The notes beneath the pieces were generated by a model that saw only the letters and a list, made by a program, of their open reading frames with translations, made no database searches and was not told where the DNA came from. Made by a program: the position numbers and the translations under genes. A stretch of DNA of 64,000 bases, taken from a virus. Positions 1 through 64,000 of this stretch are shown in pieces. Each line of letters starts with the position of its first letter. Within the stretch, counting starts at the first letter, position 1. The DNA is taken from the IMG/VR virus record IMGVR_UViG_3300023096_000001, positions 1 through 64,000 of that record. The stretch is one strand, 5' to 3'.

Positions 1-1458
1 GGTAGGGTGCGCAATTAAAAAGATATGGACCAAATTCTTTTTAGCAAAATTACTGATCTTGGTCATCAACTCACTTATATACTGCGTCTCTGTGTATCCT
101 TTCGGAATTTTGTGTTCGATATAATTGTAAGGGTCAATGATTAAAATATTAATCCCCTTCGTTACCACCATTTCAAGAGCCTTCTTTAAAATTCCATCTA
201 TTGTCGAGTCAATCTCTCCGACTTTCATAAAAAAGAAGTGTTCGTTTATAAACTCCATTCCTTTTTGAAGTTGCATTTCGTTCATGCGAGACTTTCCATA
301 AATCTGCTCGCCTACGTATTTTGATATCAAGGCTGATGCGTGTAGCTCAGGAGGCTGTTGTTCAGGAGAGAATACCCCAACCCTTGAATCATGCCTTGCT
401 GCCATTCTTGCGCAAATCTGGTCAGTGAACTCCGATTTACCCGACCCGGGCGGAGCAACTATCGTAGTAACTTCTCCATAACGAACTGTAAAATGATCAT
501 CGAATAGCTTATATCCAGTCTTGAGTCCCCGAGGGAATCCATTCTTATAAATATTGATTACACGACTCGATATATCGTCACCTGTAAAAACACCTTCCAA
601 GGGAATCTTCTTCGCTTCTGCGTACATTTTAACCACCGCCTCGGAACCGTATTTCAACTTAACCTCGTTGGTGTCCTTGCATCCTTCAGGATATTCCAAT
701 GTCCAGCATTTCTCTATGCCAATCCTTCTGGCGAGTTCGTCTTGAAGTGCCAACCCTGCTTCATCGTTGTCTACTGCCAATATCACTTTTTTCTTGTCGA
801 CAAACCATTTATAGCAATTATCTAAATATTCTAATACTTGATTGCCTTTACTAGCTCCATTAGGCACAGAAACACACGGCTTAATACCGCACTCGTGGGC
901 TGTCATCGTGTCAATCTCTCCTTCTTGGATTGCACACCAGTCAGAATTTTTAATAGCGTTAAGGTTATAAAAAATAAGCTTCGCTCCTGACACTAATTTG
1001 AACCGCTTAAGTGATCCTCTGAATTTGACATTAATCAAATCATTATCATCGTAATAATTAAAATCGATACATAGTGTTGTGCCCGCCTTAGCTTCCCCTC
1101 TCTCATACATCCATTGCTTTGATTCGGTAACTTTGAAGTATTTAAGTGTTTCAGGGGAAATCCCTCTTGAATTGAAGAACGAGATAGTTCTCTCCGATAA
1201 AGGCAGCTGTATTACATTAGGTTTCTGGTATACTTTAGGCGTGTAGTCCACTTTAATGGTTTTTTCTTTTATTACGATTGCCGTCTCACAATGATGGCAT
1301 AGTGCCTGATTATTATCTTTGTCAACAGATAGCGATTTGTCTTTCGAATTCTTCCTGGAAGGCCCGCACAATGGACATGCGCACTTTCTCCCAACCAATG
1401 TGCTTAAATCAATGCCAGCTTCATCCCATGACGTATAAAAAACTGTTTTCTCTGCCAT
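1..1458 (-). CDS. Replicative primase-helicase, T7 gp4/Twinkle-like (3' end outside window)
   Basis: The frame is open from the ATG at 1458 to the window edge (486 codons, no stop). The N-terminus has a zinc-ribbon pattern CPLC (28-31) with CHHC (54-57). A Toprim-like centre follows, with EGEID and LAVDNDEAG motifs. The C-terminal half has a Walker A, PPGSGKSE (about 335-343), and a Walker B, ILIIDPYNY. This order (zinc primase, Toprim, RecA-like DnaB helicase) is that of phage T7 gp4 and Twinkle, which unwind DNA and prime lagging-strand synthesis. It lies 3 nt downstream of the helicase-loader-like gene, so the two are probably co-translated. The helicase C-terminus is not visible. Confidence 0.93.
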   Translation of the reverse strand, partial: MAEKTVFYTSWDEAGIDLSTLVGRKCACPLCGPSRKNSKDKSLSVDKDNNQALCHHCETAIVIKEKTIKVDYTPKVYQKPNVIQLPLSERTISFFNSRGISPETLKYFKVTESKQWMYERGEAKAGTTLCIDFNYYDDNDLINVKFRGSLKRFKLVSGAKLIFYNLNAIKNSDWCAIQEGEIDTMTAHECGIKPCVSVPNGASKGNQVLEYLDNCYKWFVDKKKVILAVDNDEAGLALQDELARRIGIEKCWTLEYPEGCKDTNEVKLKYGSEAVVKMYAEAKKIPLEGVFTGDDISSRVINIYKNGFPRGLKTGYKLFDDHFTVRYGEVTTIVAPPGSGKSEFTDQICARMAARHDSRVGVFSPEQQPPELHASALISKYVGEQIYGKSRMNEMQLQKGMEFINEHFFFMKVGEIDSTIDGILKKALEMVVTKGINILIIDPYNYIEHKIPKGYTETQYISELMTKISNFAKKNLVHIFLIAHPT

Positions 1459-1461
1459 GCT

Positions 1462-2160
1462 CTAAATAACGATTCTTCTCGAGGATGAATTAACGTGAAC
1501 GTCTTCTTTTACTTCTGGGGCCTCTGTTCGATCATCTTCCCAACACTTCTGGTGAAGGTAAGTTGCAGGATCTTTCGGCTGTCTCCAGGAAGGTAGGGAT
1601 GCTTTGTAAATTGGAGCATCTTTAAATGCTAGTGCCTGTTCTTCGATAGTTAGTTTATTCCAGTTAAGTGCAGCTTTATTTTTGCCTATTTTGTGATTAT
1701 AGGCACTCCAAAAATCATCGAACGTTATATTTATTTCTTTATTAGTATTTATATTATTATATGTCGGATTTTTTTCCGAGCTACTTCCGGATTTTTTTCC
1801 GACTATAATCGGATTTATTTCCGAGTCTTCGGATTTTTTTCCGAGTTCTGTGCGCCTATTCCATGTTGTTCCTTTTTCAGTAAGGCACACATAATCTTGA
1901 AAACCAATTTTTTGAAGAGTTATAAGTCCCTTCTCTTCAAGGCGTTTATAATATCTGTAAACCGTGTCGGGTTTGTCTGTAAATAAAGGCAATTCTTCGC
2001 TTACTTTATGGCGAGAGGCAAAGTAATAATCAACGTTTTCAATCTGTTTTTTTGTTGCCCAAGACGGCAATGAATGCAACCAAGCAAATATATACGCTTC
2101 TTGTATTGTCAATCCCCACTCGTAAGCGTGAATGTTGTCGATAGTTACAGAATAAGTCAT
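1462..2160 (-). CDS. Replication initiation / helicase-loader-like protein
   Basis: 232 aa. The N-terminal ~80 residues look like a winged helix (LPLFTDKPDTVYRYYKRLEEKGL) of the replisome-organiser type. The C-terminus has the FW..Y...GK..A...W..L pattern and a PATYLHQKCWED motif, common in the C-terminal domain of DnaD/DnaT-like phage replication proteins that load DnaB-type helicases. A serine/asparagine-rich linker with repeated KKS..SE units (about 95-140) joins the halves. It sits immediately before the primase-helicase. A hairpin with a T-run lies 14 nt upstream of the start, suggesting premature termination controls expression. The loader role is inferred from architecture and position. 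Confidence 0.75.
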   Translation of the reverse strand: MTYSVTIDNIHAYEWGLTIQEAYIFAWLHSLPSWATKKQIENVDYYFASRHKVSEELPLFTDKPDTVYRYYKRLEEKGLITLQKIGFQDYVCLTEKGTTWNRRTELGKKSEDSEINPIIVGKKSGSSSEKNPTYNNINTNKEINITFDDFWSAYNHKIGKNKAALNWNKLTIEEQALAFKDAPIYKASLPSWRQPKDPATYLHQKCWEDDRTEAPEVKEDVHVNSSSRRIVI

Positions 2161-2173
2161 AAAATTTAGTCAT

Positions 2174-2248
2174 AAAAAATCCCGAAGAGTGTAGGCGGCT
2201 TGGGAACCAACAAAGCGGACGAATACGCTTTTACCTACCCTCTTCGGG
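2174..2248 (-). terminator. Branched stem-loop with T-run upstream of replication genes
   Basis: On the minus strand a 15-nt arm (2248-2234) pairs with 2195-2181 with one mismatch. The loop holds an inner hairpin AAAGCG/CGCTTT (2213-2232) and a short TTGG/CCAA pairing. Six T residues (2179-2174) follow the stem, and the ATG at 2160 comes 14 nt later. This is an intrinsic terminator or attenuator with an unusually elaborate loop. Confidence 0.7.
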
Positions 2249-2358
2249 TGAATATCTTATTCGTCAATACAATCCGTTTCCCAGGCGGACGGCCTTCATT
2301 CAGGCAATACAAATTTAATCAAGAATTTCGACTTACCAAGTAAAATATTTTAAAAGTT

Positions 2359-2583
2359 TCACTTCACGCGCAAAAAATTAACAACATCTCGCCCGCGCAC
2401 CTTCCGAAAGACATTCCCGTAAAAGTCCACCGCTAAAAAGTGGTCCTCTTTTTCCGTGCGCATGATCGAAAAGTACACCCGTTTGCCTTTCTCGCCCAGG
2501 GTGAATCCGAGCGGAATGTCCAGCTCGAAAGCTTGCGTGGAAAGCATTACCTCAGAGATGGTGGATTTTGTCAAGTGGTTCAT
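2359..2583 (-). CDS. Hypothetical protein, 74 aa
   Basis: I do not recognise the family. The protein alternates charged and aliphatic residues, with a predicted beta-rich core (LDIPLGFTLGEKGKRVYFSI) ending in VVNFLRVK. It abuts the upstream 107-aa gene (start 2583, stop 2584), so it is probably translationally coupled. About 200 nt with a structured terminator separate it from the helicase-loader-like gene. Confidence 0.65.
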   Translation of the reverse strand: MNHLTKSTISEVMLSTQAFELDIPLGFTLGEKGKRVYFSIMRTEKEDHFLAVDFYGNVFRKVRGRDVVNFLRVK

Positions 2584-2907
2584 TTAATAAGCATTAGCCT
2601 CTGTGGTGAAAACTTTATCAAGGCATGTGTTGCATTGGATTTCATACTTAGGGGACTTCTCATGGATTATCCATCCTGTATGAAACATCTTCCCGTCTCT
2701 GCACTTTTCACATGCTCTATTTGCGGACACTAATGCCAATCTTTTATTTCTAACCGGAGCCAGATCTTCTATTATCGGCTCATTTTTTGCACTTGCCACA
2801 TACCCTTGCAGATAAGCCAGCTTGAGTTGTAGCTGATAGGTTTCATCCTGTGAGACTGACTTCGCGTAAGCGGTCGCTTTTTCTTCAATTTCTTTCATTG
2901 TTGTCAT
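2584..2907 (-). CDS. Zinc-ribbon-like hypothetical protein, 107 aa
   Basis: The N-terminal half is an alpha-helical, alanine- and glutamine-rich segment. The C-terminal half has two CxxC knuckles (CEKC near 63-66, CNTC near 93-96) spaced as in a small zinc ribbon. No catalytic motif is visible. It belongs to the same minus-strand run as the replication genes. Nucleic-acid binding is an inference from the zinc ribbon. Confidence 0.7.
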   Translation of the reverse strand: MTTMKEIEEKATAYAKSVSQDETYQLQLKLAYLQGYVASAKNEPIIEDLAPVRNKRLALVSANRACEKCRDGKMFHTGWIIHEKSPKYEIQCNTCLDKVFTTEANAY

Positions 2908-2945
2908 CTTTGTTTAAATTTAATATTCCCGTAGCCCGGATGAAA

Positions 2946-3104
2946 TTATTCCAATTCGCCAGCACCTATAAGTATTTCGAAGTGCGAAACTTCTGCGCTT
3001 AACCACTCAAGGATTTGAATCTGGACTCGACCGGCAGCGCTCGCTATTGGTTCGGTTTTGGTCTTACGTCTATTAATTCCATCTGCGATATACGGGAAAT
3101 GTCG
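2946..3104 (-). other. Protein-like frame continuing in phase after the TAA of the 70-aa gene; no canonical start
   Basis: Directly after the TAA at 3107-3105 the same frame stays open for 52 codons, to a TAA at 2948-2946. The peptide is protein-like, with an amphipathic helix-like stretch (GRVQIQILEWLSAEVSHFEI), but contains no ATG, GTG or TTG. It may be a lost C-terminus, a gene starting at an ATT (about 3077), or a readthrough extension. An ATG at 3082 lies in another frame and reaches a stop after 12 codons. Confidence 0.4.
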
Positions 3105-3317
3105 TTATTGAATTACTTTTCCAGTTTCCAGAGATTGAATTATTTTAACCTCACAATCAGAAGCGAAATCGGTGAGAGCAGGAAACAGTTTAGCTTGCTC
3201 TTCATTCATGTCGTCTTGACGCTTTGTAAAATCAATATCAGCATTTTCACAAGTTTTCATAAAAGCTGACTGGATAGTATTAAAAATCCTTTTCTTTTGA
3301 ATTCGAGATAATTTCAT
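3105..3317 (-). CDS. Hypothetical protein, 70 aa
   Basis: Basic N-terminus (MKLSRIQKKRIF) followed by an acidic helical part; no family recognised. It ends at a TAA, after which the frame continues open for 52 codons, so this could be a truncated version of a 123-residue protein. A 55-nt gap separates it from the HNH gene upstream. Confidence 0.65.
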   Translation of the reverse strand: MKLSRIQKKRIFNTIQSAFMKTCENADIDFTKRQDDMNEEQAKLFPALTDFASDCEVKIIQSLETGKVIQ

Positions 3318-3372
3318 TTTGATAGATTTTAGAAATACTTTTTTGGTGTTTAAACCCTATATAGCCTCATGT

Positions 3373-3843
3373 TCAATCATCTTCGTTTAATTTTATCCTT
3401 TGAGCAGGTTTCTTTGCAGAACGTAAATAAATAAGCCCCAGTGCAAGAGATTTATTTCCTTCTAGCTTCATGAGCTCATGATGATGCCGGCAGAGCGCAA
3501 TCCAGAACTTCTCGTCGTTCAGGTGTTCGTTGTCGCGGGCATAAGCATGGTGCAAATCCACTGTAGGAGCCTCGCAGCCGGGGTATTCGCATACAGGGTG
3601 CTCCAGTTTCCATTGAGGCATTCGTTTGCTATATTGTGCCAGCTGCGTCGCCCGCTTCTTACTCACCTTCCTGATCGGCACCCTCTTCCCGCGCTTCTCC
3701 TTCTCTTTAACCTCTTGTGCCGCTTTCTTTCGCAGGTAAGCCTCATCGGTACGCAGCGCCTGGTGGTTCATATCGGCACAGTACCCATGCGAAAAGGAGG
3801 GGCGCTTGCAAGAGGGTGCCTTACAGGGTTTGGGTGGTTTCAT
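3373..3843 (-). CDS. HNH nuclease-like protein with N-terminal zinc knuckle
   Basis: 156 aa. The N-terminus has a cysteine cluster (CKAPSCKRP...GYC, 7-22). A lysine/arginine-rich helix follows, then an HNH-type core: CEYPGC (near 96-101), DLHHAYARD (the central HH pair) and LCRHHHELM. The spacing fits the beta-beta-alpha metal fold of small phage HNH and NinG-like nucleases. It overlaps the clamp gene by 4 nt, so the two are co-expressed, suggesting a role in recombination or processing of replicating DNA. A stand-alone homing role is less likely because it is not intron-associated here. Confidence 0.78.
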   Translation of the reverse strand: MKPPKPCKAPSCKRPSFSHGYCADMNHQALRTDEAYLRKKAAQEVKEKEKRGKRVPIRKVSKKRATQLAQYSKRMPQWKLEHPVCEYPGCEAPTVDLHHAYARDNEHLNDEKFWIALCRHHHELMKLEGNKSLALGLIYLRSAKKPAQRIKLNEDD

Positions 3844-5033
3844 CCGTTTGTTCTTGCAATGGGCATTAAAAACATTGTAAGCGACCGGCCTGTTTGTGTT
3901 TCAGGGAAAAGAAACAATGCAGGGTGTTGTGCACCGGCATAGGCTTTCGCAATGTGTAACTTGGTGTCACCTCCAATCGGAGCCAGCAACGTTCGGAGTT
4001 TATCCCCGTTCACGCAAATTTCCACATCCTTCCCTTCTGGATTAATCACGTTCAAATCTTGAGAAGATTTTTTATTTAAGAGCACATTCTCTGAGGTGAC
4101 AAAACAATAACCCTCTTGAAAAGTATGCACGATTTCTTTCTCTTGCGAGGCGGTGATCATCGAGCGGGTTAATACAGGCTTCCAGTCTTCAAGATCAATC
4201 CCAGCAGAGAATTCCGGCAGCGGCGGATCATCGGAGCGGTAAGCCGGGAAAGCGGCACAATCAGGAAGCACAGCATGCACGACCATCTTGCCAAATTCTA
4301 CGGACACCTGCTTTTCGGAAACGGATATCTCGATCGGGTCCGATCCACTGGGAAGATGTGCGTACAGAAATGTCATCACGCGCGCGGGTAAGGTGAAATT
4401 CTCGATCGCAGGCGACTTTATATCTGTTTCAAAGAACGCAATGGTCATCTTGGCATCGAAAGCCACTAATGTTAAGTATTCACGTCTTGCATCAAAGAAT
4501 ATACCATTATATTGCTGCTGGAATTCCAAATCTACAGGAAGTCCCTTCAAGTACCCAATCCCTTCTTTCAGTTGCGCACAGTCGATTTGAAAAGTGTTCT
4601 TTGGCAAGATTTTGATCGAAGGGAACGTTCTGACATCTTCTCCCATGAAAGAATATTCCTGTGCCTGGGACGTCACGGTGATGGTGTACTGGTCTGAGAT
4701 CGCTCTCCCCGCGTAGTCTTTGTGCTCTTCGTGGGTGTAAAGCATCGAAATAGGCCCGTCAGGAAGTGATTTCAATAACTTGCTCATATCATCAAAAGGA
4801 ACCACGAAAGAAGTCTCTTGGTCGAGAATTTCCACAATGCTCGCCTGGGCGAAACTCTTGATGGTGACTTTACTATCAGAAGCTGTCAAGAAGAGTTGAC
4901 TGGATCCGGTGTACCCCTCAATCTTTACATAGCTATAAATGGGCACTAAAGGCCTGTCCGGGATCGCGGTGCTCAGCACGGAGAGCGCGCGTTGAAGTTC
5001 TTTACTGCGAATTTCTATTTTGATTTTCTCCAT
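3840..5033 (-). CDS. DNA polymerase III beta-like sliding clamp
   Basis: 397 aa, close to the usual DnaN length of about 370. The N-terminus carries the typical pattern: a start around residues 1-25, then RPLVPIYSYVKIE and FLTASDSKVTI, matching the RPVLPIL..V.I and L.ATD signatures of bacterial clamps. The C-terminus ends in LTMFLMPIAR, resembling the final beta strand of DnaN. Clamps encircle DNA and tether polymerase. A phage-encoded clamp suggests a phage polymerase outside the window. The overlapping upstream gene carries a candidate clamp-binding peptide. Confidence 0.85.
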   Translation of the reverse strand: MEKIKIEIRSKELQRALSVLSTAIPDRPLVPIYSYVKIEGYTGSSQLFLTASDSKVTIKSFAQASIVEILDQETSFVVPFDDMSKLLKSLPDGPISMLYTHEEHKDYAGRAISDQYTITVTSQAQEYSFMGEDVRTFPSIKILPKNTFQIDCAQLKEGIGYLKGLPVDLEFQQQYNGIFFDARREYLTLVAFDAKMTIAFFETDIKSPAIENFTLPARVMTFLYAHLPSGSDPIEISVSEKQVSVEFGKMVVHAVLPDCAAFPAYRSDDPPLPEFSAGIDLEDWKPVLTRSMITASQEKEIVHTFQEGYCFVTSENVLLNKKSSQDLNVINPEGKDVEICVNGDKLRTLLAPIGGDTKLHIAKAYAGAQHPALFLFPETQTGRSLTMFLMPIARTNG

Positions 5034-5379
5034 CGAAGTTAATTTCTAGCTGGTTCGGGTCGTTTACAGGGGGCGTCTCGCCAAGGTATTCGTAGAGGCA
5101 GTCTCGAATGAGCTTTAATAGGGAGCGGTTTTCAGCGCTGATGTAGTCATTGCTATTGATGCGCCTTATCAAACCAAATGCCTCGTAGAAATGTCCATAA
5201 CGGGTTTCATTTGCGAAATCAATCGTGTCATAATGATTTTCCAAGCATTTTTCTATACGCAGAAGCGTTTTATGGTGCCCAATCTTTTCATTACGCCCCT
5301 GCCCTTCGAATGCTAAAAAGTCGATCCCTATAAAGGTTAATCTCAGCGCCTCCCGAACCCATTCATTGATTATTGGCAT
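5002..5379 (-). CDS. Hypothetical protein with candidate clamp-binding tail, 125 aa
   Basis: A helical protein with no family recognised. Near its C-terminus it has QLEINF (110-115), which fits the QxxLxF beta-clamp-binding hexapeptide with I for L and lies in a probably disordered, asparagine-rich tail. Its last 32 nt overlap the start of the clamp gene. Motif plus position make a clamp-associated role plausible; this is inference. Confidence 0.72.
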   Translation of the reverse strand: MPIINEWVREALRLTFIGIDFLAFEGQGRNEKIGHHKTLLRIEKCLENHYDTIDFANETRYGHFYEAFGLIRRINSNDYISAENRSLLKLIRDCLYEYLGETPPVNDPNQLEINFDGENQNRNSQ

Positions 5380-5620
5380 GGCTATAAGGGGTTATGGTGA
5401 CAGTTAAAGGCGTATTTCTTTTCTTTTTCTTCCATGCGTAATAATTAATCCGGTCATGAATATAACTTGGCTTCTCGTTGGCACAGGTAAAGTGATGATC
5501 ATGCGCTTTCTTCACGAATCTTGCCAGATGGTTCAGGCGCTTTTCGTCAAACACGCGCTCGGTAACGCTGTAAAAATCGGACTGGGCTGTAAAAAGCCAC
5601 TCTTTAGGTTGTGTTGTCAT
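5363..5620 (-). CDS. Hypothetical protein, 85 aa
   Basis: A small protein rich in aromatic and histidine residues (KKAHDHHFTCANEKPSYIHD), with a lysine-rich KKKKRN segment. No family recognised. It overlaps the next gene by 17 nt and lies in the replication run. Confidence 0.65.
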   Translation of the reverse strand: MTTQPKEWLFTAQSDFYSVTERVFDEKRLNHLARFVKKAHDHHFTCANEKPSYIHDRINYYAWKKKKRNTPLTVTITPYSHANNQ

Positions 5621-5632
5621 GGGGTTTGTGAT

Positions 5633-5821
5633 TTATTTTATTTCTTCTAAAATAGATCCATCAGGTTGATATCCCATGAAGGCTAATGCATAAGAAGCTT
5701 CATTTTTATGGGGCACTAAATATTGGAATGATCTTTTTGATAGATTAGGCTGATCGAGCAGTTCATTTGCCGATTTTATACGATTAACTAAATATTCTTT
5801 AATCTCTTGTTCTGTCTTCAT
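5633..5821 (-). CDS. Hypothetical protein, 62 aa
   Basis: Helical N-terminus (TEQEIKEYLVNRIKSANELL) and a short hydrophobic C-terminus. No family recognised. It overlaps the upstream gene by 4 nt (ATGA), which supports real coding. Confidence 0.65.
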   Translation of the reverse strand: MKTEQEIKEYLVNRIKSANELLDQPNLSKRSFQYLVPHKNEASYALAFMGYQPDGSILEEIK

Positions 5822-6030
5822 ATCCCTTCTTGATAAAGTTCTGGAAATTGGTTTACATTATAAATAAAACTCCCTTTCGTAATCAGCAAAGCATCTCTTC
5901 CGAAAGAGTTTCGTATGTCGGATAGTCCCAGTATACGGGGTAACCTCGGACAAAGTTCCAACTTCGGGTGCGCTCCTGAAAGGCGTTTCACTTTATTGGA
6001 TGGATTTCTGTCGTTGTGTCGTGTTGACAT
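5818..6030 (-). CDS. Hypothetical protein, 70 aa
   Basis: Basic, proline-containing protein with no recognised motif. It is linked to the next gene by an ATGA overlap. Confidence 0.55.
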   Translation of the reverse strand: MSTRHNDRNPSNKVKRLSGAHPKLELCPRLPRILGLSDIRNSFGRDALLITKGSFIYNVNQFPELYQEGI

Positions 6031-6046
6031 TGGGTTCTAAAGTTTA

Positions 6047-6223
6047 TTATTCATCAAAGTCAAGAAATTCAAAGTCACCATCATCCATATTTCCAATCTC
6101 TTCTCCATCCCAGACTAAACTATAACAAGGGAATCCAGATTGATCTGCGCTATCGAGAACAATAACCTCTTTTCCATTTAATTCAGGAAACTCATCTCCT
6201 ACGTAAATTGCTCTATAACTCAT
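6047..6223 (-). CDS. Hypothetical acidic protein, 58 aa
   Basis: I chose the ATG at 6223, which follows an A-rich stretch and gives a natural start (MSYRAIYVGDEFPEL). An ATG at 6259 would add a lysine-rich leader overlapping the upstream gene. The C-terminus is very acidic (DDGDFEFLDFDE). The compact beta pattern suggests a small SH3-like fold, but no family is assigned. Confidence 0.65.
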   Translation of the reverse strand: MSYRAIYVGDEFPELNGKEVIVLDSADQSGFPCYSLVWDGEEIGNMDDGDFEFLDFDE

Positions 6224-6242
6224 TTTTCGTTTACTTTTTTGT

Positions 6243-6506
6243 TTACGGTTTAATTCCATGTTTATGGAAGATGTCAAGAATCTGCTGGTGTTCGATGGTT
6301 TCGTTAGCCAAGTATAAGTTCGACATGTCTAACCAAAAATCTTCTTTTTCATTGGTTTCGCTCCAAGTTTCAAAACACAAAAACAGCCTATCAATTGAAA
6401 AATCAACAATACTTGTTTCTCCTATATTGAGCTGATCCGCCATCCTCCTGCCAATAATCGCAGGGAACCTGTCAAGGTATATTTGTTTCTTTTCTTCGAG
6501 AGTCAT
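6243..6506 (-). CDS. Hypothetical protein, 87 aa (paralogue of 12698-12970)
   Basis: An alpha-helical protein sharing a spaced pattern with the 90-aa product at 12698-12970: FP.I...R.A.Q, then a W..S/T.E...FW....LY core and a final IL..F....I segment. The two are probably diverged copies. Function unknown. It overlaps the upstream 47-aa gene by 4 nt. Confidence 0.7.
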   Translation of the reverse strand: MTLEEKKQIYLDRFPAIIGRRMADQLNIGETSIVDFSIDRLFLCFETWSETNEKEDFWLDMSNLYLANETIEHQQILDIFHKHGIKP

Positions 6507-6646
6507 TTCAATCCTTTTAAAAGTTTCTGATAAATTTCAATCGTTCGCAGGCAGTTAACCTTTATAATCTCCGTCTTGGTATTCGCTAGCTGCTCTTGCA
6601 GGTTTTTTATACGCAACTCAATCTTCTCGCGCTCTGTCGTAGTCAT
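6503..6646 (-). CDS. Small coiled-coil protein, 47 aa
   Basis: The ORF runs from the ATG at 6646 to a TGA overlapping the next start (ATGA). The product starts MTTTEREKIELRIKNL and is almost entirely heptad-like helix. Small helical phage proteins of this type often bind a partner; no function is assigned. Confidence 0.65.
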   Translation of the reverse strand: MTTTEREKIELRIKNLQEQLANTKTEIIKVNCLRTIEIYQKLLKGLK

Positions 6647-6800
6647 CAACCTTTTGCTGGATAAAGTCTTTCAAAGCCTCATATTTGCGCTTTTTAAAGT
6701 TAGGATTTAAATCAAGCTCAGCCCTAAGAAGAGGCGCCGGGATGAGTCCAATCAGCACGCCCTTATATTTTCCGAAAGGATATCTTGTTTTTTCATCCAT
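6618..6800 (-). CDS. DUF3820-like protein, 60 aa
   Basis: The start was set at the ATG at 6800, giving MDEKTRYPFGKYKG; a longer frame upstream overlaps the neighbouring gene heavily. The PFGKYKG..I..IP..LL pattern near the N-terminus is that of DUF3820-type proteins, short proteins common in phages and bacteria without an established biochemical role. It overlaps both neighbours. Confidence 0.72.
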   Translation of the reverse strand: MDEKTRYPFGKYKGVLIGLIPAPLLRAELDLNPNFKKRKYEALKDFIQQKVDDYDRARED

Positions 6801-7011
6801 GAGGCTCTGTGGATTGGATAATGCCGATCGTGTTGTGTAAATCCACATTGGCGCGTTCAAGTTCGGCATGCTCAGAAGCCAGCTCTTTCATGCGCGCTTC
6901 TCTGCGTTTTTTGGTCATCTCGACCAGTGTGGTGATCAAGTGGTTTAAATCCGCCTCTGAGAGCCCTTCGACGGATTCATATATACTGTCAATTCTTTGC
7001 TTCGCATCCAT
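6793..7011 (-). CDS. Hypothetical coiled-coil protein, 72 aa
   Basis: Charged helical protein (KKRREARMKELASEHAELER) with a predicted coiled coil over residues 20-60. No family recognised. Its stop overlaps the start of the DUF3820-like gene. Confidence 0.65.
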   Translation of the reverse strand: MDAKQRIDSIYESVEGLSEADLNHLITTLVEMTKKRREARMKELASEHAELERANVDLHNTIGIIQSTEPHG

Positions 7012-7032
7012 TGTTTTTTCTGTTTAAAATAT

Positions 7033-7055
7033 CTCCGGGAGAAGTTCCCCCGGAG
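7033..7055 (-). terminator. Weak stem-loop between genes
   Basis: CTCCGGG (7033-7039) pairs with CCCGGAG (7049-7055). On the minus strand it is followed by ATATTTT, a poor T-run. It may be a weak terminator or an mRNA-stabilising hairpin between the DUF4494-like gene and the genes downstream. Confidence 0.4.
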
Positions 7056-7075
7056 AATAATCATCATTCTAACCC

Positions 7076-7528
7076 TTAACCTTTTTCTTTCAAACGATCT
7101 TCGTGACGGAATACTTCCAATATTTTAGTCTCTGTCAAGGTCTCTGCTACAGGGGAGATCAGCCATTTCGAGAACTCTTTCGCAGCGATGGCTAGTGCAT
7201 CTTTACTGTCCTCTGCTTCGATGGTCATGTAACCAGTCACACGCTTCGGAGTTCCTTTTTCGGTATCTTCTGTATAATAATGCTTCAAACGGTACCACTT
7301 TAGGTAGTCTGCCTGAGACTCTTCGTTGGGGATAATCTCTCCGGCTTGGTACGGGGTGATCGCCAGGATTTCAAGCTCTTTGGCAAACTCCCCTGTCTCT
7401 TGCTTTTCAGCGACCAGCGCTTCGGTCTCTGTCCAGGAATACGTCTGAAAGAGATAACTTTCATTAAAGCTCTTCAAATGACCCGCTTCATCTTCTTTCT
7501 GGTAGCGTAATCTTACTAAATGGTACAT
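7076..7528 (-). CDS. DUF4494-like protein, 150 aa
   Basis: The N-terminal VRLRYQKEDEAG.....ESYLF pattern, the central SWTETEALVAE segment and a WYRLKHYY strand match my recollection of DUF4494, a family almost confined to Bacteroidota and their phages. No catalytic residues are evident and the role is unknown. It starts a subgroup with the HU-like gene upstream and lies among replication genes. Confidence 0.72.
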   Translation of the reverse strand: MYHLVRLRYQKEDEAGHLKSFNESYLFQTYSWTETEALVAEKQETGEFAKELEILAITPYQAGEIIPNEESQADYLKWYRLKHYYTEDTEKGTPKRVTGYMTIEAEDSKDALAIAAKEFSKWLISPVAETLTETKILEVFRHEDRLKEKG

Positions 7529-7541
7529 AATATTTCGTTTT

Positions 7542-7868
7542 TTAAAATGGATTCCCTGATTCTATTTCTTTTTTAGTCTTATCCTTCCGGCGTACCCTTT
7601 CAAGCAATGCCGCTGACGGGGTGAACTTGATGCCGGTCCGCTCAGGAATTCGCATAAGCTCTCCTGTTGCCATATTCCTGCCAATGTTCGCCTTTTGGAT
7701 AATGGGCTTTAAAACCCATGCCCCGCGAAGTTGAATGTGCAACCCTTTCGAAAGGACTTCTTCGGTGATTTTTACGTATGCCTCCATAAAGGCGATGCAA
7801 TCCTGTTTACCTAGCCCAATCTTTTCCTGAAGGGCTTCTACGTAATCTGCTTTAGTGAATGATTTCAT
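7542..7868 (-). CDS. HU/IHF-family DNA-binding protein
   Basis: 108 aa, close to the family norm of 90-100. It starts with the KADYVEALQEKIGLGKQD helix and has the RGAWVL and GRNMATGE.MRIPER segment, matching the G.F....R..R.GRNP.TGE..I arm region of HU/IHF. The arm proline of classical HU is replaced locally, but the overall order is clear. HU/IHF proteins bend DNA and help replication, packaging or transcription complexes. It overlaps the next gene by 4 nt. Confidence 0.85.
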   Translation of the reverse strand: MKSFTKADYVEALQEKIGLGKQDCIAFMEAYVKITEEVLSKGLHIQLRGAWVLKPIIQKANIGRNMATGELMRIPERTGIKFTPSAALLERVRRKDKTKKEIESGNPF

Positions 7869-8128
7869 GGGAGTATTATTTCGGTATTTAAAATTGAACT
7901 AAGCCAAACGTCTTTATTATCTCCATCCCAAGGGATAAAACTCTCAGCATTATCAGCGCATTTCTGTCTTACGTCTTCAGCTACTTGTTGGGCGTAAAGT
8001 CTGGCTACTTCTTCATAAAATCCATCGTCGTGTAACATTTTCAAAAAAGGATAACTTTCTTTGAATCCAGATATATTAAAATAACCGTATTGTCTGGCTA
8101 TTTTTGTTTTACATTCTGAGTATGTCAT
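7865..8128 (-). CDS. Hypothetical protein, 87 aa
   Basis: Helical, aromatic-rich protein starting MTYSECKTKIARQYGY. No family recognised. It is coupled to the HU-like gene by an ATGA overlap. Confidence 0.65.
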   Translation of the reverse strand: MTYSECKTKIARQYGYFNISGFKESYPFLKMLHDDGFYEEVARLYAQQVAEDVRQKCADNAESFIPWDGDNKDVWLSSILNTEIILP

Positions 8129-8190
8129 ATCTATTAAAGTTTAAAGAATGTACGCGGAGCAGAACCCCGCGCGATTCAAATCTCCAAGCA

Positions 8191-9264
8191 TTATTGTTTT
8201 TTGATTCTTTTTAAGATGTACTGCGCGCCGGCAACGAAAGCAGTATATTCTGGCGTTTTTGCTCCGTAACGGGTTCCCGCTTCGACGGTCACATCATATT
8301 CAATGCCTTCCTCTTTCGGAGTCACCTGCGGCGGGATAGCCCTCTTCGCGCCTCCTTCTGGGTATGCGATCATTTCTTTGAATTTTGATAAGCCCTTTTC
8401 GTTCGGAGGATAATCGCCAACAAATTCGAGTGGATTTTTCAAGATATTCTCAAAAGAAATGTCACTAGGTATTGTCTTGTCTTGCTGAACCGTAAACCCA
8501 GATGGTGCTGATCCTTCGGTAATAGTGCCTGAAGATTGCTGCACAAACTGCATCGGATCCACGGGAGCTACTGGTGTCAACGATGCCCTCAACGCTTCAA
8601 GCTCTGCACGGTCTTTATCAAGCTTATCCTGTGCCGCCTTCAACTTGTCAGCCTCATCCTTTAAACGCTTCTTTTCGTCCTCTTGCGCCTGCTTATCAGC
8701 GGCTTCTTGGGCAAGGATCGCTTCAGACTCCTGTGTCATCAAGAGTAGTTCGCTATTGAAGTCAGCATCTTCGAGGCGTTCAATCGCGGACTGCGAAATG
8801 GAAACTTGTCCTAGGGTAAAATGCGTTCCATTGAACCGGGCATTCAGCTTCAAGAGAGACTCTGCGCGAGTTTGGATCTTCAGCTGCCGTTGCTGCTCTT
8901 TATGTTGTTTTTGCTGCTCTACCGCTAAGATGTACTGCGTTTCCATCAATTCCAATGGACGTTTAATCTCGTCCAGCTTTTCAATAATAATTTTGCTGGC
9001 TAAATTAACCTGACGTTGCCACTTTACGGCATCATCAACAAGAGATTTTCGTATTTTGTCAACTGATGTTATCGATTTCTTAACATCCTTCCGTGCAGCG
9101 GCGACTTTATTGAAGCCCTCTTTGTCGTCAGGACCTTTAATGGATAATCCTTGATATTGTGTCTTCATCCGCGCGATGTCCGCTTCAATGGCGGTGATCG
9201 GAGCGAGTTTATTCTCCTCGGAAGAAGTGATTATTGGTGGTTCTGTTTCTGCTACTTTTTTCAT
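8191..9264 (-). CDS. Coiled-coil protein resembling DUF1351
   Basis: 357 aa. Residues about 25-130 form long charged helices that repeatedly pair lysine and glutamate, like the DUF1351 phage family. A second strong coiled coil spans about 185-230 and is rich in A, E, K and Q. The C-terminal ~120 residues are a separate, less charged domain. DUF1351-type genes usually lie near recombination and SSB genes, and the SSB gene is three genes upstream here. Family assignment is moderate and the role unknown. Confidence 0.7.
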   Translation of the reverse strand: MKKVAETEPPIITSSEENKLAPITAIEADIARMKTQYQGLSIKGPDDKEGFNKVAAARKDVKKSITSVDKIRKSLVDDAVKWQRQVNLASKIIIEKLDEIKRPLELMETQYILAVEQQKQHKEQQRQLKIQTRAESLLKLNARFNGTHFTLGQVSISQSAIERLEDADFNSELLLMTQESEAILAQEAADKQAQEDEKKRLKDEADKLKAAQDKLDKDRAELEALRASLTPVAPVDPMQFVQQSSGTITEGSAPSGFTVQQDKTIPSDISFENILKNPLEFVGDYPPNEKGLSKFKEMIAYPEGGAKRAIPPQVTPKEEGIEYDVTVEAGTRYGAKTPEYTAFVAGAQYILKRIKKQ

Positions 9265-9536
9265 GCTATTATTTTTGTCAATTTAATGCCCATTACAACG
9301 TATCCTTGTTCAATGCCGAACTGTCCACCTTTTAACACATAGGCAACATCACAGAGGCAGCTCCCATGAAATGATACTCCATCAGAGGTTTGGTCAAAGT
9401 CGAACAAATGCAATTCGTCGCCAACTTCATAATGCCTGTCATCAAGTCTCACCTCAAATGTTTTCTCTCCAGATATTACTGCCGCATAATATTCTCTCCA
9501 AGTTTTTAACCTATGCTGTCTTCTTGCGATCTCCAT
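9261..9536 (-). CDS. DUF3850 (ASCH/PUA-like) protein
   Basis: 91 aa. It carries the family signature HRLKTWREYYAAV.SGEKTFEVR, then D...EVGD.L.L..FD and a final VLKGGQFGIEQGYVVMG. DUF3850 proteins are small ASCH/PUA-like domains proposed to bind RNA or modified nucleotides. Its length fits a complete domain. It overlaps the coiled-coil gene by 4 nt. Confidence 0.87.
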   Translation of the reverse strand: MEIARRQHRLKTWREYYAAVISGEKTFEVRLDDRHYEVGDELHLFDFDQTSDGVSFHGSCLCDVAYVLKGGQFGIEQGYVVMGIKLTKIIA

Positions 9537-9537
9537 C

Positions 9538-9843
9538 TTATACTTCTTTTGAATGTCCTGTTTTATCTTCTACATGCTGCTTACTGTAACTACTATAATA
9601 CTGACAACCCTCCTTGCGGATGATACTCTTCGGAGAGATGTACCCTTCTGGGTTGATCCTGGCAACTTCTACCTTTCCATCAGGGTTTACTTCAAAAATT
9701 TGCCGAAAGCTCCCGTCTACCATCAATGCGCCAAGGGTTGCCATGTAGCAAGTTAAATCCTTCAGCGTTTCTTTGTCGCGGCGCTTGATGTTGATGTAAT
9801 TGTTGGCTTGACGCGCTGAAAGAATTTGGGGGAAAGTTCTCAT
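9538..9843 (-). CDS. Hypothetical protein, 101 aa
   Basis: Starts MRTFPQILSARQANNYI. Contains a beta-rich centre with EVNPDGKVEVARINPEGYI and a basic C-terminus. No family recognised. It overlaps the HNH-like gene by 4 nt. Confidence 0.65.
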   Translation of the reverse strand: MRTFPQILSARQANNYINIKRRDKETLKDLTCYMATLGALMVDGSFRQIFEVNPDGKVEVARINPEGYISPKSIIRKEGCQYYSSYSKQHVEDKTGHSKEV

Positions 9844-10370
9844 GGTTTATCCTTTAAAGATTCATAATAAGCAATGTGCGCTTCGCGAGTGTCAAGCAGC
9901 TCCATTGTGTCGATTCGGCGGTACATGAAACGCTCCTGATCGTAAACAATGTATCTGTGAAGTTTATTGTGTTCAGGCATTGTCAACTCAATTACGTCTT
10001 TATAGTGAGCTTCATTATAAGACCAATGATGAAGATGGTTCCCCTTTTCTTTTTTCATATTGCTTGTTGCATTGGTAGCTTTGGCCTTCTCTGGATATCT
10101 AGCTCTATATTGCTTAGTCCTATCCCTGGCTTCTTCCGGACTTTCTTTATGAATATCTTTATAACCAAGCCTATGATATTTTTCTCTCGCTCTAATAACC
10201 TCTTTTGCTACCCACTCAGGATTGTTTGCCCTTAAGTCCTTTTCACGAATATCTACATCGCGCTTTGTACAGTCTTTACATTTATTTAAATGACCATCAG
10301 CCATTTTTTTATGTTTGTAATAGTCACCTAGTGGCTTTACAATGTTACATTTGAAGCATTTCTTTTCCAT
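9840..10370 (-). CDS. HNH endonuclease-like protein
   Basis: 176 aa from the ATG at 10370, which gives the typical start MEKKCFKCNIVKPLGDYYKH; an upstream start would add 13 unrelated residues. The N-terminal CxxC and CKDC form a zinc finger common in phage HNH proteins. The C-terminal core NHLHHWSYNEAHYKD, followed by MPEHNKLHR, supplies the His and Asn residues of an HNH site. It could be a free-standing homing-type nuclease between the SSB and replication genes. Confidence 0.75.
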   Translation of the reverse strand: MEKKCFKCNIVKPLGDYYKHKKMADGHLNKCKDCTKRDVDIREKDLRANNPEWVAKEVIRAREKYHRLGYKDIHKESPEEARDRTKQYRARYPEKAKATNATSNMKKEKGNHLHHWSYNEAHYKDVIELTMPEHNKLHRYIVYDQERFMYRRIDTMELLDTREAHIAYYESLKDKP

Positions 10371-10421
10371 ACTCCAAATGTAATTAAAATGTTCAGAAAG
10401 TGCAAACAAATTGCTACCATT

Positions 10422-11156
10422 CTAAAAAGGGAGATCCGAATCCTCTTCGTCCTCCGTAAAAGTGCTTTGAGGAGGTTCAGGGACAGAAGCGCTAGCAGAG
10501 GCTGTTTGCGTCGCATCAACCCTTCCAGAAGACTCCTGTGTAGAAGTATCCTGCTGCTTATTGCCATCAATATACTCAACCAATGAATCGTATAACACAT
10601 CCGCTGCTGCGCCTTGTTCAGGTGTTACCTGGGCGGACAATTCAAACACGGGCACACTGTAATTCACCGATCCTTTCTTCCCGTCCCGAGCACCAGATAC
10701 GGTTACCCATTGAGAGTTCATCTTCGAAAGATTTGATTTACAGAATTCATTCCACTCCGCGACAGCAGTTCCTTTAAGGGAGAGATTAAGTAAAGCGCCT
10801 TTCTCGGTCATTAAGTATACGGAGCGATGATAAAATCCACCGGCTGCGGCTACCGTGTTTTTGATGTCTTTATAAAGACCGCTTACGATAGGACCTCCTT
10901 TGAAGGATTTTACGTTTAAAGGTTGTTCTGATGTATTGGCTACTTCATTAGAATAAATCCCTGAAGAGCTTTGATCGTGCCATCCCTTTACAGTCGCCAT
11001 CTGCTTTAAGAAAAGAAACTTAAAAGGTAATTTAATTTCAAAATTGGCGGCTTTATCTTTGTCATAGTATGAGAAAACTTTCCCATTTGACTTCCATTCG
11101 AGGAAATACTTCGCTGGATTCTTTGATGCGGATACTACTTCTGATTCACGTCCCAT
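10422..11156 (-). CDS. Single-stranded DNA-binding protein
   Basis: 244 aa. The first ~160 residues are beta-rich with many aromatic and lysine residues, as expected for an OB-like fold. Residues 195-230 are a Ser/Gln/Ala/Pro-rich linker. The last residues are EDEEDSDLPF, matching the acidic DDDIPF-type tip by which SSB proteins recruit replication partners. It is the first gene of the long minus-strand replication run, behind a promoter (-7 at 11282-11289) and a leader terminator. Assignment rests mainly on the tail and context. Confidence 0.82.
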   Translation of the reverse strand: MGRESEVVSASKNPAKYFLEWKSNGKVFSYYDKDKAANFEIKLPFKFLFLKQMATVKGWHDQSSSGIYSNEVANTSEQPLNVKSFKGGPIVSGLYKDIKNTVAAAGGFYHRSVYLMTEKGALLNLSLKGTAVAEWNEFCKSNLSKMNSQWVTVSGARDGKKGSVNYSVPVFELSAQVTPEQGAAADVLYDSLVEYIDGNKQQDTSTQESSGRVDATQTASASASVPEPPQSTFTEDEEDSDLPF

Positions 11157-11208
11157 TTTTTTTAAGATTTAAATTTGAAAGATTATTTTGGTCAAGATGT
11201 TGTTGTGA

Positions 11209-11245
11209 GAGAAAAAGAGCCGGCTATACACTCCCGTATAACCGG
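11209..11245 (-). terminator. Leader terminator upstream of SSB
   Basis: On the minus strand a 10-bp stem, CCGGTTATAC (11245-11236) with GTATAGCCGG (11229-11220) and one G-T pair, is followed by CTCTTTTTCTC (11219-11209). It lies about 30-65 nt after the predicted start of transcription and 53 nt before the SSB ATG. It could be an attenuator, or the end of a short RNA or of the upstream operon. Confidence 0.72.
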
Positions 11246-11281
11246 TCTTTAAAATTACCCTCCTCTAAATTTTTGTTATGT

Positions 11282-11289
11282 CAAAGATA
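11282..11289 (-). promoter_or_regulatory. Promoter -7 element for the SSB/replication operon
   Basis: TATCTTTG on the minus strand matches the Bacteroidota -7 consensus TAnnTTTG. No perfect -33 TTG is present at 19-21 nt. ACATAA follows directly, as at two other minus-strand promoters in the window. Confidence 0.6.
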
Positions 11290-11365
11290 ATTATTAAGTT
11301 TCTATTAACGAAATGCTTAGCTAAAAAATATTGTAATTTATATATTTTCTAAATAACTATTAGCT

Positions 11366-11728
11366 TCAATTGGTTTCATTCAATTTAGCAATCAACGCGT
11401 CGGCATTCTCGACGGCCATCTTCGCATTGGATTCTGGATTGGATCCTCCGTAGTGAGAGATCAGTCCCTGCATCATCAAGGAGGCGAGGTGCGTGCGGAT
11501 GTCCAGGTGTTCTTGTTTTGGGTTAAAGATACCATCTTTGTCTGAAACCCACCATTGACTTTCTGCATCACTCTTTACTAATTTCCCCTCTACAGGAATA
11601 GCGTATGAAGGGTTTGATTTATTTTCCATATTTTTAGACCAATTTTTGTTTCTCTGACTTCTTTCCTCGTTTAGGCATTGTTGCAAAAAATGTTCTGAAA
11701 AGTTAACATCAGTAAGCTGTCTTTTCAT
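11366..11728 (-). CDS. Hypothetical protein, 120 aa
   Basis: Starts MKRQLTDVNFSEHFLQQCLNE. The C-terminal half has a GGSNPESNAKMAVENADALI helix resembling other small Bacteroidota phage proteins. No function assigned. It is the last gene of the run that begins with the excisionase-like protein at 16108. Confidence 0.68.
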   Translation of the reverse strand: MKRQLTDVNFSEHFLQQCLNEERSQRNKNWSKNMENKSNPSYAIPVEGKLVKSDAESQWWVSDKDGIFNPKQEHLDIRTHLASLMMQGLISHYGGSNPESNAKMAVENADALIAKLNETN

Positions 11729-11732
11729 TGCA

Positions 11733-12698
11733 TTAATTTATAAAGTTATATCCAGCATCCTTAATAACATCTTGTACGCATTTAACCTGCCCCGGTTCGA
11801 TTTTTACAAGATTCCAGTACTTGTCCCTCAACTCAAGAGATCCGTCTGGAAATATATTGAGCCAAGTGTTATAAACTCTATTTAAATCTATACTCACATA
11901 CTCAACTTTTCCGTCTTTCCAGCTTAAATTACTAAGCCCTCCTCGTCCATCAAAACACTTCCCGATAGAATCCCTTGTCATGCTGTCGTTACCCAAATCA
12001 GCAAGTCCTGATCGCTTAAAGAGAGGAAATTTATACCCTATACTGTTAAGCAGATCAAATACTGCGTTCTCATCGATAGCCCTTGGGCTATATGTAATAA
12101 TCTTTTTGTCTTGAAGGTTATTAATCGTGTCTTCTGAATACGTGCACCGACCATGACCTATCGTTAAACCCATGAGCTTCTTTTTTGGAGAGTGCATGAG
12201 TATTAAAATATTTTCCCCGGAAGACTCTTGCGCATCAAGATAAGTATTTCCAAGAAAATCACAAATCGCCAGTAGAGCTTCTTCGTCATATATAAGCCCT
12301 TTTGATAATTTTTTATCGGGCCAGGCGGGAGCTTCTTTAAACGGTTGTACTGGGTAATATTTGCTCGGGCTGAGTCTTTTATCCCATACTTGTTTAGATT
12401 CCTCTTGTGCTTTTTGCTCTTCCTCGCTGATGGGGTCTACAATCCTAAAATTATCGACTCCTAAGGCTTCTTTCACTTGCTGTGTGGTTACATAAGCAAC
12501 AGGTTTATAAACTTCTATGTCTTCAATTTTAACTAGCCTACAAAAAGCGCTATTTTGAGAATGAAGCGTTGCATGAACCAACTTATCATCCTCCTCGTCA
12601 TCTCTGTAATAAGCTCCGCCACCATATTGGCCGAAAATTAACACATCTTCGCGTCCTTTAATTTTAACTAAATCTCCGTTTTTAAATTTATTTTCCAT
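11733..12698 (-). CDS. Hypothetical protein with SH3-like N-terminus, 321 aa
   Basis: The N-terminus FKNGDLVKIKGREDVLIFGQYGG looks like a small beta barrel as in SH3/KOW-type modules. The rest is mixed alpha/beta with no catalytic motif I recognise. It may be a fusion, since residues 60-130 look like a linker rich in E and K. It overlaps the upstream gene by 1 nt (TAATG). Confidence 0.68.
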   Translation of the reverse strand: MENKFKNGDLVKIKGREDVLIFGQYGGGAYYRDDEEDDKLVHATLHSQNSAFCRLVKIEDIEVYKPVAYVTTQQVKEALGVDNFRIVDPISEEEQKAQEESKQVWDKRLSPSKYYPVQPFKEAPAWPDKKLSKGLIYDEEALLAICDFLGNTYLDAQESSGENILILMHSPKKKLMGLTIGHGRCTYSEDTINNLQDKKIITYSPRAIDENAVFDLLNSIGYKFPLFKRSGLADLGNDSMTRDSIGKCFDGRGGLSNLSWKDGKVEYVSIDLNRVYNTWLNIFPDGSLELRDKYWNLVKIEPGQVKCVQDVIKDAGYNFIN

Positions 12699-12970
12699 TA
12701 AGCTTCAATGTTAAAAGTGTTAAACACATAAAGAATATCCTCTTCAGAGGGTTCATTTCCCTCTTCATACAATTGCAGAATAGCGTTCCAGAATTTAGAA
12801 CCTTCAACAGACTCCTCCCAGAGAAATGCGTCAAGGATCAGATCATGCAAGGAATCCTCTGTCGAGGTATGGTACTCCATCGTCACCTGAGAAGCTAATC
12901 TTTCAGCGAGGATCTTTGGAAAGCTTGCCCTGTATAGGTGCTGCTTTTGAAGGGTGGAGGTGACGTTCAT
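12698..12970 (-). CDS. Hypothetical protein, 90 aa (paralogue of 6243-6506)
   Basis: Helical protein sharing the FP.I...R.A.Q ... W..S.E...FW....LY pattern with the product at 6243-6506. Both end in an IL..F....I element. Function unknown. Confidence 0.7.
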   Translation of the reverse strand: MNVTSTLQKQHLYRASFPKILAERLASQVTMEYHTSTEDSLHDLILDAFLWEESVEGSKFWNAILQLYEEGNEPSEEDILYVFNTFNIEA

Positions 12971-12984
12971 GGTATTTAAGACAG

Positions 12985-13386
12985 CTAAAGAGTTGACGTA
13001 GTCAAATATAATGCTTTTTCAATACGGCAGAAAACCGTTAGTATTAAACTCGCTTGTTTGAGAGAGTCGACATTATGTGGTAAGAGCGTTAAACATTCCC
13101 TGTGATCAATTCCATTATAGTGCTTGTCAAGGCCACAGGCGTTCCCCGGAACCATAATGTGTTCAGGCCCCCATTCTCCCCATCGTACCATTATTCGACT
13201 GAGTTCAGGATTATATCCATGATCTTTAAGCCAAATAGGGGCGCATTTTTTAATCATATTATCAATGTTCTCTTGGAGATATCCTGATTTTTTAACCATT
13301 TCTTTAAATTCAGGATAAAGTTTGATGGCGAATCCGCATCCGCTCATTTTGTTAATATCTGGGTCCCAGTGGTCTATTCTGTACAT
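12985..13386 (-). CDS. Hypothetical protein, 133 aa
   Basis: Rich in tryptophan, cysteine and histidine, with a WGEWGPEHIMVPGNACGL segment and a DHRECLTLLPHNVDS segment. The last reads like a stretch supporting metal or nucleotide binding, but no family is recognised. Confidence 0.65.
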   Translation of the reverse strand: MYRIDHWDPDINKMSGCGFAIKLYPEFKEMVKKSGYLQENIDNMIKKCAPIWLKDHGYNPELSRIMVRWGEWGPEHIMVPGNACGLDKHYNGIDHRECLTLLPHNVDSLKQASLILTVFCRIEKALYLTTSTL

Positions 13387-13411
13387 TGGTCTAGTATTTT
13401 AAGTCTAACTT

Positions 13412-13636
13412 TCAATCTTCCCAACGCGCCTCCAACCAATAAATACAATCCCCATCCTGCAGGAGCCTACTCCAATCGTGGCACTTGTTCTCAAATTTAA
13501 ACGTGGTGCCGTCAAAGAATGCCCTGCCACAGCTCGTCGGAGAAAGGTCGCAGACCAGGTTAAACCATCCGGGTTTTCCCGGCTTGCGCTCGCTGAGAAG
13601 GATCGGCTTGTAGATGATGTTTTGCGCGTGAGTCAT
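13412..13636 (-). CDS. Hypothetical protein, 74 aa
   Basis: Compact protein with a WFNLVCDLSPTSCGRAFFDG core and a W-rich end (CIYWLEARWED). Probably beta-rich; no family recognised. Confidence 0.63.
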   Translation of the reverse strand: MTHAQNIIYKPILLSERKPGKPGWFNLVCDLSPTSCGRAFFDGTTFKFENKCHDWSRLLQDGDCIYWLEARWED

Positions 13637-13648
13637 AAGGCTTGAATT

Positions 13649-13936
13649 TTAAATTTTCCACTCTCCGTTAATCATTACAATTAGGCGCCTTTCCACGATC
13701 ACAGGCACGTCCGGCTTGTCTTGATCCACAAAGGATTGCTTCCAGTGAATTCGCCCAACCTTGCACATTTTCTTTTCGCGGCCAAACTTCATAAGCTCCT
13801 CCGTTTCGACGAACCACTGCTCTTTGTCGCTCAATAGTAGCGATTCTTTTATGAGTGCCGTATTTTTAATATGCAGCTCGGAGATTTTGCAATTGTTCGC
13901 AGCAATTTCGGCCTTTATTTTTTGTCTTTTTTTCAT
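13649..13936 (-). CDS. Hypothetical protein, 95 aa
   Basis: N-terminal coiled coil (residues 1-40, lysine/isoleucine/asparagine-rich) and a basic C-terminal beta segment. No family recognised. Confidence 0.63.
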   Translation of the reverse strand: MKKRQKIKAEIAANNCKISELHIKNTALIKESLLLSDKEQWFVETEELMKFGREKKMCKVGRIHWKQSFVDQDKPDVPVIVERRLIVMINGEWKI

Positions 13937-13948
13937 ACACGATACTAT

Positions 13949-14305
13949 TTATACGTTACCCTTTTCAGGATTTAATTTTGAAAGAATATATGCGCCAAAG
14001 GTGTCTTGAATGTGGGCAGCTTCTTTATCGGAAAGATTCAGCCCACCGATGCCGGTGAGGTATCCCCAGCCCCGAAGCATGAGAAGAGCTCTGCCTTGCT
14101 CATCTTGGATCAGGATATTGCTGTAAGTTAGCTTTTCTTCGAAGGGCTCCTCTTTAATGCCATTGATCAAGTTTATGATCTTAACCTCTTCTTTAAGGCT
14201 AACCTCTTCAAATTGAAACACGAAGTGTCCTTTGCTGTCTAGCACCCACTCTGAGTACTTCTCCTTTCGAAAGGGTGGGGTCCAAACATCTTGCCATGTT
14301 TTCAT
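13949..14305 (-). CDS. Hypothetical protein, 118 aa
   Basis: Starts MKTWQDVWTPPFRKEKYSEW. It has a beta-rich centre with GRALLMLRGWGYLTGIGGLNL and ends in a helix. The glycine-rich turn recalls other small Bacteroidota phage proteins, but no name is certain. Confidence 0.68.
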   Translation of the reverse strand: MKTWQDVWTPPFRKEKYSEWVLDSKGHFVFQFEEVSLKEEVKIINLINGIKEEPFEEKLTYSNILIQDEQGRALLMLRGWGYLTGIGGLNLSDKEAAHIQDTFGAYILSKLNPEKGNV

Positions 14306-14308
14306 AGA

Positions 14309-14485
14309 TCAATTTTTTATTTTTTTAATTAAATGAATTGGGATTCTGCACGTGTATCCGTTTTCATCCACTAACTTTACATGCTTCAGTCCCGTCATTT
14401 GATTTAAATTAACTACCGTGCCTTTTAACCAAATGGTCGAACCTTCGTGCTTATACTTTACTTTCTCTCCTTCAGTTAGTGTCAT
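14309..14485 (-). CDS. Small SH3/KOW-like protein, 58 aa
   Basis: I placed the start at the ATG at 14485, which overlaps the upstream stop as ATGA. The product reads TEGEKVKYKHEGSTIWLKGTV, then VKLVDENGYTCRIP and LIKKIKN, a five-strand pattern typical of small SH3-like barrels. Function unknown. Confidence 0.68.
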   Translation of the reverse strand: MTLTEGEKVKYKHEGSTIWLKGTVVNLNQMTGLKHVKLVDENGYTCRIPIHLIKKIKN

Positions 14486-14775
14486 AGTTCCCACTTTTTT
14501 AAAGCGTTGATATATTTGATCATTTTTACCAGGCACCCATGCGCAGCGATTCTCCTTTCACCCGGATATTTATAATCCGTCTGCGCGGGCGCATACCCTT
14601 CTGTGGCAAGATTCTTGAAAAGAAATTTATTATGATACATGACCAAGGCATAACCTTCCTTCGCTTCGATGCGGTCTGCTACTTCGAATATTTTATCGAA
14701 ATATGGTAAGTATTTATAATCTTTAAATCTAACGCCCATGTATTCGCAGATTAAGTACTCTTCTTCTATGGTCAT
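14482..14775 (-). CDS. Hypothetical protein, 97 aa
   Basis: Starts MTIEEEYLICEYMGVRF and ends in LVKMIKYINALKKWEL. The CEYMG near the N-terminus and the helix at the end recall the product at 22530-22907 (VAEFMG ... VVRFIQFYN), so both may belong to one phage family. Function unknown. Confidence 0.68.
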   Translation of the reverse strand: MTIEEEYLICEYMGVRFKDYKYLPYFDKIFEVADRIEAKEGYALVMYHNKFLFKNLATEGYAPAQTDYKYPGERRIAAHGCLVKMIKYINALKKWEL

Positions 14776-14787
14776 TGTGGTGAGGTT

Positions 14788-15105
14788 TTATTGTGCATCA
14801 CTTACATTCTCGGCAGAGATTTCCATAAAAACCTCTTCTTTTTTGACAATCTCCCCCTTCGCATCCAACCGCGGCATTGCGCGCGGAAATTTGTTTGATA
14901 TGTAAAACCACTCATAAACACTTGATAAAGTATGTTCTACGATCATAATATTACCTCTATCACCTGTACTACTTTTCATCCAGTGTTTCATTACCCCTTT
15001 TTCTTTGTCAAACCAGCCTGTGTAAGTTAAGCCGTGCTCAACAGTTGTGAAGATTACCTGTGCGCCATCAAGTGGCAATGTTCTTTTTAATACTTGAATT
15101 TTCAT
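14788..15105 (-). CDS. Hypothetical protein, 105 aa
   Basis: Beta-rich protein starting MKIQVLKRTLPLDGAQVIF, with an acidic C-terminus (EISAENVSDAQ). No family recognised. Confidence 0.63.
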   Translation of the reverse strand: MKIQVLKRTLPLDGAQVIFTTVEHGLTYTGWFDKEKGVMKHWMKSSTGDRGNIMIVEHTLSSVYEWFYISNKFPRAMPRLDAKGEIVKKEEVFMEISAENVSDAQ

Positions 15106-15159
15106 AATTGTTTTGAATAAAGGTTTGAAAATAATTTATTAAGGGTGCCATTTAAAATG

Positions 15160-15942
15160 CTATCCTTGCTTTAACTTCAATTCTTGCTGCTTCTTTTTGC
15201 CGGGTTTGGACCAGGATAGATTTTCGTTTATTAAATGATTTAAAAATACTCTACCTTTCTCAGTCCAAACCATATAGTGCTCTGTATAAGTGACTCCTTC
15301 CGCAGTCGTATGCGGATGCGTCCTCGTCTCAATATAACCTTTCCCTGTGTAGTCGGCATAAAGCATATACCTGCCATTGCTTTTCTTGTATTGAATCCTT
15401 CTATTTACAAGTATTTTATTCAAGGCGATGGCTGATAGCCCCAACTCATTAGCGATCTCGGATGTTGTCATGGTTGTCTTTGAGGAGAGCACCACATCCA
15501 CATACTCCGCTTTTGGTGCCAGTATCGCATTTTCTTCTTCGAGTGCAATCACTTTCTTTTCTGCCTCAAGTGCCATCTCCAATATTTGTAACCTTGACAA
15601 CTCAGGCATAACTATTGAATGAGACTGAGAAGTCTGCTCTGTAATCAAATCCTCAATTCGATCTCTGAATTTTTTCGCTCTCTCAGATCTTATAAAGAAT
15701 CCCAACCGAATAAGTCCTCTCGCTGTCCAGTACGTAACTGATTGAGAACCACTGCTGTCAGTATTACTGACACTGATAAAGTGTTTATTTTCCACAAGCT
15801 CATCAGACTTGGTGCTTTTATGCTGCCTTATCGAGCTTTCGGAAACACCATATCCACATGCAACTGAAGCATTATCCAATAGTAATTGATGTACTGAGTG
15901 CTCTTTGGCAGAAAAAGTAACTCCTTCAAATTGAAATTCCAT
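15160..15942 (-). CDS. Phage antirepressor with KilAC domain
   Basis: 260 aa. Residues 1-100 form a BRO-N/antirepressor-like domain (GVSESSIRQHKSTKSDEL...KHFI). A short coiled coil spans about 115-145. The C-terminal KilAC domain begins at APKAEYVDVVL and contains TTSEIANELGLSAIALNKIL and a late TEKGRVFLNHLI. KilAC antirepressors counter phage repressors or control early genes. It follows 7 nt after the excisionase-like HTH gene, sharing the promoter at 16112-16141. It suggests regulated, possibly temperate, behaviour, though no repressor or integrase is visible here. Confidence 0.88.
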   Translation of the reverse strand: MEFQFEGVTFSAKEHSVHQLLLDNASVACGYGVSESSIRQHKSTKSDELVENKHFISVSNTDSSGSQSVTYWTARGLIRLGFFIRSERAKKFRDRIEDLITEQTSQSHSIVMPELSRLQILEMALEAEKKVIALEEENAILAPKAEYVDVVLSSKTTMTTSEIANELGLSAIALNKILVNRRIQYKKSNGRYMLYADYTGKGYIETRTHPHTTAEGVTYTEHYMVWTEKGRVFLNHLINENLSWSKPGKKKQQELKLKQG

Positions 15943-15949
15943 ATAAATC

Positions 15950-16108
15950 TTATTTTAAGTTTTCCTCTTCAAGGTCTTCCACGACAAGAACCCTTCCGCT
16001 GGGGAGCTTTTCTGTCTTGACCAGGTCTTTATTGATCCAGTTCCAAACCGTTCGGTAGCTCACTTTTTTCAAGACCGCGTACTCTTTTATTAAATAGGTC
16101 GTCTTCAT
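15950..16108 (-). CDS. Excisionase/MerR-like small HTH protein, 52 aa
   Basis: ATG at 16108 to TAA at 15952-15950. The product reads TTYLIKEYAVLKKVSYRTVW, then NWI, GRVLVVEDLEEEN. This is the winged-HTH layout of excisionase-type (HTH_17) proteins: a helix-turn-helix with an aromatic after the turn, then a GR.L...ED wing. It is the first gene after the perfect promoter at 16112-16141 and sits directly before the antirepressor. Likely a small transcription regulator. Confidence 0.78.
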   Translation of the reverse strand: MKTTYLIKEYAVLKKVSYRTVWNWINKDLVKTEKLPSGRVLVVEDLEEENLK

Positions 16109-16111
16109 ACA

Positions 16112-16141
16112 CAAATTTAAATAAATTTCACATTAATACAA
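16112..16141 (-). promoter_or_regulatory. Promoter for HTH-antirepressor operon
   Basis: On the minus strand TTG (16141-16139), 19 nt, then TAAATTTG (16119-16112). Perfect Bacteroidota -33/-7 match with ideal spacing. The ATG at 16108 follows almost at once, so the leader is very short or the transcript leaderless. Confidence 0.72.
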
Positions 16142-16161
16142 ATTATTTCACAGATATTCTT

Positions 16162-16389
16162 TCAGTCAATCCTTTTCGCGTCTTCCTCTTCCCAATCCAC
16201 GCAAGGCACATCCTGCTCGCCAAGATACCTGCCGTTGCGCCAGTACAATTCGAAATATTCCACAGAGCGGTCCTGTAGGACAATACGCTGATGATACCGC
16301 TCCAACCCGCACACACCACATTTCTGCGGCTTAAACCCGTTGGGGATGTCTACCGGGTTGGGGTGATCCTGCCAAAGGTGCGCTCTCAT
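16162..16389 (-). CDS. Hypothetical CxxC protein, 75 aa
   Basis: Contains CGVCGLERYHQRIVLQDRS, a single zinc-knuckle-like pair near residue 24, and a WRNGRYLGEQ beta hairpin. It overlaps the upstream gene by 4 nt. Function unknown. Confidence 0.65.
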   Translation of the reverse strand: MRAHLWQDHPNPVDIPNGFKPQKCGVCGLERYHQRIVLQDRSVEYFELYWRNGRYLGEQDVPCVDWEEEDAKRID

Positions 16390-16700
16390 GGTAATGTTAT
16401 AATTAGTTCAATGTTGTCAATGCTGATGTCCATATCCCATTCTTCCGGGTCTAATTGATGATTTGATGGATATGAAACCGTATGGATATCACATTTATAT
16501 ATGCCTTTCTGTAAAAGTAATTTTTCGCTCTCTTCCTTAGGAAGATTGTCTGATAGAAATATACCATCAAAAATATCTAGCTCAATTAGGTTGGGTATGC
16601 TATGGATCAAGGCCCATTCGCCAGTATCCGTTGAAGAGATCATACATTTAAATGTACTCTCCTTGGTTCGTCCGAAAATGTTAAATGTATCTATGCTCAT
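16386..16700 (-). CDS. Hypothetical protein, 104 aa
   Basis: Mostly beta-rich, acidic protein with alternating I/L and D/E near its end (DMDISIDNIELIITLP). No family recognised. ATGA overlaps on both sides support real coding. Confidence 0.65.
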   Translation of the reverse strand: MSIDTFNIFGRTKESTFKCMISSTDTGEWALIHSIPNLIELDIFDGIFLSDNLPKEESEKLLLQKGIYKCDIHTVSYPSNHQLDPEEWDMDISIDNIELIITLP

Positions 16701-16906
16701 GGTTTATTAAATAATTCTTTAGGGAAATATAATCTATCAGTTAATCCTATCATAGGTATATGAAATTCTTCACCAATGCCCACTAAAGAGACTTTTTCAC
16801 CTTCAACACTCCTTAGCTGATAACGTTTATCATGCGATAACCAATTAGCTTCAAAAGGCGGTATTTCAATGTCTTTTTTGACTACTACATAATCACCTGT
16901 ATTCAT
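16697..16906 (-). CDS. Small SH3-like hypothetical protein, 69 aa
   Basis: MNTGDYVVVKKDIEIPPFE, then YQLRSVEGEKVSLVGIGEEF and a final IPMIGLTDRLYF. The strand order is that of a small beta barrel. Function unknown. Confidence 0.66.
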   Translation of the reverse strand: MNTGDYVVVKKDIEIPPFEANWLSHDKRYQLRSVEGEKVSLVGIGEEFHIPMIGLTDRLYFPKELFNKP

Positions 16907-17184
16907 GATTTCTTAAAATTTTTCTTATTCGCCAACCCTTTATAATACCGCACCTTTTCGCGTAAGCTCGTGATCGAGTCATTATTCTCTTCGATGACCT
17001 TTTCCAGGGCAATCCGCTCCTGCACATTCCACATGATGATTTCATTCTTTTCGCGGAGTATTTTGTAGTGATGCCACGCGCGAAGGGAAAACCCGACAAT
17101 AGCTGCCGTTGTAACGCATACACACCAGTATAGCTCCCAGCCCACGTAATTCTGATTTAAACTTTTTAAGAATGATGTCCACAT
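16903..17184 (-). CDS. Membrane-anchored coiled-coil protein, 93 aa
   Basis: One membrane segment (about residues 16-36, WELYWCVCVTTAAIVGFSL), then a basic stretch and a long coiled coil (45-85). This layout resembles inner-membrane spanins of the Rz type, which link to an outer-membrane partner during lysis. That is only a possibility: no partner or endolysin is seen nearby and the gene lies in an early region. It overlaps the next gene by 4 nt. Confidence 0.66.
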   Translation of the reverse strand: MWTSFLKSLNQNYVGWELYWCVCVTTAAIVGFSLRAWHHYKILREKNEIIMWNVQERIALEKVIEENNDSITSLREKVRYYKGLANKKNFKKS

Positions 17185-17258
17185 TGGTTTCTTTGAATGC
17201 TCACCCCTGAAAGGGTGAAGATGAGTAATAGATAAATAATGATAGAGAAGGTGATCAT
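17166..17258 (-). CDS. Possible 30-aa membrane peptide
   Basis: The ATG at 17258 follows the stop of the upstream gene by 2 nt. The product (MITFSIIIYLLLIFTLSGVS...) is a single hydrophobic helix with a short basic tail. It overlaps the start of the coiled-coil protein by 19 nt. Short and weakly supported. Confidence 0.35.
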   Translation of the reverse strand: MITFSIIIYLLLIFTLSGVSIQRNQCGHHS

Positions 17259-17260
17259 GG

Positions 17261-17503
17261 CTAGCTCTGTTTAGGATATACCATTGTTAAAAGAGGCATC
17301 ACAAAAGGGATCGCTTCGTGTCCCTGTCCATACTTTTCAATAACTTCATTCACCGCTTTCGTGGGGCACGAAATAAGGGCTTCTGAGACAATATCGCCTT
17401 GGCTGTTATGCAGCACGCTGGACCGAAAAAAGATTTTGCCACCGTGCTGTGTGATGGTGTCAGGCAGAGCCACTTGGCTCAAGAGCATTAAGATTCTTTG
17501 CAT
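17261..17503 (-). CDS. Hypothetical protein, 80 aa
   Basis: Starts MQRILMLLSQVALPDTI; hydrophobic N-terminus but no clear signal peptide. No family recognised. Confidence 0.58.
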   Translation of the reverse strand: MQRILMLLSQVALPDTITQHGGKIFFRSSVLHNSQGDIVSEALISCPTKAVNEVIEKYGQGHEAIPFVMPLLTMVYPKQS

Positions 17504-17578
17504 GATTGTTTTTGCTTAGATACGACAATTCATTCAACTTTAAAAGGTGACTGCTGAAAACGGTAATATGTTAAAAAT

Positions 17579-18541
17579 TTACTTTTTCTTGAAAACGTAT
17601 GCAGGTATTGAGCTTGTCAAATAAGTGACTGGAATTGTACCAGAGCTGAGGTAACGCAGATTCTGTACTTTCAATTGTTGCTTCGTGTACGTCTTCAAAT
17701 AGTTGACTCCCTTAGGAATTTCTAAATAATCCCTGTTTGGAAGTTTAAATTCAGACATCACCTCACGAACAATCATGTACCCGAATAAAAAAGCGCCTTT
17801 TAAAAAGCCAAAAGTTTCATCATGATAAAGATGGCGCTCTTTTTCGGGGATGATGACGTATTTTCGACGATACTCCATCAAGCCGGCTTTTTGCCAGATC
17901 TTTTTATACTTACGTCCTGTGGTCTCAGACTTTCTACCTGAATGCTTTGCAATGCCTTTATTTGATATACAAACTTGTCCTCGAGACTTCTTTCCGCCCT
18001 TAGCTTCATACGCGTCCAATTTCCTTTTCACGCCTGCGCCAAGGTCAAATTTCCCAGCTCTGTTTTTCAATGTTTCGAGTTCGAATTCCTTCTGGACATG
18101 TTTGTATACCATCTTCAGCACTGAAATTACTGAGATAGACCTTAATAGTATTTTCGTTTCGGCTAGTGTTTCTCCAGATGTTGCAGTGACACATTTGCCG
18201 GTTATAAAAACCCCTTTGGAAGGGTACAATTTATTCAGGGTTTTACTGCCTGACAGGAAAATGTGTCCGTCACGAAATTGGACGACTTTTTCTTCTGTCA
18301 GAATGTTTAAATGAAATTTCAAGGCATTCAAAGATATGCCCATCTTTTCAGCGAGCTGCCTCTTGGAGGTATTGTAAAGAATAGGGTGCTTGTAAAGCCT
18401 TCTCATTTGCACGTAATAAGCCAATGTCCCTAAGAGATTCTTGTTGTAGAAGTCAGTCCACATCATACAAGGCAGCTGAACATTCTTTTTAGAATGCTTT
18501 TCGGTTAATTGATTCTTTTTACGTTTTAGCTTTTTTAACAT
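17579..18541 (-). CDS. Two-HTH DNA-binding protein, candidate replication initiator or regulator
   Basis: 320 aa from the ATG at 18541, chosen over a GTG at 18553 because AGGGTGG lies at Shine-Dalgarno distance. The N-terminus is very basic. A first winged helix at about 55-95 reads SKRQLAEKMGISLNALKFHL and ends in a short wing; a second HTH-like part lies at about 195-225 (ISNKGIAKHSGRKSETTGRKY). The two-winged-helix layout is like plasmid/phage Rep proteins. The leader contains two interleaved 12-bp inverted repeats, one covering the Shine-Dalgarno-like site, and a perfect promoter (18696-18725). Initiator versus transcription factor cannot be decided from sequence alone. Confidence 0.75.
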   Translation of the reverse strand: MLKKLKRKKNQLTEKHSKKNVQLPCMMWTDFYNKNLLGTLAYYVQMRRLYKHPILYNTSKRQLAEKMGISLNALKFHLNILTEEKVVQFRDGHIFLSGSKTLNKLYPSKGVFITGKCVTATSGETLAETKILLRSISVISVLKMVYKHVQKEFELETLKNRAGKFDLGAGVKRKLDAYEAKGGKKSRGQVCISNKGIAKHSGRKSETTGRKYKKIWQKAGLMEYRRKYVIIPEKERHLYHDETFGFLKGAFLFGYMIVREVMSEFKLPNRDYLEIPKGVNYLKTYTKQQLKVQNLRYLSSGTIPVTYLTSSIPAYVFKKK

Positions 18542-18544
18542 AGC

Positions 18545-18692
18545 AAAAGCCACCCTAAGTAAGATTAAGCATTGAGTGAGTTTTGCGAAAACAATCAGAG
18601 CTAATCAGGGTGGCTTTTCAGATGCTGTAAATATGGGTGATCCGGTGATCCAGATGAAAAAGCTAATCTATTTACTCTAAATTGTTTTCGCA
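18545..18692 (-). promoter_or_regulatory. Interleaved inverted repeats, predicted RNA pseudoknot over start region
   Basis: Minus-strand order: TGCGAAAACAAT (18692-18681), AAAAGCCACCCT (18618-18607), ATTGTTTTCGCA (18595-18584), AGGGTGGCTTTT (18556-18545). Segments 1 and 3 pair perfectly over 12 bp, as do 2 and 4, so the stems interleave as in an H-type pseudoknot. Segment 4 contains the AGGGTGG in front of the ATG at 18541. The same repeats could also serve as DNA operators. Confidence 0.72.
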
Positions 18693-18695
18693 TTT

Positions 18696-18725
18696 CAAAT
18701 ATAATCAATACCGGCATACTTACAA
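18696..18725 (-). promoter_or_regulatory. Promoter for the two-HTH gene
   Basis: TTG (18725-18723), 19 nt, TATATTTG (18703-18696) on the minus strand: a perfect Bacteroidota promoter. Transcription should begin near 18690, at the first arm of the interleaved repeats, giving a leader of about 150 nt. Confidence 0.75.
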
Positions 18726-18734
18726 AAAATATTT

Positions 18735-18914
18735 TCAATACTCGTCAAGCTCCCTCCCTTCGCAGGATTCCCCTTCGAGAATATCCGCCAAAAACAGGGC
18801 TGCTGCAAAAAGTCCCAGTGCCAGGGTGAACCCTTCCCGTTGCTGTTCGAAGATGATCATCCCGAAAAGGGTCAGCGCGAAAAGGAGAAGCGAAAGGGGT
18901 TTTAGTAGTTTCAT
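18735..18914 (-). CDS. Small membrane protein, 59 aa
   Basis: ATG at 18914, overlapping the upstream stop as ATGA. Two hydrophobic segments (LLKPLSLLLFALTLFGMII; TLALGLFAAALFLADIL) and a short acidic tail. No family recognised. Last gene of a run of tiny overlapping membrane or basic proteins. Confidence 0.68.
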   Translation of the reverse strand: MKLLKPLSLLLFALTLFGMIIFEQQREGFTLALGLFAAALFLADILEGESCEGRELDEY

Positions 18915-19114
18915 GGCTTCGTACGCTTAAATTTTTCTGTCACAAATTCTGAATCAATCAAGAATAGAAACCCTATACATCCAGCTAAAACAACTACCGT
19001 CCCAATCAATATGCCTGCCCAGAATACGGTATACCAAAAGGTGGCACAGAATATAAGGGCACAAATAAGCATAGCCCAAAATGCTAAATCAATATTTTCT
19101 CTATCTTGTTTCAT
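18911..19114 (-). CDS. Two-helix membrane protein, 67 aa
   Basis: Hydrophobic segments at about 8-28 and 30-52 (MLICALIFCATFWYTVFWAG; IGTVVVLAGCIGFLFLI), charged ends. No family recognised. Overlaps neighbours at both ends. Confidence 0.7.
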   Translation of the reverse strand: MKQDRENIDLAFWAMLICALIFCATFWYTVFWAGILIGTVVVLAGCIGFLFLIDSEFVTEKFKRTKP

Positions 19115-19262
19115 CGGTCGTAGATTTTAAAAAGAGTAAAACTGATATTATTAAAATAAACACAAACAACCCTGTAAAATTTCCCGTATAAGGCGAGATA
19201 AACCCAAGGGTAGACACAAACAGCAGAAACGCGGAAAGGTTGCGTAGGTCAGAGTTTCTCAT
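19101..19262 (-). CDS. Small membrane protein, 53 aa
   Basis: ATG at 19262 to TAG at 19103-19101. Two hydrophobic stretches (AFLLFVSTLGFI; GLFVFILIISVLLFL). Overlaps the next gene by 14 nt and the previous by 4 nt. Confidence 0.66.
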   Translation of the reverse strand: MRNSDLRNLSAFLLFVSTLGFISPYTGNFTGLFVFILIISVLLFLKSTTDETR

Positions 19263-19435
19263 GGTCTATGTTGTTTACGAGCTTTCCTTTGCGCTTTCCT
19301 TTTTGCAATAGTCTTCTTGTCAGGGCTCGGTTTATTGGGGTTTCTTTTCCTCATACTTAGGTCGATGTTGTTGCCACTTGACATAACAGCGCCCATCAAG
19401 GATAATAATCCTAAAGTGTCTTTGATGCTGCTCAT
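19259..19435 (-). CDS. Small basic protein, 58 aa
   Basis: ATG at 19435 overlaps the upstream stop. A short hydrophobic N-terminus is followed by a lysine/arginine-rich tail (KKTIAKRKAQRKARKQHRP). It could bind nucleic acid or sit at the membrane; no family recognised. Confidence 0.62.
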   Translation of the reverse strand: MSSIKDTLGLLSLMGAVMSSGNNIDLSMRKRNPNKPSPDKKTIAKRKAQRKARKQHRP

Positions 19436-19557
19436 TTTGATTTTTGTTTAGCGTTTTTAATGACAAAGCTGCACGCCCAAAGAAGCAGGCATAAAGCGGT
19501 AGAGATCTGAAGCACTTCAAGTAGCTCCTCTCCGTGAGATAATAAAATTCCTGACAT
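19432..19557 (-). CDS. Small membrane peptide, 41 aa
   Basis: ATG at 19557. An acidic start (SHGEELLEVLQ) precedes one hydrophobic helix (STALCLLLWACSFVI) and a lysine tail. Linked by ATGA to the gene downstream. Confidence 0.62.
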   Translation of the reverse strand: MSGILLSHGEELLEVLQISTALCLLLWACSFVIKNAKQKSK

Positions 19558-19563
19558 GGTTAA

Positions 19564-19803
19564 TTATTTTAATCGTACAAATCCCAAAATTTCCCTAAAT
19601 CCATCTAAGTTGTCATAAGAGGCCGTTATTTTCCCATTAGGCGACTTAAAAATAGATATTTCAATATTATAACAATAATCAGGTTTGAAGTAAAACTCAT
19701 TAAACTTATAAAGCTTTCTTGTCCTGTATAGTTTTTTTGCAAGCCTCAATTCTCTGGGATAATTTCTCCTGTCGCTTACTGTTGCGAAATAACGCCTTCT
19801 CAT
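19564..19803 (-). CDS. Hypothetical basic protein, 79 aa
   Basis: Rich in R, K and Y (LRLAKKLYRTRKLYKFNEFYF), then a beta hairpin (GKITASYDNLDGF). No family recognised. Overlaps the upstream gene by 4 nt. Confidence 0.6.
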   Translation of the reverse strand: MRRRYFATVSDRRNYPRELRLAKKLYRTRKLYKFNEFYFKPDYCYNIEISIFKSPNGKITASYDNLDGFREILGFVRLK

Positions 19804-20027
19804 AAATATTTTTGTGCGATAAGAATAATTTTTTCGTAATCCTGTATTTTAACCTGCATGTCGCGGATAAACCCTTCGACGGAATCCGTCCGGGGTACCT
19901 GTGCAGATTCATCTTTGAAACCTTCTGCCCATAATTGGGCTTCAAGGTCGAGGCGATTTTGGTTCTGAGTGCTCATATCGACTTGATTTATCGGTTTTAA
20001 GTGATTTGAAAGTGTTTCGAATAGCAT
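19800..20027 (-). CDS. Hypothetical protein, 75 aa
   Basis: First clear gene after the promoter at 20276-20307. The ATG at 20027 follows an AT-rich leader; an internal ATG at 19976 (MSTQNQNRLDLEAQL) is an alternative. Helical and acidic; the C-terminal part reads as a coiled coil. Confidence 0.62.
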   Translation of the reverse strand: MLFETLSNHLKPINQVDMSTQNQNRLDLEAQLWAEGFKDESAQVPRTDSVEGFIRDMQVKIQDYEKIILIAQKYL

Positions 20028-20270
20028 AATTTTAAAAGGTTAGCACCTGCCCGAAGTTGCGTCTTCGGCGAGACCTCTTACGCGGGAGGCACAGGTTGGA
20101 AATTATCCGCATTGATGTTGGCATCAAGAATCTTTTCAGATCGGAAGTTGTTACCTTGCAGCGGAAATGTCTTAAAAGTTTCACCCCTTTCAAGCGCGTG
20201 GTTCGCACGGCTTATCTTTACTTAGGGCAACATGTCAAAGAGCGTTTCAGGAATCTATTTCCCTTTTGTT
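20028..20270 (-). promoter_or_regulatory. About 240-nt structured leader
   Basis: Between the promoter and the ATG at 20027 the minus strand contains a hairpin at 20192-20213 (AAGC-CGTG/CACG-GCTT) and a possible three-way junction at 20045-20096. The junction's stems are ACCTG/CAGGT (outer), CCTC/GAGG and CCGAAG/CTTCGG. A protein-like frame also lies here (20078-20221), so the stretch is either a structured leader, a damaged gene, or both. Confidence 0.45.
20078..20221 (-). other. Protein-like 47-codon frame after ATG-TTG-CCC-TAA; no canonical start
   Basis: An open minus-strand frame ends at TAA 20080-20078 and reads like a real protein (RANHALERGETFKTFPLQGN, then NFQPVPPA). It contains no ATG, GTG or TTG. 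Just upstream, in the same frame, an ATG (20233) is followed by only two codons and a TAA. It may be a pseudogene with a premature stop, or start at ATA or GTA. Confidence 0.4.
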
Positions 20271-20275
20271 CGTTA

Positions 20276-20307
20276 CAAAGATACTTCATATAATTTCATA
20301 TAAACAA
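20276..20307 (-). promoter_or_regulatory. Promoter for the minus-strand leader
   Basis: TTG (20307-20305), 21 nt, TATCTTTG (20283-20276). The spacer contains one copy of the 16-bp direct repeat TTCATATAATTTCATA, so a protein bound there would block the promoter. Confidence 0.68.
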
Positions 20308-20330
20308 ACATTATTTCATATAATTTCATA
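20285..20330. repeat. Two perfect 16-bp direct repeats, candidate operators
   Basis: TTCATATAATTTCATA occurs at 20285-20300 and 20315-20330, 30 bp apart, about three helical turns, so the copies face the same side. Each is itself a tandem of TTCATA. They lie between the minus promoter (20276-20307) and the plus gene at 20351. Confidence 0.68.
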
Positions 20331-20350
20331 ATTCAGAATTCGTCTAAATA

Positions 20351-20509
20351 ATGGAACTTCAGCAGCTACTTAAAAAAACAATTATCCTCTCAAAAGCCCA
20401 ATTAAAGCAGGTCATCGAAGACAGGGCCGCTGCTGAAAGGCAGAAACTTTTGCTCAGGCGTGTGAAAGATAGTTTAATTCAGGAAATTTTCGAAAAGAAA
20501 AACCCCTAA
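20351..20509 (+). CDS. Small helical protein on opposite strand, 52 aa
   Basis: ATG at 20351 to TAA at 20507-20509. A charged helical protein (KAQLKQVIEDRAAAERQKLL). It is a single plus-strand gene inside a minus-strand block, with direct repeats upstream and a bidirectional terminator downstream. This isolated arrangement suggests a stand-alone regulator or small interaction protein; no family recognised. Confidence 0.6.
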   Translation: MELQQLLKKTIILSKAQLKQVIEDRAAAERQKLLLRRVKDSLIQEIFEKKNP

Positions 20510-20532
20510 AGAGGGGCGCTCTGAAGGGGTTT
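20500..20532. terminator. Bidirectional terminator
   Basis: AAACCCC (20500-20506) pairs with GGGGTTT (20526-20532); on the minus strand it is followed by TTCTTTT. It lies between the convergent genes at 20351-20509 (+) and 20553-20771 (-) and can end transcription from both. Confidence 0.62.
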
Positions 20533-20552
20533 GCTTGGTTAGGTTAATAATA

Positions 20553-20771
20553 CTACTTTTTAAACTGTTTGATCTCCAAAAGATCCGCACACTGTTCAAT
20601 AATTTGATCCAATTCCTGGATTCTCCTTGCCGCGAGATTCTTTGAAAGTGTTTTTAATGACGGATCCACCTTCAAGGCTTTCTTTAAGAAATACCGGGCG
20701 CATTTTTCTGCTTCTGAATGCTGCCTTGCAAGGAGCTGCGCTGGTGGGATGGAGGTGTATTTAGGGTTCAA
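20553..20771 (-). CDS. Hypothetical helical protein, 72 aa
   Basis: Alanine/lysine/leucine-rich helices (LLARQHSEAEKCARYFLKKA). No family recognised. Last gene of the run ending at the bidirectional terminator. Confidence 0.62.
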   Translation of the reverse strand: MNPKYTSIPPAQLLARQHSEAEKCARYFLKKALKVDPSLKTLSKNLAARRIQELDQIIEQCADLLEIKQFKK

Positions 20772-20962
20772 TATTTAAATATAGTGGGTTCGTGCATGGT
20801 GGCATACATAAACAATTCTCTGTATTGAGTTAAATTTAAGAGACATAACTTATTCGTGCCGTAATTTTTCGTAATCGTAGTCCACTCGTCTTGCTCATTC
20901 CAATCTAACATATAGTAATACGACCTTGCTACGACTTCAGATCCATCTGCTAAAGTTTTCAT
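20768..20962 (-). CDS. Hypothetical protein, 64 aa
   Basis: Compact, with W and Y in strand-like runs (SYYYMLDWNEQDEWTTITKN). Overlaps the next gene by 4 nt. Function unknown. Confidence 0.62.
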   Translation of the reverse strand: MKTLADGSEVVARSYYYMLDWNEQDEWTTITKNYGTNKLCLLNLTQYRELFMYATMHEPTIFKY

Positions 20963-20965
20963 GCT

Positions 20966-21823
20966 TTACTGAATTTTGAAACTCCCAACATACTTCACCC
21001 CAATGCTCACTTTCTCCGGCAGAATAATTAAGACATTCTTCCAGGAAACACCGTCTAAGGAATATTCTACATTCATCTGCTTTAAACCGCTCACCTCTTT
21101 CAGGGTAAACGAGACAGAAACCGTTTCAGGGTCTGTTTGTGAGAACGTAAGCCCTTCGTAAGAAACCCCGCTCTCGCAGTTGTTCAAACACCCCCTTGTC
21201 GCAGCTCCCAGCGCAAGCGGATTGGGCGGGTTGCCTTGATAGCATAATTTAATGTCTTTAGAGCTGGTCAGCACGCCTGAAAGGTTTAAACCCGTTGCTA
21301 CTTTGATTAAACCGGTCCCGGTGACAAGTTCGGTACCGTTCAGGTTCAACCCTCTGGCGTCCACGCTGCTGCATCCTTCCATCGACAGATTGCCTCCGTT
21401 CAGGTTTAAATTCCCTTCAACAATCGTCCTGCCGGAAACTTTATAGGTGACATTCTTGCCGCCCAGCTCAAGGTTGCCTTTTACCAGGTGCGTGCCCTTG
21501 TTTTGCAGGTAAAGCATGGTGCCCGTCAGGATCACATCTTGAGAGGTAAGCAATCCTTCATTGATAATTGTGGCATTATTGGCCGGTTTTAGGCGGTCTG
21601 AGAGGGTTAAATCTCCAGAGCTAAGCACACTCACCTTCAACGCTGATCCGCTGACAGGAACGAATGTTTTCACGGTTGTTTTTCCTGGCACAGTAAGCTG
21701 TACATTGTACCAGACAAAGATTGTGTCGAAACTTCCCGCTGGCAGGCTGTAATCGGTTTTCGCGGTCAGGTTGCTCCCGAAAGAGGGAAACGCGAAAAGG
21801 ATAAGGATGAGTAGTTTTTTCAT
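20966..21823 (-). CDS. Secreted beta-rich (beta-helix-like) protein
   Basis: 285 aa. The N-terminus is a clear signal peptide (MKKLLILILFAFPSFGS). The middle (about 90-190) repeats short N/G/L-rich units (LNLNGG, LNLNGT, LNLSG) like a beta-helix or adhesin. The C-terminal ~80 residues form a beta-sandwich-like domain (SVSFTLKEVSGLKQMNVEYS). No lipobox is seen, so it is exported to the periplasm or beyond. Exported phage proteins often alter the host surface or block superinfection; the role here is inference. Confidence 0.72.
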   Translation of the reverse strand: MKKLLILILFAFPSFGSNLTAKTDYSLPAGSFDTIFVWYNVQLTVPGKTTVKTFVPVSGSALKVSVLSSGDLTLSDRLKPANNATIINEGLLTSQDVILTGTMLYLQNKGTHLVKGNLELGGKNVTYKVSGRTIVEGNLNLNGGNLSMEGCSSVDARGLNLNGTELVTGTGLIKVATGLNLSGVLTSSKDIKLCYQGNPPNPLALGAATRGCLNNCESGVSYEGLTFSQTDPETVSVSFTLKEVSGLKQMNVEYSLDGVSWKNVLIILPEKVSIGVKYVGSFKIQ

Positions 21824-22191
21824 GATTGAATTAAATCAAGTGCTCTTTGTAATCCATTTTCCAATGCCTCTTCGTAGGAGTTATGGTCATACGTCCAGTA
21901 TCCTGTATTTTCGGTGTCATCTTTCACGTTTAGGGCAACACTCCAGTCGCTGAAATTGTCGGTTGTAATTTCTATGTGGATGTTGTGAGTTTCCCTTAGC
22001 CAAGACTGCAGAACAGATTGACTTGGAAAGCAGATTCTGTTATACCGATCCAGTTCCGAATTTTTACCTATTGCCCCATTTATCCAAACATCTCCTGTTT
22101 TTGGTTCCACAGATTTTCTGTAATATTCGTCAAATCCTTTTTCTTTGGCTAGAACCGCTGTTTGTGTTAAAGCTATATAATCTTCCATCAT
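21820..22191 (-). CDS. Conserved phage protein, 123 aa
   Basis: Its C-terminus (YEEALENGLQRALDLI) and the DYIALTQTAVLAKEKGFDE start match a small protein family I know from Bacteroidota phages, without established function. Overlaps both neighbours by 4 nt. Confidence 0.7.
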   Translation of the reverse strand: MMEDYIALTQTAVLAKEKGFDEYYRKSVEPKTGDVWINGAIGKNSELDRYNRICFPSQSVLQSWLRETHNIHIEITTDNFSDWSVALNVKDDTENTGYWTYDHNSYEEALENGLQRALDLIQS

Positions 22192-22376
22192 TTATCCCCG
22201 TTTAAGACTACCATTTCAGAATCTCTTTTTTCGCCGGATTCAAAGACAAACTGTGCCTTCACGTAAATCCGAATGGGTTGATTGTTTTTAGGTTCCGGCG
22301 GGATATCCTGTCCTGCACAGGATGCCATTAAAAGGGTGATACCCGCGAAGAGAATCGATTTAAATTGCTTTTTCAT
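22188..22376 (-). CDS. Lipoprotein, 62 aa
   Basis: A lipoprotein signal (MKKQFKSILFAGITLLMASC) with the lipobox ending at Cys 20, then a Pro/Asn-rich linker and a short beta domain. A phage-encoded lipoprotein would localise to the host envelope and may act in superinfection exclusion or with the secreted protein two genes downstream. Confidence 0.75.
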   Translation of the reverse strand: MKKQFKSILFAGITLLMASCAGQDIPPEPKNNQPIRIYVKAQFVFESGEKRDSEMVVLNGDK

Positions 22377-22416
22377 GATTATTTTTGTAAATTAAGGTTT
22401 AAAAGTTCTTTGAAAT

Positions 22417-22533
22417 TTAGTCGTACTTGCCGATTCTGTTGTGAAAGTTGTCTTCGTGCTGGCTCGCTGCTGTTTTGGCTAGACTAAAGAAGCACCACAT
22501 AATGGATGCGCCGAAAAGAATTAATGTTATCAT
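22417..22533 (-). CDS. Small membrane peptide, 38 aa
   Basis: ATG at 22533 overlaps the upstream stop as ATGA. One hydrophobic helix (LILFGASIMWCFFSLA) and a charged tail. No family recognised. Confidence 0.6.
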   Translation of the reverse strand: MITLILFGASIMWCFFSLAKTAASQHEDNFHNRIGKYD

Positions 22534-22907
22534 GCTGAAAATGTGTTATAAAATTGAATAAATCTTACTACAACTTTGTAAATAGAGGCAATTTTACAGC
22601 CTGACGGATCAATGTACATGTAATTGAAATGATTGTCGAGCATCCATTTGCCATCTTCAATCGTTGTTTTTGCGCCTACAATTTCAACGGAATAATGCCC
22701 AATTGTTTCGATCTTCTCAACAACGGGCATGAGATCATCAAAAGAAAGGTGGTAATTAAAATTTTCATCATGCCAATCATGACCCCTCTCATAGTGTCCT
22801 GGGACGCGAATAGCTTCTGATTCTTCTTCAAATTTTGTCGGCACCCATGCCCATCCCATGAATTCTGCCACAAGTTTATTGTTTTCTAAAATTTCTTCGG
22901 GTTTCAT
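22530..22907 (-). CDS. Conserved phage protein, 125 aa
   Basis: Residues NKLVAEFMGW, YHLSFDDLMPVVEKIE and VVVRFIQFYN follow a pattern common in Bacteroidota phages and mobile elements (N.LIAEFMG ... W.WLMPVVEKIE ... V..FI.WYN). Function unknown. Probably related to the product at 14482-14775. Confidence 0.8.
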   Translation of the reverse strand: MKPEEILENNKLVAEFMGWAWVPTKFEEESEAIRVPGHYERGHDWHDENFNYHLSFDDLMPVVEKIETIGHYSVEIVGAKTTIEDGKWMLDNHFNYMYIDPSGCKIASIYKVVVRFIQFYNTFSA

Positions 22908-22960
22908 TTTCTTTTTCAGTTTTGGTTAAAATAGAATCGCTTGGCTGTCTTGTTTGGAGC

Positions 22961-23179
22961 TTAATTAACCCGTTGCAGACATCCCTGAAAGGTTGGCTCT
23001 ACAAACGTGCTTTTTATCTCATCGCCCCATTTCCTGCATGAATAGCACATGGCTTTTGTGTTGCCTTTTTCGCACCATACATTAATGATTTGTCCTACAC
23101 GGTATTTTGCCGTAACGGTAAAAGATCCGTGCTGCTTAAATCCTTTGAACTTCTCTATTGAAACTTTCATATAGTTCAC
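22961..23179 (-). CDS. Hypothetical protein, 72 aa
   Basis: The frame opens with GTG at 23179 overlapping the upstream stop; an ATG at 23170 (MKVSIEKF) is an equally good start. A beta-rich product with C.....CYSCRKW cysteines. No family recognised. Confidence 0.6.
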   Translation of the reverse strand: MNYMKVSIEKFKGFKQHGSFTVTAKYRVGQIINVWCEKGNTKAMCYSCRKWGDEIKSTFVEPTFQGCLQRVN

Positions 23180-23478
23180 TCTATAATACTGTCGATAAAA
23201 ATAACCAGTCCAGCAATACCCTTTTCAGGGCTCACATTCTTAAGGTGATACTGTAACCCGATAGAATCAAGCGTTTTGCAAATCACCTTTGTATTGTCGC
23301 TATAACGGGTAGATTTTTCGGAAATGTGTTCTTTTACGGGTTTGATCAACCGCTCGCCTGTTAGCACCCCAAAAATAGCCTTGTAGGCGGTGGACTGCTT
23401 AGGGAGTGGATAAGCGTTGGATTTTTTCGTTAAGGCGTCCAGCGCTGAAATTAGTGCGCCTTTGGATAGTGTTGTCAT
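23176..23478 (-). CDS. Hypothetical protein, 100 aa
   Basis: Helical N-terminus (LSKGALISALDALTKKSNAYP) and a C-terminal hydrophobic strand (GIAGLVIFIDSII). No family recognised. It overlaps its downstream neighbour by 4 nt. Confidence 0.63.
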   Translation of the reverse strand: MTTLSKGALISALDALTKKSNAYPLPKQSTAYKAIFGVLTGERLIKPVKEHISEKSTRYSDNTKVICKTLDSIGLQYHLKNVSPEKGIAGLVIFIDSIIE

Positions 23479-23483
23479 GAGTT

Positions 23484-23684
23484 TTAGTTTAAATAGTGTG
23501 TCGGGACTAATTTATATAAGTAATACCAATCTCTACCCTCGCTGTCTCTTTCTAGCCCAATGGCATAATCAAACTGTTTAGGGTATGACCCGTATTTATT
23601 TTCTTCTACCAAGTTCTCAATAAAAGATATTTCATATTGATCCTTTGGGAATTTATTTGTTTCTATTAAAGCTTTAAGTGCCAT
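23484..23684 (-). CDS. Hypothetical protein, 66 aa
   Basis: Short mixed protein (SFIENLVEENKYGSYPKQFD). No recognised family. Confidence 0.58.
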   Translation of the reverse strand: MALKALIETNKFPKDQYEISFIENLVEENKYGSYPKQFDYAIGLERDSEGRDWYYLYKLVPTHYLN

Positions 23685-23691
23685 TTTTTAA

Positions 23692-24138
23692 TTATTTTAT
23701 CGGTTCCAAAATTAATTCTGTTAGAATCCTTTGCTCCTCATTTCCCATTAAAAGATCGTTTTCGAATTTATCCAACAACACCATGCAGGCGCGGTGTGCT
23801 TTACGGGATGCCTTCAGTTCCGGGTCGCACCCAATTGCATCACAGTATGAAGGAAATGACATCTTACCTAAATCTGCTTTACTAATCGCATATACGAGTA
23901 TATTTAAAAGGCGATCTTCGCTTAGTGTTGTAATACCTTGCTTAAACTCCGCAGCGGTGCCGTAATGGATAAAATTCATACTATACCCTGTTTCGTTGTT
24001 ACGCACCTTCACGCGGTATTTATTGTGGCTTGTCGCGTAAAGGGCACGTCCTTCGGATTTGTACGCTCCAAAGGGATCTTTTACACCCTCCTGGAGGAGT
24101 TCCGCTGAGAGGGTGTATTTTTGGATGATTGTTTTCAT
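23692..24138 (-). CDS. Hypothetical protein, 148 aa
   Basis: Starts MKTIIQKYTLSAELLQEGVK. Mixed alpha/beta, with a helical middle and a KAHRACMVLLDKFENDLL C-terminal helix. It follows the antirestriction gene with a 2-nt gap, so a role in host takeover is conceivable, but nothing in the sequence defines it. Confidence 0.63.
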   Translation of the reverse strand: MKTIIQKYTLSAELLQEGVKDPFGAYKSEGRALYATSHNKYRVKVRNNETGYSMNFIHYGTAAEFKQGITTLSEDRLLNILVYAISKADLGKMSFPSYCDAIGCDPELKASRKAHRACMVLLDKFENDLLMGNEEQRILTELILEPIK

Positions 24139-24140
24139 GA

Positions 24141-24722
24141 TTATAGATTATAATTGCGTGGGTTTTCAATCATATCTTTTATAATTTCTTCTTGATCGAT
24201 ATGGCTCATGAGAGACCATTTATCGATACTCTCTAAGTTCCCATACCCGTTGAATTTAATATAATCGTCTGACCAATTTACTTGTCCGAAAGATGCAGCA
24301 CGCGCCGCCTCCATTGGTTTTCCATCGAAATATATATTAAAAAAATCATCGTCAAAATCAAATATTTGATTATCAGGGTCGCTTTCTCCACAATACGTAT
24401 TATGAGCACTCAACCAATCCGAATCGTCCCAGCCATCAATTTTTGCAGCAAAATCCACTAGCTCGTAAATCTTGTCTACGTCACCTTCAGAAAGTGATTC
24501 ACTGTAAAGCTTTTCCGGCAGGTTTTCGAAGTCCTGAAACATAAATTCCGGATCCGCCTCGTCAGAATGCAGCTCTTTACAGGCATTGAAAAATTCTTCT
24601 GAATCGTTGTAGTCTGAAAATTTCAACCATTTGCCCGTTAAATCACCATTGTTGTATTTCGCATAAGTGCCACAATAAACAGATGCTTCTGAAAGGTTTG
24701 AGTAATCGATTTGAGTTGCCAT
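24141..24722 (-). CDS. ardA: ArdA antirestriction protein
   Basis: 193 aa, slightly above the usual ~165. It has the ArdA signature VYCGTYAKYNNGDLTGKWLKF, a DFENLPEKL segment and FNIYFDGKPMEAARAASFGQ near the C-terminus. It is very acidic (many D and E), as expected for a DNA mimic that binds type I restriction enzymes. It lies behind a perfect promoter (24771-24800) and is the first gene of its operon, as expected for early expression. The C5-methyltransferase-like gene nearby would complement it. Confidence 0.9.
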   Translation of the reverse strand: MATQIDYSNLSEASVYCGTYAKYNNGDLTGKWLKFSDYNDSEEFFNACKELHSDEADPEFMFQDFENLPEKLYSESLSEGDVDKIYELVDFAAKIDGWDDSDWLSAHNTYCGESDPDNQIFDFDDDFFNIYFDGKPMEAARAASFGQVNWSDDYIKFNGYGNLESIDKWSLMSHIDQEEIIKDMIENPRNYNL

Positions 24723-24770
24723 GCTTGAAAGTTATTATAAGGTTAGAATGTTTTGCCGTTTGGCTTATGT

Positions 24771-24816
24771 CAAAGGTAAGAAGATTATTTTAATATCCAA
24801 CACTTTTATTAAAATA
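24771..24816 (-). promoter_or_regulatory. Promoter for the ardA operon with shared upstream element
   Basis: TTG (24800-24798), 19 nt, TACCTTTG (24778-24771) on the minus strand. The 19 nt ending in this TTG (24816-24798, plus strand CAACACTTTTATTAAAATA) recur exactly at 27528-27546 at another promoter. After the -7, ACATAA follows as in two other promoters. Confidence 0.73.
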
Positions 24817-24824
24817 TTTTTAAT

Positions 24825-25016
24825 TTATTTTTCTGTGTGGTGCTCCTGGTAAAAGAGAAGTGCCTTATCAATGTAATCCGACTTGATATCTGCTTTTAAT
24901 AGCCCTTGTAGCACTTCTTCGCAGGGTGAGTACGTAATGTGATATTTTGCGGCGTTCTTTGCTTTGCGCCCTCCTTTGCCGTGTAGCCCCGTACCGGGTT
25001 TTCTTTGTTTTTCCAT
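24825..25016 (-). CDS. Small basic hypothetical protein, 63 aa
   Basis: Glycine/lysine-rich N-terminus (KQRKPGTGLHGKGGRKAK), then a helical C-terminus. It resembles small phage proteins with a GGRKA motif, but no name is certain. Lies just upstream of the ardA promoter. Confidence 0.63.
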   Translation of the reverse strand: MEKQRKPGTGLHGKGGRKAKNAAKYHITYSPCEEVLQGLLKADIKSDYIDKALLFYQEHHTEK

Positions 25017-25089
25017 GCCTTAAAAATACATCCTTTACAGGAAATAGTATAGTGAAATTTTAATTTAAAAAGAGTATAAATTGTGAACG

Positions 25090-25128
25090 GAACAACCCTT
25101 TAAAGTGTTGTGTATTAAAGGGTTGTTC
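25090..25128. terminator. Strong 14-bp hairpin
   Basis: GAACAACCCTTTAA (25090-25103) and TTAAAGGGTTGTTC (25115-25128) are perfectly complementary with an 11-nt loop. It lies 13 nt after the stop of the methyltransferase-like gene and would end that transcript; the T-run is weak on both strands. Confidence 0.6.
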
Positions 25129-25140
25129 TTTGAAATTGTG

Positions 25141-25782
25141 TTAATGATTGGCCTCGTAAAATGCCTGGCAGAAACCTGACGGCGTTACGCTTCTCAGTTC
25201 CTTTGTTTGTTCGGATTTACCGCCCAGGTTTCTCCAACCCGGATTTTCTTTGTAGTGAGGCTCCAGTCTTTTCTTATCCGGGATATTAAACTCTCCCCAA
25301 AGCCATGTTGCCTTGTTGTAGCGGTCCTTATCGGGGTCAGGCGCATACCCAGCATAGTCGCACGGGTTGAATTTCATAAAAGGTTTGCCTAACCAAGGAT
25401 TGAGAGTATGGATGCGCGACATAGGATTTTCAAGTTGCCAGAAAAGAAGATTGTAATTTCCTTTTACGTAATCAATGATTTCTTTTGTCTTCGCAACTAA
25501 TTTCTGGCTTTGCTGTGTTCGTCCGTCTATGTCCTTAAGTGCAAAATGTCTCGCACCTGATAGCGCATAATCTGTGCAGGGCGGCATAGCTATGATTCCT
25601 ATATTAAGTTTCTCTTTTTTGATATACATATCTTCTATGCCTTTGAGGATTGTCTTATAATCCCATGTTAGTATATCTGTATTATGCTTTATGTCTATTT
25701 GCAGTACAATCCAGCCGGCATCTTTGTAGGGTTTTGAATGATTGCCACTATGATCGAAAAGACTTATTAATATGTTTTTCAT
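25141..25782 (-). CDS. DNA cytosine methyltransferase-like protein
   Basis: 213 aa. It starts like a Rossmann SAM-binding fold (LISLFDHSGNHSKPYKDAGW ... IDIKH), has PPCTDYALSG, the PPC of C5-methyltransferase motif IV with the catalytic Cys, then ENP (motif VI) and a final LRSVTPSGFCQAFYEAN. This reduced form is common in phages. It may modify phage cytosines to evade restriction, though the target-recognition region is short, so another base-modification activity is possible. Confidence 0.75.
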   Translation of the reverse strand: MKNILISLFDHSGNHSKPYKDAGWIVLQIDIKHNTDILTWDYKTILKGIEDMYIKKEKLNIGIIAMPPCTDYALSGARHFALKDIDGRTQQSQKLVAKTKEIIDYVKGNYNLLFWQLENPMSRIHTLNPWLGKPFMKFNPCDYAGYAPDPDKDRYNKATWLWGEFNIPDKKRLEPHYKENPGWRNLGGKSEQTKELRSVTPSGFCQAFYEANH

Positions 25783-25802
25783 CCTAAAAAGTTTTAAATT
25801 GT

Positions 25803-26162
25803 TTATTGATTAGCGCGTCTCACATGTGAAGGTACGCAAACAAGGTTATCGTTATCAATCACAACATCCACGACATCACAATCACCAATGGTACAGTGAC
25901 GGATAATCTGAACGGAATGTACTTTGCCGTTGATGTCGAAAGAATACACATCTTGTTCGTCTTCCAGCTCAATAAGGATATCCTCAACGCGTTTGTCTGC
26001 CTTGTAAAGCACGTGCAAGCCGTCTTGCGCTTCAAAGATCCGTTTAATGGGTGCCGGAAAAGGTTTACTGTCTTGCGAGTTTAGCCCTATATAGAAGGCA
26101 CTCATAGCAATAAAAACGCTTGCACCGATTACTGTTGATATTTTTATGCTGTTCATGGTCAT
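25803..26162 (-). CDS. Membrane-anchored or exported protein, 119 aa
   Basis: A single hydrophobic N-terminal segment (ISTVIGASVFIAMSAFYIGL), then a beta-rich soluble domain with cysteines (HCTIGDCDVVDVVID). No family recognised. Overlaps the upstream small gene by 4 nt. Confidence 0.65.
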   Translation of the reverse strand: MTMNSIKISTVIGASVFIAMSAFYIGLNSQDSKPFPAPIKRIFEAQDGLHVLYKADKRVEDILIELEDEQDVYSFDINGKVHSVQIIRHCTIGDCDVVDVVIDNDNLVCVPSHVRRANQ

Positions 26163-26290
26163 TGCTTTTTATATAAGTACAGTAAAAAATCCTTTAATCT
26201 GATTTGTATTTCAGAGGCATTCAATTCGAAATCGGGGTTTTTCAACCAAACTTTCATATTAATATGCCTATGTATTCTTAAATTCTTCAT
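26159..26290 (-). CDS. Small basic protein, 43 aa
   Basis: ATG at 26290 to a TGA overlapping the next start. Rich in R, K and I (MKNLRIHRHINMKVWLKN). No family recognised. Confidence 0.58.
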   Translation of the reverse strand: MKNLRIHRHINMKVWLKNPDFELNASEIQIRLKDFLLYLYKKQ

Positions 26291-26293
26291 GGG

Positions 26294-26545
26294 TTAATAA
26301 TTTAAAAAGTGTCTCAAATTTTCCAGCTGCAACGGCTCTGAAACCGGTATTAAAGTGCCCTCTTTCAGGGTAATTTCCTGGTAGCTCCCGTCTGGCTTGC
26401 ATGTAAGCAAAGAATCAAAACTTTCACGGGTTTCGTGCTTGTAATAAGTTCCTGATACAATCACCGTTGAAGGGGATAATCTTTTAAGAACGCATCCGTG
26501 CATTCTTAGAGCCTTGATGATTATTTCTGATAATGTATTTTCCAT
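26294..26545 (-). CDS. Hypothetical protein, 83 aa
   Basis: Beta-rich small protein (STVIVSGTYYKHETRESFDS) ending in a helix. No family recognised. Confidence 0.62.
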   Translation of the reverse strand: MENTLSEIIIKALRMHGCVLKRLSPSTVIVSGTYYKHETRESFDSLLTCKPDGSYQEITLKEGTLIPVSEPLQLENLRHFLNY

Positions 26546-26621
26546 CTTATAAAGTTGTTTTAAAAAGTTTATTGCTGCGAAAATACCCTCGCGCGCGTAG
26601 GGAAAGGTACTTTTTGAAGGG

Positions 26622-26957
26622 TTATTCTAGCTTATAAATAAATAAGTTTAACTTTTCATCAAATTCAATAATATTAATAAGCTCTCTAACTGCTTGCTTA
26701 CCCGCCTCGGTTAAAGAATACCAACATAAACACCTTTTTTGCTCCGTGTACACTTCATGAAGGTATATTTTAGAGGTTTTAACCTTAGAAGGGTAATTTA
26801 ATAATAATAATTTCTGATCAACATTTCCGTTATGGTATTCCATAACTCTTCTATATGATTCAAGAAGGTTTATAAATTGACTCATTGACAGGTTGAATTT
26901 TGATCGCCACTTATTTATTAAGCTCCACTTATCAAATCCTATTGGTGTAATATCCAT
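26622..26957 (-). CDS. Winged-helix-like protein, 111 aa
   Basis: An N-terminal helix-turn-helix-like stretch (SMSQFINLLESYRRVMEYHN) and a YSLTEAGKQAVRELI wing-like end resemble small winged-helix regulators. Moderately supported; a regulator of the right-hand minus operon is plausible. Confidence 0.63.
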   Translation of the reverse strand: MDITPIGFDKWSLINKWRSKFNLSMSQFINLLESYRRVMEYHNGNVDQKLLLLNYPSKVKTSKIYLHEVYTEQKRCLCWYSLTEAGKQAVRELINIIEFDEKLNLFIYKLE

Positions 26958-26983
26958 AATTGAAAATTCGTTAAAAGATTAAA

Positions 26984-27211
26984 TTAAAATGATTTGTAAA
27001 GAGCTATTAATTTCACAGCCATCGTCGGCTCATCCACTTCCAAGGGATCCACACTATACCCATACTCACTCATAGCCTCCATAATGCAGGCATCCGAGCC
27101 ACAAGAATTCGACGCAGCCATCAGCCCGTCAAGGTAATTCTTATGCGCGAACCCTGAAAGGATCAAAAGCCCGAAACATAGGCATAAAAAGGAGAATTGT
27201 GATTTTTTCAT
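26984..27211 (-). CDS. Secreted small protein, 75 aa
   Basis: Signal peptide (QFSFLCLCFGLLILSGFA), then a short mature domain with two cysteines (SCGSDACIMEAMSEYGY) that could form a disulfide. Exported phage protein; function unknown. The leader carries the ACATTCTAAC element. Confidence 0.68.
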   Translation of the reverse strand: MKKSQFSFLCLCFGLLILSGFAHKNYLDGLMAASNSCGSDACIMEAMSEYGYSVDPLEVDEPTMAVKLIALYKSF

Positions 27212-27243
27212 CTTGTTAAGTGTTAGAATGTGAAAAAGATTAG

Positions 27244-27459
27244 TTAAATAAGCTGAAAATATTCCTTCATTTGTTGAATGTTATAACCTGCCGCTGATTC
27301 AACCAAATATACCCTACTTCCTGTATTGTAATCAATAGTTAGAACATCACCCATCTTAATCGATTCACATGTTAAGTCATTCATTCTACTTACATTTTTT
27401 AAGGCTGAAACTTTTGCACCTCTGAAACAATCCGAGTATTTTTTAATTTTGGTTGCCAT
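27244..27459 (-). CDS. Small hypothetical protein, 71 aa
   Basis: First gene of the right-hand minus operon after the promoter at 27500-27530. A beta-rich product (VLTIDYNTGSRVYLVESAAG). No family recognised. Confidence 0.64.
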   Translation of the reverse strand: MATKIKKYSDCFRGAKVSALKNVSRMNDLTCESIKMGDVLTIDYNTGSRVYLVESAAGYNIQQMKEYFQLI

Positions 27460-27499
27460 TTTATTTAAGCGGTTAGAATGTTATCTTTTGATTGTTATG

Positions 27500-27546
27500 T
27501 AAATATAATACCGATATAATTAATAAACAACACTTTTATTAAAATA
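27500..27546 (-). promoter_or_regulatory. Promoter for the right-hand minus operon
   Basis: TTG (27530-27528), 20 nt, TATATTTA (27507-27500) on the minus strand; the last -7 base departs from consensus. The 19 nt at 27528-27546 equal those at the ardA promoter (24798-24816). Confidence 0.62.
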
Positions 27547-27705
27547 AATGCCTGAAATCTGTTATTTATAAAGAGTATTGATAATAAACTGTATTCCTTG
27601 TAAAATGCAACGCTTGAAAGGTAAACCCTTAGAGAATATCGTTACAAAGGATTAGAATAATGCAAGTGTAATGTTACAAGATTAATCCCGAAAAGGTCAG
27701 TAAAC

Positions 27706-27736
27706 TTGACAAAAGGCACTAACAAAATTATATTTG
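27706..27736 (+). promoter_or_regulatory. Plus-strand promoter in repeat field
   Basis: TTG (27706-27708), 20 nt, TATATTTG (27729-27736). Perfect Bacteroidota match. It reads towards the first RepL-like gene through two repeat copies. Confidence 0.68.
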
Positions 27737-27854
27737 ATAAAATAACCCACGAAAAAGGTTAATACTAGTAAATAGTTCCCGAAAAGGTTAATCCAAAAAC
27801 GATCATAAAAGATTAAATTTGATCATATTTGATCTGAAAGGGGATTGGTTGTTT

Positions 27855-27862
27855 TATATTTG
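27855..27862 (+). promoter_or_regulatory. -7 element before first RepL-like gene
   Basis: TATATTTG 26 nt before the ATG at 27888. No TTG at ideal spacing (the nearest is 23 nt upstream). Three GATC-containing half sites (GATCATA, TTTGATCAT, TTTGATCTG, 27801-27835) precede it and may be operators. Confidence 0.5.
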
Positions 27863-27887
27863 CCTTTTTCGAGTAAAATCCACTAAA

Positions 27888-28352
27888 ATGCGTCAAAATA
27901 CAGTAATACAACCCGTTAAAAGTGGAATCGGTTATCCGTTAACCCTTTCGGAGCCTACTTTTTCAGAGGATATTGCTTTGACTATTAACCCTTTAGGTGA
28001 ATATGCCGATAATAACCCCTGTCACGTACATTTTGACGCAAGACTTTTGTTTGAGCTAACTGTCAGGGTTACGCCTGTAGCGATACGCGCCTATATGGCA
28101 CTTTTAACAAGGTTAATCCGTAACGATCAGCCTGTATACTTTACTTCTGGAGAGATGAAAATTGCTATCAATCAATGCCTGAAGAGTTGCAAGGTTCAGC
28201 TAGCCTTTAAAGAGCTGGAGCGCGAAAAGGCTGTATTCAGACAGAAAGGCGACTATAACAATTTCTACATCAACCCTCTTTTCGCATGGACCGGCGACAG
28301 GATGCAATACTTTGACCCAGCTACCTTACCGCTACTCCCCGAAGAAGATTAA
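27888..28352 (+). CDS. RepL-like winged-helix replication initiator or regulator
   Basis: 154 aa from the ATG at 27888; an upstream TTG at 27819 would place the promoter inside the gene. The C-terminal half (IRAYMALLTRLIRNDQPVYF, then FKELEREKAVFRQKG and FYINPLFAWTGDR) has the pattern of RepL-type winged-helix proteins, where a final strand reads NP..F..G.R. Repeats flank it on both sides and a terminator follows, as in plasmid rep units. Whether it starts replication or represses transcription is undecided. Confidence 0.72.
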   Translation: MRQNTVIQPVKSGIGYPLTLSEPTFSEDIALTINPLGEYADNNPCHVHFDARLLFELTVRVTPVAIRAYMALLTRLIRNDQPVYFTSGEMKIAINQCLKSCKVQLAFKELEREKAVFRQKGDYNNFYINPLFAWTGDRMQYFDPATLPLLPEED

Positions 28353-28374
28353 CTCTGTCAAAGAAACTTTGCGT

Positions 28375-28405
28375 AGGTCAATCTCGAAAGGGTTGACCTT
28401 TTTTT
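28375..28405 (+). terminator. Terminator after first RepL-like gene
   Basis: AGGTCAA (28375-28381) pairs with TTGACCT (28393-28399), followed by TTTTTTT. The loop holds a CGAAAGGG repeat copy. Confidence 0.75.
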
Positions 28406-29355
28406 GTTTGTACTTGACTGGGTTAACCTTTTCAGCGTCTACCCCTTCTGACATTTTCCCTGGAAAGGTATTCCTTGGGAATGTTCCCTTAAAAAACAAC
28501 CTCTGGCGGTATGCTCCCCTAAAAGGTGCCTTCTTGGCAAGGTTTTCTCCTCAGGATTGTTGCTTTGAAGGGTTCGCCCCGAAAAGGGTGGAGCTCTTGA
28601 AAGGGTTGGATCTTTGAAAAGGGATTCCTTACGGGATCTTTTTTGACAAATAGGCCGGGGTATACTTGAAACGCGATCAGATGGGGCCATGAAAATACCC
28701 CGGTTTAGCTTTGGTATGCCAAACAAGTTTTCCTAAATAAGGTTACCCTTTTCGGGGTCACTTATTTAATAGCCTTTTTTCGCGTTAACCCTTTTCCTGA
28801 GAACCCTCCTTGTTTCAACCCTTTTCCGCACCAACCTTTTTCAGAGCACTTCCTTTCAGGTTATTCTTTGTCGTACCATCCCTTTCACATTCTTTTTCTC
28901 TTTCAAAGTTATCCTTGGATAGAATCTGACTTTTACCGGGGCTTATTTACAGACGCACCCCGGAAAAGAAGTATAGTGTCAAATTTAACCTGTGAGAGGT
29001 TTTCTTTGTGTGGGTAATGTAATTGGGTTACTTTTGGGAGAAAGTCGCTTAGGGGTTAAATTTTGGGTCAATAATTTGGTGGTAGTTTTATTTTCAGGAA
29101 ATCATTTACAGAATTGCCTTGTTTGGTATGCCTGACCTCGGTAATATCTAGGTCAGGGTTTTTACAGAAAATGCTTCTGAAAAGTTTGTATTTATTACAG
29201 TTTATTAATACAAATTTATTTTTAGGTATAAATCGTTAAAAAAGCGCCAATAAAGCGCACAGGTAAAGATAATTGGGTACTAAATTTTTCATTTCAAAAC
29301 TAAATTTTAAGTAAACTATTTTATACTTAATTTAATAGGTATAAATACTAAACAT
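28406..29355. other. Non-coding region with hairpins between the two RepL-like genes
   Basis: About 950 nt without a convincing gene. It contains the repeat field, a 9-bp stem CCGGGGTAT/ATACCCCGG (28655-28663, 28695-28703), a 6-bp CCGGGG/CCCCGG stem (28936-28941, 28958-28963) and the terminator at 29131-29163. A repeated GGTATAAAT occurs near 29225 and 29338. Consistent with an origin or a non-coding transcript. Confidence 0.55.
29131..29163 (+). terminator. Orphan plus-strand terminator
   Basis: CCTGACCT (29131-29138) with AGGTCAGG (29150-29157), then GTTTTT. No gene ends before it on the plus strand, so it may end a non-coding transcript. Confidence 0.66.
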
Positions 29356-29386
29356 TTGGCGATTCAATAAATATTTAGTAAATTTG
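29356..29386 (+). promoter_or_regulatory. Promoter for the second RepL-like gene
   Basis: TTG (29356-29358), 20 nt, TAAATTTG (29379-29386), perfect Bacteroidota match. An imperfect dyad TAAATT..AAGTA / TACTTAATTTA lies just upstream (about 29302-29336) and may be an operator. Confidence 0.75.
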
Positions 29387-29409
29387 GTTTATAATTAAAA
29401 TAGTGTAAT

Positions 29410-29919
29410 ATGTCGTCAAATAAAAAGCCAATCTTTAATGATCAAGAGATAGGAGGTAATCCTTTTGTTGGAGATTTAGAGATAAAGGTTGTTGAAAGAA
29501 TCATAGAAGGCCAATTTATAAAAGGAGATGATGGGTACGTCAGAGCTAAAGTTCAGCTAGAGTATGACATTTACGCTAAGCTATATACGGATGCTAAACG
29601 CAGGAAGGAAATAAATGAATTGCCACTCCGTTCGAAAGAGATATTATTGTGGCTGCTGTTTTCTTTAAGTCCAGGTAAGGATTATGTATGGATCAATAAA
29701 AGGCGCTATATGAAGGAATGCAACGTCTCTTCGATCGATACGTATAAAAATGCTTTGAAAGAGCTTATAAAGAAAAAATACCTTTGCTATTCGGTCATGC
29801 CTGATGTCTTCTGGATTAATCCTTACAAGTTCTTTAAAGGCAGTAGAGTTAATAAATTCCCTGACAAGGTGGTTTTGTATAAGCCTAAGCTGGAAGATAG
29901 AGAAGATGATGATTTTTAA
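29410..29919 (+). CDS. Second RepL-like winged-helix protein
   Basis: 169 aa. The central helices (LPLRSKEILLWLLFSLSPGK), a recognition-helix-like stretch (ALKELIKKKYLCYSVMPDVF) and the C-terminal WINPYKFFKGSR are the RepL pattern. It is the first gene of a short plus operon behind a perfect promoter. With the first RepL-like gene it flanks the repeat field, so the two may be a paralogous pair acting on the same sites. Confidence 0.75.
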   Translation: MSSNKKPIFNDQEIGGNPFVGDLEIKVVERIIEGQFIKGDDGYVRAKVQLEYDIYAKLYTDAKRRKEINELPLRSKEILLWLLFSLSPGKDYVWINKRRYMKECNVSSIDTYKNALKELIKKKYLCYSVMPDVFWINPYKFFKGSRVNKFPDKVVLYKPKLEDREDDDF

Positions 29920-29948
29920 TTAATAATTTAAATATATAAAAATAAACA

Positions 29949-30176
29949 ATGAAGGCACTCAAGATGAAAAACAGTCCTGACGAAAACCCGATTTGGGGTA
30001 GGATCAGAGAACCGATGTACATCCCTCAGCGGTGCAAGATGCCAGAGATTGTTCTAGACTTCTGGACGAATGATATATTGATGGATAATACCGCAAATGG
30101 GGCTGCTGCGAGTAAGTGGGAATTTGTAAATATTGACGTCAAAATAAACAGACAAAATGAAAATATACTTCAGTAA
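29949..30176 (+). CDS. Hypothetical protein, 75 aa
   Basis: Starts MKALKMKNSPDENPIWGR. Mixed composition, no recognised family. Overlaps the next gene by 20 nt. Confidence 0.58.
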   Translation: MKALKMKNSPDENPIWGRIREPMYIPQRCKMPEIVLDFWTNDILMDNTANGAAASKWEFVNIDVKINRQNENILQ

Positions 30177-30435
30177 AGAATCAAGTAACTTAACTATAGA
30201 AAATCAAACATATAAACCTGATTTCATCTGGGGTAATGACGCTACTTTTAAAGTAGGCGTTAATGGTAAAATTAATGCCAATATAGTCGTCGGTCATCTA
30301 AACTATTATATAGATGATAGGTGGGTTGAAGAAGAAGAGTTCAAGCAGAGACTAGAAATGGACAGAGGTACGGAGCTAGAATATTTCGTATTAGCAATAT
30401 TTGTTACAATATTTATTTATATGTTAACTCAATAG
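30157..30435 (+). CDS. Tail-anchored membrane protein, 92 aa
   Basis: A soluble N-terminal part (beta-rich, residues 1-65) and a C-terminal hydrophobic helix (YFVLAIFVTIFIYMLTQ). Tail anchoring is inferred. Function unknown. Confidence 0.63.
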   Translation: MKIYFSKESSNLTIENQTYKPDFIWGNDATFKVGVNGKINANIVVGHLNYYIDDRWVEEEEFKQRLEMDRGTELEYFVLAIFVTIFIYMLTQ

Positions 30436-30440
30436 ATAAA

Positions 30441-30584
30441 ATGACTTCTTACAGGAAATTTTTTAAAAATAAATACGTAAGTAAACCTAGTAAGCTTCTG
30501 ATTAACGGCAGTATATTTCTATTCTATTCAAAAACCCAAAAAAATAAATTTTTAATTAAATGTCTTCTTAAACAAAAGGAATGA
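30441..30584 (+). CDS. Small basic protein, 47 aa
   Basis: ATG at 30441. Rich in K, F and S (YRKFFKNKYVSKPSKLLING). No family recognised. Confidence 0.55.
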   Translation: MTSYRKFFKNKYVSKPSKLLINGSIFLFYSKTQKNKFLIKCLLKQKE

Positions 30585-30611
30585 AAAATTTATCTTAATC
30601 TTTAAAGAATA

Positions 30612-30848
30612 ATGTATAAAAAATCATTGTATGGGTATGTTATTGAAGCAAAGAAAATAAGAAGCTGGTTCGATACAGATGGAGTTAAGCATGAAGACAC
30701 TTATTGGATTTTGCATTATGGAAACAGAATCTATAGCAATAAAATTGCTGCTCAGGAGGCTATAACTCATATTAGAGAAAACTCATACTGGAAAACAAAA
30801 GAGTTTAGAATTAAACCTCTGTATCAATTCATAGAAACAAACCCATGA
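30612..30848 (+). CDS. Hypothetical protein, 78 aa
   Basis: Aromatic- and basic-rich, with a YGYVIEAKKIRSWFDTDG start and a helical end. Overlaps the next gene by 4 nt. Confidence 0.62.
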   Translation: MYKKSLYGYVIEAKKIRSWFDTDGVKHEDTYWILHYGNRIYSNKIAAQEAITHIRENSYWKTKEFRIKPLYQFIETNP

Positions 30849-31021
30849 AAAACTACCTCCGCCGCGCGCCCACCCTTCGCGAGATCATCCTTTCCCAGGT
30901 TCCGCTTGCGATCTATGCGAATAGGTTTCCGAAGCATGCTGTGACTTATAACCTTCAAAGGAATTATATTCAAGGAAGTCTGAGTAAATTATCTAAATGG
31001 AAGTTTAAGAATAAAGTATGA
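30845..31021 (+). CDS. Small basic protein, 58 aa
   Basis: ATG at 30845, overlapping the previous stop; its TGA overlaps the next ATG at 31018. A basic helix (MKNYLRRAPTLREIILSQVP) and an aromatic middle. No family recognised. Confidence 0.6.
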   Translation: MKNYLRRAPTLREIILSQVPLAIYANRFPKHAVTYNLQRNYIQGSLSKLSKWKFKNKV

Positions 31022-31392
31022 AACCAACCATCAAAGAAGTTGCCGAAGAGATTGAGCTATCAGTGGTGGCCGGTAATCAATGGTCTCAGTTGATGGAAGC
31101 GGCAAAGTTTATTGATAAGTTGTACAACCCCGTTCGAAAATCTTTAAAAGAACTTTGGAGGGATGAGCCATCTTGTCGAGCAATCTTCAGAGAAGTGTTT
31201 CCCACAGATGAACTTGAAAAGATTACACCTGGCGCAGGTATCTTGAAGGGTGAAATGGGTTACACCGTTTGGATTAGAGCAAGAGGTGATGTTAGGTTTT
31301 ATTTGAATTATGACTTAATAGAAGTCAGCGTTTCAATATTCAAATTAGTAGACCTTATTCGAGAATTAGGATATGAACCAATGAAAGTATGA
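31018..31392 (+). CDS. Hypothetical protein, 124 aa
   Basis: Alpha-helical start (TIKEVAEEIELSVVAGNQW) and a beta-rich end. No recognised family. ATGA overlaps on both sides support coding. Confidence 0.62.
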   Translation: MKPTIKEVAEEIELSVVAGNQWSQLMEAAKFIDKLYNPVRKSLKELWRDEPSCRAIFREVFPTDELEKITPGAGILKGEMGYTVWIRARGDVRFYLNYDLIEVSVSIFKLVDLIRELGYEPMKV

Positions 31393-31538
31393 AGCCAACC
31401 GATGAGAGCACTTTAATCATGATGAAAGGAATAGGCATCATGGTCTTACTGCTCATATTTTTAGAGTATACGCCTGAAATGATTCGTTACGCAAATTTAA
31501 TTATAAAAAGAGTTGTGAATTTAATAAATAAACCTTAA
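31389..31538 (+). CDS. Small membrane protein, 49 aa
   Basis: ATG at 31389. One hydrophobic helix (IGIMVLLLIFLEY) and a charged C-terminus (RYANLIIKRVVNLINKP). No family recognised. Confidence 0.6.
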   Translation: MKPTDESTLIMMKGIGIMVLLLIFLEYTPEMIRYANLIIKRVVNLINKP

Positions 31539-31549
31539 ATGATACTACT

Positions 31550-32122
31550 GTGATTGATATAACCAAAACATATAAAACATTTTCAGGTAATCCAGTTAAA
31601 CTGCTGCTTATTGAAGGAGAATTTGTTCATGGCCTTTATAGGCAAAAAGAAGAGCAGATGCCTGTTGGGTCACCTACGGGATGGGTTCCTATGCTTTGGG
31701 TTGTTAAAAATGGATTTCCTTGTGGGGGCATTAATGATAATTACGTCGAAGAATTTAAGCTCGTGGAAAGTAAAGAAGTAAAACAAATAAGTCATACGAT
31801 TTTTGTCGGGACAGATGGATTTTGCAGTAATATGATAACAGCTCTTCCTGATGGATCAATTTTTGCAAGATTTACGATTAACGCCGAGATTGAAGAAGGG
31901 TCGAATAAAGTTTTTTATTTACAAGACGAGCCTGATAATATTACAAAATTTAATCTAACACATTCTGAGTCTCGGGCTTTGCAGGCTATTGCTTGTTACG
32001 GGACTGACGCCTTTTTGAAGGTTTTTTATGAGAAGTTAGGGAAGCACTACCTTCAACCTAATGAGTTATCAATAAGATCACTTTTTGCGAAGATACAAAA
32101 AGCATTACCATCTTTAAAATAA
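31550..32122 (+). CDS. Hypothetical protein, 190 aa
   Basis: Starts with GTG at 31550. The first half is beta-rich (MLWVVKNGFPCGGINDNYVE), the second more helical. No family recognised. Confidence 0.62.
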   Translation: MIDITKTYKTFSGNPVKLLLIEGEFVHGLYRQKEEQMPVGSPTGWVPMLWVVKNGFPCGGINDNYVEEFKLVESKEVKQISHTIFVGTDGFCSNMITALPDGSIFARFTINAEIEEGSNKVFYLQDEPDNITKFNLTHSESRALQAIACYGTDAFLKVFYEKLGKHYLQPNELSIRSLFAKIQKALPSLK

Positions 32123-32140
32123 TCCTTAAACAGCAATCCC

Positions 32141-32275
32141 ATGACAAAGCAGCAGCAAGAAAGAAAATGGTGGGGCGGGAACAACGCCAGAAAAGCAAAC
32201 TTTGCCGTGATTGGCAAAAGAGAGCGCAAAGAAGCGGAACTGCAGGAAAAGGCGGACCGAAAGTGGAGGCCTTGA
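32141..32275 (+). CDS. Small basic protein, 44 aa
   Basis: ATG at 32141. A lysine/arginine-rich peptide (QQQERKWWGGNNARKANF) likely to bind nucleic acid. No family recognised. Confidence 0.55.
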   Translation: MTKQQQERKWWGGNNARKANFAVIGKRERKEAELQEKADRKWRP

Positions 32276-32300
32276 AGATTATTTTTTTTAACAATGAAAA

Positions 32301-32459
32301 ATGGAACTTACTCGTACAACGATAACCTTGCCAAAAGAAATCCGGCCAGAGTTTATTAAAGACGTGCCAGAAGCTGTAGAGGTGGAGGGCGTCACATACA
32401 TCCGGGAAGATATTGTTCAAAAGGCACTCAAAACAAAGTTTGAAAATTCACAGAATTAA
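32301..32459 (+). CDS. Small hypothetical protein, 52 aa
   Basis: ATG at 32301. TRTTITLPKEIRPEF resembles the first strand of ribbon-helix-helix proteins, but the following helix pair is not convincing. Last gene of the short plus operon, before the terminator at 32535-32564. Confidence 0.55.
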   Translation: MELTRTTITLPKEIRPEFIKDVPEAVEVEGVTYIREDIVQKALKTKFENSQN

Positions 32460-32532
32460 ATTAATTTTGAAGCCTACACTTTATGTTTTTTTTCTTCTAA
32501 TTCTTTGTAGTGCTGGTCCCATTGCAAAACAT

Positions 32533-33228
32533 TTAGTCGCTCTTGATCGGGGCGACTTTTTTTTCTTTCATCACGCCAATCGCTACTAATATCATCGTTA
32601 AAGATTCTACTGCTACAGGAATATCCGTTACAACCTTTAGAAAGTTTTTCCCTTCCCAAACATATTCACTCTGATACACAATAGTGCAAAACAGAGCTGA
32701 GCAGTGATAAACCAATAAACACGATACAATCCAGAATACTGCTGAACGGGTCAAATCTTTGATGTAAAGCTCTTGAATAAGTTCTGAGTAAAATAACAGG
32801 CACAGAAATAAAATGAATGCAGATCGAAGTGGAAGAGAGAAAGATACGTACTTATGGTTATGAAGATCATTTACGATCGGATTTGACCATATGAGATCAA
32901 CACTAAATAATGCCACATAGCTAATCGTTAATATAGTCACAAGCATCTTCCTGGGTTTATCTAAGAAGATATACTGAAAGAATAACCCCGTTAAAATAGC
33001 ACTTACTAAGACCCAAGTATTGCAGATCAGTAAGGTATTCATGCTCTGGCAAGCCATAAAAAGGCCAATGCTGTCAAGAATAAACTTAAAAGATAAGTAT
33101 ACAGTAAAAACGCGCAAAGGATGACTTAACTCCTTGCGCGTTAATAGAAGTATCAGTGGCAAAATTGTAATTGCTGCGTTGATACCGTATACAGGATATA
33201 CGATAAAATATTTTAAAATGTTAGTCAT
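32533..33228 (-). CDS. Seven-helix membrane protein, 231 aa
   Basis: ATG at 33228, overlapping the upstream stop as ATGA; a TTG at 33246 is a weaker alternative. About seven hydrophobic segments cover the protein, with short loops and no soluble domain. It recalls 7TM sensor modules common in Bacteroidota regulators, but without a kinase part. Unusual for a phage; may be a host-derived cargo gene that modifies signalling, or a superinfection factor. Confidence 0.7.
   Translation of the reverse strand: MTNILKYFIVYPVYGINAAITILPLILLLTRKELSHPLRVFTVYLSFKFILDSIGLFMACQSMNTLLICNTWVLVSAILTGLFFQYIFLDKPRKMLVTILTISYVALFSVDLIWSNPIVNDLHNHKYVSFSLPLRSAFILFLCLLFYSELIQELYIKDLTRSAVFWIVSCLLVYHCSALFCTIVYQSEYVWEGKNFLKVVTDIPVAVESLTMILVAIGVMKEKKVAPIKSD
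32535..32564 (+). terminator. Plus-strand terminator inside the end of the 7-helix gene
   Basis: AGTCGC (32535-32540) with GCGACT (32552-32557), then eight T (32557-32564). It ends the plus operon that starts at 29410. The hairpin overlaps the last codons and stop of the convergent minus gene. Confidence 0.68.
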
Positions 33229-33536
33229 AAGCAGTTCGTAGGACAAGGCGGGGGTGTATCTAATACTTTAACCTGCCCCTTTTTTACCGTATTATCCTTC
33301 GAGACAACTTCCACCACAGGACTTAAAGCAAACCCTCCTTCGCGCGCTACCTCTGCCAGGTGGATCCTGACACCGGTAATACTTTTCACAGGCACCCCTT
33401 CGATGAGTTCTTTGATGGCATCAATATCGAAGAAGAATGACTCGACGTAGATTTCTCCTTCTTGCAGCGTTCTTGCTTTGAATTTTTCGATGGAGGATTG
33501 TGCCTCTTGCAATGTTGTTAGTTTTCCTTTGGACAT
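33225..33536 (-). CDS. Hypothetical protein, 103 aa
   Basis: Starts MSKGKLTTLQEAQSSIEKF. A beta-rich middle (GVRIHLAEVAREGGFALSP) and a basic, proline- and cysteine-rich end. No family recognised. Coupled to the 7-helix gene by a 4-nt overlap. Confidence 0.63.
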   Translation of the reverse strand: MSKGKLTTLQEAQSSIEKFKARTLQEGEIYVESFFFDIDAIKELIEGVPVKSITGVRIHLAEVAREGGFALSPVVEVVSKDNTVKKGQVKVLDTPPPCPTNCL

Positions 33537-33600
33537 GATCTGTTCTTAAATAGTTGAAATGCCGAAATTACCTACTTTTAGGTATACATCCAAAAGGATT

Positions 33601-33861
33601 TTAGTTATCGGTATTGACTAGTTTCCTGCTGACAAACTTCTCACATTCTCCCAGGATAAACGCCAATGCTTTCTCATAAGAATCTTCTGCATGAAATTTC
33701 TTATCAACGAGTGGGTTAAATACCTCACTCGAAGGAAGATGTTTGAAGTACACCCGGTAAAGGATTTGCTCTGTGCTATCCTTGAAAGAAAAACATGTGA
33801 TCAGGATGCGATGGTTATTGTAATAATAAGCTACTTGTTCGAGTAATTCTTCTATGGTCAT
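33601..33861 (-). CDS. Hypothetical protein, 86 aa
   Basis: Helical start (TIEELLEQVAYYYNNHRILI), a beta hairpin and a KFVSRKLV end. No family recognised. Confidence 0.62.
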   Translation of the reverse strand: MTIEELLEQVAYYYNNHRILITCFSFKDSTEQILYRVYFKHLPSSEVFNPLVDKKFHAEDSYEKALAFILGECEKFVSRKLVNTDN

Positions 33862-34040
33862 AAAAAACTCTCTTTATAGTCAGGCGAAATACTTTGCATA
33901 AATTCTATTTCTTCCTTCGTGAATTGAACATCTCCATATTTATCAGTATCCATCATATTGAAAACAAAGTCTACTCCTTCCATCCATTCAACATGTTGTC
34001 GATATTTCTCAAGAAGTTTTTTATAGTCTATATTCTCCAT
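33858..34040 (-). CDS. Hypothetical acidic protein, 60 aa
   Basis: ATG at 34040, just after the previous stop at 34043; a GTG at 34070 would add ten residues. Helical and acidic (MENIDYKKLLEKYRQHVEW). No family recognised. Confidence 0.6.
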   Translation of the reverse strand: MENIDYKKLLEKYRQHVEWMEGVDFVFNMMDTDKYGDVQFTKEEIEFMQSISPDYKESFL

Positions 34041-34042
34041 AA

Positions 34043-34408
34043 TTAATATCCGTTCATATTTACTTTCCACGCCTCAGCGAGGCTATCTTCTTTTGCATTT
34101 TCTTCTGGAGATAATTGCGCTTTAATACTCTCCAACTCTTCAGAGACTTTCACTGCCAGGTATTCTTTATAAAGAGAACTTCCTACGTGAAAGGCGCAGT
34201 TTTCAAGGATGCTATCCGGGTGAAATTCATCTAGGTTGACGACTCTGGGGTACTGTGATCCTTTGTAGGCATAAAACCGGCAGTATCGTACGCATATCTT
34301 ACTGTTTTTAGGCACATACTCATGCAGGGGTCTGTGTAGCTTGTACACGCCTTCTGAGAGGTGCTGTACGCCATTTTTTAAGGTAAAGCGTGGTTCGCGA
34401 AGTTTCAT
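34043..34408 (-). CDS. Hypothetical protein, 121 aa
   Basis: Basic N-terminus, beta-rich middle with cysteines (KICVRYCRFYAYKGSQYPRV), then an acidic helical end. No family recognised. Confidence 0.63.
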   Translation of the reverse strand: MKLREPRFTLKNGVQHLSEGVYKLHRPLHEYVPKNSKICVRYCRFYAYKGSQYPRVVNLDEFHPDSILENCAFHVGSSLYKEYLAVKVSEELESIKAQLSPEENAKEDSLAEAWKVNMNGY

Positions 34409-34674
34409 AACTTTAATAGTTGAGATTTCATTTCTTTGAGAAAGCTTGCTTTAAGAGAGAATTCATCGAAGAAGTCTTTAGGCTTATCTTCCCAAGAATC
34501 TGTGTCTTGCTTGATGCCCGCTTTCCAGAAAACTTCTACTGTGCAGGGAATCGTATCTGTGCCATTATGAGAGGTATTCGCAATCTCGTAGCTGCCTATT
34601 GACATCGATAGCCACCAGTGTTTCTTAAGAAATTCTCTCATCTCCTGTTCGGAAAAATATAATTCTAGTTTCAT
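34405..34674 (-). CDS. Hypothetical protein, 89 aa
   Basis: Starts MKLELYFSEQEMREFLKKHWW. An amphipathic helix followed by beta strands, then a helix. No family recognised. Confidence 0.63.
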   Translation of the reverse strand: MKLELYFSEQEMREFLKKHWWLSMSIGSYEIANTSHNGTDTIPCTVEVFWKAGIKQDTDSWEDKPKDFFDEFSLKASFLKEMKSQLLKL

Positions 34675-34692
34675 TTGGTGGTTCGATTGAAT

Positions 34693-34962
34693 TTAAATAT
34701 ACCCAAAGCAGATACCCACTGCGCGTCCCACCTCTTCAAGATTCACGTCTTTAGAACTAAAGTGCTGATCAAGAATCACCCGGAGCATGGACATCTTTTC
34801 GTTTTCATTGCCCATCAAGTGAACTGCTGCGGAGAAGCCCGCCTTGAAGTCTGCTTCGATGAATTTGCCGAGTTGTTTTGTGGCACGAGGATCGCCCTCA
34901 GATCCCTCTAATTGATAAAGGGCGTACTGCTTGGCGTATTTGTTTAGAAGTTTTTGGCTCAT
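34693..34962 (-). CDS. Hypothetical protein, 89 aa
   Basis: Alpha-helical protein (LLNKYAKQYALYQLEGSEGD). No family recognised. Confidence 0.62.
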   Translation of the reverse strand: MSQKLLNKYAKQYALYQLEGSEGDPRATKQLGKFIEADFKAGFSAAVHLMGNENEKMSMLRVILDQHFSSKDVNLEEVGRAVGICFGYI

Positions 34963-34973
34963 GGTGGTTCGGA

Positions 34974-35192
34974 TTAAATATCAATATCCCAAACAATTTT
35001 CAGGTATTGCTTTGTTTCTATGGAATAAAAAGGTGTATCCTCGCCGTATCCATCACCAGAGTAATGCTCTGTGCCCTCCACCAATATACTGCCATCAGCA
35101 AGCAGATGATACTTTACAAGTGTAGTATAACCATGCCTCTTACCAACGAAGAAGCTTCTTATTATTTCGATAGGCATAAGTTTTTGGCTCAT
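34974..35192 (-). CDS. Hypothetical protein, 72 aa
   Basis: Small beta-rich protein ([20 protein letters not shown]). Overlaps the upstream conserved gene by 4 nt. No family recognised. Confidence 0.62.
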
Positions 35193-35857
35193 CTCACTGA
35201 TACAGAATTTTCATAATGAACTTTCCTTCCGCAGACCAATTGAGGCTTCCCTTCAACATAATATTTAGACCATCCGCCTTTCCATCCTCTCTTCCCGCAC
35301 CTGTCGCACTTCTTGATGTGATTTCTGTAAAAATTAGTTATGAAACAGAATTTAATTTCCCAATGATGGACATGCCAACGAGGGTGTTTATACCATGGTC
35401 TTGATTTATGAGAAATATCTGACATAATTATACTGGCAAGTTCGGATATAGGTCGATTAAGTCGCTTTAGATCATCCGAAATAGAGTCGATTGGATTTTC
35501 GCAAAAGTGAATAATTTCGTGAAGATGGTTTTTCATAAAATTATCCACTTTTCTGCTACTGTACCCAAATAACACATTAGCTGCAGTTCTGTACATTTCA
35601 ACCGCTAGCCCTATTTCAGAAAACTTAGCTATGCCATCTGGCGTGTACCAGTATCTTAGATTAAACTCAAAATCTGAAATAATTCGGGTTTTTATCTTTT
35701 CATCTAAATGCCTAGAGCGGATAAACCAGCCACAGCTATCATCATCACCATGAATATCAGGGTCAACATGCCAAATGTCAATCAGTGATTCCCTGTATCC
35801 ACTTTTACGTTTAAAAGGACTTTTTATAGAAAAAGCTAATGTTCTTGGATCGTGCAT
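35189..35857 (-). CDS. Conserved Bacteroidota phage protein, 222 aa
   Basis: The start [15 protein letters not shown], the IDIWHVDP...[10 protein letters not shown] stretch and a C-terminal zinc-ribbon-like [13 protein letters not shown] match a protein seen repeatedly in Bacteroidota phage genomes. Function unknown; the WHVDP/DDSCGWF block is the family hallmark. No catalytic motif is evident. Confidence 0.78.
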
Positions 35858-35887
35858 AATATAAGTTTTAGTGGTTCGGGTGAAAAA

Positions 35888-36121
35888 TCAATTATCCCAG
35901 TTGGAGCCATACGCTTCATTTCTCGCTTCAGACTCCTCTTTTGAGAGTTTTCCGTCAGGCTTTACCGCGCTATAGTTCGACAATTTGTCAAGGGTGCCTG
36001 GGATGGTGTTGACGATCACAAGATCATATTCTTGGTTTACACCGATCAATTCGACCTTCTCTTTAGAAGCTTTATTGGTCGCGGTATACTTTTCGCCTTT
36101 TTTGAATTTTTGCTCTGCCAT
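35888..36121 (-). CDS. Hypothetical protein, 77 aa
   Basis: Lysine-rich start (MAEQKFKKGEKYTATNK), a small beta-barrel-like middle and a charged tail. No family recognised. Confidence 0.62.
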   Translation of the reverse strand: MAEQKFKKGEKYTATNKASKEKVELIGVNQEYDLVIVNTIPGTLDKLSNYSAVKPDGKLSKEESEARNEAYGSNWDN

Positions 36122-36165
36122 GACTGTTTGTGATTAAGTTTGATCATTACTGTAAAAATCTATGC

Positions 36166-36405
36166 CTAGTTAAATAGGATTAGTGTATTCAAAACCCACA
36201 ATTGAGTAGGATTGCCTTTTGTCCACCCAGGCCCGTCATCCCAAGGAATTGTGCATACATGATTAAGACATTCACCTTCACATCCCGATATCTTAAAACA
36301 TTCTTGAGCAAGCTTGTTGCTCTTAGCACAAACGGGGAACTGATGGTAGATAGGCCAAGTTTTCCCGTCTTCTTGATAGGTTTCAATAATAATAGGATTT
36401 TCCAT
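36166..36405 (-). CDS. Hypothetical cysteine-containing protein, 79 aa
   Basis: The spacing C...CFKISGCEGECLNHVC suggests a metal site. A beta-rich protein overall. No family recognised. Confidence 0.62.
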   Translation of the reverse strand: MENPIIIETYQEDGKTWPIYHQFPVCAKSNKLAQECFKISGCEGECLNHVCTIPWDDGPGWTKGNPTQLWVLNTLILFN

Positions 36406-36406
36406 G

Positions 36407-36688
36407 TTATTTAACCTTTAAGCGTTCACTTTCAATCCTTTGCAATTTACTAATTTTTAGCATTTTATGCCTATCAATCAAAAGAATTATTGTCCAGATT
36501 ATCACATCCGCAATCAGAGCATACAGGTAATTCCACCGATCAGGATGCTCGTTTTTAAAGCTTGAGCAGACTAATATCAAAAAGATCATTCCGATCAAGG
36601 CCAACACCAAGGAGAGCTTCATCATAAGCCCTAACCATTGGTTGTACGAAGAGTATGCCTTAGATAGTTTATTTGACTGTTCCATCAC
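36407..36688 (-). CDS. Two-helix membrane protein, 93 aa
   Basis: Two hydrophobic segments (LSLVLALIGMIFLILVCSS; LYALIADVIIWTIILLI) separated by a charged loop, with basic ends. No family recognised. Overlaps its neighbour by 4 nt. Confidence 0.66.
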   Translation of the reverse strand: MMEQSNKLSKAYSSYNQWLGLMMKLSLVLALIGMIFLILVCSSFKNEHPDRWNYLYALIADVIIWTIILLIDRHKMLKISKLQRIESERLKVK

Positions 36689-36879
36689 TCTTTCGATTTA
36701 TTTTTCTTAAAATTAACCCTTCTCGCGGCTTTCCTTGACATGGAGGTGCAGTGATAATATCCACACTCGTTACACAGATACAGATGAAAGTCCGGGTTGT
36801 GCGTTTCAAGTTTGAAGACACGCACAACCGCTTTTGCTTCTTTTCGGGTAAGGTATCTTCTTTTCTGGGCACACTTCAT
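36685..36879 (-). CDS. Zinc-knuckle-like phage protein, 64 aa
   Basis: KRRYLTRKEAKAVVRVF and LYLCNECGYYHCTSMSRK follow a pattern common in small phage and mobile-element proteins (KR.Y.T..EA ... Y.C..C..YH.TS). The two CxxC-like residues plus histidine may bind zinc. Function unknown. Confidence 0.76.
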   Translation of the reverse strand: MKCAQKRRYLTRKEAKAVVRVFKLETHNPDFHLYLCNECGYYHCTSMSRKAARRVNFKKNKSKE

Positions 36880-37124
36880 ACCACAAACCTTTCGCCGCCT
36901 TTTGTCAGAGAATACCGCACAAACTTCTCGTGGATGATTTGCTGCTGGATGAGCCCATAGCGCATAAGCACTTTAAAGGTGCACCATGCAGGTTTTGCTG
37001 TAAATACAGTATAATGCCCGTTTTGTTTTTGCAACTCCCACGCTCCCCGAAATAGAAAGCTGGCGCCGGGATTCTTTTGTAGTTCTCTAATTAGCGCCTC
37101 TTGAGGCTTGGATAGTCTTGTCAT
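36876..37124 (-). CDS. Hypothetical HTH-like protein, 82 aa
   Basis: The start LSKPQEALIRELQKNPGASF and the closing YSLTKGGERFV wing-like pattern suggest a winged-helix fold. Coupled to the zinc-knuckle gene by ATGA. Assignment tentative. Confidence 0.62.
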   Translation of the reverse strand: MTRLSKPQEALIRELQKNPGASFLFRGAWELQKQNGHYTVFTAKPAWCTFKVLMRYGLIQQQIIHEKFVRYSLTKGGERFVV

Positions 37125-37125
37125 T

Positions 37126-37356
37126 TTAATATCCCCATTTAACTTTTAAATTCCTAGCCTCCTCTTTCCCTTCTTCGCCAAATTTTTCTAATACAGCTAT
37201 CGTGATATCAGTGTCTACATTAGCAGACTCCATGAACGAAGAGAAATATTCAAGTAATAATTGTTTTTTATCTTCTCCTTCGGGGTTTATTTCATTAAGA
37301 AAATTACTTAAATCACTGGTAAGGCAATTTTCAATTTGTTTATTAGTTTTCATCAT
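37126..37356 (-). CDS. Hypothetical acidic protein, 76 aa
   Basis: Helical and acidic (LTSDLSNFLNEINPEGEDKK). No family recognised. Overlaps its neighbour by 4 nt. Confidence 0.62.
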   Translation of the reverse strand: MMKTNKQIENCLTSDLSNFLNEINPEGEDKKQLLLEYFSSFMESANVDTDITIAVLEKFGEEGKEEARNLKVKWGY

Positions 37357-37712
37357 CTTAAAAGTCTTGTTAAATCATTAATCAATATATCTCCAGAAGG
37401 CTCTACCCATGAGCCGCGAAGGCTGACCCCATAATCAAGAAAGCCTTTGTTATCAAGGATACTGAGCACAATGTATGCTGCACCTTGTATGCCTCCGAAA
37501 ACTTCATTCACAAGCTCGTCGTGGTATTTGTTGGTTTTGGGTCTATCTCTTAAATGAACTAACGTGTCAAGAATCAACTGCGCTGAGTCATGAAAGTCAT
37601 CTATCTCTAACATTCCATTACAGATCATGCTTTTAGGAGTATCGTAATGAGTGCCTTCATACAAGTACATTCCCGTTGCCTCGTCGAAGTAATTTTCATA
37701 GGGTTGTATCAT
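37353..37712 (-). CDS. Hypothetical protein, 119 aa
   Basis: Mixed alpha/beta protein with aromatic-rich N-terminus. No family recognised. Confidence 0.63.
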   Translation of the reverse strand: MIQPYENYFDEATGMYLYEGTHYDTPKSMICNGMLEIDDFHDSAQLILDTLVHLRDRPKTNKYHDELVNEVFGGIQGAAYIVLSILDNKGFLDYGVSLRGSWVEPSGDILINDLTRLLR

Positions 37713-37942
37713 GGTTGTTGTGCTTTTTTATTTTCCTCCTCGATAAACTCTTTTGGGTACTTCCCGCAATTATCAGCTTTAATTTGCGCAATATCTTTCA
37801 AGTCAAGCTTGCCCCCTTTCCTGAGGACACCATCATAGAGATTTACAATCAAATCTACATACATTTCAGGCATAGCAAAACCTGTCAGTTTCAAAGCGAA
37901 GTCCAGATAAGTTACTTTTTCTTGTTGTGATAATTTTGGCAT
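37709..37942 (-). CDS. Hypothetical protein, 77 aa
   Basis: Helical (TYLDFALKLTGFAMPEMYVD) and lysine-rich near the end. Overlaps the small membrane gene by 31 nt and the next gene by 4 nt. Confidence 0.62.
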   Translation of the reverse strand: MPKLSQQEKVTYLDFALKLTGFAMPEMYVDLIVNLYDGVLRKGGKLDLKDIAQIKADNCGKYPKEFIEEENKKAQQP

Positions 37943-38040
37943 AATAATCTTTTCTTTTTAACTGCCGTCCGAAAAGCAATCCCTCCCGTGATCAGCAAGG
38001 TGAATATTAAAACAAGTAATCCTGTGAGGGTGTCGTTCAT
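37912..38040 (-). CDS. Small membrane peptide, 42 aa
   Basis: ATG at 38040 overlaps the upstream stop as ATGA. One hydrophobic helix (LTGLLVLIFTLLITGGIAF) and a lysine-rich tail. It reads into the following gene by 31 nt in another frame. Holin-like size, but no other support. Confidence 0.58.
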   Translation of the reverse strand: MNDTLTGLLVLIFTLLITGGIAFRTAVKKKRLLCQNYHNKKK

Positions 38041-38576
38041 GATTCAACAGGCTTTACTGAATCGAATATTCCAAATTGTTGTTCATCATAATTCCAAGCG
38101 TAGACAATAAATCTACTCCCAAGCATTCCTATAAATAAACCTGTGCCTAAAATCTGTCCATGTATATTTAGACAGTTCACTCTTTCTCCATTTTTTGGTA
38201 TCCATTTTTTCTCTAAGGGCTTTTCTTCTTTATCATCCGGCCATGATGTTTTCTTTTCAATCACCTCTCCTTGATAAACTTTGTGCCCAAGAATAGTTTC
38301 TATAAACTTTATATGACTGTGAGTTAGTTGTCGAGTGTTTCCGTACGGTTCAGGTATCCATATCAAGCCATCTTCTTTAACGATCAACTTACTTCCATAG
38401 TTATTAAAACCACTTTGATAGTGCCTCCACATAACAGTTTCTCCATTTTTTGTTTCAGCAGTCTCTGGATAGTAGGCCGCCTGTTGGATGTCTCCAAAAA
38501 TAAACTCTTCCAGACGTCTCACGTCTTCGTTATTTCCATAAAGAGTAGGCGCTTTATAAGTTTGAATTGTTTCCAT
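38037..38576 (-). CDS. Hypothetical protein, 179 aa
   Basis: Beta-rich, with an ERVNCLNIHGQILGTGLFIG stretch that suggests a small beta barrel near the C-terminus. No family recognised. Confidence 0.62.
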   Translation of the reverse strand: METIQTYKAPTLYGNNEDVRRLEEFIFGDIQQAAYYPETAETKNGETVMWRHYQSGFNNYGSKLIVKEDGLIWIPEPYGNTRQLTHSHIKFIETILGHKVYQGEVIEKKTSWPDDKEEKPLEKKWIPKNGERVNCLNIHGQILGTGLFIGMLGSRFIVYAWNYDEQQFGIFDSVKPVES

Positions 38577-38590
38577 GGTGGTTCTCGTTT

Positions 38591-38833
38591 TTAAATTATA
38601 AGCATTTTTTTATGAATATAACAACTCTTGTCACTGAATCCTTTGATAGCGGACTTGATCTCCATTTTATCTTTATGAGAGCCGCCGTTTCTAAAAACTC
38701 TCACCTTTAAAAAATCCGTTTTTTTCTCATTTTCTTCTCCTTCATTTTCTACTTCAGTCTTAAAGCCGGTGATTACAAATTTTTGGTCAATGCCTATTGC
38801 TATAAACTCATCTCCTATGCTGATTTCCTCCAT
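38591..38833 (-). CDS. Hypothetical protein, 80 aa
   Basis: Small beta-rich protein with a lysine/glutamate loop (ENEGEENEKKTDFLKVRVF). No family recognised. Confidence 0.62.
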   Translation of the reverse strand: MEEISIGDEFIAIGIDQKFVITGFKTEVENEGEENEKKTDFLKVRVFRNGGSHKDKMEIKSAIKGFSDKSCYIHKKMLII

Positions 38834-38845
38834 AAAGAATCTTGT

Positions 38846-39181
38846 TTAGTATTGGTTAACATTATAAGTATTGGAAATTAAACCCTCGAATCCTTTCGAG
38901 TGAAGCTTATAAAGCATAGATTCTTCTTTTTTAATTTTTTTTAGAAAGCAAATTGGGGCAGATTTTAAAGAATTTCCTAAAATAATTTTTGTGTGCCCAT
39001 TTTTTAATTTTGGGTCAAATAAGTTAGAAGAAACTCCATAAAATCGATTCCCTGAAGTATAAAACTCTTCAAATATTTCTCCTTTAGAAAATTTTCCGAA
39101 CTTTTGTATTAAGACAAACACATCAAGGAACTCTTTTTCATTTCGCCCGTCAGAGAGATACTTTGTAAGTTTATGTTTCAT
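38846..39181 (-). CDS. Hypothetical protein, 111 aa
   Basis: ATG at 39181 (MKHKLTKYLSDGRNEKEF); a longer frame upstream would run through the promoter. Helical first half, then a basic beta-like part. First gene of the minus block that ends at 32533. No family recognised. Confidence 0.62.
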   Translation of the reverse strand: MKHKLTKYLSDGRNEKEFLDVFVLIQKFGKFSKGEIFEEFYTSGNRFYGVSSNLFDPKLKNGHTKIILGNSLKSAPICFLKKIKKEESMLYKLHSKGFEGLISNTYNVNQY

Positions 39182-39259
39182 AAGGATTACTTTATAAAGG
39201 GTAAGACTGTTTTTTTGAACGCTATTCCGGAAGTTGTCTCTTACAGGCCCCCTTACCCC

Positions 39260-39267
39260 CAAACATA
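39260..39267 (-). promoter_or_regulatory. -7 element for the 39181-32533 operon
   Basis: TATGTTTG on the minus strand, about 80 nt before the ATG at 39181. No TTG at 19-21 nt upstream. Weak alone. Confidence 0.5.
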
Positions 39268-39301
39268 AGTTTAGTGATAAATTAGCTGTAAAAGACAACA
39301 A

Positions 39302-39606
39302 CGTAAACTTTGTTAAAACTGTTTTCCAGTTACGAATTCACGTTGGAGAAACCAAATCAACTGGTAGTTTCCCTGTGGAGTAATTCGGGTTTCCAGTCCC
39401 GTTGGCGACTTTCCTGTTCTCCTTTGTCTCAGATTGCGTCATATGTCATCCGACCCCCCAACTGTAACGCTTTTTTACAATGGCACCAATCGATCCAAAT
39501 TTGGGTGCAGAATACCATCAACCCTTTCGGGATTTTTATTTTAAATGAATGATTTGAGATTGTTCTGCCCGCAGCATAATAAATCAGAAGAGATTCATTT
39601 GGGCAT
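39302..39606. other. Intergenic stretch with short repeated GGAAA motifs
   Basis: About 300 nt with no convincing gene. Short related motifs on the minus strand (ACTGGAAAAC, ACTGGAAACC, CAGGGAAACT, CAGGAAAGTC) occur within 39328-39420. A copy of the repeat-field motif, TCCCGAAAGGGTTGAT, lies on the minus strand at 39517-39532. Could be operators for late or early transcription. Confidence 0.4.
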
Positions 39607-39709
39607 AAAAAAAGCCCATTCAAAGGTGCATCTTCAAATGGGCGTGCTATAGGTCTGAACCGAAGCGCAATATTTATCTATCGAGATGCACCAAGAATGA
39701 TAAATACTG
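39607..39709 (-). ncRNA. Predicted small RNA with kissing-loop complementarity
   Basis: On the minus strand a perfect promoter (39716-39746) is followed by about 100 nt and an intrinsic terminator: GCCCATT/AATGGGC (39643-39637 with 39620-39614) then seven T (39613-39607). A second hairpin (39706-39699 with 39678-39671) precedes it. The loops of both hairpins contain mutually complementary 9-mers (39692-39684 and 39633-39625), so they could kiss. No ORF is convincing. Minus-strand placement between divergent operons suits a regulatory RNA. Confidence 0.66.
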
Positions 39710-39715
39710 ATAGAA

Positions 39716-39746
39716 CAAACTTACAAACAGAAATATTCCCTTGCAA
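39716..39746 (-). promoter_or_regulatory. Promoter of the predicted small RNA
   Basis: TTG (39746-39744), 20 nt, TAAGTTTG (39723-39716) on the minus strand; good Bacteroidota match. Confidence 0.72.
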
Positions 39747-39809
39747 GTATTTTAAATAATTTTTCTGTAATATTGTGTAATAAAACTTTTTAACCTACTA
39801 CTGTATTCC

Positions 39810-42359
39810 ATGCAATTCGATCAGCAAGACTTTTATGACGAACTAACGCAGATCAAGATTACCGACGACGGGACGTTCCCTGGCAAGCGTAAACGCGTTC
39901 TGGATGCACCTTTGCTGGTATGGAAGCCGGAATACGAAAAAGACGACACGCTGTTTCTGAACCAGATTCAGCAGATCAGCGACACGATGCTGTTTAACGA
40001 GTCGGGTATCTACGACGATGACAACCCGAACACACCCCATCTTTTTGATGTCGCCAAGGGAAAGATCAACCCGAAGGATTATATCGCCGCAGAGATGGCG
40101 TATGGGTATAAGGGGTTAACCCCGGTCCGTGACAATCACTTCTTTTACTCTGCAAAATCGCACACGTTAGGCGAGATCGTGAAGCAGCCGTTTAAATATA
40201 CCGTGCGCAACATTAGCATGGAGTTTACCGACAAAAAGCTCCGTGAAGACAGAAAGAATGCAAAGGCGCTGATGAAAACGATGCTTGCGCAGCAGCTTGC
40301 TTCAGAGGATGGCGTGAATGCAGAATTTCTGGCAGATAAAAATATCAGTTTAGCTGCTCCGGTCGATGAGCTTTTAGGCAGACTCTTCCCGAGGGAAAAA
40401 ATGGAGCTTATCCTTTTTAAGCTTTTGGGGCATATCGATAACGAGCAAAACCTTTTGATGTTGGCTCGGGACTGTTTCGATAATAAGTTTGACATCAATT
40501 CGGAATTCGCCTTTGTAGATGTAGTGAATGGAGAGGTGGTTGTAAAGCACGTACACCCTTCGAACGTGCGTATGCTAGCGAAAAGAGGGGTGAGAACCTT
40601 CGAAGACCCAGGAGTCAATGCAGTGAGTGTGCTGGATTACTTAACCATGACCGAGATCATGGATGAATATGGGGAGGCGCTGGACACAGGCACCGGTGCT
40701 AGAGGACTGTTAGAAGCCGCGAAAAAACTAAGCAAAGGCGAGACATTCAATTACGACCCTGCTAGGCCCTACTTCTCCGAATATTACCGCACCAATATTT
40801 TAACCTCCGTAGCGCATGACTTTAATCAGGGCGATCCTAAATTCGGCAGAGCTGACTACTTCAACAATATCTTTTATCCATTTCGCAAAGGCGCTTATTC
40901 TTTAACGAATACCATCTTAAAACAGCGCATGTTTTTCAAGGTTGCTGTGCCGAAGCGTTATCTGGTGGAGATCAATGGTAAAGCGACAACCGCAAAAGAA
41001 GTAGAAAAATGGCGCAAAAGCATTGATGACGACCGCAGTATGCAGGTGGAGTTTATCGAGCTGGATCCGAACCAGAAACCGCCCAAAGGGTATACAGAGG
41101 ACAAACACAAGCAGGAGGTCTGGGAGGCTACGCGTATTGGGCATGGCACTCTTTTGAATGTGGGCCGGTATAAGTATGCTGCGGAGAAGAAAAGCAAAGA
41201 GCGGTATGTAGGCTATCCGATCATTGGTCAGATCAGCCGGGAAAAATCTTTGGTACTGGTGGGTGAGAATGTTGCCCGCATGGTGAACACCATTTACAAC
41301 CGTATTGAAGAGATTATCAACCTTTCGGGGCTCAGCACAGCGCTTTTAATTGATGAAGCGATCATTGGCTCAGGGCATGCGAAAGACGCCATATACAGCG
41401 CAAAAAAGGCCGGCATCTTGATGTACAATTCCTCGAAGATGGTGGGCGCAAACCCTTTCACGCAAAAGCATTTGACGATGCTGGAGATGGGAAACCACAT
41501 CGCAGAGGTAAACAACATGTTCTTTTTGATTGGCACACTGACGGAAGGCTACAACCGGATCATTGGCACAAGTGAGCAGGTGCAAGGAATCTCTAAACCG
41601 TATGAGTCAGGGGCGAAACAGCAGATGAATGTGGCCGCTCAGAGTCAATTGAAGGTAGAGAAATTCTATGAGCACAATCTTTTCATGAACCAAGTGCTTC
41701 AAAGAACTGGTGACGTAGCGAAGTTTGTTTACTCCCGCGAAGGGTATATCAATGTGGCTTTAACCGATGGCGAGCGTGAGTTTTTAAAGTTGAGCAAAGA
41801 CTTGCATTTGGCAGATTTTGATATTAAATTAGAGTCTGGTGCGGCACTGAAAGACAAGAAGGCTATCCTTGATTCTGCCGTGATGCAGGTGCTTTCTTCG
41901 GGCGGTATTGACATGCTGGAACCTTTGATCAATATCCTGTACACAGAAAACCCGGCAGAGGCGCTGTCTATTTTGAGAAAAGCAAAAGAGGATTTACAGG
42001 CAGCAGGTCAGGCTCAACAGCAACAAGCGGCGCAGGCGCAGCAAATCCAAGCACAGGTCCAACAGGAGAAAAATCAGGTTCCGGTACAGGTAGCACAAGT
42101 AAACGCACAATCCGCAGACAATGTGCAGCGCTTAAAGTCCGAAGAACAGCGTTTGCGTGAAGATGCTAAAGGTGATCTTAATGACATCAACAACAGTAAT
42201 AAAGTGCAGGATAGACTGCTTGAGCATGAGCTGCAAGGGGATGACCGTCAAAGACAGGCTTCTTTGGAGGCGCAGTTAGAGCAGCTTCGTGCCGAGAACG
42301 AGATGCTTAAAAATATGAGCACACAGCCGCGGCAAAATAGTCCAGAACCACCACAATAA
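39810..42359 (+). CDS. Portal protein
   Basis: 849 aa, first gene of the late plus-strand module. The central part has a portal-like fold composition: YPIIGQISREKSLVLVGENV, then NRIEEIINLSGL and a long helix region (TQKHLTMLEMGNHIAEVNNM). The last ~120 residues are a Gln/Ala-rich coiled coil (about 730-800), a common portal tail in large podoviruses including crAss-like ones. The portal is the dodecameric DNA gate of the capsid. It leads the module with the head-tail genes following, as expected. Assignment rests on size, position and style. Confidence 0.82.
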   Translation: MQFDQQDFYDELTQIKITDDGTFPGKRKRVLDAPLLVWKPEYEKDDTLFLNQIQQISDTMLFNESGIYDDDNPNTPHLFDVAKGKINPKDYIAAEMAYGYKGLTPVRDNHFFYSAKSHTLGEIVKQPFKYTVRNISMEFTDKKLREDRKNAKALMKTMLAQQLASEDGVNAEFLADKNISLAAPVDELLGRLFPREKMELILFKLLGHIDNEQNLLMLARDCFDNKFDINSEFAFVDVVNGEVVVKHVHPSNVRMLAKRGVRTFEDPGVNAVSVLDYLTMTEIMDEYGEALDTGTGARGLLEAAKKLSKGETFNYDPARPYFSEYYRTNILTSVAHDFNQGDPKFGRADYFNNIFYPFRKGAYSLTNTILKQRMFFKVAVPKRYLVEINGKATTAKEVEKWRKSIDDDRSMQVEFIELDPNQKPPKGYTEDKHKQEVWEATRIGHGTLLNVGRYKYAAEKKSKERYVGYPIIGQISREKSLVLVGENVARMVNTIYNRIEEIINLSGLSTALLIDEAIIGSGHAKDAIYSAKKAGILMYNSSKMVGANPFTQKHLTMLEMGNHIAEVNNMFFLIGTLTEGYNRIIGTSEQVQGISKPYESGAKQQMNVAAQSQLKVEKFYEHNLFMNQVLQRTGDVAKFVYSREGYINVALTDGEREFLKLSKDLHLADFDIKLESGAALKDKKAILDSAVMQVLSSGGIDMLEPLINILYTENPAEALSILRKAKEDLQAAGQAQQQQAAQAQQIQAQVQQEKNQVPVQVAQVNAQSADNVQRLKSEEQRLREDAKGDLNDINNSNKVQDRLLEHELQGDDRQRQASLEAQLEQLRAENEMLKNMSTQPRQNSPEPPQ

Positions 42360-42370
42360 CGCGATAACCC

Positions 42371-42529
42371 ATGGCAAAAGGATACAAAAGATTCACGGCT
42401 AAACACGGACAAAAGCGCCCGGAGAAGCCTTTGGAAGAAACGCCTGAAAAGGATGTTTTTGATAGTATCTCTGAAAAGCAGAATGCTAAAGGAATTGAGG
42501 ACTTTTTCGAACCAACTAAAAATTATTGA
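42371..42529 (+). CDS. Small hypothetical protein, 52 aa
   Basis: ATG at 42371, 11 nt after the portal stop. Charged (MAKGYKRFTAKHGQKRPEKP), no membrane segment. No family recognised; may be a minor head protein. Confidence 0.62.
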   Translation: MAKGYKRFTAKHGQKRPEKPLEETPEKDVFDSISEKQNAKGIEDFFEPTKNY

Positions 42530-42531
42530 CC

Positions 42532-43176
42532 ATGACGGTTCACATCGACCCTCTTACTGGACAACCTCTTTTCATTATGGATCAAATCATGATGATTGAA
42601 GTGTTCAGAAATATTTATGAAGAGTTCGGAATTCATGGCATTTATTATTGCGTATTCTTTGGCTGGGCAGCAAGTCCCTATGCTTCGATCACAAACATTC
42701 AAGAGAAACACGAACTCGTGAGCGATGAAGTAAATAACTCTAAATACTATGATCCTGTAACAAAAACAGATGAGAGGCGTTCTAAAAGAGCTGTGCCTTG
42801 TCCATTGCCTCCTACACCTTTGGTGATCGGGTCTAATAATAAGCCCATTCCGAAGTCGGATCGAGAAAAGAAAGAAGATGAACGCATTGCGATGATTATA
42901 AAAGGCTGTAACCGGGTGAATAAGCTCGCTAGGGTGCCGGTCTTAGAAAGTAAGATTCAATACATGGCAATTATTGACCGCATCTGGGACGGCTTAAAAC
43001 AGCCCTTTGACGGAAGAGACCTTGCAAAAGCTAAAGACGGAGCAGCTCTTCAAAAGCTTCTTTTAGGAAACAGAAAGGATGCAGAAAATAACCTTGAAGA
43101 TGTACTACGTCAAGAAAGAGAAATACTCACGAAAGCCGACACCATGGCTTCTTTAAACGACTTTTGGTTGAGCTGA
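42532..43176 (+). CDS. Virion-module protein, 214 aa
   Basis: ATG at 42532. The N-terminus (MTVHIDPLTGQPLFIMDQIM) and a hydrophobic patch (GIHGIYYCVFFGWAAS) precede a charged, helical C-terminus (LQKLLLGNRKDAENNLEDVL). Between portal and head-tail genes; probably structural or assembly-related. No family recognised. Its stop overlaps the next ATG (TGATG). Confidence 0.68.
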   Translation: MTVHIDPLTGQPLFIMDQIMMIEVFRNIYEEFGIHGIYYCVFFGWAASPYASITNIQEKHELVSDEVNNSKYYDPVTKTDERRSKRAVPCPLPPTPLVIGSNNKPIPKSDREKKEDERIAMIIKGCNRVNKLARVPVLESKIQYMAIIDRIWDGLKQPFDGRDLAKAKDGAALQKLLLGNRKDAENNLEDVLRQEREILTKADTMASLNDFWLS

Positions 43177-43895
43177 TGGCATCATTTAAATTTCCGAAAA
43201 CAAATCCTGAATCGATACGCGGTATGGCGTATGCAATCCGAAACGAAATCTCGGGCGGAATTGCTGTGGATGACAACCGCTTTTCGATACGTCAGATCGA
43301 GATGGAGATACGCCATACAGCAGCACTCCTTCAAAAACAGGAGGACTTGGCGAATGAGGCGCTTGGAATATTACCTTCCGAAGCACGTGCGACGCCTTAT
43401 CCTTGCATTCCGATGATTGACAGCAAGCAATTCAAATGCAAGTGTACGAAGTCGGGAGGACGGTTTAAAGAGGCATCCATTCCGAAAATGTATGACTGGA
43501 GAGGACATTCCTTGATTTACTATGTAGGAAATACAGACCTTGATATGGAATTTGTTCCATTAACAAGTATCTTTGAGATCAACGCATTAGGAGAGGATCT
43601 TAATAAGCCTACTTACTTTATTCTGGGACAGAAAATATTTGTATCGCTTCCGAAAAAGTATGCCTTGATGTGTGAGATCACTGTAATAGGTGTGCCGGAA
43701 GATCCGACTGCAACGAGTGGCAAATGTTTCGATGTATGGAATATCGCCTGGAATGCGCCGGGTCACATCAAGGCTCTGACAAAGGAGCGTGTAATGCAGA
43801 CGATGGGAAGTACATTCCTTCAGACGGGTCAGTCAAGAGATATTCGCAACAATGGACAGGCAGGAAATCAAGTAGTCACAACACAAACCGCATAG
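43176..43895 (+). CDS. Virion-module protein, 239 aa
   Basis: ATG at 43176 preferred over a TTG at 43164. The N-terminal helix is followed by a beta-rich domain (IYYVGNTDLDMEFVPLTSIF ... FILGQKIFVSLP ... CEITVIGVPEDP) and a glycine/asparagine/threonine-rich end. The beta-rich body suits a head-to-tail connector or neck protein. Assignment inferred from position. Confidence 0.68.
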   Translation: MASFKFPKTNPESIRGMAYAIRNEISGGIAVDDNRFSIRQIEMEIRHTAALLQKQEDLANEALGILPSEARATPYPCIPMIDSKQFKCKCTKSGGRFKEASIPKMYDWRGHSLIYYVGNTDLDMEFVPLTSIFEINALGEDLNKPTYFILGQKIFVSLPKKYALMCEITVIGVPEDPTATSGKCFDVWNIAWNAPGHIKALTKERVMQTMGSTFLQTGQSRDIRNNGQAGNQVVTTQTA

Positions 43896-43920
43896 AGATG
43901 AAATCTTTTAAAGATATTAT

Positions 43921-44127
43921 ATGGTAGTTGCAGAAGCAGTAAGGCTTTTACAAGAGATGCCTCAGCATTTAGAGCTTCTTTTGGATTGCTCTAGAGGTGG
44001 CGATAAGGGATTTGTATTCAAGCAACCTGAAAATATTGATGTTGTTCAAGACCCAACGGATGATAACCGTGAATTTGTTTTGATTGGCACATTCGGAGAA
44101 AAACCTGATTTGGATAATTTAAATTAA
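43921..44127 (+). CDS. Small acidic protein, 68 aa
   Basis: Helical start (VAEAVRLLQEMPQHLELLLD), acidic tail (GTFGEKPDLDNLN). No family recognised; small virion or assembly factor. Confidence 0.6.
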   Translation: MVVAEAVRLLQEMPQHLELLLDCSRGGDKGFVFKQPENIDVVQDPTDDNREFVLIGTFGEKPDLDNLN

Positions 44128-44138
44128 ACGAACCACCT

Positions 44139-44420
44139 ATGAAACGATTAGATTTTTTAAAGTCCTTGATAGGCATTCCTGTTGCAGCTAAAGTTTTAAC
44201 CCAACCTGAAGAGGTTGACATGAAAAAGATTTTGCGTCAGGCGAAGAAAGCTGAGATTGTATTCTATACGCCAATTTCTAGTGAAGGATCTCACTTTGAG
44301 GTATTACCTAATGGTAATGTAAGGTTAAGTATTCCTAACGTGCTGAATCAAGATCAGGGAAGATATATTGAATGTATCGATGAAAGCGGTATCGTGCCGC
44401 CACAAACAATAAAGCTTTGA
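44139..44420 (+). CDS. Small protein with hydrophobic N-terminus, 93 aa
   Basis: MKRLDFLKSLIGIPVAAKVL then a beta-rich body (GNVRLSIPNVLNQDQGRYIE). The N-terminus is amphipathic and only weakly signal-like. It could be a head decoration or assembly protein. No family recognised. Confidence 0.6.
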   Translation: MKRLDFLKSLIGIPVAAKVLTQPEEVDMKKILRQAKKAEIVFYTPISSEGSHFEVLPNGNVRLSIPNVLNQDQGRYIECIDESGIVPPQTIKL

Positions 44421-45052
44421 AAACATACAGCCTTGAATATTTGATGTCTCAGGTGAATAAAACCATCATGGCGCCTTCGCCGGAGTCTATCCGTATCGGG
44501 GTGATGACAGGGGTGCGTCAAGTATTCAGAAAGATTGGCATTCATTTGGTTTGCGGATTCAACCCCGACGAAGAAATTCAGATTACCGAAAATAAATTCA
44601 GAATACCGGATAAGGTAATCTCCATTGAGAATGTGTTCGATTCGCCTCATCAATGGGAGCACTATCAATCCTATCATACGTTAGGCACGCGTTCTCGGGA
44701 TCATGACGGATATAAGGTCAATGCCGGATTGTACACCGGGAAAAGGCTTGCTTACAGGGAGACCCCTTTAGAGCTTTACTTCCCGAACCTCAGACAAGGG
44801 ACTGCTTACATGGCGTGTCATTATTTGTATGAAGACCAAGACGGAGAAATCATGATCCCGGAGATTGTGTACATGGCATGTCTTCAATATTGCAGCTATT
44901 TACTGCTGGATATGAGTAACAACCCGCGTAATCCGAAGTGGCAAGAAAGGTTGATTATGAAGCAAAATGCAGATCAGGCGATTCTTGAAGCGAGAGGCGA
45001 CATTAATCAAACAAAGACAAGCGATCACAAAACAGCACGATTTTTAAGATAA
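44417..45052 (+). CDS. Head-tail connector (P22 gp4-like candidate), 211 aa
   Basis: The frame starts with TTG at 44417 overlapping the previous stop; an ATG at 44444 (MSQVNKTIM) is a good alternative. Helical protein (IGVMTGVRQVFRKIGIHLVC) with a C-terminal part containing MACLQYCSYLLLDMSNNPRN. The size, position between portal and the large hub, and helical content suit the P22 gp4-type adaptor. Inference from context. Confidence 0.68.
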   Translation: MKTYSLEYLMSQVNKTIMAPSPESIRIGVMTGVRQVFRKIGIHLVCGFNPDEEIQITENKFRIPDKVISIENVFDSPHQWEHYQSYHTLGTRSRDHDGYKVNAGLYTGKRLAYRETPLELYFPNLRQGTAYMACHYLYEDQDGEIMIPEIVYMACLQYCSYLLLDMSNNPRNPKWQERLIMKQNADQAILEARGDINQTKTSDHKTARFLR

Positions 45053-45055
45053 TTA

Positions 45056-48000
45056 ATGGCATCATCGCAAACCTTTACGAATACATTTGTCGGCGGCATG
45101 ATCTCTACGATCGATCCGCACGAGCAGCCTAATTCCACTTACCGTTATGCCATCGGAGGAAGGCTGAGTTATAATCGCACGGATGATCCCAATCAGACTT
45201 TAGATGAGAATGTAAAAAATGGAAAGACACGCGCGTTTAGCAATGCAAAAGGAAATTCTTTTTCGTTTACACTGTGTCAGGGCTATCAACCCATCGGTAG
45301 TGTAGAAACGACAAAAGGCGCTGTCATTTTTTCAACTAACGGGACCAACTCTGAGATCGGGTTTTTAACGGTCAATGACAATATTTACAAAGAAGGATAC
45401 GCGAAATACATCACGCTTTACAACGACAGATCCGATCCAAATGCGGATTTTTTGCATTTTAACATCGATAAGTACATCCACGGATTTAGCGTTTACGAAA
45501 ACGAGTTTATCGAACGGGTGTACTGGGTAGACGGATACAACCAAAAGAGGGTAATTAATTTACCGTTATTCTATAAAGAAGACGGCTCAACGTGGCATAA
45601 CCAAGGCAGTTGTACTTCAACCTCAAATTATCCAAAGTATTTGAGTGCGCATGCAATGGACGACCGGATGGATTTAACTTTCCCAAAGGTTAAATTTTGG
45701 AAGCGTATTCCTGGAAGATTAAAGAGCGGGCAGTATCAGGTGGCTGTGCAGTATGTCAGCAAGACAGGGCACACTAGCGTTTGGAGTACATTGACAAGAC
45801 CTGTATGGGTAACAACGGCAAAATTGGATGGGAACATCACTATTGCGGATACAACCTATCAAAATGCCTATAAAGCGAATCATCACAACCGGTTTATGTC
45901 TGTCTCGAATGTGATGACCGAAGAAGGTCTTGCATTCACGATAGAGCAGATCGATCCACGCTGGGATCAAATCAGGGTGTGTTATTCTTACAGCGTATCG
46001 CCGGATGCTTTTCAGGAAGCGAATGTATTCAGAACCTATGATATTACCAATACGACACTTGTTTTAGAGCTAAATTCTCATACAGGTGTAGGCTTGTCTT
46101 TGGACGAATTAAATCAGCGCTTTGAAACGGTCTTGGTGACAGGGGCCACTGCGCAGCAGGAATCCCGTTCGTGGGATGCTGATCTAGAGACGTTACCTGA
46201 TTTAACGCTGGACTTGAGAAGTGTGAAGGTAGATGCTACTTTTCGGTATTACAAGCCAGACCACACCTTAGATCAAGAGTTTGCTCCGTTATTTAACCCG
46301 GTCTCAGGACGCAATGACAATGATCCGTTGACAAATACCGCTCCAACAAATAAAACCATTAAGACGGTTAATTTTACAGGAGATGAAGAGACGTATGCGA
46401 TTGTCGATGATTATGAGTCTTACAAGGGACAACTTTTTAGTCACTTGTTTAAGGGGTATTTCCGAGGGGAGACGTATGCTTGGGCGGTTGTGTTGATAGA
46501 TCGAAAGGGAAACCCATTGTTCGCACAGCATATTACAGACCAAACATTTCACAATCAATTCGACACAAAAGATGCCGATGGGAATCCGATCGATTATACG
46601 CTCAGCCGACAAAACAATGACGGGTCGTATGATCTACGGGTAATGGGGGCAAAATTCTCCAATCTGAGAATCCCGCATAGTGTGATGTACGATAAGTTTG
46701 GCAAGCTAAATGTGAGCGGGTTTAGTATTGTCAGAACGAAGCGCATTGAAAGAGTTGCCAATCAAGGGGTGCTGATCAATTGTTATACAACTACCAATGG
46801 TACTACAGATACGGATAATGACCGATGGGTTCAACCTCACTTGTTTGTTTCCAATCAGTATATGCCTGAATATTGGCCGGGGCAAGTACCTAACAGCCAT
46901 TTGTATTCGGGCGCAGTGGGATCTAATTATGAGAAGAAAGGGAATGATGATGCTGAGGAAGGTGGCTTGAATGCCAGTCATTACTTCAACTATTATTCTC
47001 CTGACATTCTAATAGAAGGAAAACTTCCCGAGAATTATTTATCAGGGGAAATGCAGATGATTGGATTTGGTCATGCAGCCCGCGTTGAAAAAACACCGAT
47101 TACGGGTAGAAAAAATCATCCTTATACAAAGAATTACCGGTCACTTCCTTTGGAGTGGCCTATATACAATAATCTGTTAAAATACGGTCGCCCAAAACTG
47201 GGAGACAAGTCGAGAATAAAATTTGCGACCTTGCATACGCTGGGAAAGTTTGGTATTTACAAAGGAGATACGATACCATTCGACCCAGAGACTTCCGATA
47301 TTTACGACTTCCGTGCAAACACCTGGGCCACTTTGTTATGGCAGGGGTATTTTAGCAATGACGGCTCGGGCACCCTGGTTGATTTTGAAGATGTTAATCC
47401 TGACAGCCCTTTTAGTGCTTCTCTCATGCCCAATGCGGTAATTATGAAGTTATCTGACTTTGAGGCCGTGGATGTGATCGAGAGCCTTCAGTTGAAGTCT
47501 ACGTACCGGACTTCCAACATGGTTGTTACGCCTGATAATTATTATACGGCGGATAATACCAGTTCACTGGATGCCCGCAGGTATTTTTCTACGGGGCATT
47601 ATCAGCCAATCACGCAGGCTGTCCTTGATAAGGTTAAAAAGAACCTGGATGATCAGGGACAGATTATAGACTATCAATTCGATGGCATAGAGGTTTTCGG
47701 AGGCGACTGTTATAATAATTTATTCGACTTTACGAGACTTGTTGCAGAGTACAGTGATTGCAATAAATTTAATGGAAAATACCCTTCGTATTCTGTTTCA
47801 AATATTATTCCAAACGAAAGTAAGTACAATATTGCTTTGCTTGCGGGAAGAAGATTTGCTGCGAATGCGGTTTACCCACAGGATGTGGCGTGCGAGAATC
47901 AGGACTTACAATTATCGAACGGGATATCCGCTGATCAACCGGCAGATTGGAATTATAACGAAGTGCTTCTCTTGGAAGAAAATGCTCAGTTTTTCCTTCC

Positions 48001-49186
48001 AAAGCCAACGGAGCTAAAGATTGTCACCAAACAGCCCAATGTAATACGATTCTCTCCAAGGAAAACACCGGGAGAGCTGGAAGATTCTTACCGTCAAAAG
48101 TTGCCTTTGGACTATGGTAATTCACAAGGAGAATTCGGACGGATACAACGCTTATTGCCTTCTTTCTCTTATTTGTATGTTCTGCAGGAAAAAGGATTGT
48201 TTAGTTTATTGACGCAGTTAGACAGGGCAATAGCGACTGATACGGGCTCTATCCAAATCTCAAGTGGGTCTGTTTTCTCAGGCGTTCGACCGGTGAGTAA
48301 AATTTACGGCACAGCGCACCGAAATTCAGCGTGGGTGTACAATGACAACCTGGGTTACGTAGATGCGCGTATGGGTAAAATTGTCGTATTTAGCCAGGCG
48401 GGTGTTGATCCAGCGAGTGATAACGATTCTATATCAGACCCAATCGCTGAAAAGAGTATTTATTTTGACAAGGAAATTTCGCATCAGCCAGGGCGTTTTA
48501 TAGACATTCTTAGCGGTATTGATATCGAAAACAATGAAGTACTGACAACGTTTTTCTTTAAGGGTCTTGAGAATGTATCGACTCCGAATATGTATAACCG
48601 GGAAGATGAGTTAAGGACATTCTCGATGATTTATAGCAGAGAGACGGGGAACTTTCATGGAGAGTCTTATAATATTGCCCCATTCTATTTCAATATTCGT
48701 AGATTCTTGTTAACTTCAAACCCTGTAACAGGCAAAGAAAGTGAGATATTCCTTTCGAACCATGGACTTTATGGAAGTTATTTCAGAAGTTTCAAGCCGA
48801 CGATTTTGGAGTTTATTGTTAACCCGGAGCCGCGTGCAAGAAAAACTTTTGACGTGATTTATTTTAACGTGAACCACGAAGGATGGGAGCGCATTTCGAA
48901 GGTGAAGTTCAGGGCGGGAAATAATATCCACGAGGTGACGCTGGCAGAAATTACCGCAGGCGTGATCACGCATAATGATGACCGGTTTAAATTTGACGGA
49001 TCCTTGTTGCATGGGCCTTCTAATGAAATCGACGACCTGATGCTGAAAGAAAAGTTGAAACATACCTATCTTGTGGTGACTGTAACTATTGACAACGGCA
49101 TGCAGATGATCGATGCAAAGAATATTCAATGTTCGTTGACTAATACGGATTTTAAGTTTAGAATCAATTCGCCCAATCAGTTTTAA
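45056..49186 (+). CDS. Large tail-hub/stabilisation-like protein, 1,376 aa
   Basis: Starts MASSQTFTNTFVGGMISTID. Beta-rich throughout with many short N/D/Y turns and no coiled coil. The start pattern (TFTNTFVGGMI.TIDP...) and size resemble the large beta-propeller-like tail stabilisation/hub proteins (P22 gp10-type) of crAss-like and related podoviruses. It follows the gp4-like adaptor gene by 3 nt, as in those phages. No enzymatic motif is visible. Name given at the level of fold and position. Confidence 0.72.
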   Translation: MASSQTFTNTFVGGMISTIDPHEQPNSTYRYAIGGRLSYNRTDDPNQTLDENVKNGKTRAFSNAKGNSFSFTLCQGYQPIGSVETTKGAVIFSTNGTNSEIGFLTVNDNIYKEGYAKYITLYNDRSDPNADFLHFNIDKYIHGFSVYENEFIERVYWVDGYNQKRVINLPLFYKEDGSTWHNQGSCTSTSNYPKYLSAHAMDDRMDLTFPKVKFWKRIPGRLKSGQYQVAVQYVSKTGHTSVWSTLTRPVWVTTAKLDGNITIADTTYQNAYKANHHNRFMSVSNVMTEEGLAFTIEQIDPRWDQIRVCYSYSVSPDAFQEANVFRTYDITNTTLVLELNSHTGVGLSLDELNQRFETVLVTGATAQQESRSWDADLETLPDLTLDLRSVKVDATFRYYKPDHTLDQEFAPLFNPVSGRNDNDPLTNTAPTNKTIKTVNFTGDEETYAIVDDYESYKGQLFSHLFKGYFRGETYAWAVVLIDRKGNPLFAQHITDQTFHNQFDTKDADGNPIDYTLSRQNNDGSYDLRVMGAKFSNLRIPHSVMYDKFGKLNVSGFSIVRTKRIERVANQGVLINCYTTTNGTTDTDNDRWVQPHLFVSNQYMPEYWPGQVPNSHLYSGAVGSNYEKKGNDDAEEGGLNASHYFNYYSPDILIEGKLPENYLSGEMQMIGFGHAARVEKTPITGRKNHPYTKNYRSLPLEWPIYNNLLKYGRPKLGDKSRIKFATLHTLGKFGIYKGDTIPFDPETSDIYDFRANTWATLLWQGYFSNDGSGTLVDFEDVNPDSPFSASLMPNAVIMKLSDFEAVDVIESLQLKSTYRTSNMVVTPDNYYTADNTSSLDARRYFSTGHYQPITQAVLDKVKKNLDDQGQIIDYQFDGIEVFGGDCYNNLFDFTRLVAEYSDCNKFNGKYPSYSVSNIIPNESKYNIALLAGRRFAANAVYPQDVACENQDLQLSNGISADQPADWNYNEVLLLEENAQFFLPKPTELKIVTKQPNVIRFSPRKTPGELEDSYRQKLPLDYGNSQGEFGRIQRLLPSFSYLYVLQEKGLFSLLTQLDRAIATDTGSIQISSGSVFSGVRPVSKIYGTAHRNSAWVYNDNLGYVDARMGKIVVFSQAGVDPASDNDSISDPIAEKSIYFDKEISHQPGRFIDILSGIDIENNEVLTTFFFKGLENVSTPNMYNREDELRTFSMIYSRETGNFHGESYNIAPFYFNIRRFLLTSNPVTGKESEIFLSNHGLYGSYFRSFKPTILEFIVNPEPRARKTFDVIYFNVNHEGWERISKVKFRAGNNIHEVTLAEITAGVITHNDDRFKFDGSLLHGPSNEIDDLMLKEKLKHTYLVVTVTIDNGMQMIDAKNIQCSLTNTDFKFRINSPNQF

Positions 49187-49188
49187 AG

Positions 49189-51567
49189 ATGGCATTATTT
49201 AACACATATCTACCGATACAAACTATCCAGCCTCGAAAAAGAAATTTTTCGGGGTCTTGGCTTGATACGGCTAAATTAAATATACTCGGAACCCGAACTG
49301 ATGGGTCAGAAAACGGATGGGGAAAGATAGCGAATGTAGCTCTTCCTACTGTTTTGGGAGCTGTAGCAGGCTACTTTTCAGGCGGAACGGCCACGGGATT
49401 AGGTGTGTCTGCAGGCAACTTACTTAACAAGGGTATGAATCTCGGAGCTAAAAATATCCTCGGAGGTACAGACAGCCAATTCCAGCAAATAGCTGCGACA
49501 AATAACCAAGAGCGAGATGACTCTTTAATCTCGTTGCTAGGAAATGTTGCGGGTCAAGCCGCTGGCGCAGCAAAAACCTCTGGCATATTTGATTCTAACA
49601 AGCCTCTTTCTTTAAAGAGCGACTTTACCACGAATTCGCAAGGGAAGGCTTTTGATAGTATGATCCGTGGGCAGAATAATCAATTAAGTGGATTCGCCGG
49701 GAATGCGTCTCAAGCGGCAACTCCTAGTGGGTTTGGAGTGGCAGCAAATGCTTTGCCAAAGACTTCTTTTTTGGATGCGCTGATGAATAATACTCAGGGG
49801 CAGAACAACCAAAATAATGTACTTTCCAGTGCGGTAGGTTTGCTGAATCAGTTCAATCAGAGCCAAGCAAACGCACAGGGCATGATGAATCCTGCTAACG
49901 CGGGACAATTCCAGATGAATACCTCTCAAGGGCAAACCAGCTCGATCATTGAAAGACCGGGAGATAATAGTAATATTACCTGGCTTGATGACAATGTCAA
50001 AAAGAATAAGCAAGTAGGACAGACTACGTTGCCGAACTCTCTTTATGGGGGATACTCGGGTCCGAATGGTTTTGCTGAAGGAGGTAAGAGTGAGACGGGC
50101 AAGATTTACGATAGCGAAGATAAAACCTCAGAGGATTACTTTATGATCCCTATTGAGACGGCAAAAGAGTATGGGGTTTCCAGTTTACTGGATGCTATGT
50201 CTATCGGGGCGGGACGGTTCGAGGAAAGAATCTTCGACCAGGAAAGTAATATCAAACAGGAGGCAATTATGAAAGCGAATTTGCCGGTAGAAAAAAAGAA
50301 AACATTATTGGGAGAGCATATCTACGAAGAGTTATTAACCCATAAAGATTTAATGCCTGAAAAGCAGAATTTTGCCATAGGAGGTAAGATAAAATATAAA
50401 ACAGACGCAAAGGCTTCTTCGGGAATAAAAGACTTCCAACAGGCTTATAACGAGTGGAGTCGGAACCAAGGGCTTCCTGCGATATCGGTGGATGGAAAGT
50501 ATGGACCACAGACTTCAGCTGCTGTAACGAACTGGAATGCGAGTAACTTCGGAAGAGAAATTTATGTCGATGCAGTAAGCCAAGGCACCAAGAATGGCAT
50601 TAGAACCAAGGCGATCAAAGACCTGACTTTGGAATCTGCGTTTTCTCCTCGTTCGTATGTAGGAAGAGATTTTAAAAGCGCTATCCGTGGGTATGACGAC
50701 AAAGGCAATCCTGTGACGGAGCGCAGTGCTCAGAATTATACCGGAGGGAATTTGACCCTTGGGGGAACAAATCCTTTGGCAGGGGATGCTTTGGCGAGAA
50801 CGAATGCGGACACGGGTGCTTTGGCAACCGGGAACTCACAATCGTCTTCTCCGGCTGTAAACCCATCAGCGGGTACTTCTGCGCCAGTAGCGGGATTAAC
50901 ACCTTTTCAAAGACAAAATGCTTTCGGGAACTTGGCAGATTTAGCAGTAGCAGGTATTGGTGCGATTACGGCAGCTAACAATCCTATCCCAAGATATAAA
51001 CCGAGTTCGGAATATACCAACATGCTCTCGCAAGTGTATGCGCAGAAAGACCAAGGGTTCACGCCTAATGAGCAGGCACTTGTCAATCAGGGCTTGCAAA
51101 ATAATTATGCGCAGAGTGTAAATACCATACGACAAGCTGTAGGAGGAGGGGCTTCTCAAGGAGCGGTGTTAGGAGCTTTGGGTTCAGCTTCGGCTCAGCT
51201 CAATAGTGCTACTTTAAATGCGGCTGTGCAAGATGACACGCTTCGCCGGAATAACTTCCAAAACTATCAGCGCGCAGTGAATGCTGATGAGCTTTTGAAT
51301 CAGAATCTTTTTGCGCAAGATCAGCAAGCGGCTTTGGCTCAAAGATCAGCGGGACTTCAGATGCTTGACGCAGGACTTCAAAATATTGCCGAACGTCAGC
51401 AGTTTAATTCGCAGTATGGTCCGGGGACAACATATGACCAGTTACAGCAGGCACAACTAGCGGGCGCACAAAAACAAAATCAATTGGCAGAGGCGTATCC
51501 GATGATCTATGCGAATGCGTTACGCGAACAAGTAAAAAGAGTTGCCACGAATAACTTGAAAATTTAA
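49189..51567 (+). CDS. Probable ejected virion protein with peptidoglycan-binding-like motif, 792 aa
   Basis: The N-terminus is hydrophobic and glycine-rich (TVLGAVAGYFSGGTATGLGV), as in ejected tail proteins that insert into membranes. Residues about 413-451 read GIKDFQQAYNEWSRNQGLPA ... VDGKYGPQTSAAVTNWN, the PG-binding type 1 pattern (FQ...L.VDG.YGP.T..AV). The C-terminal half is Gln/Asn/Ala-rich. Podovirus internal virion proteins have this mix. The virion may use the domain to hold or open the cell wall during DNA entry. Confidence 0.75.
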   Translation: MALFNTYLPIQTIQPRKRNFSGSWLDTAKLNILGTRTDGSENGWGKIANVALPTVLGAVAGYFSGGTATGLGVSAGNLLNKGMNLGAKNILGGTDSQFQQIAATNNQERDDSLISLLGNVAGQAAGAAKTSGIFDSNKPLSLKSDFTTNSQGKAFDSMIRGQNNQLSGFAGNASQAATPSGFGVAANALPKTSFLDALMNNTQGQNNQNNVLSSAVGLLNQFNQSQANAQGMMNPANAGQFQMNTSQGQTSSIIERPGDNSNITWLDDNVKKNKQVGQTTLPNSLYGGYSGPNGFAEGGKSETGKIYDSEDKTSEDYFMIPIETAKEYGVSSLLDAMSIGAGRFEERIFDQESNIKQEAIMKANLPVEKKKTLLGEHIYEELLTHKDLMPEKQNFAIGGKIKYKTDAKASSGIKDFQQAYNEWSRNQGLPAISVDGKYGPQTSAAVTNWNASNFGREIYVDAVSQGTKNGIRTKAIKDLTLESAFSPRSYVGRDFKSAIRGYDDKGNPVTERSAQNYTGGNLTLGGTNPLAGDALARTNADTGALATGNSQSSSPAVNPSAGTSAPVAGLTPFQRQNAFGNLADLAVAGIGAITAANNPIPRYKPSSEYTNMLSQVYAQKDQGFTPNEQALVNQGLQNNYAQSVNTIRQAVGGGASQGAVLGALGSASAQLNSATLNAAVQDDTLRRNNFQNYQRAVNADELLNQNLFAQDQQAALAQRSAGLQMLDAGLQNIAERQQFNSQYGPGTTYDQLQQAQLAGAQKQNQLAEAYPMIYANALREQVKRVATNNLKI

Positions 51568-51568
51568 C

Positions 51569-53158
51569 ATGGCTACTGGAGGGTATTATAATAATTCGGC
51601 TTCTGATCTGTTAACGGCGATTAAGCCGCGTGATAATTGGGCAGCTCGTTCGCAAGCAAAAAGAGATGAACTTCAATACGGCAATATTCTTGAAGCAAGA
51701 GCGCGTCAGGAAGCTCAGGAGTCGCAGGCTGCGGTACAGGGACAAATGGAGTTTATCCAGCAAGTACAGGCGCTTCCTTTGGAGGAACCCGACAAAGTGC
51801 GTGTGGGTGGGTTTGTAGACAGTGCCTTAAATGATATTTTAAAAAATATTGACAAAAATTACCAAGGTAATGCGCGTAGGTATTTTGAGACGGAGGGTGT
51901 GATTGGATTAAGCCAACTTAAGAATAGTCTGTTGAATTCTCCTGTATACCTGCAAGCGCAAAGCAACAAAGCCGAGATGGATTCTATTCGTAAGGCGATG
52001 GCCGATCAAAAGGAACTTATTGGCGAGTTTACACCGGATGGGAAATACATCACCGCGCAGCAGCGTATTCTGGATTTTCAAAACGGGGTTACTGACCGTG
52101 TGCGATTCTCGGGTGCGTATGATCCTTCAAAAGTAAATGCTGCTGAGTTTTTTGGCAAGCAGTATGCGCCAGGCGGAAGTAAGTTTGTCAGGACAGCTGT
52201 TGGAGAAGAAGAAAAGCTGGGATATGCCATGCAGGAGCTTGGCGGTACAGCAGGGTTGGATTATTATCAAAAGAGTTTAAAAGGCAAAAAGATTTACCAT
52301 AAAGTAGATCCGATTGAAGATAAGAAGCTATTTGATTTAAAGGTAGCTGGTGAAGGGTTGGATATGCAATTGACGCGCTCTCAGATCAACGAGAACAATG
52401 CACAGGCGGCAAAAGCCCGTGCTGATGCTGCTAAAAAAGCTACAGATGCTGCGCCTGCGACAAGTCAGTCTTACTTTCAAAAGACTTTGGCAACGAATTT
52501 AGGCGCAAAACCTGTGACGACTTTCAATCCTGCGGTGGCGAGTAATAGTATCATTCCGCAGCTAGGCGTCAGTGTAGGCAGCATTACAAAGTCTTCCGGT
52601 GGTAAACCTGCATTGGTGTTTAATCAGTTCGAGAATATTGCTGGAGACAAATATGCCAATGCTGCGTTGAATATTGTCACGAAAGAGTTAGGGGGCAAGA
52701 AAACTTATAGTGGCTCACTGCCTGGCTTGGTAGATACGTCAGGTCCCGGAGCATATGTGAACTTACAGAATGTGCCGCATACAATATCCAAAAGTGATTC
52801 GTATATTTACACAGATGGAGCTGAGGAAACAAACCGCGCGACGCAAGGAAAGACAATCCCCGACAGAGCATGGAAATATTACGAGGCTGTTGTCACAGAG
52901 GCTAACGCAAAAGCAAATAAAAATGTGCCAGGTTTCTCGGTACAAGGGAAAGAGTTAAAAACCTTGTATAAGGATAAAAAGACAGGGAATGATGTGAAAG
53001 GATATGTTTTTAAAGGATATGTACCTGTAACGAATTACCTTAATGATCCCGTCCTGGATCAAACCTTAACAAAGGGCCTTTCTGGCGTAAAAACGGCGAA
53101 CGAAATATTTGATCAGCAACCAACCACCAAACCGCCAGTGGTTTTCGACTGGAAGTAA
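51569..53158 (+). CDS. Probable internal virion protein, 529 aa
   Basis: Starts MATGGYYNNSASDLLTAIKP. Gln/Ala/Glu-rich helical first half (LEARARQEAQESQAAVQGQM), then beta-rich Gly/Thr-containing second half. It sits between two large ejected-protein candidates, 1 nt after the first and 10 nt before the second. An internal virion (ejection) role fits. No family recognised. Confidence 0.68.
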   Translation: MATGGYYNNSASDLLTAIKPRDNWAARSQAKRDELQYGNILEARARQEAQESQAAVQGQMEFIQQVQALPLEEPDKVRVGGFVDSALNDILKNIDKNYQGNARRYFETEGVIGLSQLKNSLLNSPVYLQAQSNKAEMDSIRKAMADQKELIGEFTPDGKYITAQQRILDFQNGVTDRVRFSGAYDPSKVNAAEFFGKQYAPGGSKFVRTAVGEEEKLGYAMQELGGTAGLDYYQKSLKGKKIYHKVDPIEDKKLFDLKVAGEGLDMQLTRSQINENNAQAAKARADAAKKATDAAPATSQSYFQKTLATNLGAKPVTTFNPAVASNSIIPQLGVSVGSITKSSGGKPALVFNQFENIAGDKYANAALNIVTKELGGKKTYSGSLPGLVDTSGPGAYVNLQNVPHTISKSDSYIYTDGAEETNRATQGKTIPDRAWKYYEAVVTEANAKANKNVPGFSVQGKELKTLYKDKKTGNDVKGYVFKGYVPVTNYLNDPVLDQTLTKGLSGVKTANEIFDQQPTTKPPVVFDWK

Positions 53159-53168
53159 TAAGTAACCC

Positions 53169-56100
53169 ATGGGAAAACAGCAGAATTCTTCAATAAAACC
53201 ACTTGATTATTTTGCCGATATAAAGTCGGTTGTTGTGCCAGATCAATTCCGTCAGGTACTCTCTCAGAGTGGACGAGACCCGGACGTTTGGCAGGCAGAA
53301 CTCAATACACGAATCAAGCAAGGGGGAGAAACAAAGTTCGATGCAATCAATCGGGCTTTTTCTGCATTTGACCAAGTTGGGCAGACAAATAAATATACCA
53401 GTCTTCTTCAGCAGGCAGCAAAGGATAAAGAGACGCGCAGAGCGGAAACAGAATCAAGACGTGCAGGTAGGGAAGAACGTTCCTTAAACACGGCATCTAC
53501 TTCAGAGGTGCCTGAGATCGACGTAAAAGAAGCAGTAAAAGAAACCATTACACCTAATCCCACCGAGCGAGTTAGCGCATCTACTGCTTTTTTTGGATCT
53601 CTTTACAACTCTTTGGCAGGGTTAGTGGAAGGCACGGTAAATTCTTTAAGTGATGCCGATAATTTTGTGCAGCTTTCTAAAGGGAACCCTGTGCCGATGA
53701 TTATTGAGAATGCTCAGAATAAAAAAGCCATTAAGGATAATTTTAACAAGATTAAAGTTGATCTGGATGAGCAGACTAAAAAATCTCCTTTTAACTTCTC
53801 AACCAATAAGGTAGGAAATCTTGAAGTAGACTTTAGTGAAGCAGATGATCCTAAAAGGTGGTTGGCTTCATTAGGAAGTGGTGTAGGGAGTTTAGTCTCT
53901 ATTCTGGCGCCCAATAAAAAGGCAAGTTTCTTGATGTCTTTTATGCAGCAGTACACCGGCAATCAGGATGATGCTTTAGAAGCGGGTCTTGTAGGTCCGC
54001 AAGCGGTATTGTATACAACAGGCACATCTTTGGTGCAATCGGCCTTAGAGCTCGTAGGAGATCAGGGTATCTTAAAAGCACTGAAGGGAGATGCCGGGAA
54101 AGAGGTGATTAAACAAGTGGTGAAAGATAAAGCAGGACGAGCGATTACGGATCTTGCAGAGAAAGGCATTACGAAGGACATATTTAATGATGTTGTCGAG
54201 CGCACTTTCAAGGAATCTGTGTCAGACTTAGCTAATAAGAATCTGGTTGATTCCTATAAAAAGATTGCCGGTAACTTATGGGGGAAATTCAAGAAGGGAG
54301 CAGCTCCTGAAGCGGTAACAGAATTCCTTCAGGAGTGGACTACTTATGGAGCACAGCGTGGATATAATGCTTTGATGGCGGACGAGAAGACTACACCTGG
54401 ACAAGGAGAATTTCAGACTGATGCTTTTAAGACCTTAGGAGATGCTTCTTTTGGGGCATTGCTCGGAGGGTTCTTAGGCGGATCGATAGGTTCATTTGCG
54501 CCCAATTCAAAAGAGTTGCATGAGACTTTAGGCGCGTTTGTGAGTTCTGATATTAAAACGCAGTTAGCGGCGAATCCAAATCTTTCACTGGAAGACTTGA
54601 AAGGGAATGCTCGTGTCAAAGGTCTTTTAGATGTGGCTACGCAGAATGGTCAATTCAATGATGCGAATGGTCAGCTGGATCAGGCAAAGTTGGAACAGGT
54701 CGCCAAAAAAGCAGATTTGCTTTATGACACGTTCTACGAGTTTAAAGATTTACCGAATCTGAGCGGAGAAGACCGTCTGTCGATGTTCAACATTACCGAT
54801 ACCCGAAACCGCTTACAGGAAACACAGACTCAGTTCGCGGCAGGTGTACAACAGGTAAACGAAATCGAAGCACAGGTACAGCAGGCGCGTGCTGAAGGTA
54901 ATCTTTTGGCAGCTACCAAGCTAGAGGCAACAAGAGCGACCGTAGAACAGCAGCTTGGCGAGAAAAACCCTGAGACGGGAGAATATCTGGCGGCAGAAGA
55001 ATTAACTCAGCAGGCTCAGAAAACAGAATCTATTTTTAACCAGGCAATCCCGGAGATTACCAATGCAGACCCTGGTAGGAAAGCTTTAGGAAGGTCTTTC
55101 TTAAATAGCAACCTTTTCCCGGATGATAATTTTACACCGGACAGTGAAACGATTCTTTCTGATGGATCGCTTGTTGTGCGTGATGATAACTCAACAGCGA
55201 TTCGTCTAGTGAATACTGTACCGGTGCAGCCTGAAAGTGACATTACCTCCCAGCTGGATAAGGGCACTTACAAACCGATCACGCGGTTTACCAAAGAGTA
55301 TGTGCCTATCAATAACTATCAGGCGTATGCGGAAGCGGCGAATAACATTGCCTCTGATAACACACAGCGTGCAACAGATGCGGCAAAATCTCCCTATGAT
55401 TACAGGCAAGATGCGACAGATTTGATTGGTGTTGCCTCACAAGCCGCAGCCACTTTGAGCGCCAACCCTTCGGTGTATGATGCGGTGTCAGATCGTGTCA
55501 CGAAGGCCTATGAATTTTACACCCAAATTGCCGAGAAAGACGCGAAGAGTACAACTCCTTCGGTGCCTGCTTTGACAGAAGAAGAATTCCAGAATGCTGT
55601 AGGGTTTTTGCCGGCAGTGAATGGTGTCCGCGTGGATCCGTTTGAGCAAACTATTCTGGCGAAGCAAGCAGAACTAAATATCCCGGCAGATGTTGCTTCG
55701 CTTTATACACCCTCTAATGATGCTATTGACACGATCCTTGACATTGAAGAGGGTAATACGAACGTGCCTATCAAAACCGTCGAGAAGTCAATCAAAGAGC
55801 TAACATCGCTTCGTAAGCTATGGCAAAACAAGAGAAAGTCCTCGCGTAGAGAATACACACTTCCGCAGATTGATGAAGTGGTAGGTGCGATTGAGAATGA
55901 TTTGAACACGTTAGCGAATGAAATTTCCTATCAACAGGCTCCTGAACTAAGACCTGAAAGGATTGCTGCACCAGAACCAGCAACGCCTGCGGAGCCAGTA
56001 GCTCCAACAGAGGCAGAGATTGAGCAAGCGCAGACACAAGAGCCTGTTGCGGAAGATCCTGTACAAGAAAATACAACCGAACCACAAGCCCAGCAACCTA

Positions 56101-59100
56101 TAACAGAACCAGCCAATGAAAATCCTGTCAGCGAAGGAACTCGCCGCAATACCCGAAAGCCACGCTCAGTCAAACAGCAGTACGTTGCGGAGGCAGAACT
56201 CGCGCGGGCTCTCGAATCTACTCAAGACAGCGCAGAGCCGGTACGACCGGAGCCTGGACTTCCAGAACAAAGTACAGAGGAGACTATCCCAAGCGAAGAA
56301 ACAGAACAATCTCTCGCAGACCTTGCTGGACAACTTGACAGCCTCAGCGAAGAAATTGGATCAGCAGACGGACAAATACAGGAAGTCAATCGAAGACTTA
56401 ACGATGTCCTTGACGAAACTGCCGGAGACGTCAGCGGAAGCGAACCGGATACTCAGACGGAAGCAGCGCCGGTACGAGAGCGTGTAAGCAATCCTACGAC
56501 AGTTCAAAATGTGCTGACGCAGATCACCAAGGCATTCCCAAATGTAGATGTTGTAGTGCCAGCTAACTTGCAAGAATTTATGCAAGAGGCGGGACTTCCT
56601 ATTGATGCAAACGCGCCTACAGGATTTATCCGTAGCGGACAAGTCTTTTTGAATCCACAAACCATCCAAAATGATCCGAACACACCCATTCATGAGTTCG
56701 GGCACATCTGGTCGTTATGGGCAAAAACAAACAATCCTGAATTATACAATAAAGGAATGTCACTTATTCAGAATAGCTCCTATTTAAGGAATATCAAACG
56801 CGACAGAAATTATAAAGGACTGTCCGAAGAAGCGCAAATCGATGAGGCGCTTGCAAAAGCGATTGGTGATAAAGGAGCACAGTTTGTGGGAGCCAATCGT
56901 AAGGCAGACTTTAAAAAGTGGCTTAACCAGGTATTTAAGAACATCCAGTCGTATTACAATTCGATCAAGTCCATTGCCGGGTTAACCCCTGAGCAGATGG
57001 CTGATTTAGCGGTAGATGAGTTTGCGGCCAATGTCGCAGAGGATTTGCTTTCAGGCAATGAGATTTCAGGGATTGATAGTGCAGCGGTAAATGCGATTAT
57101 GAACCCTGTATCGGAAACTGCAATAGAAACTACCACCGAGCCAGCTCCTGTTGAAGAAGCGTCTGCACCACAGGAAGATACTGTAGTAGAATCTGAAAAG
57201 GCAATGGCGTGGGATATGCCTGTTTTGTTTACTTCTAAGGTGGTAAGTCCTGAGGTAGGGCGTAATGTTTCTTTCGACCAAGCGGGCACCCCTACAAGAG
57301 GTGTGATTGAAGGAGAAGACGGTGAATTTTACAAAGTGCGCGGCACCCGGAGTGGAAAGCTTTATACCGTTCCTAAAAGTGAAGTATCTGATGCAGTATT
57401 GTTCTCTTTTGGAATGTCAGGCTCAGGTGAGCAGTTAGGTACACAGCAGGAATTAAAAAATGATGCTACAGCAGATTTGCGTTCAGCAGGTGTGTATGGG
57501 GTGCTTGATAAAAAGCTAACGACTGCACAGAAAAATCTTATTGACAAGACGGCGAAGAAGTTTGGCTGGAAATATTTAGGGGCACAAGAGGTGGGCGGTG
57601 TTAAAGTGGATGATCGGTGGGAGCGTGACATCTCGAAAGACATGGATTCGTTCTTTCTTGCCGATGGGAAAATGGCATTCATCCCTTTAAAAGGTAAAGA
57701 AGGTGCGCCTGGCCGCGTGGCAGAAGGGGTGAAGCAAACAGAGACATGGCTTGAAAAACTGCGTTCGACAGCAAATCCTGCTTATAAAACTGCACTGTGG
57801 CTTGTTGATTCTTCCTTCGATAGATTAAATAATATCGAGACGTTTGTCAAGGCGATGGACGGACAAGAGCGCCTCTATAAGCAGCTGATCTCTGACGTTA
57901 AGCGTATGGGTTCTCAAAACCGGAATTACGCCTTTAATATTTTAGGTAGACAGTATGAAGATTTTAGACGACAGCTTGGAAAGTATGCAGTCCACAAAGG
58001 ATCCTCTACGTTAGAATCTGTAGAAAAGGTGCCTGTAGAGTTGGTTCAATGGGACCGTAATTTAGGGAAATCGGTTAAACGAAATGTATCACTACCTGCT
58101 TCTGTGGTGATGAATATTGTGGCGTCACACCAATCACAGCGTGCGATGGGAGAGGCCTATACTAAGAAAAAAGCCAAAGACTCCATGGGTGTGGAATACG
58201 ATGAAGATCATACTTCTTTAGTGATTGATAGTTATTATGATACAAATCCAGACGACATTAATTTATTCTGGAAAGACAAAGGTGGCGTGGCGGACGTGCA
58301 TAAAGGTGTGCATTTTAAAAGAGATGTAATGCTTGAGGCGAATGCCAAAGGGGAGTTAGAAGTGGTGCAAGACGGTCGTCAATACGGATTGTTTACGCAA
58401 TCGGAGATGGACCGGATGGAAGATTATGTCATGAATAGTGGACCGGCTGACCTTCGTGAAGGATATCAGAAAGTAAAGGCTGCTTTCAATGATGCACAGG
58501 TTAGAGAGTTGATTCGTAAAGAAAACGATGAGGCGATCAATCCGGCAGATCCCTTTGTGCTGGTGCCTGATTACTCGCCGCTTCAATCTGTGAATAGTGT
58601 CAGTGCTCAGGATAAAGTAAATTCTTTTTCTCCGAACCTCGAAGACGCCAAGCAGCTTAATGAAAGAACATCGCGTCCTGAAGCGATTTATGCGGAAGAC
58701 ATTCTTGACAGCTTTGATTACTATAAAGAATCTGTAGGTCACATTTTGGGCAGTACACGTCTTGTTCACAACTTAAAGAATTTACAACAGGCAATCAGTA
58801 CTGACTACGAAGGACCATTAAAAGGTCGTATCGATGGAATATTAAGTGATACGATTAAAAATCTTCAGAGTTACCGTCAATCTCAGTTTGAGACATCTCG
58901 CAAAGAAAAGGCTTTGAGACCGCTGCTTCTTTTGATGGGAAAATATACGGGCAATATCTTTAGAAGCAACTTGGGTATTTCTACCAAACAGATTGGCACC
59001 TGGTTCTCGGCAATGGGATTGGGCTATATCGACAACAAATATATGTTCGGCAATCTTGAAATATGGGGTGCCATGGCAAAGATGTCCTTCGGCGGTTCTT

Positions 59101-60320
59101 TGTGGGACCGTTTTGCAGGAGGATCTATTGTCGAGGCTACCGGTAAAGGTTTAAAGGTGGGCAGTATTGACACACAAGAAGCTGATTATATCAGGGATTT
59201 GTTAGGAGATAATATTACGGATGCTACCGCAAAAGAAGAACACAAAAGAAATTGGGCTACGGTCATTCAGCGTGTGGTGTATGGTCAGAGCCAATATACT
59301 GAATCTGCTGATTTGGGACAGTTACGGTTTACGCGTGCCGGTCTTGCGAAGACAAAGCAGCTATGGAATTATTCAGACGCCATGTTCGAAGAATATGGTA
59401 TGGCAAACATTCGTAGGCTAGACCGTGCCGTTATTTTGGGTTACATGGTAGCTGCGAAAAGACAGGTCGCTGACGAGGTAGCTGCCGGAAAGGTAAAGCC
59501 AGAAGATGCAGATGCAAGAGCGGCTGAACTTACGACAGAGACTTTATACCTGACCAACCAAATGAGTGACCCTTCGGACTTAACCATGCTTCAGCGGAAC
59601 CCTACTTTTGCAAACCGGATTATAGGCATGTATAGTGGACAGACGCAAAAGCTATGGAATCAGATGGCGGGTGCTGCGATAGATTATTTTAAGTATGCTG
59701 ACACAGCGACTCCCGAGGAGAAAGCGCTACTTCAGAATCGGTTGATCGGATCTTTAGCTTCGAACTTGCTTGTGAATACGATGTGGATGGCGACAGCCAA
59801 CTTAGGGGCATCTGTGTTAAGAGGATGGCTTTCTGGTGCCGATGACAAAGAAGATGGCTATTACCAAGATAAATTCAAATGGGATGTTGCTCGGTATATG
59901 ACCGGCATTGCGCCAGGGTGGTGGTCTCAGGTTGCCAGCTTTGTAATTTCTGACATTGACAATGAGAAGTGGAAGGATGAAATCTTTGACGTGCCAGGTT
60001 CTGATGCGGTTTCTCAGGCATGGGAGCTCACCAAAGCAACATATGGTTTGACGGCTAGTGTTTTTGTTGACAAGACTGAGAAAGAGAAAACAAAGCTTTT
60101 AAATGATTTTACTTATAACTTCTCAAAGATATTTGGCGTGTTAAGTGGTGTGCCTAAAACATGGATTGATCCGGTAGCAAAGCGCTTAAAGGAGACGACC
60201 AAAGCACCAAAAGGCATTAAAGAAGATGATATTCAAATCGATGGCGAAACAGCAGTTGATCCAACTATTTTAGAGCCTTCTGGCGAAGAAGAGGCTCCAG
60301 AATATTTATATGATAATTAA
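53169..60320 (+). CDS. Giant polyvalent/ejected protein with metallopeptidase-like domain, 2,383 aa
   Basis: One of the largest phage proteins expected here. The N-terminal ~800 residues are helical and Gln/Ala/Glu-rich; about 930-1050 is a Pro/Thr/Glu-rich spacer. Around 1175 an HEFGHIW motif (HExxH, with H1175, E1176 and H1179) and nearby acidic residues suggest a zinc metallopeptidase like those in phage polyvalent proteins. The last ~1,100 residues are mostly helical with hydrophobic stretches near 2190-2240. Such proteins are ejected with DNA and act on the host. Domain boundaries are approximate. Confidence 0.75.
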   Translation: MGKQQNSSIKPLDYFADIKSVVVPDQFRQVLSQSGRDPDVWQAELNTRIKQGGETKFDAINRAFSAFDQVGQTNKYTSLLQQAAKDKETRRAETESRRAGREERSLNTASTSEVPEIDVKEAVKETITPNPTERVSASTAFFGSLYNSLAGLVEGTVNSLSDADNFVQLSKGNPVPMIIENAQNKKAIKDNFNKIKVDLDEQTKKSPFNFSTNKVGNLEVDFSEADDPKRWLASLGSGVGSLVSILAPNKKASFLMSFMQQYTGNQDDALEAGLVGPQAVLYTTGTSLVQSALELVGDQGILKALKGDAGKEVIKQVVKDKAGRAITDLAEKGITKDIFNDVVERTFKESVSDLANKNLVDSYKKIAGNLWGKFKKGAAPEAVTEFLQEWTTYGAQRGYNALMADEKTTPGQGEFQTDAFKTLGDASFGALLGGFLGGSIGSFAPNSKELHETLGAFVSSDIKTQLAANPNLSLEDLKGNARVKGLLDVATQNGQFNDANGQLDQAKLEQVAKKADLLYDTFYEFKDLPNLSGEDRLSMFNITDTRNRLQETQTQFAAGVQQVNEIEAQVQQARAEGNLLAATKLEATRATVEQQLGEKNPETGEYLAAEELTQQAQKTESIFNQAIPEITNADPGRKALGRSFLNSNLFPDDNFTPDSETILSDGSLVVRDDNSTAIRLVNTVPVQPESDITSQLDKGTYKPITRFTKEYVPINNYQAYAEAANNIASDNTQRATDAAKSPYDYRQDATDLIGVASQAAATLSANPSVYDAVSDRVTKAYEFYTQIAEKDAKSTTPSVPALTEEEFQNAVGFLPAVNGVRVDPFEQTILAKQAELNIPADVASLYTPSNDAIDTILDIEEGNTNVPIKTVEKSIKELTSLRKLWQNKRKSSRREYTLPQIDEVVGAIENDLNTLANEISYQQAPELRPERIAAPEPATPAEPVAPTEAEIEQAQTQEPVAEDPVQENTTEPQAQQPITEPANENPVSEGTRRNTRKPRSVKQQYVAEAELARALESTQDSAEPVRPEPGLPEQSTEETIPSEETEQSLADLAGQLDSLSEEIGSADGQIQEVNRRLNDVLDETAGDVSGSEPDTQTEAAPVRERVSNPTTVQNVLTQITKAFPNVDVVVPANLQEFMQEAGLPIDANAPTGFIRSGQVFLNPQTIQNDPNTPIHEFGHIWSLWAKTNNPELYNKGMSLIQNSSYLRNIKRDRNYKGLSEEAQIDEALAKAIGDKGAQFVGANRKADFKKWLNQVFKNIQSYYNSIKSIAGLTPEQMADLAVDEFAANVAEDLLSGNEISGIDSAAVNAIMNPVSETAIETTTEPAPVEEASAPQEDTVVESEKAMAWDMPVLFTSKVVSPEVGRNVSFDQAGTPTRGVIEGEDGEFYKVRGTRSGKLYTVPKSEVSDAVLFSFGMSGSGEQLGTQQELKNDATADLRSAGVYGVLDKKLTTAQKNLIDKTAKKFGWKYLGAQEVGGVKVDDRWERDISKDMDSFFLADGKMAFIPLKGKEGAPGRVAEGVKQTETWLEKLRSTANPAYKTALWLVDSSFDRLNNIETFVKAMDGQERLYKQLISDVKRMGSQNRNYAFNILGRQYEDFRRQLGKYAVHKGSSTLESVEKVPVELVQWDRNLGKSVKRNVSLPASVVMNIVASHQSQRAMGEAYTKKKAKDSMGVEYDEDHTSLVIDSYYDTNPDDINLFWKDKGGVADVHKGVHFKRDVMLEANAKGELEVVQDGRQYGLFTQSEMDRMEDYVMNSGPADLREGYQKVKAAFNDAQVRELIRKENDEAINPADPFVLVPDYSPLQSVNSVSAQDKVNSFSPNLEDAKQLNERTSRPEAIYAEDILDSFDYYKESVGHILGSTRLVHNLKNLQQAISTDYEGPLKGRIDGILSDTIKNLQSYRQSQFETSRKEKALRPLLLLMGKYTGNIFRSNLGISTKQIGTWFSAMGLGYIDNKYMFGNLEIWGAMAKMSFGGSLWDRFAGGSIVEATGKGLKVGSIDTQEADYIRDLLGDNITDATAKEEHKRNWATVIQRVVYGQSQYTESADLGQLRFTRAGLAKTKQLWNYSDAMFEEYGMANIRRLDRAVILGYMVAAKRQVADEVAAGKVKPEDADARAAELTTETLYLTNQMSDPSDLTMLQRNPTFANRIIGMYSGQTQKLWNQMAGAAIDYFKYADTATPEEKALLQNRLIGSLASNLLVNTMWMATANLGASVLRGWLSGADDKEDGYYQDKFKWDVARYMTGIAPGWWSQVASFVISDIDNEKWKDEIFDVPGSDAVSQAWELTKATYGLTASVFVDKTEKEKTKLLNDFTYNFSKIFGVLSGVPKTWIDPVAKRLKETTKAPKGIKEDDIQIDGETAVDPTILEPSGEEEAPEYLYDN

Positions 60321-60335
60321 GATTCCCGAACCCCC

Positions 60336-60812
60336 ATGCAAATAATCATTGACAATCTTTACATCGGCAATCAGTACGACTTTCTCCCGGAAGGATGGGC
60401 TGTTGTAAACTGTGGGAAGTCACCTTGGCATCAGCAAGCCGTAGGCTATACGAAAAGTCTTGATAGCGCTCATCGGAACTATTTAATCCATGAGACAGAA
60501 GACGCGCTCAGTTTAAACCTTGTAGATGCTCCTTTCGAGTTTAAGCCACAATACACCGATCCTATCTTCAAGAAAGCATTTGAGTTTATCAATGCAAATA
60601 GAAAATCCCGACCGGTGTTGGTGCGCTGTAACCAAGGTTTATCAAGGTCTCCTTCGATTGTGCTGGCTTACCTTGGAAAGATGCTTCTGACAGCAGGTGA
60701 TTATTATGAAGAGGCGCGCGAAGAGTTTAAAGACCTTTACCCAGACTATGCGCCAGGTAAAGGTGTAGAGGCATATTTGAAGAACGGTTGGGATAGGATT
60801 ATTAAGTTGTAA
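60336..60812 (+). CDS. Dual-specificity protein phosphatase-like protein, 158 aa
   Basis: It carries the CX5R active-site loop: VLVRCNQGLSRSPSIVLAY with Cys98 and Arg104, and a DNLYIGN start typical of phage DSPs. The usual histidine before the catalytic Cys is arginine here (RC). It acts on phosphorylated protein or similar substrates. It lies directly behind the giant protein and may be a late host-modifying enzyme; whether it is packaged is unknown. Confidence 0.85.
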   Translation: MQIIIDNLYIGNQYDFLPEGWAVVNCGKSPWHQQAVGYTKSLDSAHRNYLIHETEDALSLNLVDAPFEFKPQYTDPIFKKAFEFINANRKSRPVLVRCNQGLSRSPSIVLAYLGKMLLTAGDYYEEAREEFKDLYPDYAPGKGVEAYLKNGWDRIIKL

Positions 60813-60984
60813 TAAATTCATGATTTATTTTGCCTATTCTTACTATTTTAGGAGCTACAGCTACTTCTATATTTGAATCTACTTTAACTCCGTCGAATTT
60901 GACAGCTCCCATAGCAATTAGTCTTCTAGCTTCTCCCTTAAACTGAACTGCTTTACTTCCTACAATAATGTCAACTGCTTCCAT
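60802..60984 (-). CDS. S4-like RNA-binding protein, 60 aa
   Basis: EARRLIAMGAVKFDGVKVDS and VAPKIVRIGKINHEF follow the S4 domain pattern (ARRLI..GAV..dG.kv ... v..GK). The length equals a single S4 module. It lies on the minus strand inside the late plus module and overlaps the phosphatase gene tail-to-tail by 11 nt. May bind phage or host RNA. Confidence 0.75.
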   Translation of the reverse strand: MEAVDIIVGSKAVQFKGEARRLIAMGAVKFDGVKVDSNIEVAVAPKIVRIGKINHEFITT

Positions 60985-61008
60985 ATTATTTATTTATAAA
61001 AAGTTAAA

Positions 61009-61530
61009 TTATACAAATTCCAAACGTTCATCCAGCAATCCCTCTTCAGAGGCAATCCTCTGAGCGATCTTCCCAATTGAGAATAAATGTTTCTGGTTTT
61101 CTAAGTCTTCAGCATTCTTAGGCATGAGAGCGCCCATATAAGCCGGCTTGTGATTAATGGCTGCTACATGGCTATACCAATGATAGTTTGCTTTCATGGT
61201 ACCATTCGCCACGTGCATAATGTTCACCATAATACTTGTATGCCATTTCCTGGCATGGGACACTCTTTTGATGTGATCCGGTATGGCATTGTAGTCTCCG
61301 TACTGCCCCATTCTAACACGGTGGAAGTCTGTAAACTTAATGTCGAAGTATTCGATTACCGCCAGCTCAATGATTTGCGTAGCGCTCTTCATATCGCCGT
61401 TTTTAGATATTAAACTGTAAAATAATTCTTCGATGGTGTTTTCGATACCATGTATTCTTTCTTCGGCATGCGATAATCTTGTGATCAAATGGTTGACCAA
61501 TTGAATCAATCCATCTTCGGTTTTCGACAT
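61009..61530 (-). CDS. Hypothetical protein, 173 aa
   Basis: ATG at 61530 (MSKTEDGLIQLVNHLITRLS); a TTG at 61536 is weaker. An N-terminal coiled coil and a second half with HKPAYMGALMP. The histidine-rich middle (KWHTSIMVNIMHVANG) is unusual. No family recognised. With the S4-like gene it forms a two-gene minus-strand island. Confidence 0.66.
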   Translation of the reverse strand: MSKTEDGLIQLVNHLITRLSHAEERIHGIENTIEELFYSLISKNGDMKSATQIIELAVIEYFDIKFTDFHRVRMGQYGDYNAIPDHIKRVSHARKWHTSIMVNIMHVANGTMKANYHWYSHVAAINHKPAYMGALMPKNAEDLENQKHLFSIGKIAQRIASEEGLLDERLEFV

Positions 61531-61621
61531 AAACAATATATTTTATTTTCTGCCCGAAATATACTAAAAATATCCGTCGCAAAAAAGGACTTGTAAGTCG
61601 AAATCTATATTGCGCTCTATC

Positions 61622-61629
61622 TAAATTTG
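61622..61629 (+). promoter_or_regulatory. -7 element before scaffold/capsid genes
   Basis: TAAATTTG 28 nt before the ATG at 61658. No TTG at ideal spacing. A capsid-gene promoter would make sense after the minus-strand island interrupts the late transcript. Confidence 0.55.
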
Positions 61630-61657
61630 AATCCAGAACCACAAAACAAAATATACA

Positions 61658-62593
61658 ATGGCGGATTCACTTGCATTAGATGCTTTCGAAAAGTTTAACC
61701 AGGAGATGGGATTCTCTGACAAGGATGATTCCTCGTTTGCGGGGTCTCCTATTGGATTTGACGATCAAATTGTAAAAGAACTCGAAAACCGCGTAAAAAG
61801 TACAATCCCTAAAGGAGTAGATACGCAGCGCAATGATGCGGACGCAGCCGATCCTGAAAACTTTATTCCTGAGTATTGGAAAGGTCATGAGGATTTAATT
61901 ACAAAAGGATTTGAGATCGAAGAGGATAAGACCAATTATTCTCAGCTGGCGATGCAGAAGTTTGGATCAGAGTATTCTCATTTAAACTCTCCAGAGCAGG
62001 TTTACGACGAATCTTTCCGTCAGACAGAAGGCGGCAATTATTTGAGTCAAAATCCTCGCTTCAGAGAGGCGCAAAAAGTATTGCAAGGCGGTGTTACCGA
62101 TGCGGATTTAGTGCGCCAAGTGCTTCGCGAAAAGATGGATGCGGACCCGATCACGTTCTCTCGCAGAATGTTTGACGAACGTATTTCGGAGCTATTTGAT
62201 GAAGATGGCTTAAATGAAGATGGCAAACGCATGGCAAATGCTTTCAAAGGGCATTATAAAAATGAATATGACAGAATCCTTCAGGAAGCCACCACTCATG
62301 CGGATAGTGCGCTTCAAAAGGAAAAAGAATACAGAAATGTCTTAACCGAGTCTTTGGAAAAGTTTAGCCCGTTCGGGGTGGAGCTTCCTGAGGATGCTAA
62401 GAACTACCTTAAGCAACTCGTTAAAAAAAATATGGTTAATCCTTCTCAGCCGAAGACTCCAGAGGAACGCGCTGAACGTGCTATTAACGAAGCGATTTTC
62501 TCGGATAAAAAGCTCTTGGCAACTTTGCTTCGGGCAGTAGATAAAAGAGGTGTTGAAGTTGGTAAAACCCAAAAATTTAAAAGTAAATACTAA
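61658..62593 (+). CDS. Scaffold-like protein, 311 aa
   Basis: Acidic, helical protein with little hydrophobic core (DAFEKFNQEMGFSDKDDSSF ... DRILQEATTHADSALQKEKE), ending in a basic helix and RGVEVGKTQKFKSKY. Acidic helical proteins of 200-350 aa next to the capsid gene are typical scaffolds, which guide procapsid assembly and leave before DNA packaging. It precedes the major capsid gene by 6 nt. Inferred from position and composition. Confidence 0.74.
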   Translation: MADSLALDAFEKFNQEMGFSDKDDSSFAGSPIGFDDQIVKELENRVKSTIPKGVDTQRNDADAADPENFIPEYWKGHEDLITKGFEIEEDKTNYSQLAMQKFGSEYSHLNSPEQVYDESFRQTEGGNYLSQNPRFREAQKVLQGGVTDADLVRQVLREKMDADPITFSRRMFDERISELFDEDGLNEDGKRMANAFKGHYKNEYDRILQEATTHADSALQKEKEYRNVLTESLEKFSPFGVELPEDAKNYLKQLVKKNMVNPSQPKTPEERAERAINEAIFSDKKLLATLLRAVDKRGVEVGKTQKFKSKY

Positions 62594-62599
62594 AACGCA

Positions 62600-64000
62600 A
62601 TGGCAGACAAACTTAGAATAAGCGCTGGCTTCGGTAGCCGAAAAAGAGTAGCTGGAGATATCGCGCTTCGTGATGACTTGTTAGCTAAATACCCTGAGCA
62701 GTTTATCACTCAGATTATAAGTCGCATGAATCCGCGCTCACCTTGGTTGGTGTTTGGCAATCTTTTCGGGGAGGGCCAGGATATGTATACTAAGGATAAA
62801 GGTTTCGAAGTTGAAACTTCTACCATTGGAGCAGAATTTATCAGAATCGTTGAGGAAACGAAATATCGTCAGGTTTCACGTGTCGTGGATAACTCGCAAG
62901 TGCCAGATGTACTTACAGCGGGTGTGCCTTTTGACCTATCTCTTGACTTTGGCATCCTTGACGAAGACGAACAGGTTAAGCTTCGTGATGCCCGTACCAT
63001 GCTTCGTGTTGTGTCACGCCGTATCAATAATCATGGGCACCTTGATGTTACGTTTGTATTGTCAGGTCAGGTAGGTGACACTGCGCCAGGAAGTCTTCTT
63101 CGTGTAGGCAGTCCTGTTCATTGGGGCTTTGGTAACACAAAAGGAGAAGGGTCTTCTCTTCCAAACAGCTTGCCGCTTGGTGCTTACAAAAAGAATACAT
63201 TTGTAAACCCAACCATGATTACGCGTTATGGATGGCAAGAGACAGGTTCTTATATCTCTGATGAAGTGGCAATGTTCGGTATCGAAAATGCCATGGACGG
63301 GTCTAAATCAATGATCAGAACTTCTCTTCCAAAAGAGGCGCTTGAATCATTCTTGACAAGTTTGGATGGTCAAATCATGGACTCTGTTTCCAACTTCGAT
63401 CCAGAGACACTTGAAATTAACGGGTACAAAGGAAACTCTCCTTATCCAGACCGTCCTTCATACGCTGGTGTTCGTCAACAACTTGACCAAGCACACTTTC
63501 AGTATTTCCATCCTGTTAAAGCATCACTACCTTCTAATCTAAATCGGATTGAAAGTATTATGCAACAAATCCGTCAGGTATTCCCTAATTCGGATGTGTT
63601 GGTTGTAGGAGAAGGTGCCGGTATTAAGTGGGTGAAACAAGCAATTCGTTTTGCTCAGTCTACTTCAGGTGTAACCTTGTTCAGAAATGTGCCGGCTGAT
63701 GGTAAAGTCGATATTGGCTTTGCGATTAACCGCTACATCACAGATGAAGGTAATCTGTATATGTATGATATGACAGATGCTTACCAGCCGAGCGGAGATT
63801 ACGACACCTTCACATATGCGGGAATTACAAGCAGCGATCGTAGCCGTGAGCTATATTTCATCCCTGTGAAAACCTCAGCCGATGGTAGACGATTGAAGTC
63901 ATTTAAATTGTACACCAAGTCGGGCGTTGGACCAAATGGCAACCGAGTAAACCGTGGCTTTGTTTATAACAAGATTCGTGGAAATACCGGCGAACTTGAT
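62600..64000 (+). CDS. Major capsid protein candidate (3' end outside window)
   Basis: Open from the ATG at 62600 to the window edge (467 codons). Mixed alpha/beta with many prolines and aromatic residues: LVFGNLFGEGQDMY, VLSGQVGDTAPGSLLRVGSP, VSRRINNHGHLDVTFV. A scaffold-like gene directly upstream, high expression position and size near 470-500 aa support a HK97-type capsid subunit. No sequence motif alone proves it; position and size carry the call. Confidence 0.75.
   Translation, partial: MADKLRISAGFGSRKRVAGDIALRDDLLAKYPEQFITQIISRMNPRSPWLVFGNLFGEGQDMYTKDKGFEVETSTIGAEFIRIVEETKYRQVSRVVDNSQVPDVLTAGVPFDLSLDFGILDEDEQVKLRDARTMLRVVSRRINNHGHLDVTFVLSGQVGDTAPGSLLRVGSPVHWGFGNTKGEGSSLPNSLPLGAYKKNTFVNPTMITRYGWQETGSYISDEVAMFGIENAMDGSKSMIRTSLPKEALESFLTSLDGQIMDSVSNFDPETLEINGYKGNSPYPDRPSYAGVRQQLDQAHFQYFHPVKASLPSNLNRIESIMQQIRQVFPNSDVLVVGEGAGIKWVKQAIRFAQSTSGVTLFRNVPADGKVDIGFAINRYITDEGNLYMYDMTDAYQPSGDYDTFTYAGITSSDRSRELYFIPVKTSADGRRLKSFKLYTKSGVGPNGNRVNRGFVYNKIRGNTGELD

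Follow-up and report, generated by a model that had tools for sequence, protein, structure and literature searches.

The leader of a minus-strand gene at about 18.5 kb of the window, i.e. the stretch of 64,000 nucleotides analysed here, can form an RNA pseudoknot that would gate in cis the expression of the gene behind it, a reading to which we assign a probability of about 0.5. That the pairing belongs to a real leader RNA is well supported by sequence comparison: the interleaved pairing proposed for the predicted transcript in an earlier sequence-only reading was found again at the syntenic site of a related phage and in a second, covarying leader pair of both phages. The window covers the initial 64 kb of G000, an IMG/VR-type virus record with 96,243 bases. 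crAss-like phages rank among the most abundant gut viruses, and judged from its structural proteins the phage is one of them. Its muzzle protein matches PF25731 (E 1.1e-53) and its large terminase is approximately 23% identical to those of Crassvirales phages.

The Bacteroidota-type promoter (TTTG ... TAnnTTTG) has eight perfect matches in the 96-kb record compared to about one expected. One of them, composed of TTTG (18726-18723), a 19-bp spacer and TATATTTG (18703-18696), heads the 18.5-kb leader. The TAnnTTTG box sits at -12 to -5 in Flavobacterium psychrophilum (PMC9723704), and the start of transcription predicted from this position, approximately 18691, falls within arm A (TGCGAAAACAAT, 18692-18681), the 5' end of the predicted transcript, as had been proposed. 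Arm B (AAAAGCCACCCT, 18618-18607) follows, then arm A' (ATTGTTTTCGCA, 18595-18584), which is the exact reverse complement of A and lies within the loop of hairpin B, and finally arm B' (AGGGTGGCTTTT, 18556-18545), the exact reverse complement of B, which ends 3 nt 5' of the ATG at 18541. With this order (A-B-A'-B') the two helices interleave, and the linkers of 62, 11 and 27 nt are those of an H-type pseudoknot architecture. All four arms of the two perfect 12-bp inverted repeats, the promoter and the ATG were confirmed by direct reading of the minus strand. The 24 bp in two perfect interleaved helices were reached in none of 2000 dinucleotide shuffles (shuffle maximum 20), and with B held fixed an equally strong A helix was obtained in 0.04-0.16% of the shuffles. 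No Rfam 15 covariance model matched the whole window or the leaders above the gathering score, and a DNA pattern for hairpin B had no match in IMG/VR. An invertible promoter was rejected by reasoning, as the promoter lies outside both repeats. Another perfect promoter (10406-10376, minus strand) is located immediately 5' of an HNH gene (9840-10370), with almost zero leader length.

In the pseudoknot-free minimum free energy fold, helix B is kept, an outer helix C is added and the AUG is taken in. The first part of C pairs AGCAT (18626-18622) with ATGTT (18541-18537), which is the start codon itself, and the second part pairs TTAGCTTTTT (18666-18657) perfectly with AAAAAGCTAA (18535-18526) just within the gene. 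This fold is better than those of shuffled sequences (z -3.2). The proposal that the gene start is hidden is borne out by the predicted accessibility of the region from -20 to +15, the third lowest of 137 genes of the phage; the corresponding start in the related phage, at rank 16 of 142, is hidden to a moderate degree only. The AGGGTGG in front of the ATG had been taken for a Shine-Dalgarno site. Such a signal was not found in either genome (1/83 and 1/82 genes, the same as in shuffles), and hiding of a Shine-Dalgarno site was rejected on this ground. Position -3 before the starts is dominated by A. Flavobacterium likewise has no Shine-Dalgarno signal and an A at -3, and initiation is tuned there by structure around the AUG (PMC6847099).

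Nested folding of the growing transcript gives A:A' a probability of 0.95 once A' is made, and B takes over only once the RNA has passed the AUG. The same order, A:A' first and B later, is predicted for this leader and its syntenic counterpart in the related phage (class 1). The folds with A only and B only are 2.5 kcal/mol apart in the 18.5-kb leader. By linker lengths, a knotted state with both helices appears feasible, and under the usual penalty of approximately 9.6 kcal/mol (our own estimate) it would be roughly isoenergetic with B alone. In the cell, transcription from the TTTG/TATATTTG promoter would thus begin in or beside arm A, making A the 5' end of the RNA, and A would pair with A' as soon as the latter is made. 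Helix B, extended by the outer helix C in the 18.5-kb leader, would then form around A', where the two helices may coexist, and would close the start region, with the AUG of this leader lying in helix C. Translation, the presumed level of control, would stay low or delayed until some signal opened the fold or set it otherwise; the host phylum lacks Shine-Dalgarno sites, and initiation there is tuned by how open the region around the AUG is.

The only close relative found was IMGVR_UViG_3300023181_000002 (G001), with a 77% identical portal protein and the gene order kept; searches via portal, terminase and neighbour genes gave only this record and a 4.9-kb fragment. Synteny is anchored by a membrane-like ORF of 59 aa upstream of the leader (18735-18914, minus strand), which shares 37% identity over 27 aa with its G001 homologue (E 5e-7 for a single comparison). 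Behind this homologue the promoter ATTATATTTGA is retained in G001, followed by an arm A (GTTGCGG, L003 11652-11658), an arm B (ATAGCTTTGTCC), a loop containing CCGCAAC, and B' (GGACAAAGCTAT). These helices of 7 and 12 bp were matched in none of 2000 shuffles, and, B given, an equally strong A was found in 0.8-1.6% of shuffles. Both helices differ in their letters between the two phages and no letters are common outside the promoter, so that the homology of this leader pair rests on position. The gene behind the leader differs as well: 15 nt past B' lies the ATG of an HNH endonuclease unrelated to the protein encoded in the window, and no relatives of the HNH gene carrying the leader were found. 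Covariation in the arms had been put forward as a check. The class-1 pair provides two unalignable sequences which both pair perfectly, while the positive answer comes from the second leader pair, where both partners have changed in 16 of the 32 pairs compared and no pair is broken.

The second leader (2305-2160, minus strand) and its partner in G001 (L004 9422-9570) have the promoter region and a 23-nt 3' tail in common. The promoter box TAAATTTG (2317-2310) predicts a transcription start at 2305, and exactly there a 5'-terminal hairpin begins (GCCT/AGGC, 2305-2292); its G001 equivalent (GGTC/GGCC) likewise starts at +1. The order of elements is the same in both: the 5'-terminal hairpin, a second hairpin, arm A and then helix B of 9 bp, which encloses a 1x1 mismatch, a 6-bp inner helix and a pair of hairpins; A' is displayed apically on the first of these. 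In the window, arm A (GACGAATA, 2265-2258) pairs with A' (2225-2218) in the apical loop of hairpin H1 (2231-2212). Helix B (CCCGAAGAG 2248-2240 with CTCTTCGGG 2189-2181) continues as the inner helix (2238-2233/2196-2191), and hairpin H2 occupies 2210-2200. Both phages thus have interleaved helices of 8 and 9 bp. The arm A pair of G001 (CTAGACAA/TTGTCTAG) has 5 of 8 pairs changed on both sides. Across the 32 helix pairs comparable between these two close genomes, which are the base of the comparison, 16 are changed on both sides, one on one side only and 15 are the same; H1 and H2 were excluded since their lengths differ, and that none is broken is partly by construction, the helices having been chosen for pairing. 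Pairing between the relatives is preserved by compensatory change. Arm A alone is not rare (6-11% of shuffles). What counts as evidence is that topology and lengths agree although many letters differ between the anchored flanks. With promoter and tail kept as well, the two second leaders are clearly homologous. The tail (GGGATTTTTTATGACTAAATTTT, 2183-2161), identical in G001, ends at the start codon of a replication initiation protein of 232 aa (1462-2160, minus strand; phrog_270, E 2.2e-14; phrog_428, E 1.4e-12), so that the AUG follows helix B and does not lie within it. In G001 an orphan and then a Lin1244_N/replication-initiation protein are encoded downstream.

Both leader pairs also lead a scan for interleaved helices ending near a start codon, which took in approximately 1500 possible starts from six genomes of crAss-like phages. 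The 18.5-kb leader ranked first (-43.9) and its syntenic counterpart second (-36.2), both with a TAnnTTTG promoter immediately upstream. The next-best starts of each genome, at 2160 in the window (-31.3) and 29571 in G001 (-29.9), are syntenic with each other; an entry at 18466 (-35.1) was left out, being a downstream in-frame ATG of the 18.5-kb gene that reuses arm B. When a descriptor was limited to hairpins with long loops, GC at the base and a U-rich tail, it gave six loci in 1.1 Mb of strand, which include the 18.5-kb leader and the second pair. In a scan of all positions, with opposite-strand duplicates and matches inside coding genes set aside, the best matches in each of two distantly related crAss-like phages lie beside genes predicted to encode tmRNA. 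Because tmRNA is a known pseudoknotted RNA, these matches are a positive control and show that RNAs of this kind are picked up by the scan. The tmRNA genes (L033 14087-14458 and L035 8344-8691) were predicted by ARAGORN and are asterisk-marked.

A candidate third leader is located upstream of the portal operon (39614-39692, plus strand). It consists of an A helix (GCCCATT 39614-39620/AATGGGC 39637-39643) interleaved with a B helix (GGTGCATCT 39625-39633/AGATGCACC 39684-39692), and an interleaved pair occupies the corresponding site of G001 (L007 9655-9518, minus strand). As a third syntenic leader pair the two are weaker and suggestive only.

The gene behind the 18.5-kb leader (17579-18541, minus strand) encodes an orphan of 320 aa with two winged-helix-like segments (approximately residues 57-92 and 189-235), and judged from these the product is probably DNA-binding. 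It had been described as Rep-like, for which the weak winged-helix matches, the only ones obtained, are no proof; it is the second leader that heads replication-initiation genes. Homologues were found neither in phage, plasmid, IMG/VR or GTDB contigs nor in 12 further phage records, and a single-sequence AlphaFold model was unusable (pLDDT 33).

The same design before different genes, together with a covarying version heading replication-initiation genes, points to a reusable operon-head device and not to an operator for one protein. Recurrence at operon heads with changed letters and cargo likewise speaks for a device acting at the RNA level rather than for DNA operators or autogenous control of the classical kind. 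More tentatively, a number of operons in this crAss-like lineage (those for replication, those with DNA-binding or endonuclease cargo, and possibly the structural one) might stand under one family of 5'-terminal pseudoknot RNAs, in which the shape is kept and the letters are not, acting independently of the gene behind; by switching between A-closed and B-closed states they would time expression in the course of infection.

Among the alternatives, transcription attenuation comes first, a close rival of the favoured reading though less probable. Helix B would be the stem of an intrinsic terminator, and nascent A:A' pairing or a factor would decide between stop and readthrough. The second leaders fit this well: B ends with CCC/GGG, which are unchanging pairs, directly followed by A and six T (ATTTTTT) in both phages, and the inner helix forms first, so that B' could zip quickly. 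A U-rich stretch follows the GC-rich end of B in three of the four leaders, among them TATTTTGCTTTTT in the class-1 leader of G001; that of the 18.5-kb leader (TTTTGCT, 18548-18542) is a short one and meets the pattern of a GC-rich stem with a U-run only partly. Against attenuation, the loops of 23-54 nt are unusually long and far exceed those of usual terminators, the short U-run of the 18.5-kb leader reaches into the AUG, and a scan for canonical terminators does not report this leader. Since the AUG follows B after six U in the second leader, conditional termination is a close rival there, and it may be the common mechanism of the leaders; for the 18.5-kb leader, occlusion of the start codon by helices B and C is preferred.

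An RNA acting close to the promoter on the polymerase or on mRNA life, either as a protector of the 5' end or by processive antitermination of the HK022 put or EAR type, is unlikely. It would agree with the position at operon heads with differing cargo, with a fold beginning at the very 5' end and with the possible third leader before the portal operon. The proximity of the AUG is left unexplained by it, and while put and EAR RNAs carry conserved sequence, the class-1 leaders have no sequence in common.

The pseudoknots of the plasmid initiator genes repZ/repA (IncB, IncI-alpha of ColIb-P9, IncL/M) also pair a loop with an outside strand in the leader of an initiator, and the second leader heads replication-initiation genes. 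In these plasmids, pseudoknot formation activates translation and is controlled by an antisense RNA and a leader peptide. A corresponding switch in the phage, with translation of a leader peptide opening the structure, the pseudoknot then activating translation and an antisense RNA as a brake, is very unlikely. An open frame does cross the leader of the window (ATG, 18693-18601, 30 codons, ending just past arm B), as does one in G001 (GTG, 11650-11757, 35 codons, with a stop overlapping the gene ATG). However, the ATG of the former lies 1-2 nt upstream of the predicted +1, frames this short can occur by chance and the two peptides are dissimilar. No promoter-consensus match on the opposite strand reads into or covers the 18.5-kb leader. 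In addition, the A strand is located upstream of the hairpin here and not downstream as in the plasmids.

That the repeats arose by chance and have no function is highly improbable: the absence of matches in 2000 shuffles for both genomes, the syntenic recurrence and the compensatory changes in the second leader speak against it. Operators in the DNA, bound by the encoded protein or by some other regulator and raised as an alternative in the sequence-only reading, are the least probable explanation. In their favour are the probable DNA binding of the gene product and the overlap of arm A with the start of transcription. Against them, 50-85 bp separate the two arms of a dyad, A and B have no common motif, neither the arms nor near-copies of them are significantly over-represented elsewhere in the window, G001 keeps the interleaving and not the letters, and the helices of the second leader begin with a hairpin at the predicted 5' end of the transcript.

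Phage mRNAs rarely carry regulatory RNA pseudoknots. A device of this kind on the mRNA of a phage DNA-binding protein had been called new, which is not quite right, as it is preceded by the gene 32 leader of T4, T2 and RB69, likewise a 5' pseudoknot on the mRNA of a nucleic-acid-binding protein whose architecture outlasts its letters (PMC3014915, PMC535899). According to a review from 2010, this may be the only viral pseudoknot used for translation autoregulation (PMC3014915). In function, the gene 32 knot and the plasmid rep pseudoknots come closest to the leaders, which share some but not all of the defining features of either. The gene 32 knot comprises approximately 28 nt, lies 67 nt upstream of the AUG and nucleates binding of the gene product to an unstructured A/U-rich site. 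In contrast, the knot of the 18.5-kb leader spans approximately 150 nt and ends 3 nt before the ATG, leaving no unstructured A/U-rich stretch of more than 40 nt between knot and start, and the unrelated genes behind matching leaders argue against binding by the gene's own product. Competing folds around a start codon are also found in the phage lambda cIII mRNA, comparable to the A-only and B-only folds described above; its sequence is unrelated, and we know of no pseudoknot described for it. Structure likewise hides the initiation region of T4-type homing endonucleases (I-TevI, segB, Aeh1 mobE), a likeness to be seen beside the HNH endonuclease of G001. There the gene has its own late promoter inside the hairpin, by which the transcript escapes (PMC2988022), whereas the promoter at 18726-18696 is upstream of the whole fold. 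While there is thus precedent for a phage DNA-binding gene headed by a pseudoknot leader, the architecture, the changed cargo and the crAss-like setting appear new; in open-licence full-text literature, "crAss-like" and "pseudoknot" occurred together only in papers on group II introns. Shape-conserved, letter-free leaders at several operon heads would provide a testable handle on the timing of replication in hosts without Shine-Dalgarno sites, and such leaders would escape sequence-based RNA searches.

Several further features were observed in the two phages. In G001, an ORF in the operon (L003 10075-10908), which has no counterpart in the window, carries a CNMSCKFC-type radical-SAM motif recognized by eye. 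A hairpin at L003 15306-15398, with a stem of 13 bp in which G-U pairs are allowed, a loop of 67 nt, a U-run and 8 nt of complementarity between loop and upstream sequence, is a candidate of the same shape as the leaders. A conserved leader RNA of another type lies behind a perfect promoter at 20308-20028 (minus strand) and in G001 at L003 9344-9416. It forms a three-way junction with CCTG/CAGG at its closure and two hairpins, the loops of which (GCGT and ACGC) are complementary in both phages (kissing loops), while stem letters change from CCTC/GAGG to ATCT/AGAT between them. This leader had no Rfam match, and a pattern search of IMG/VR yielded only G001. Two copies of TATGAAATTATATGAA (20341-20281, minus strand) adjoin its promoter and are perhaps operator sites. 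A KilAC-type antirepressor (15160-15942, minus strand; PF03374, E 1.4e-28) is also encoded in the window, which suggests repressor control in this phage.
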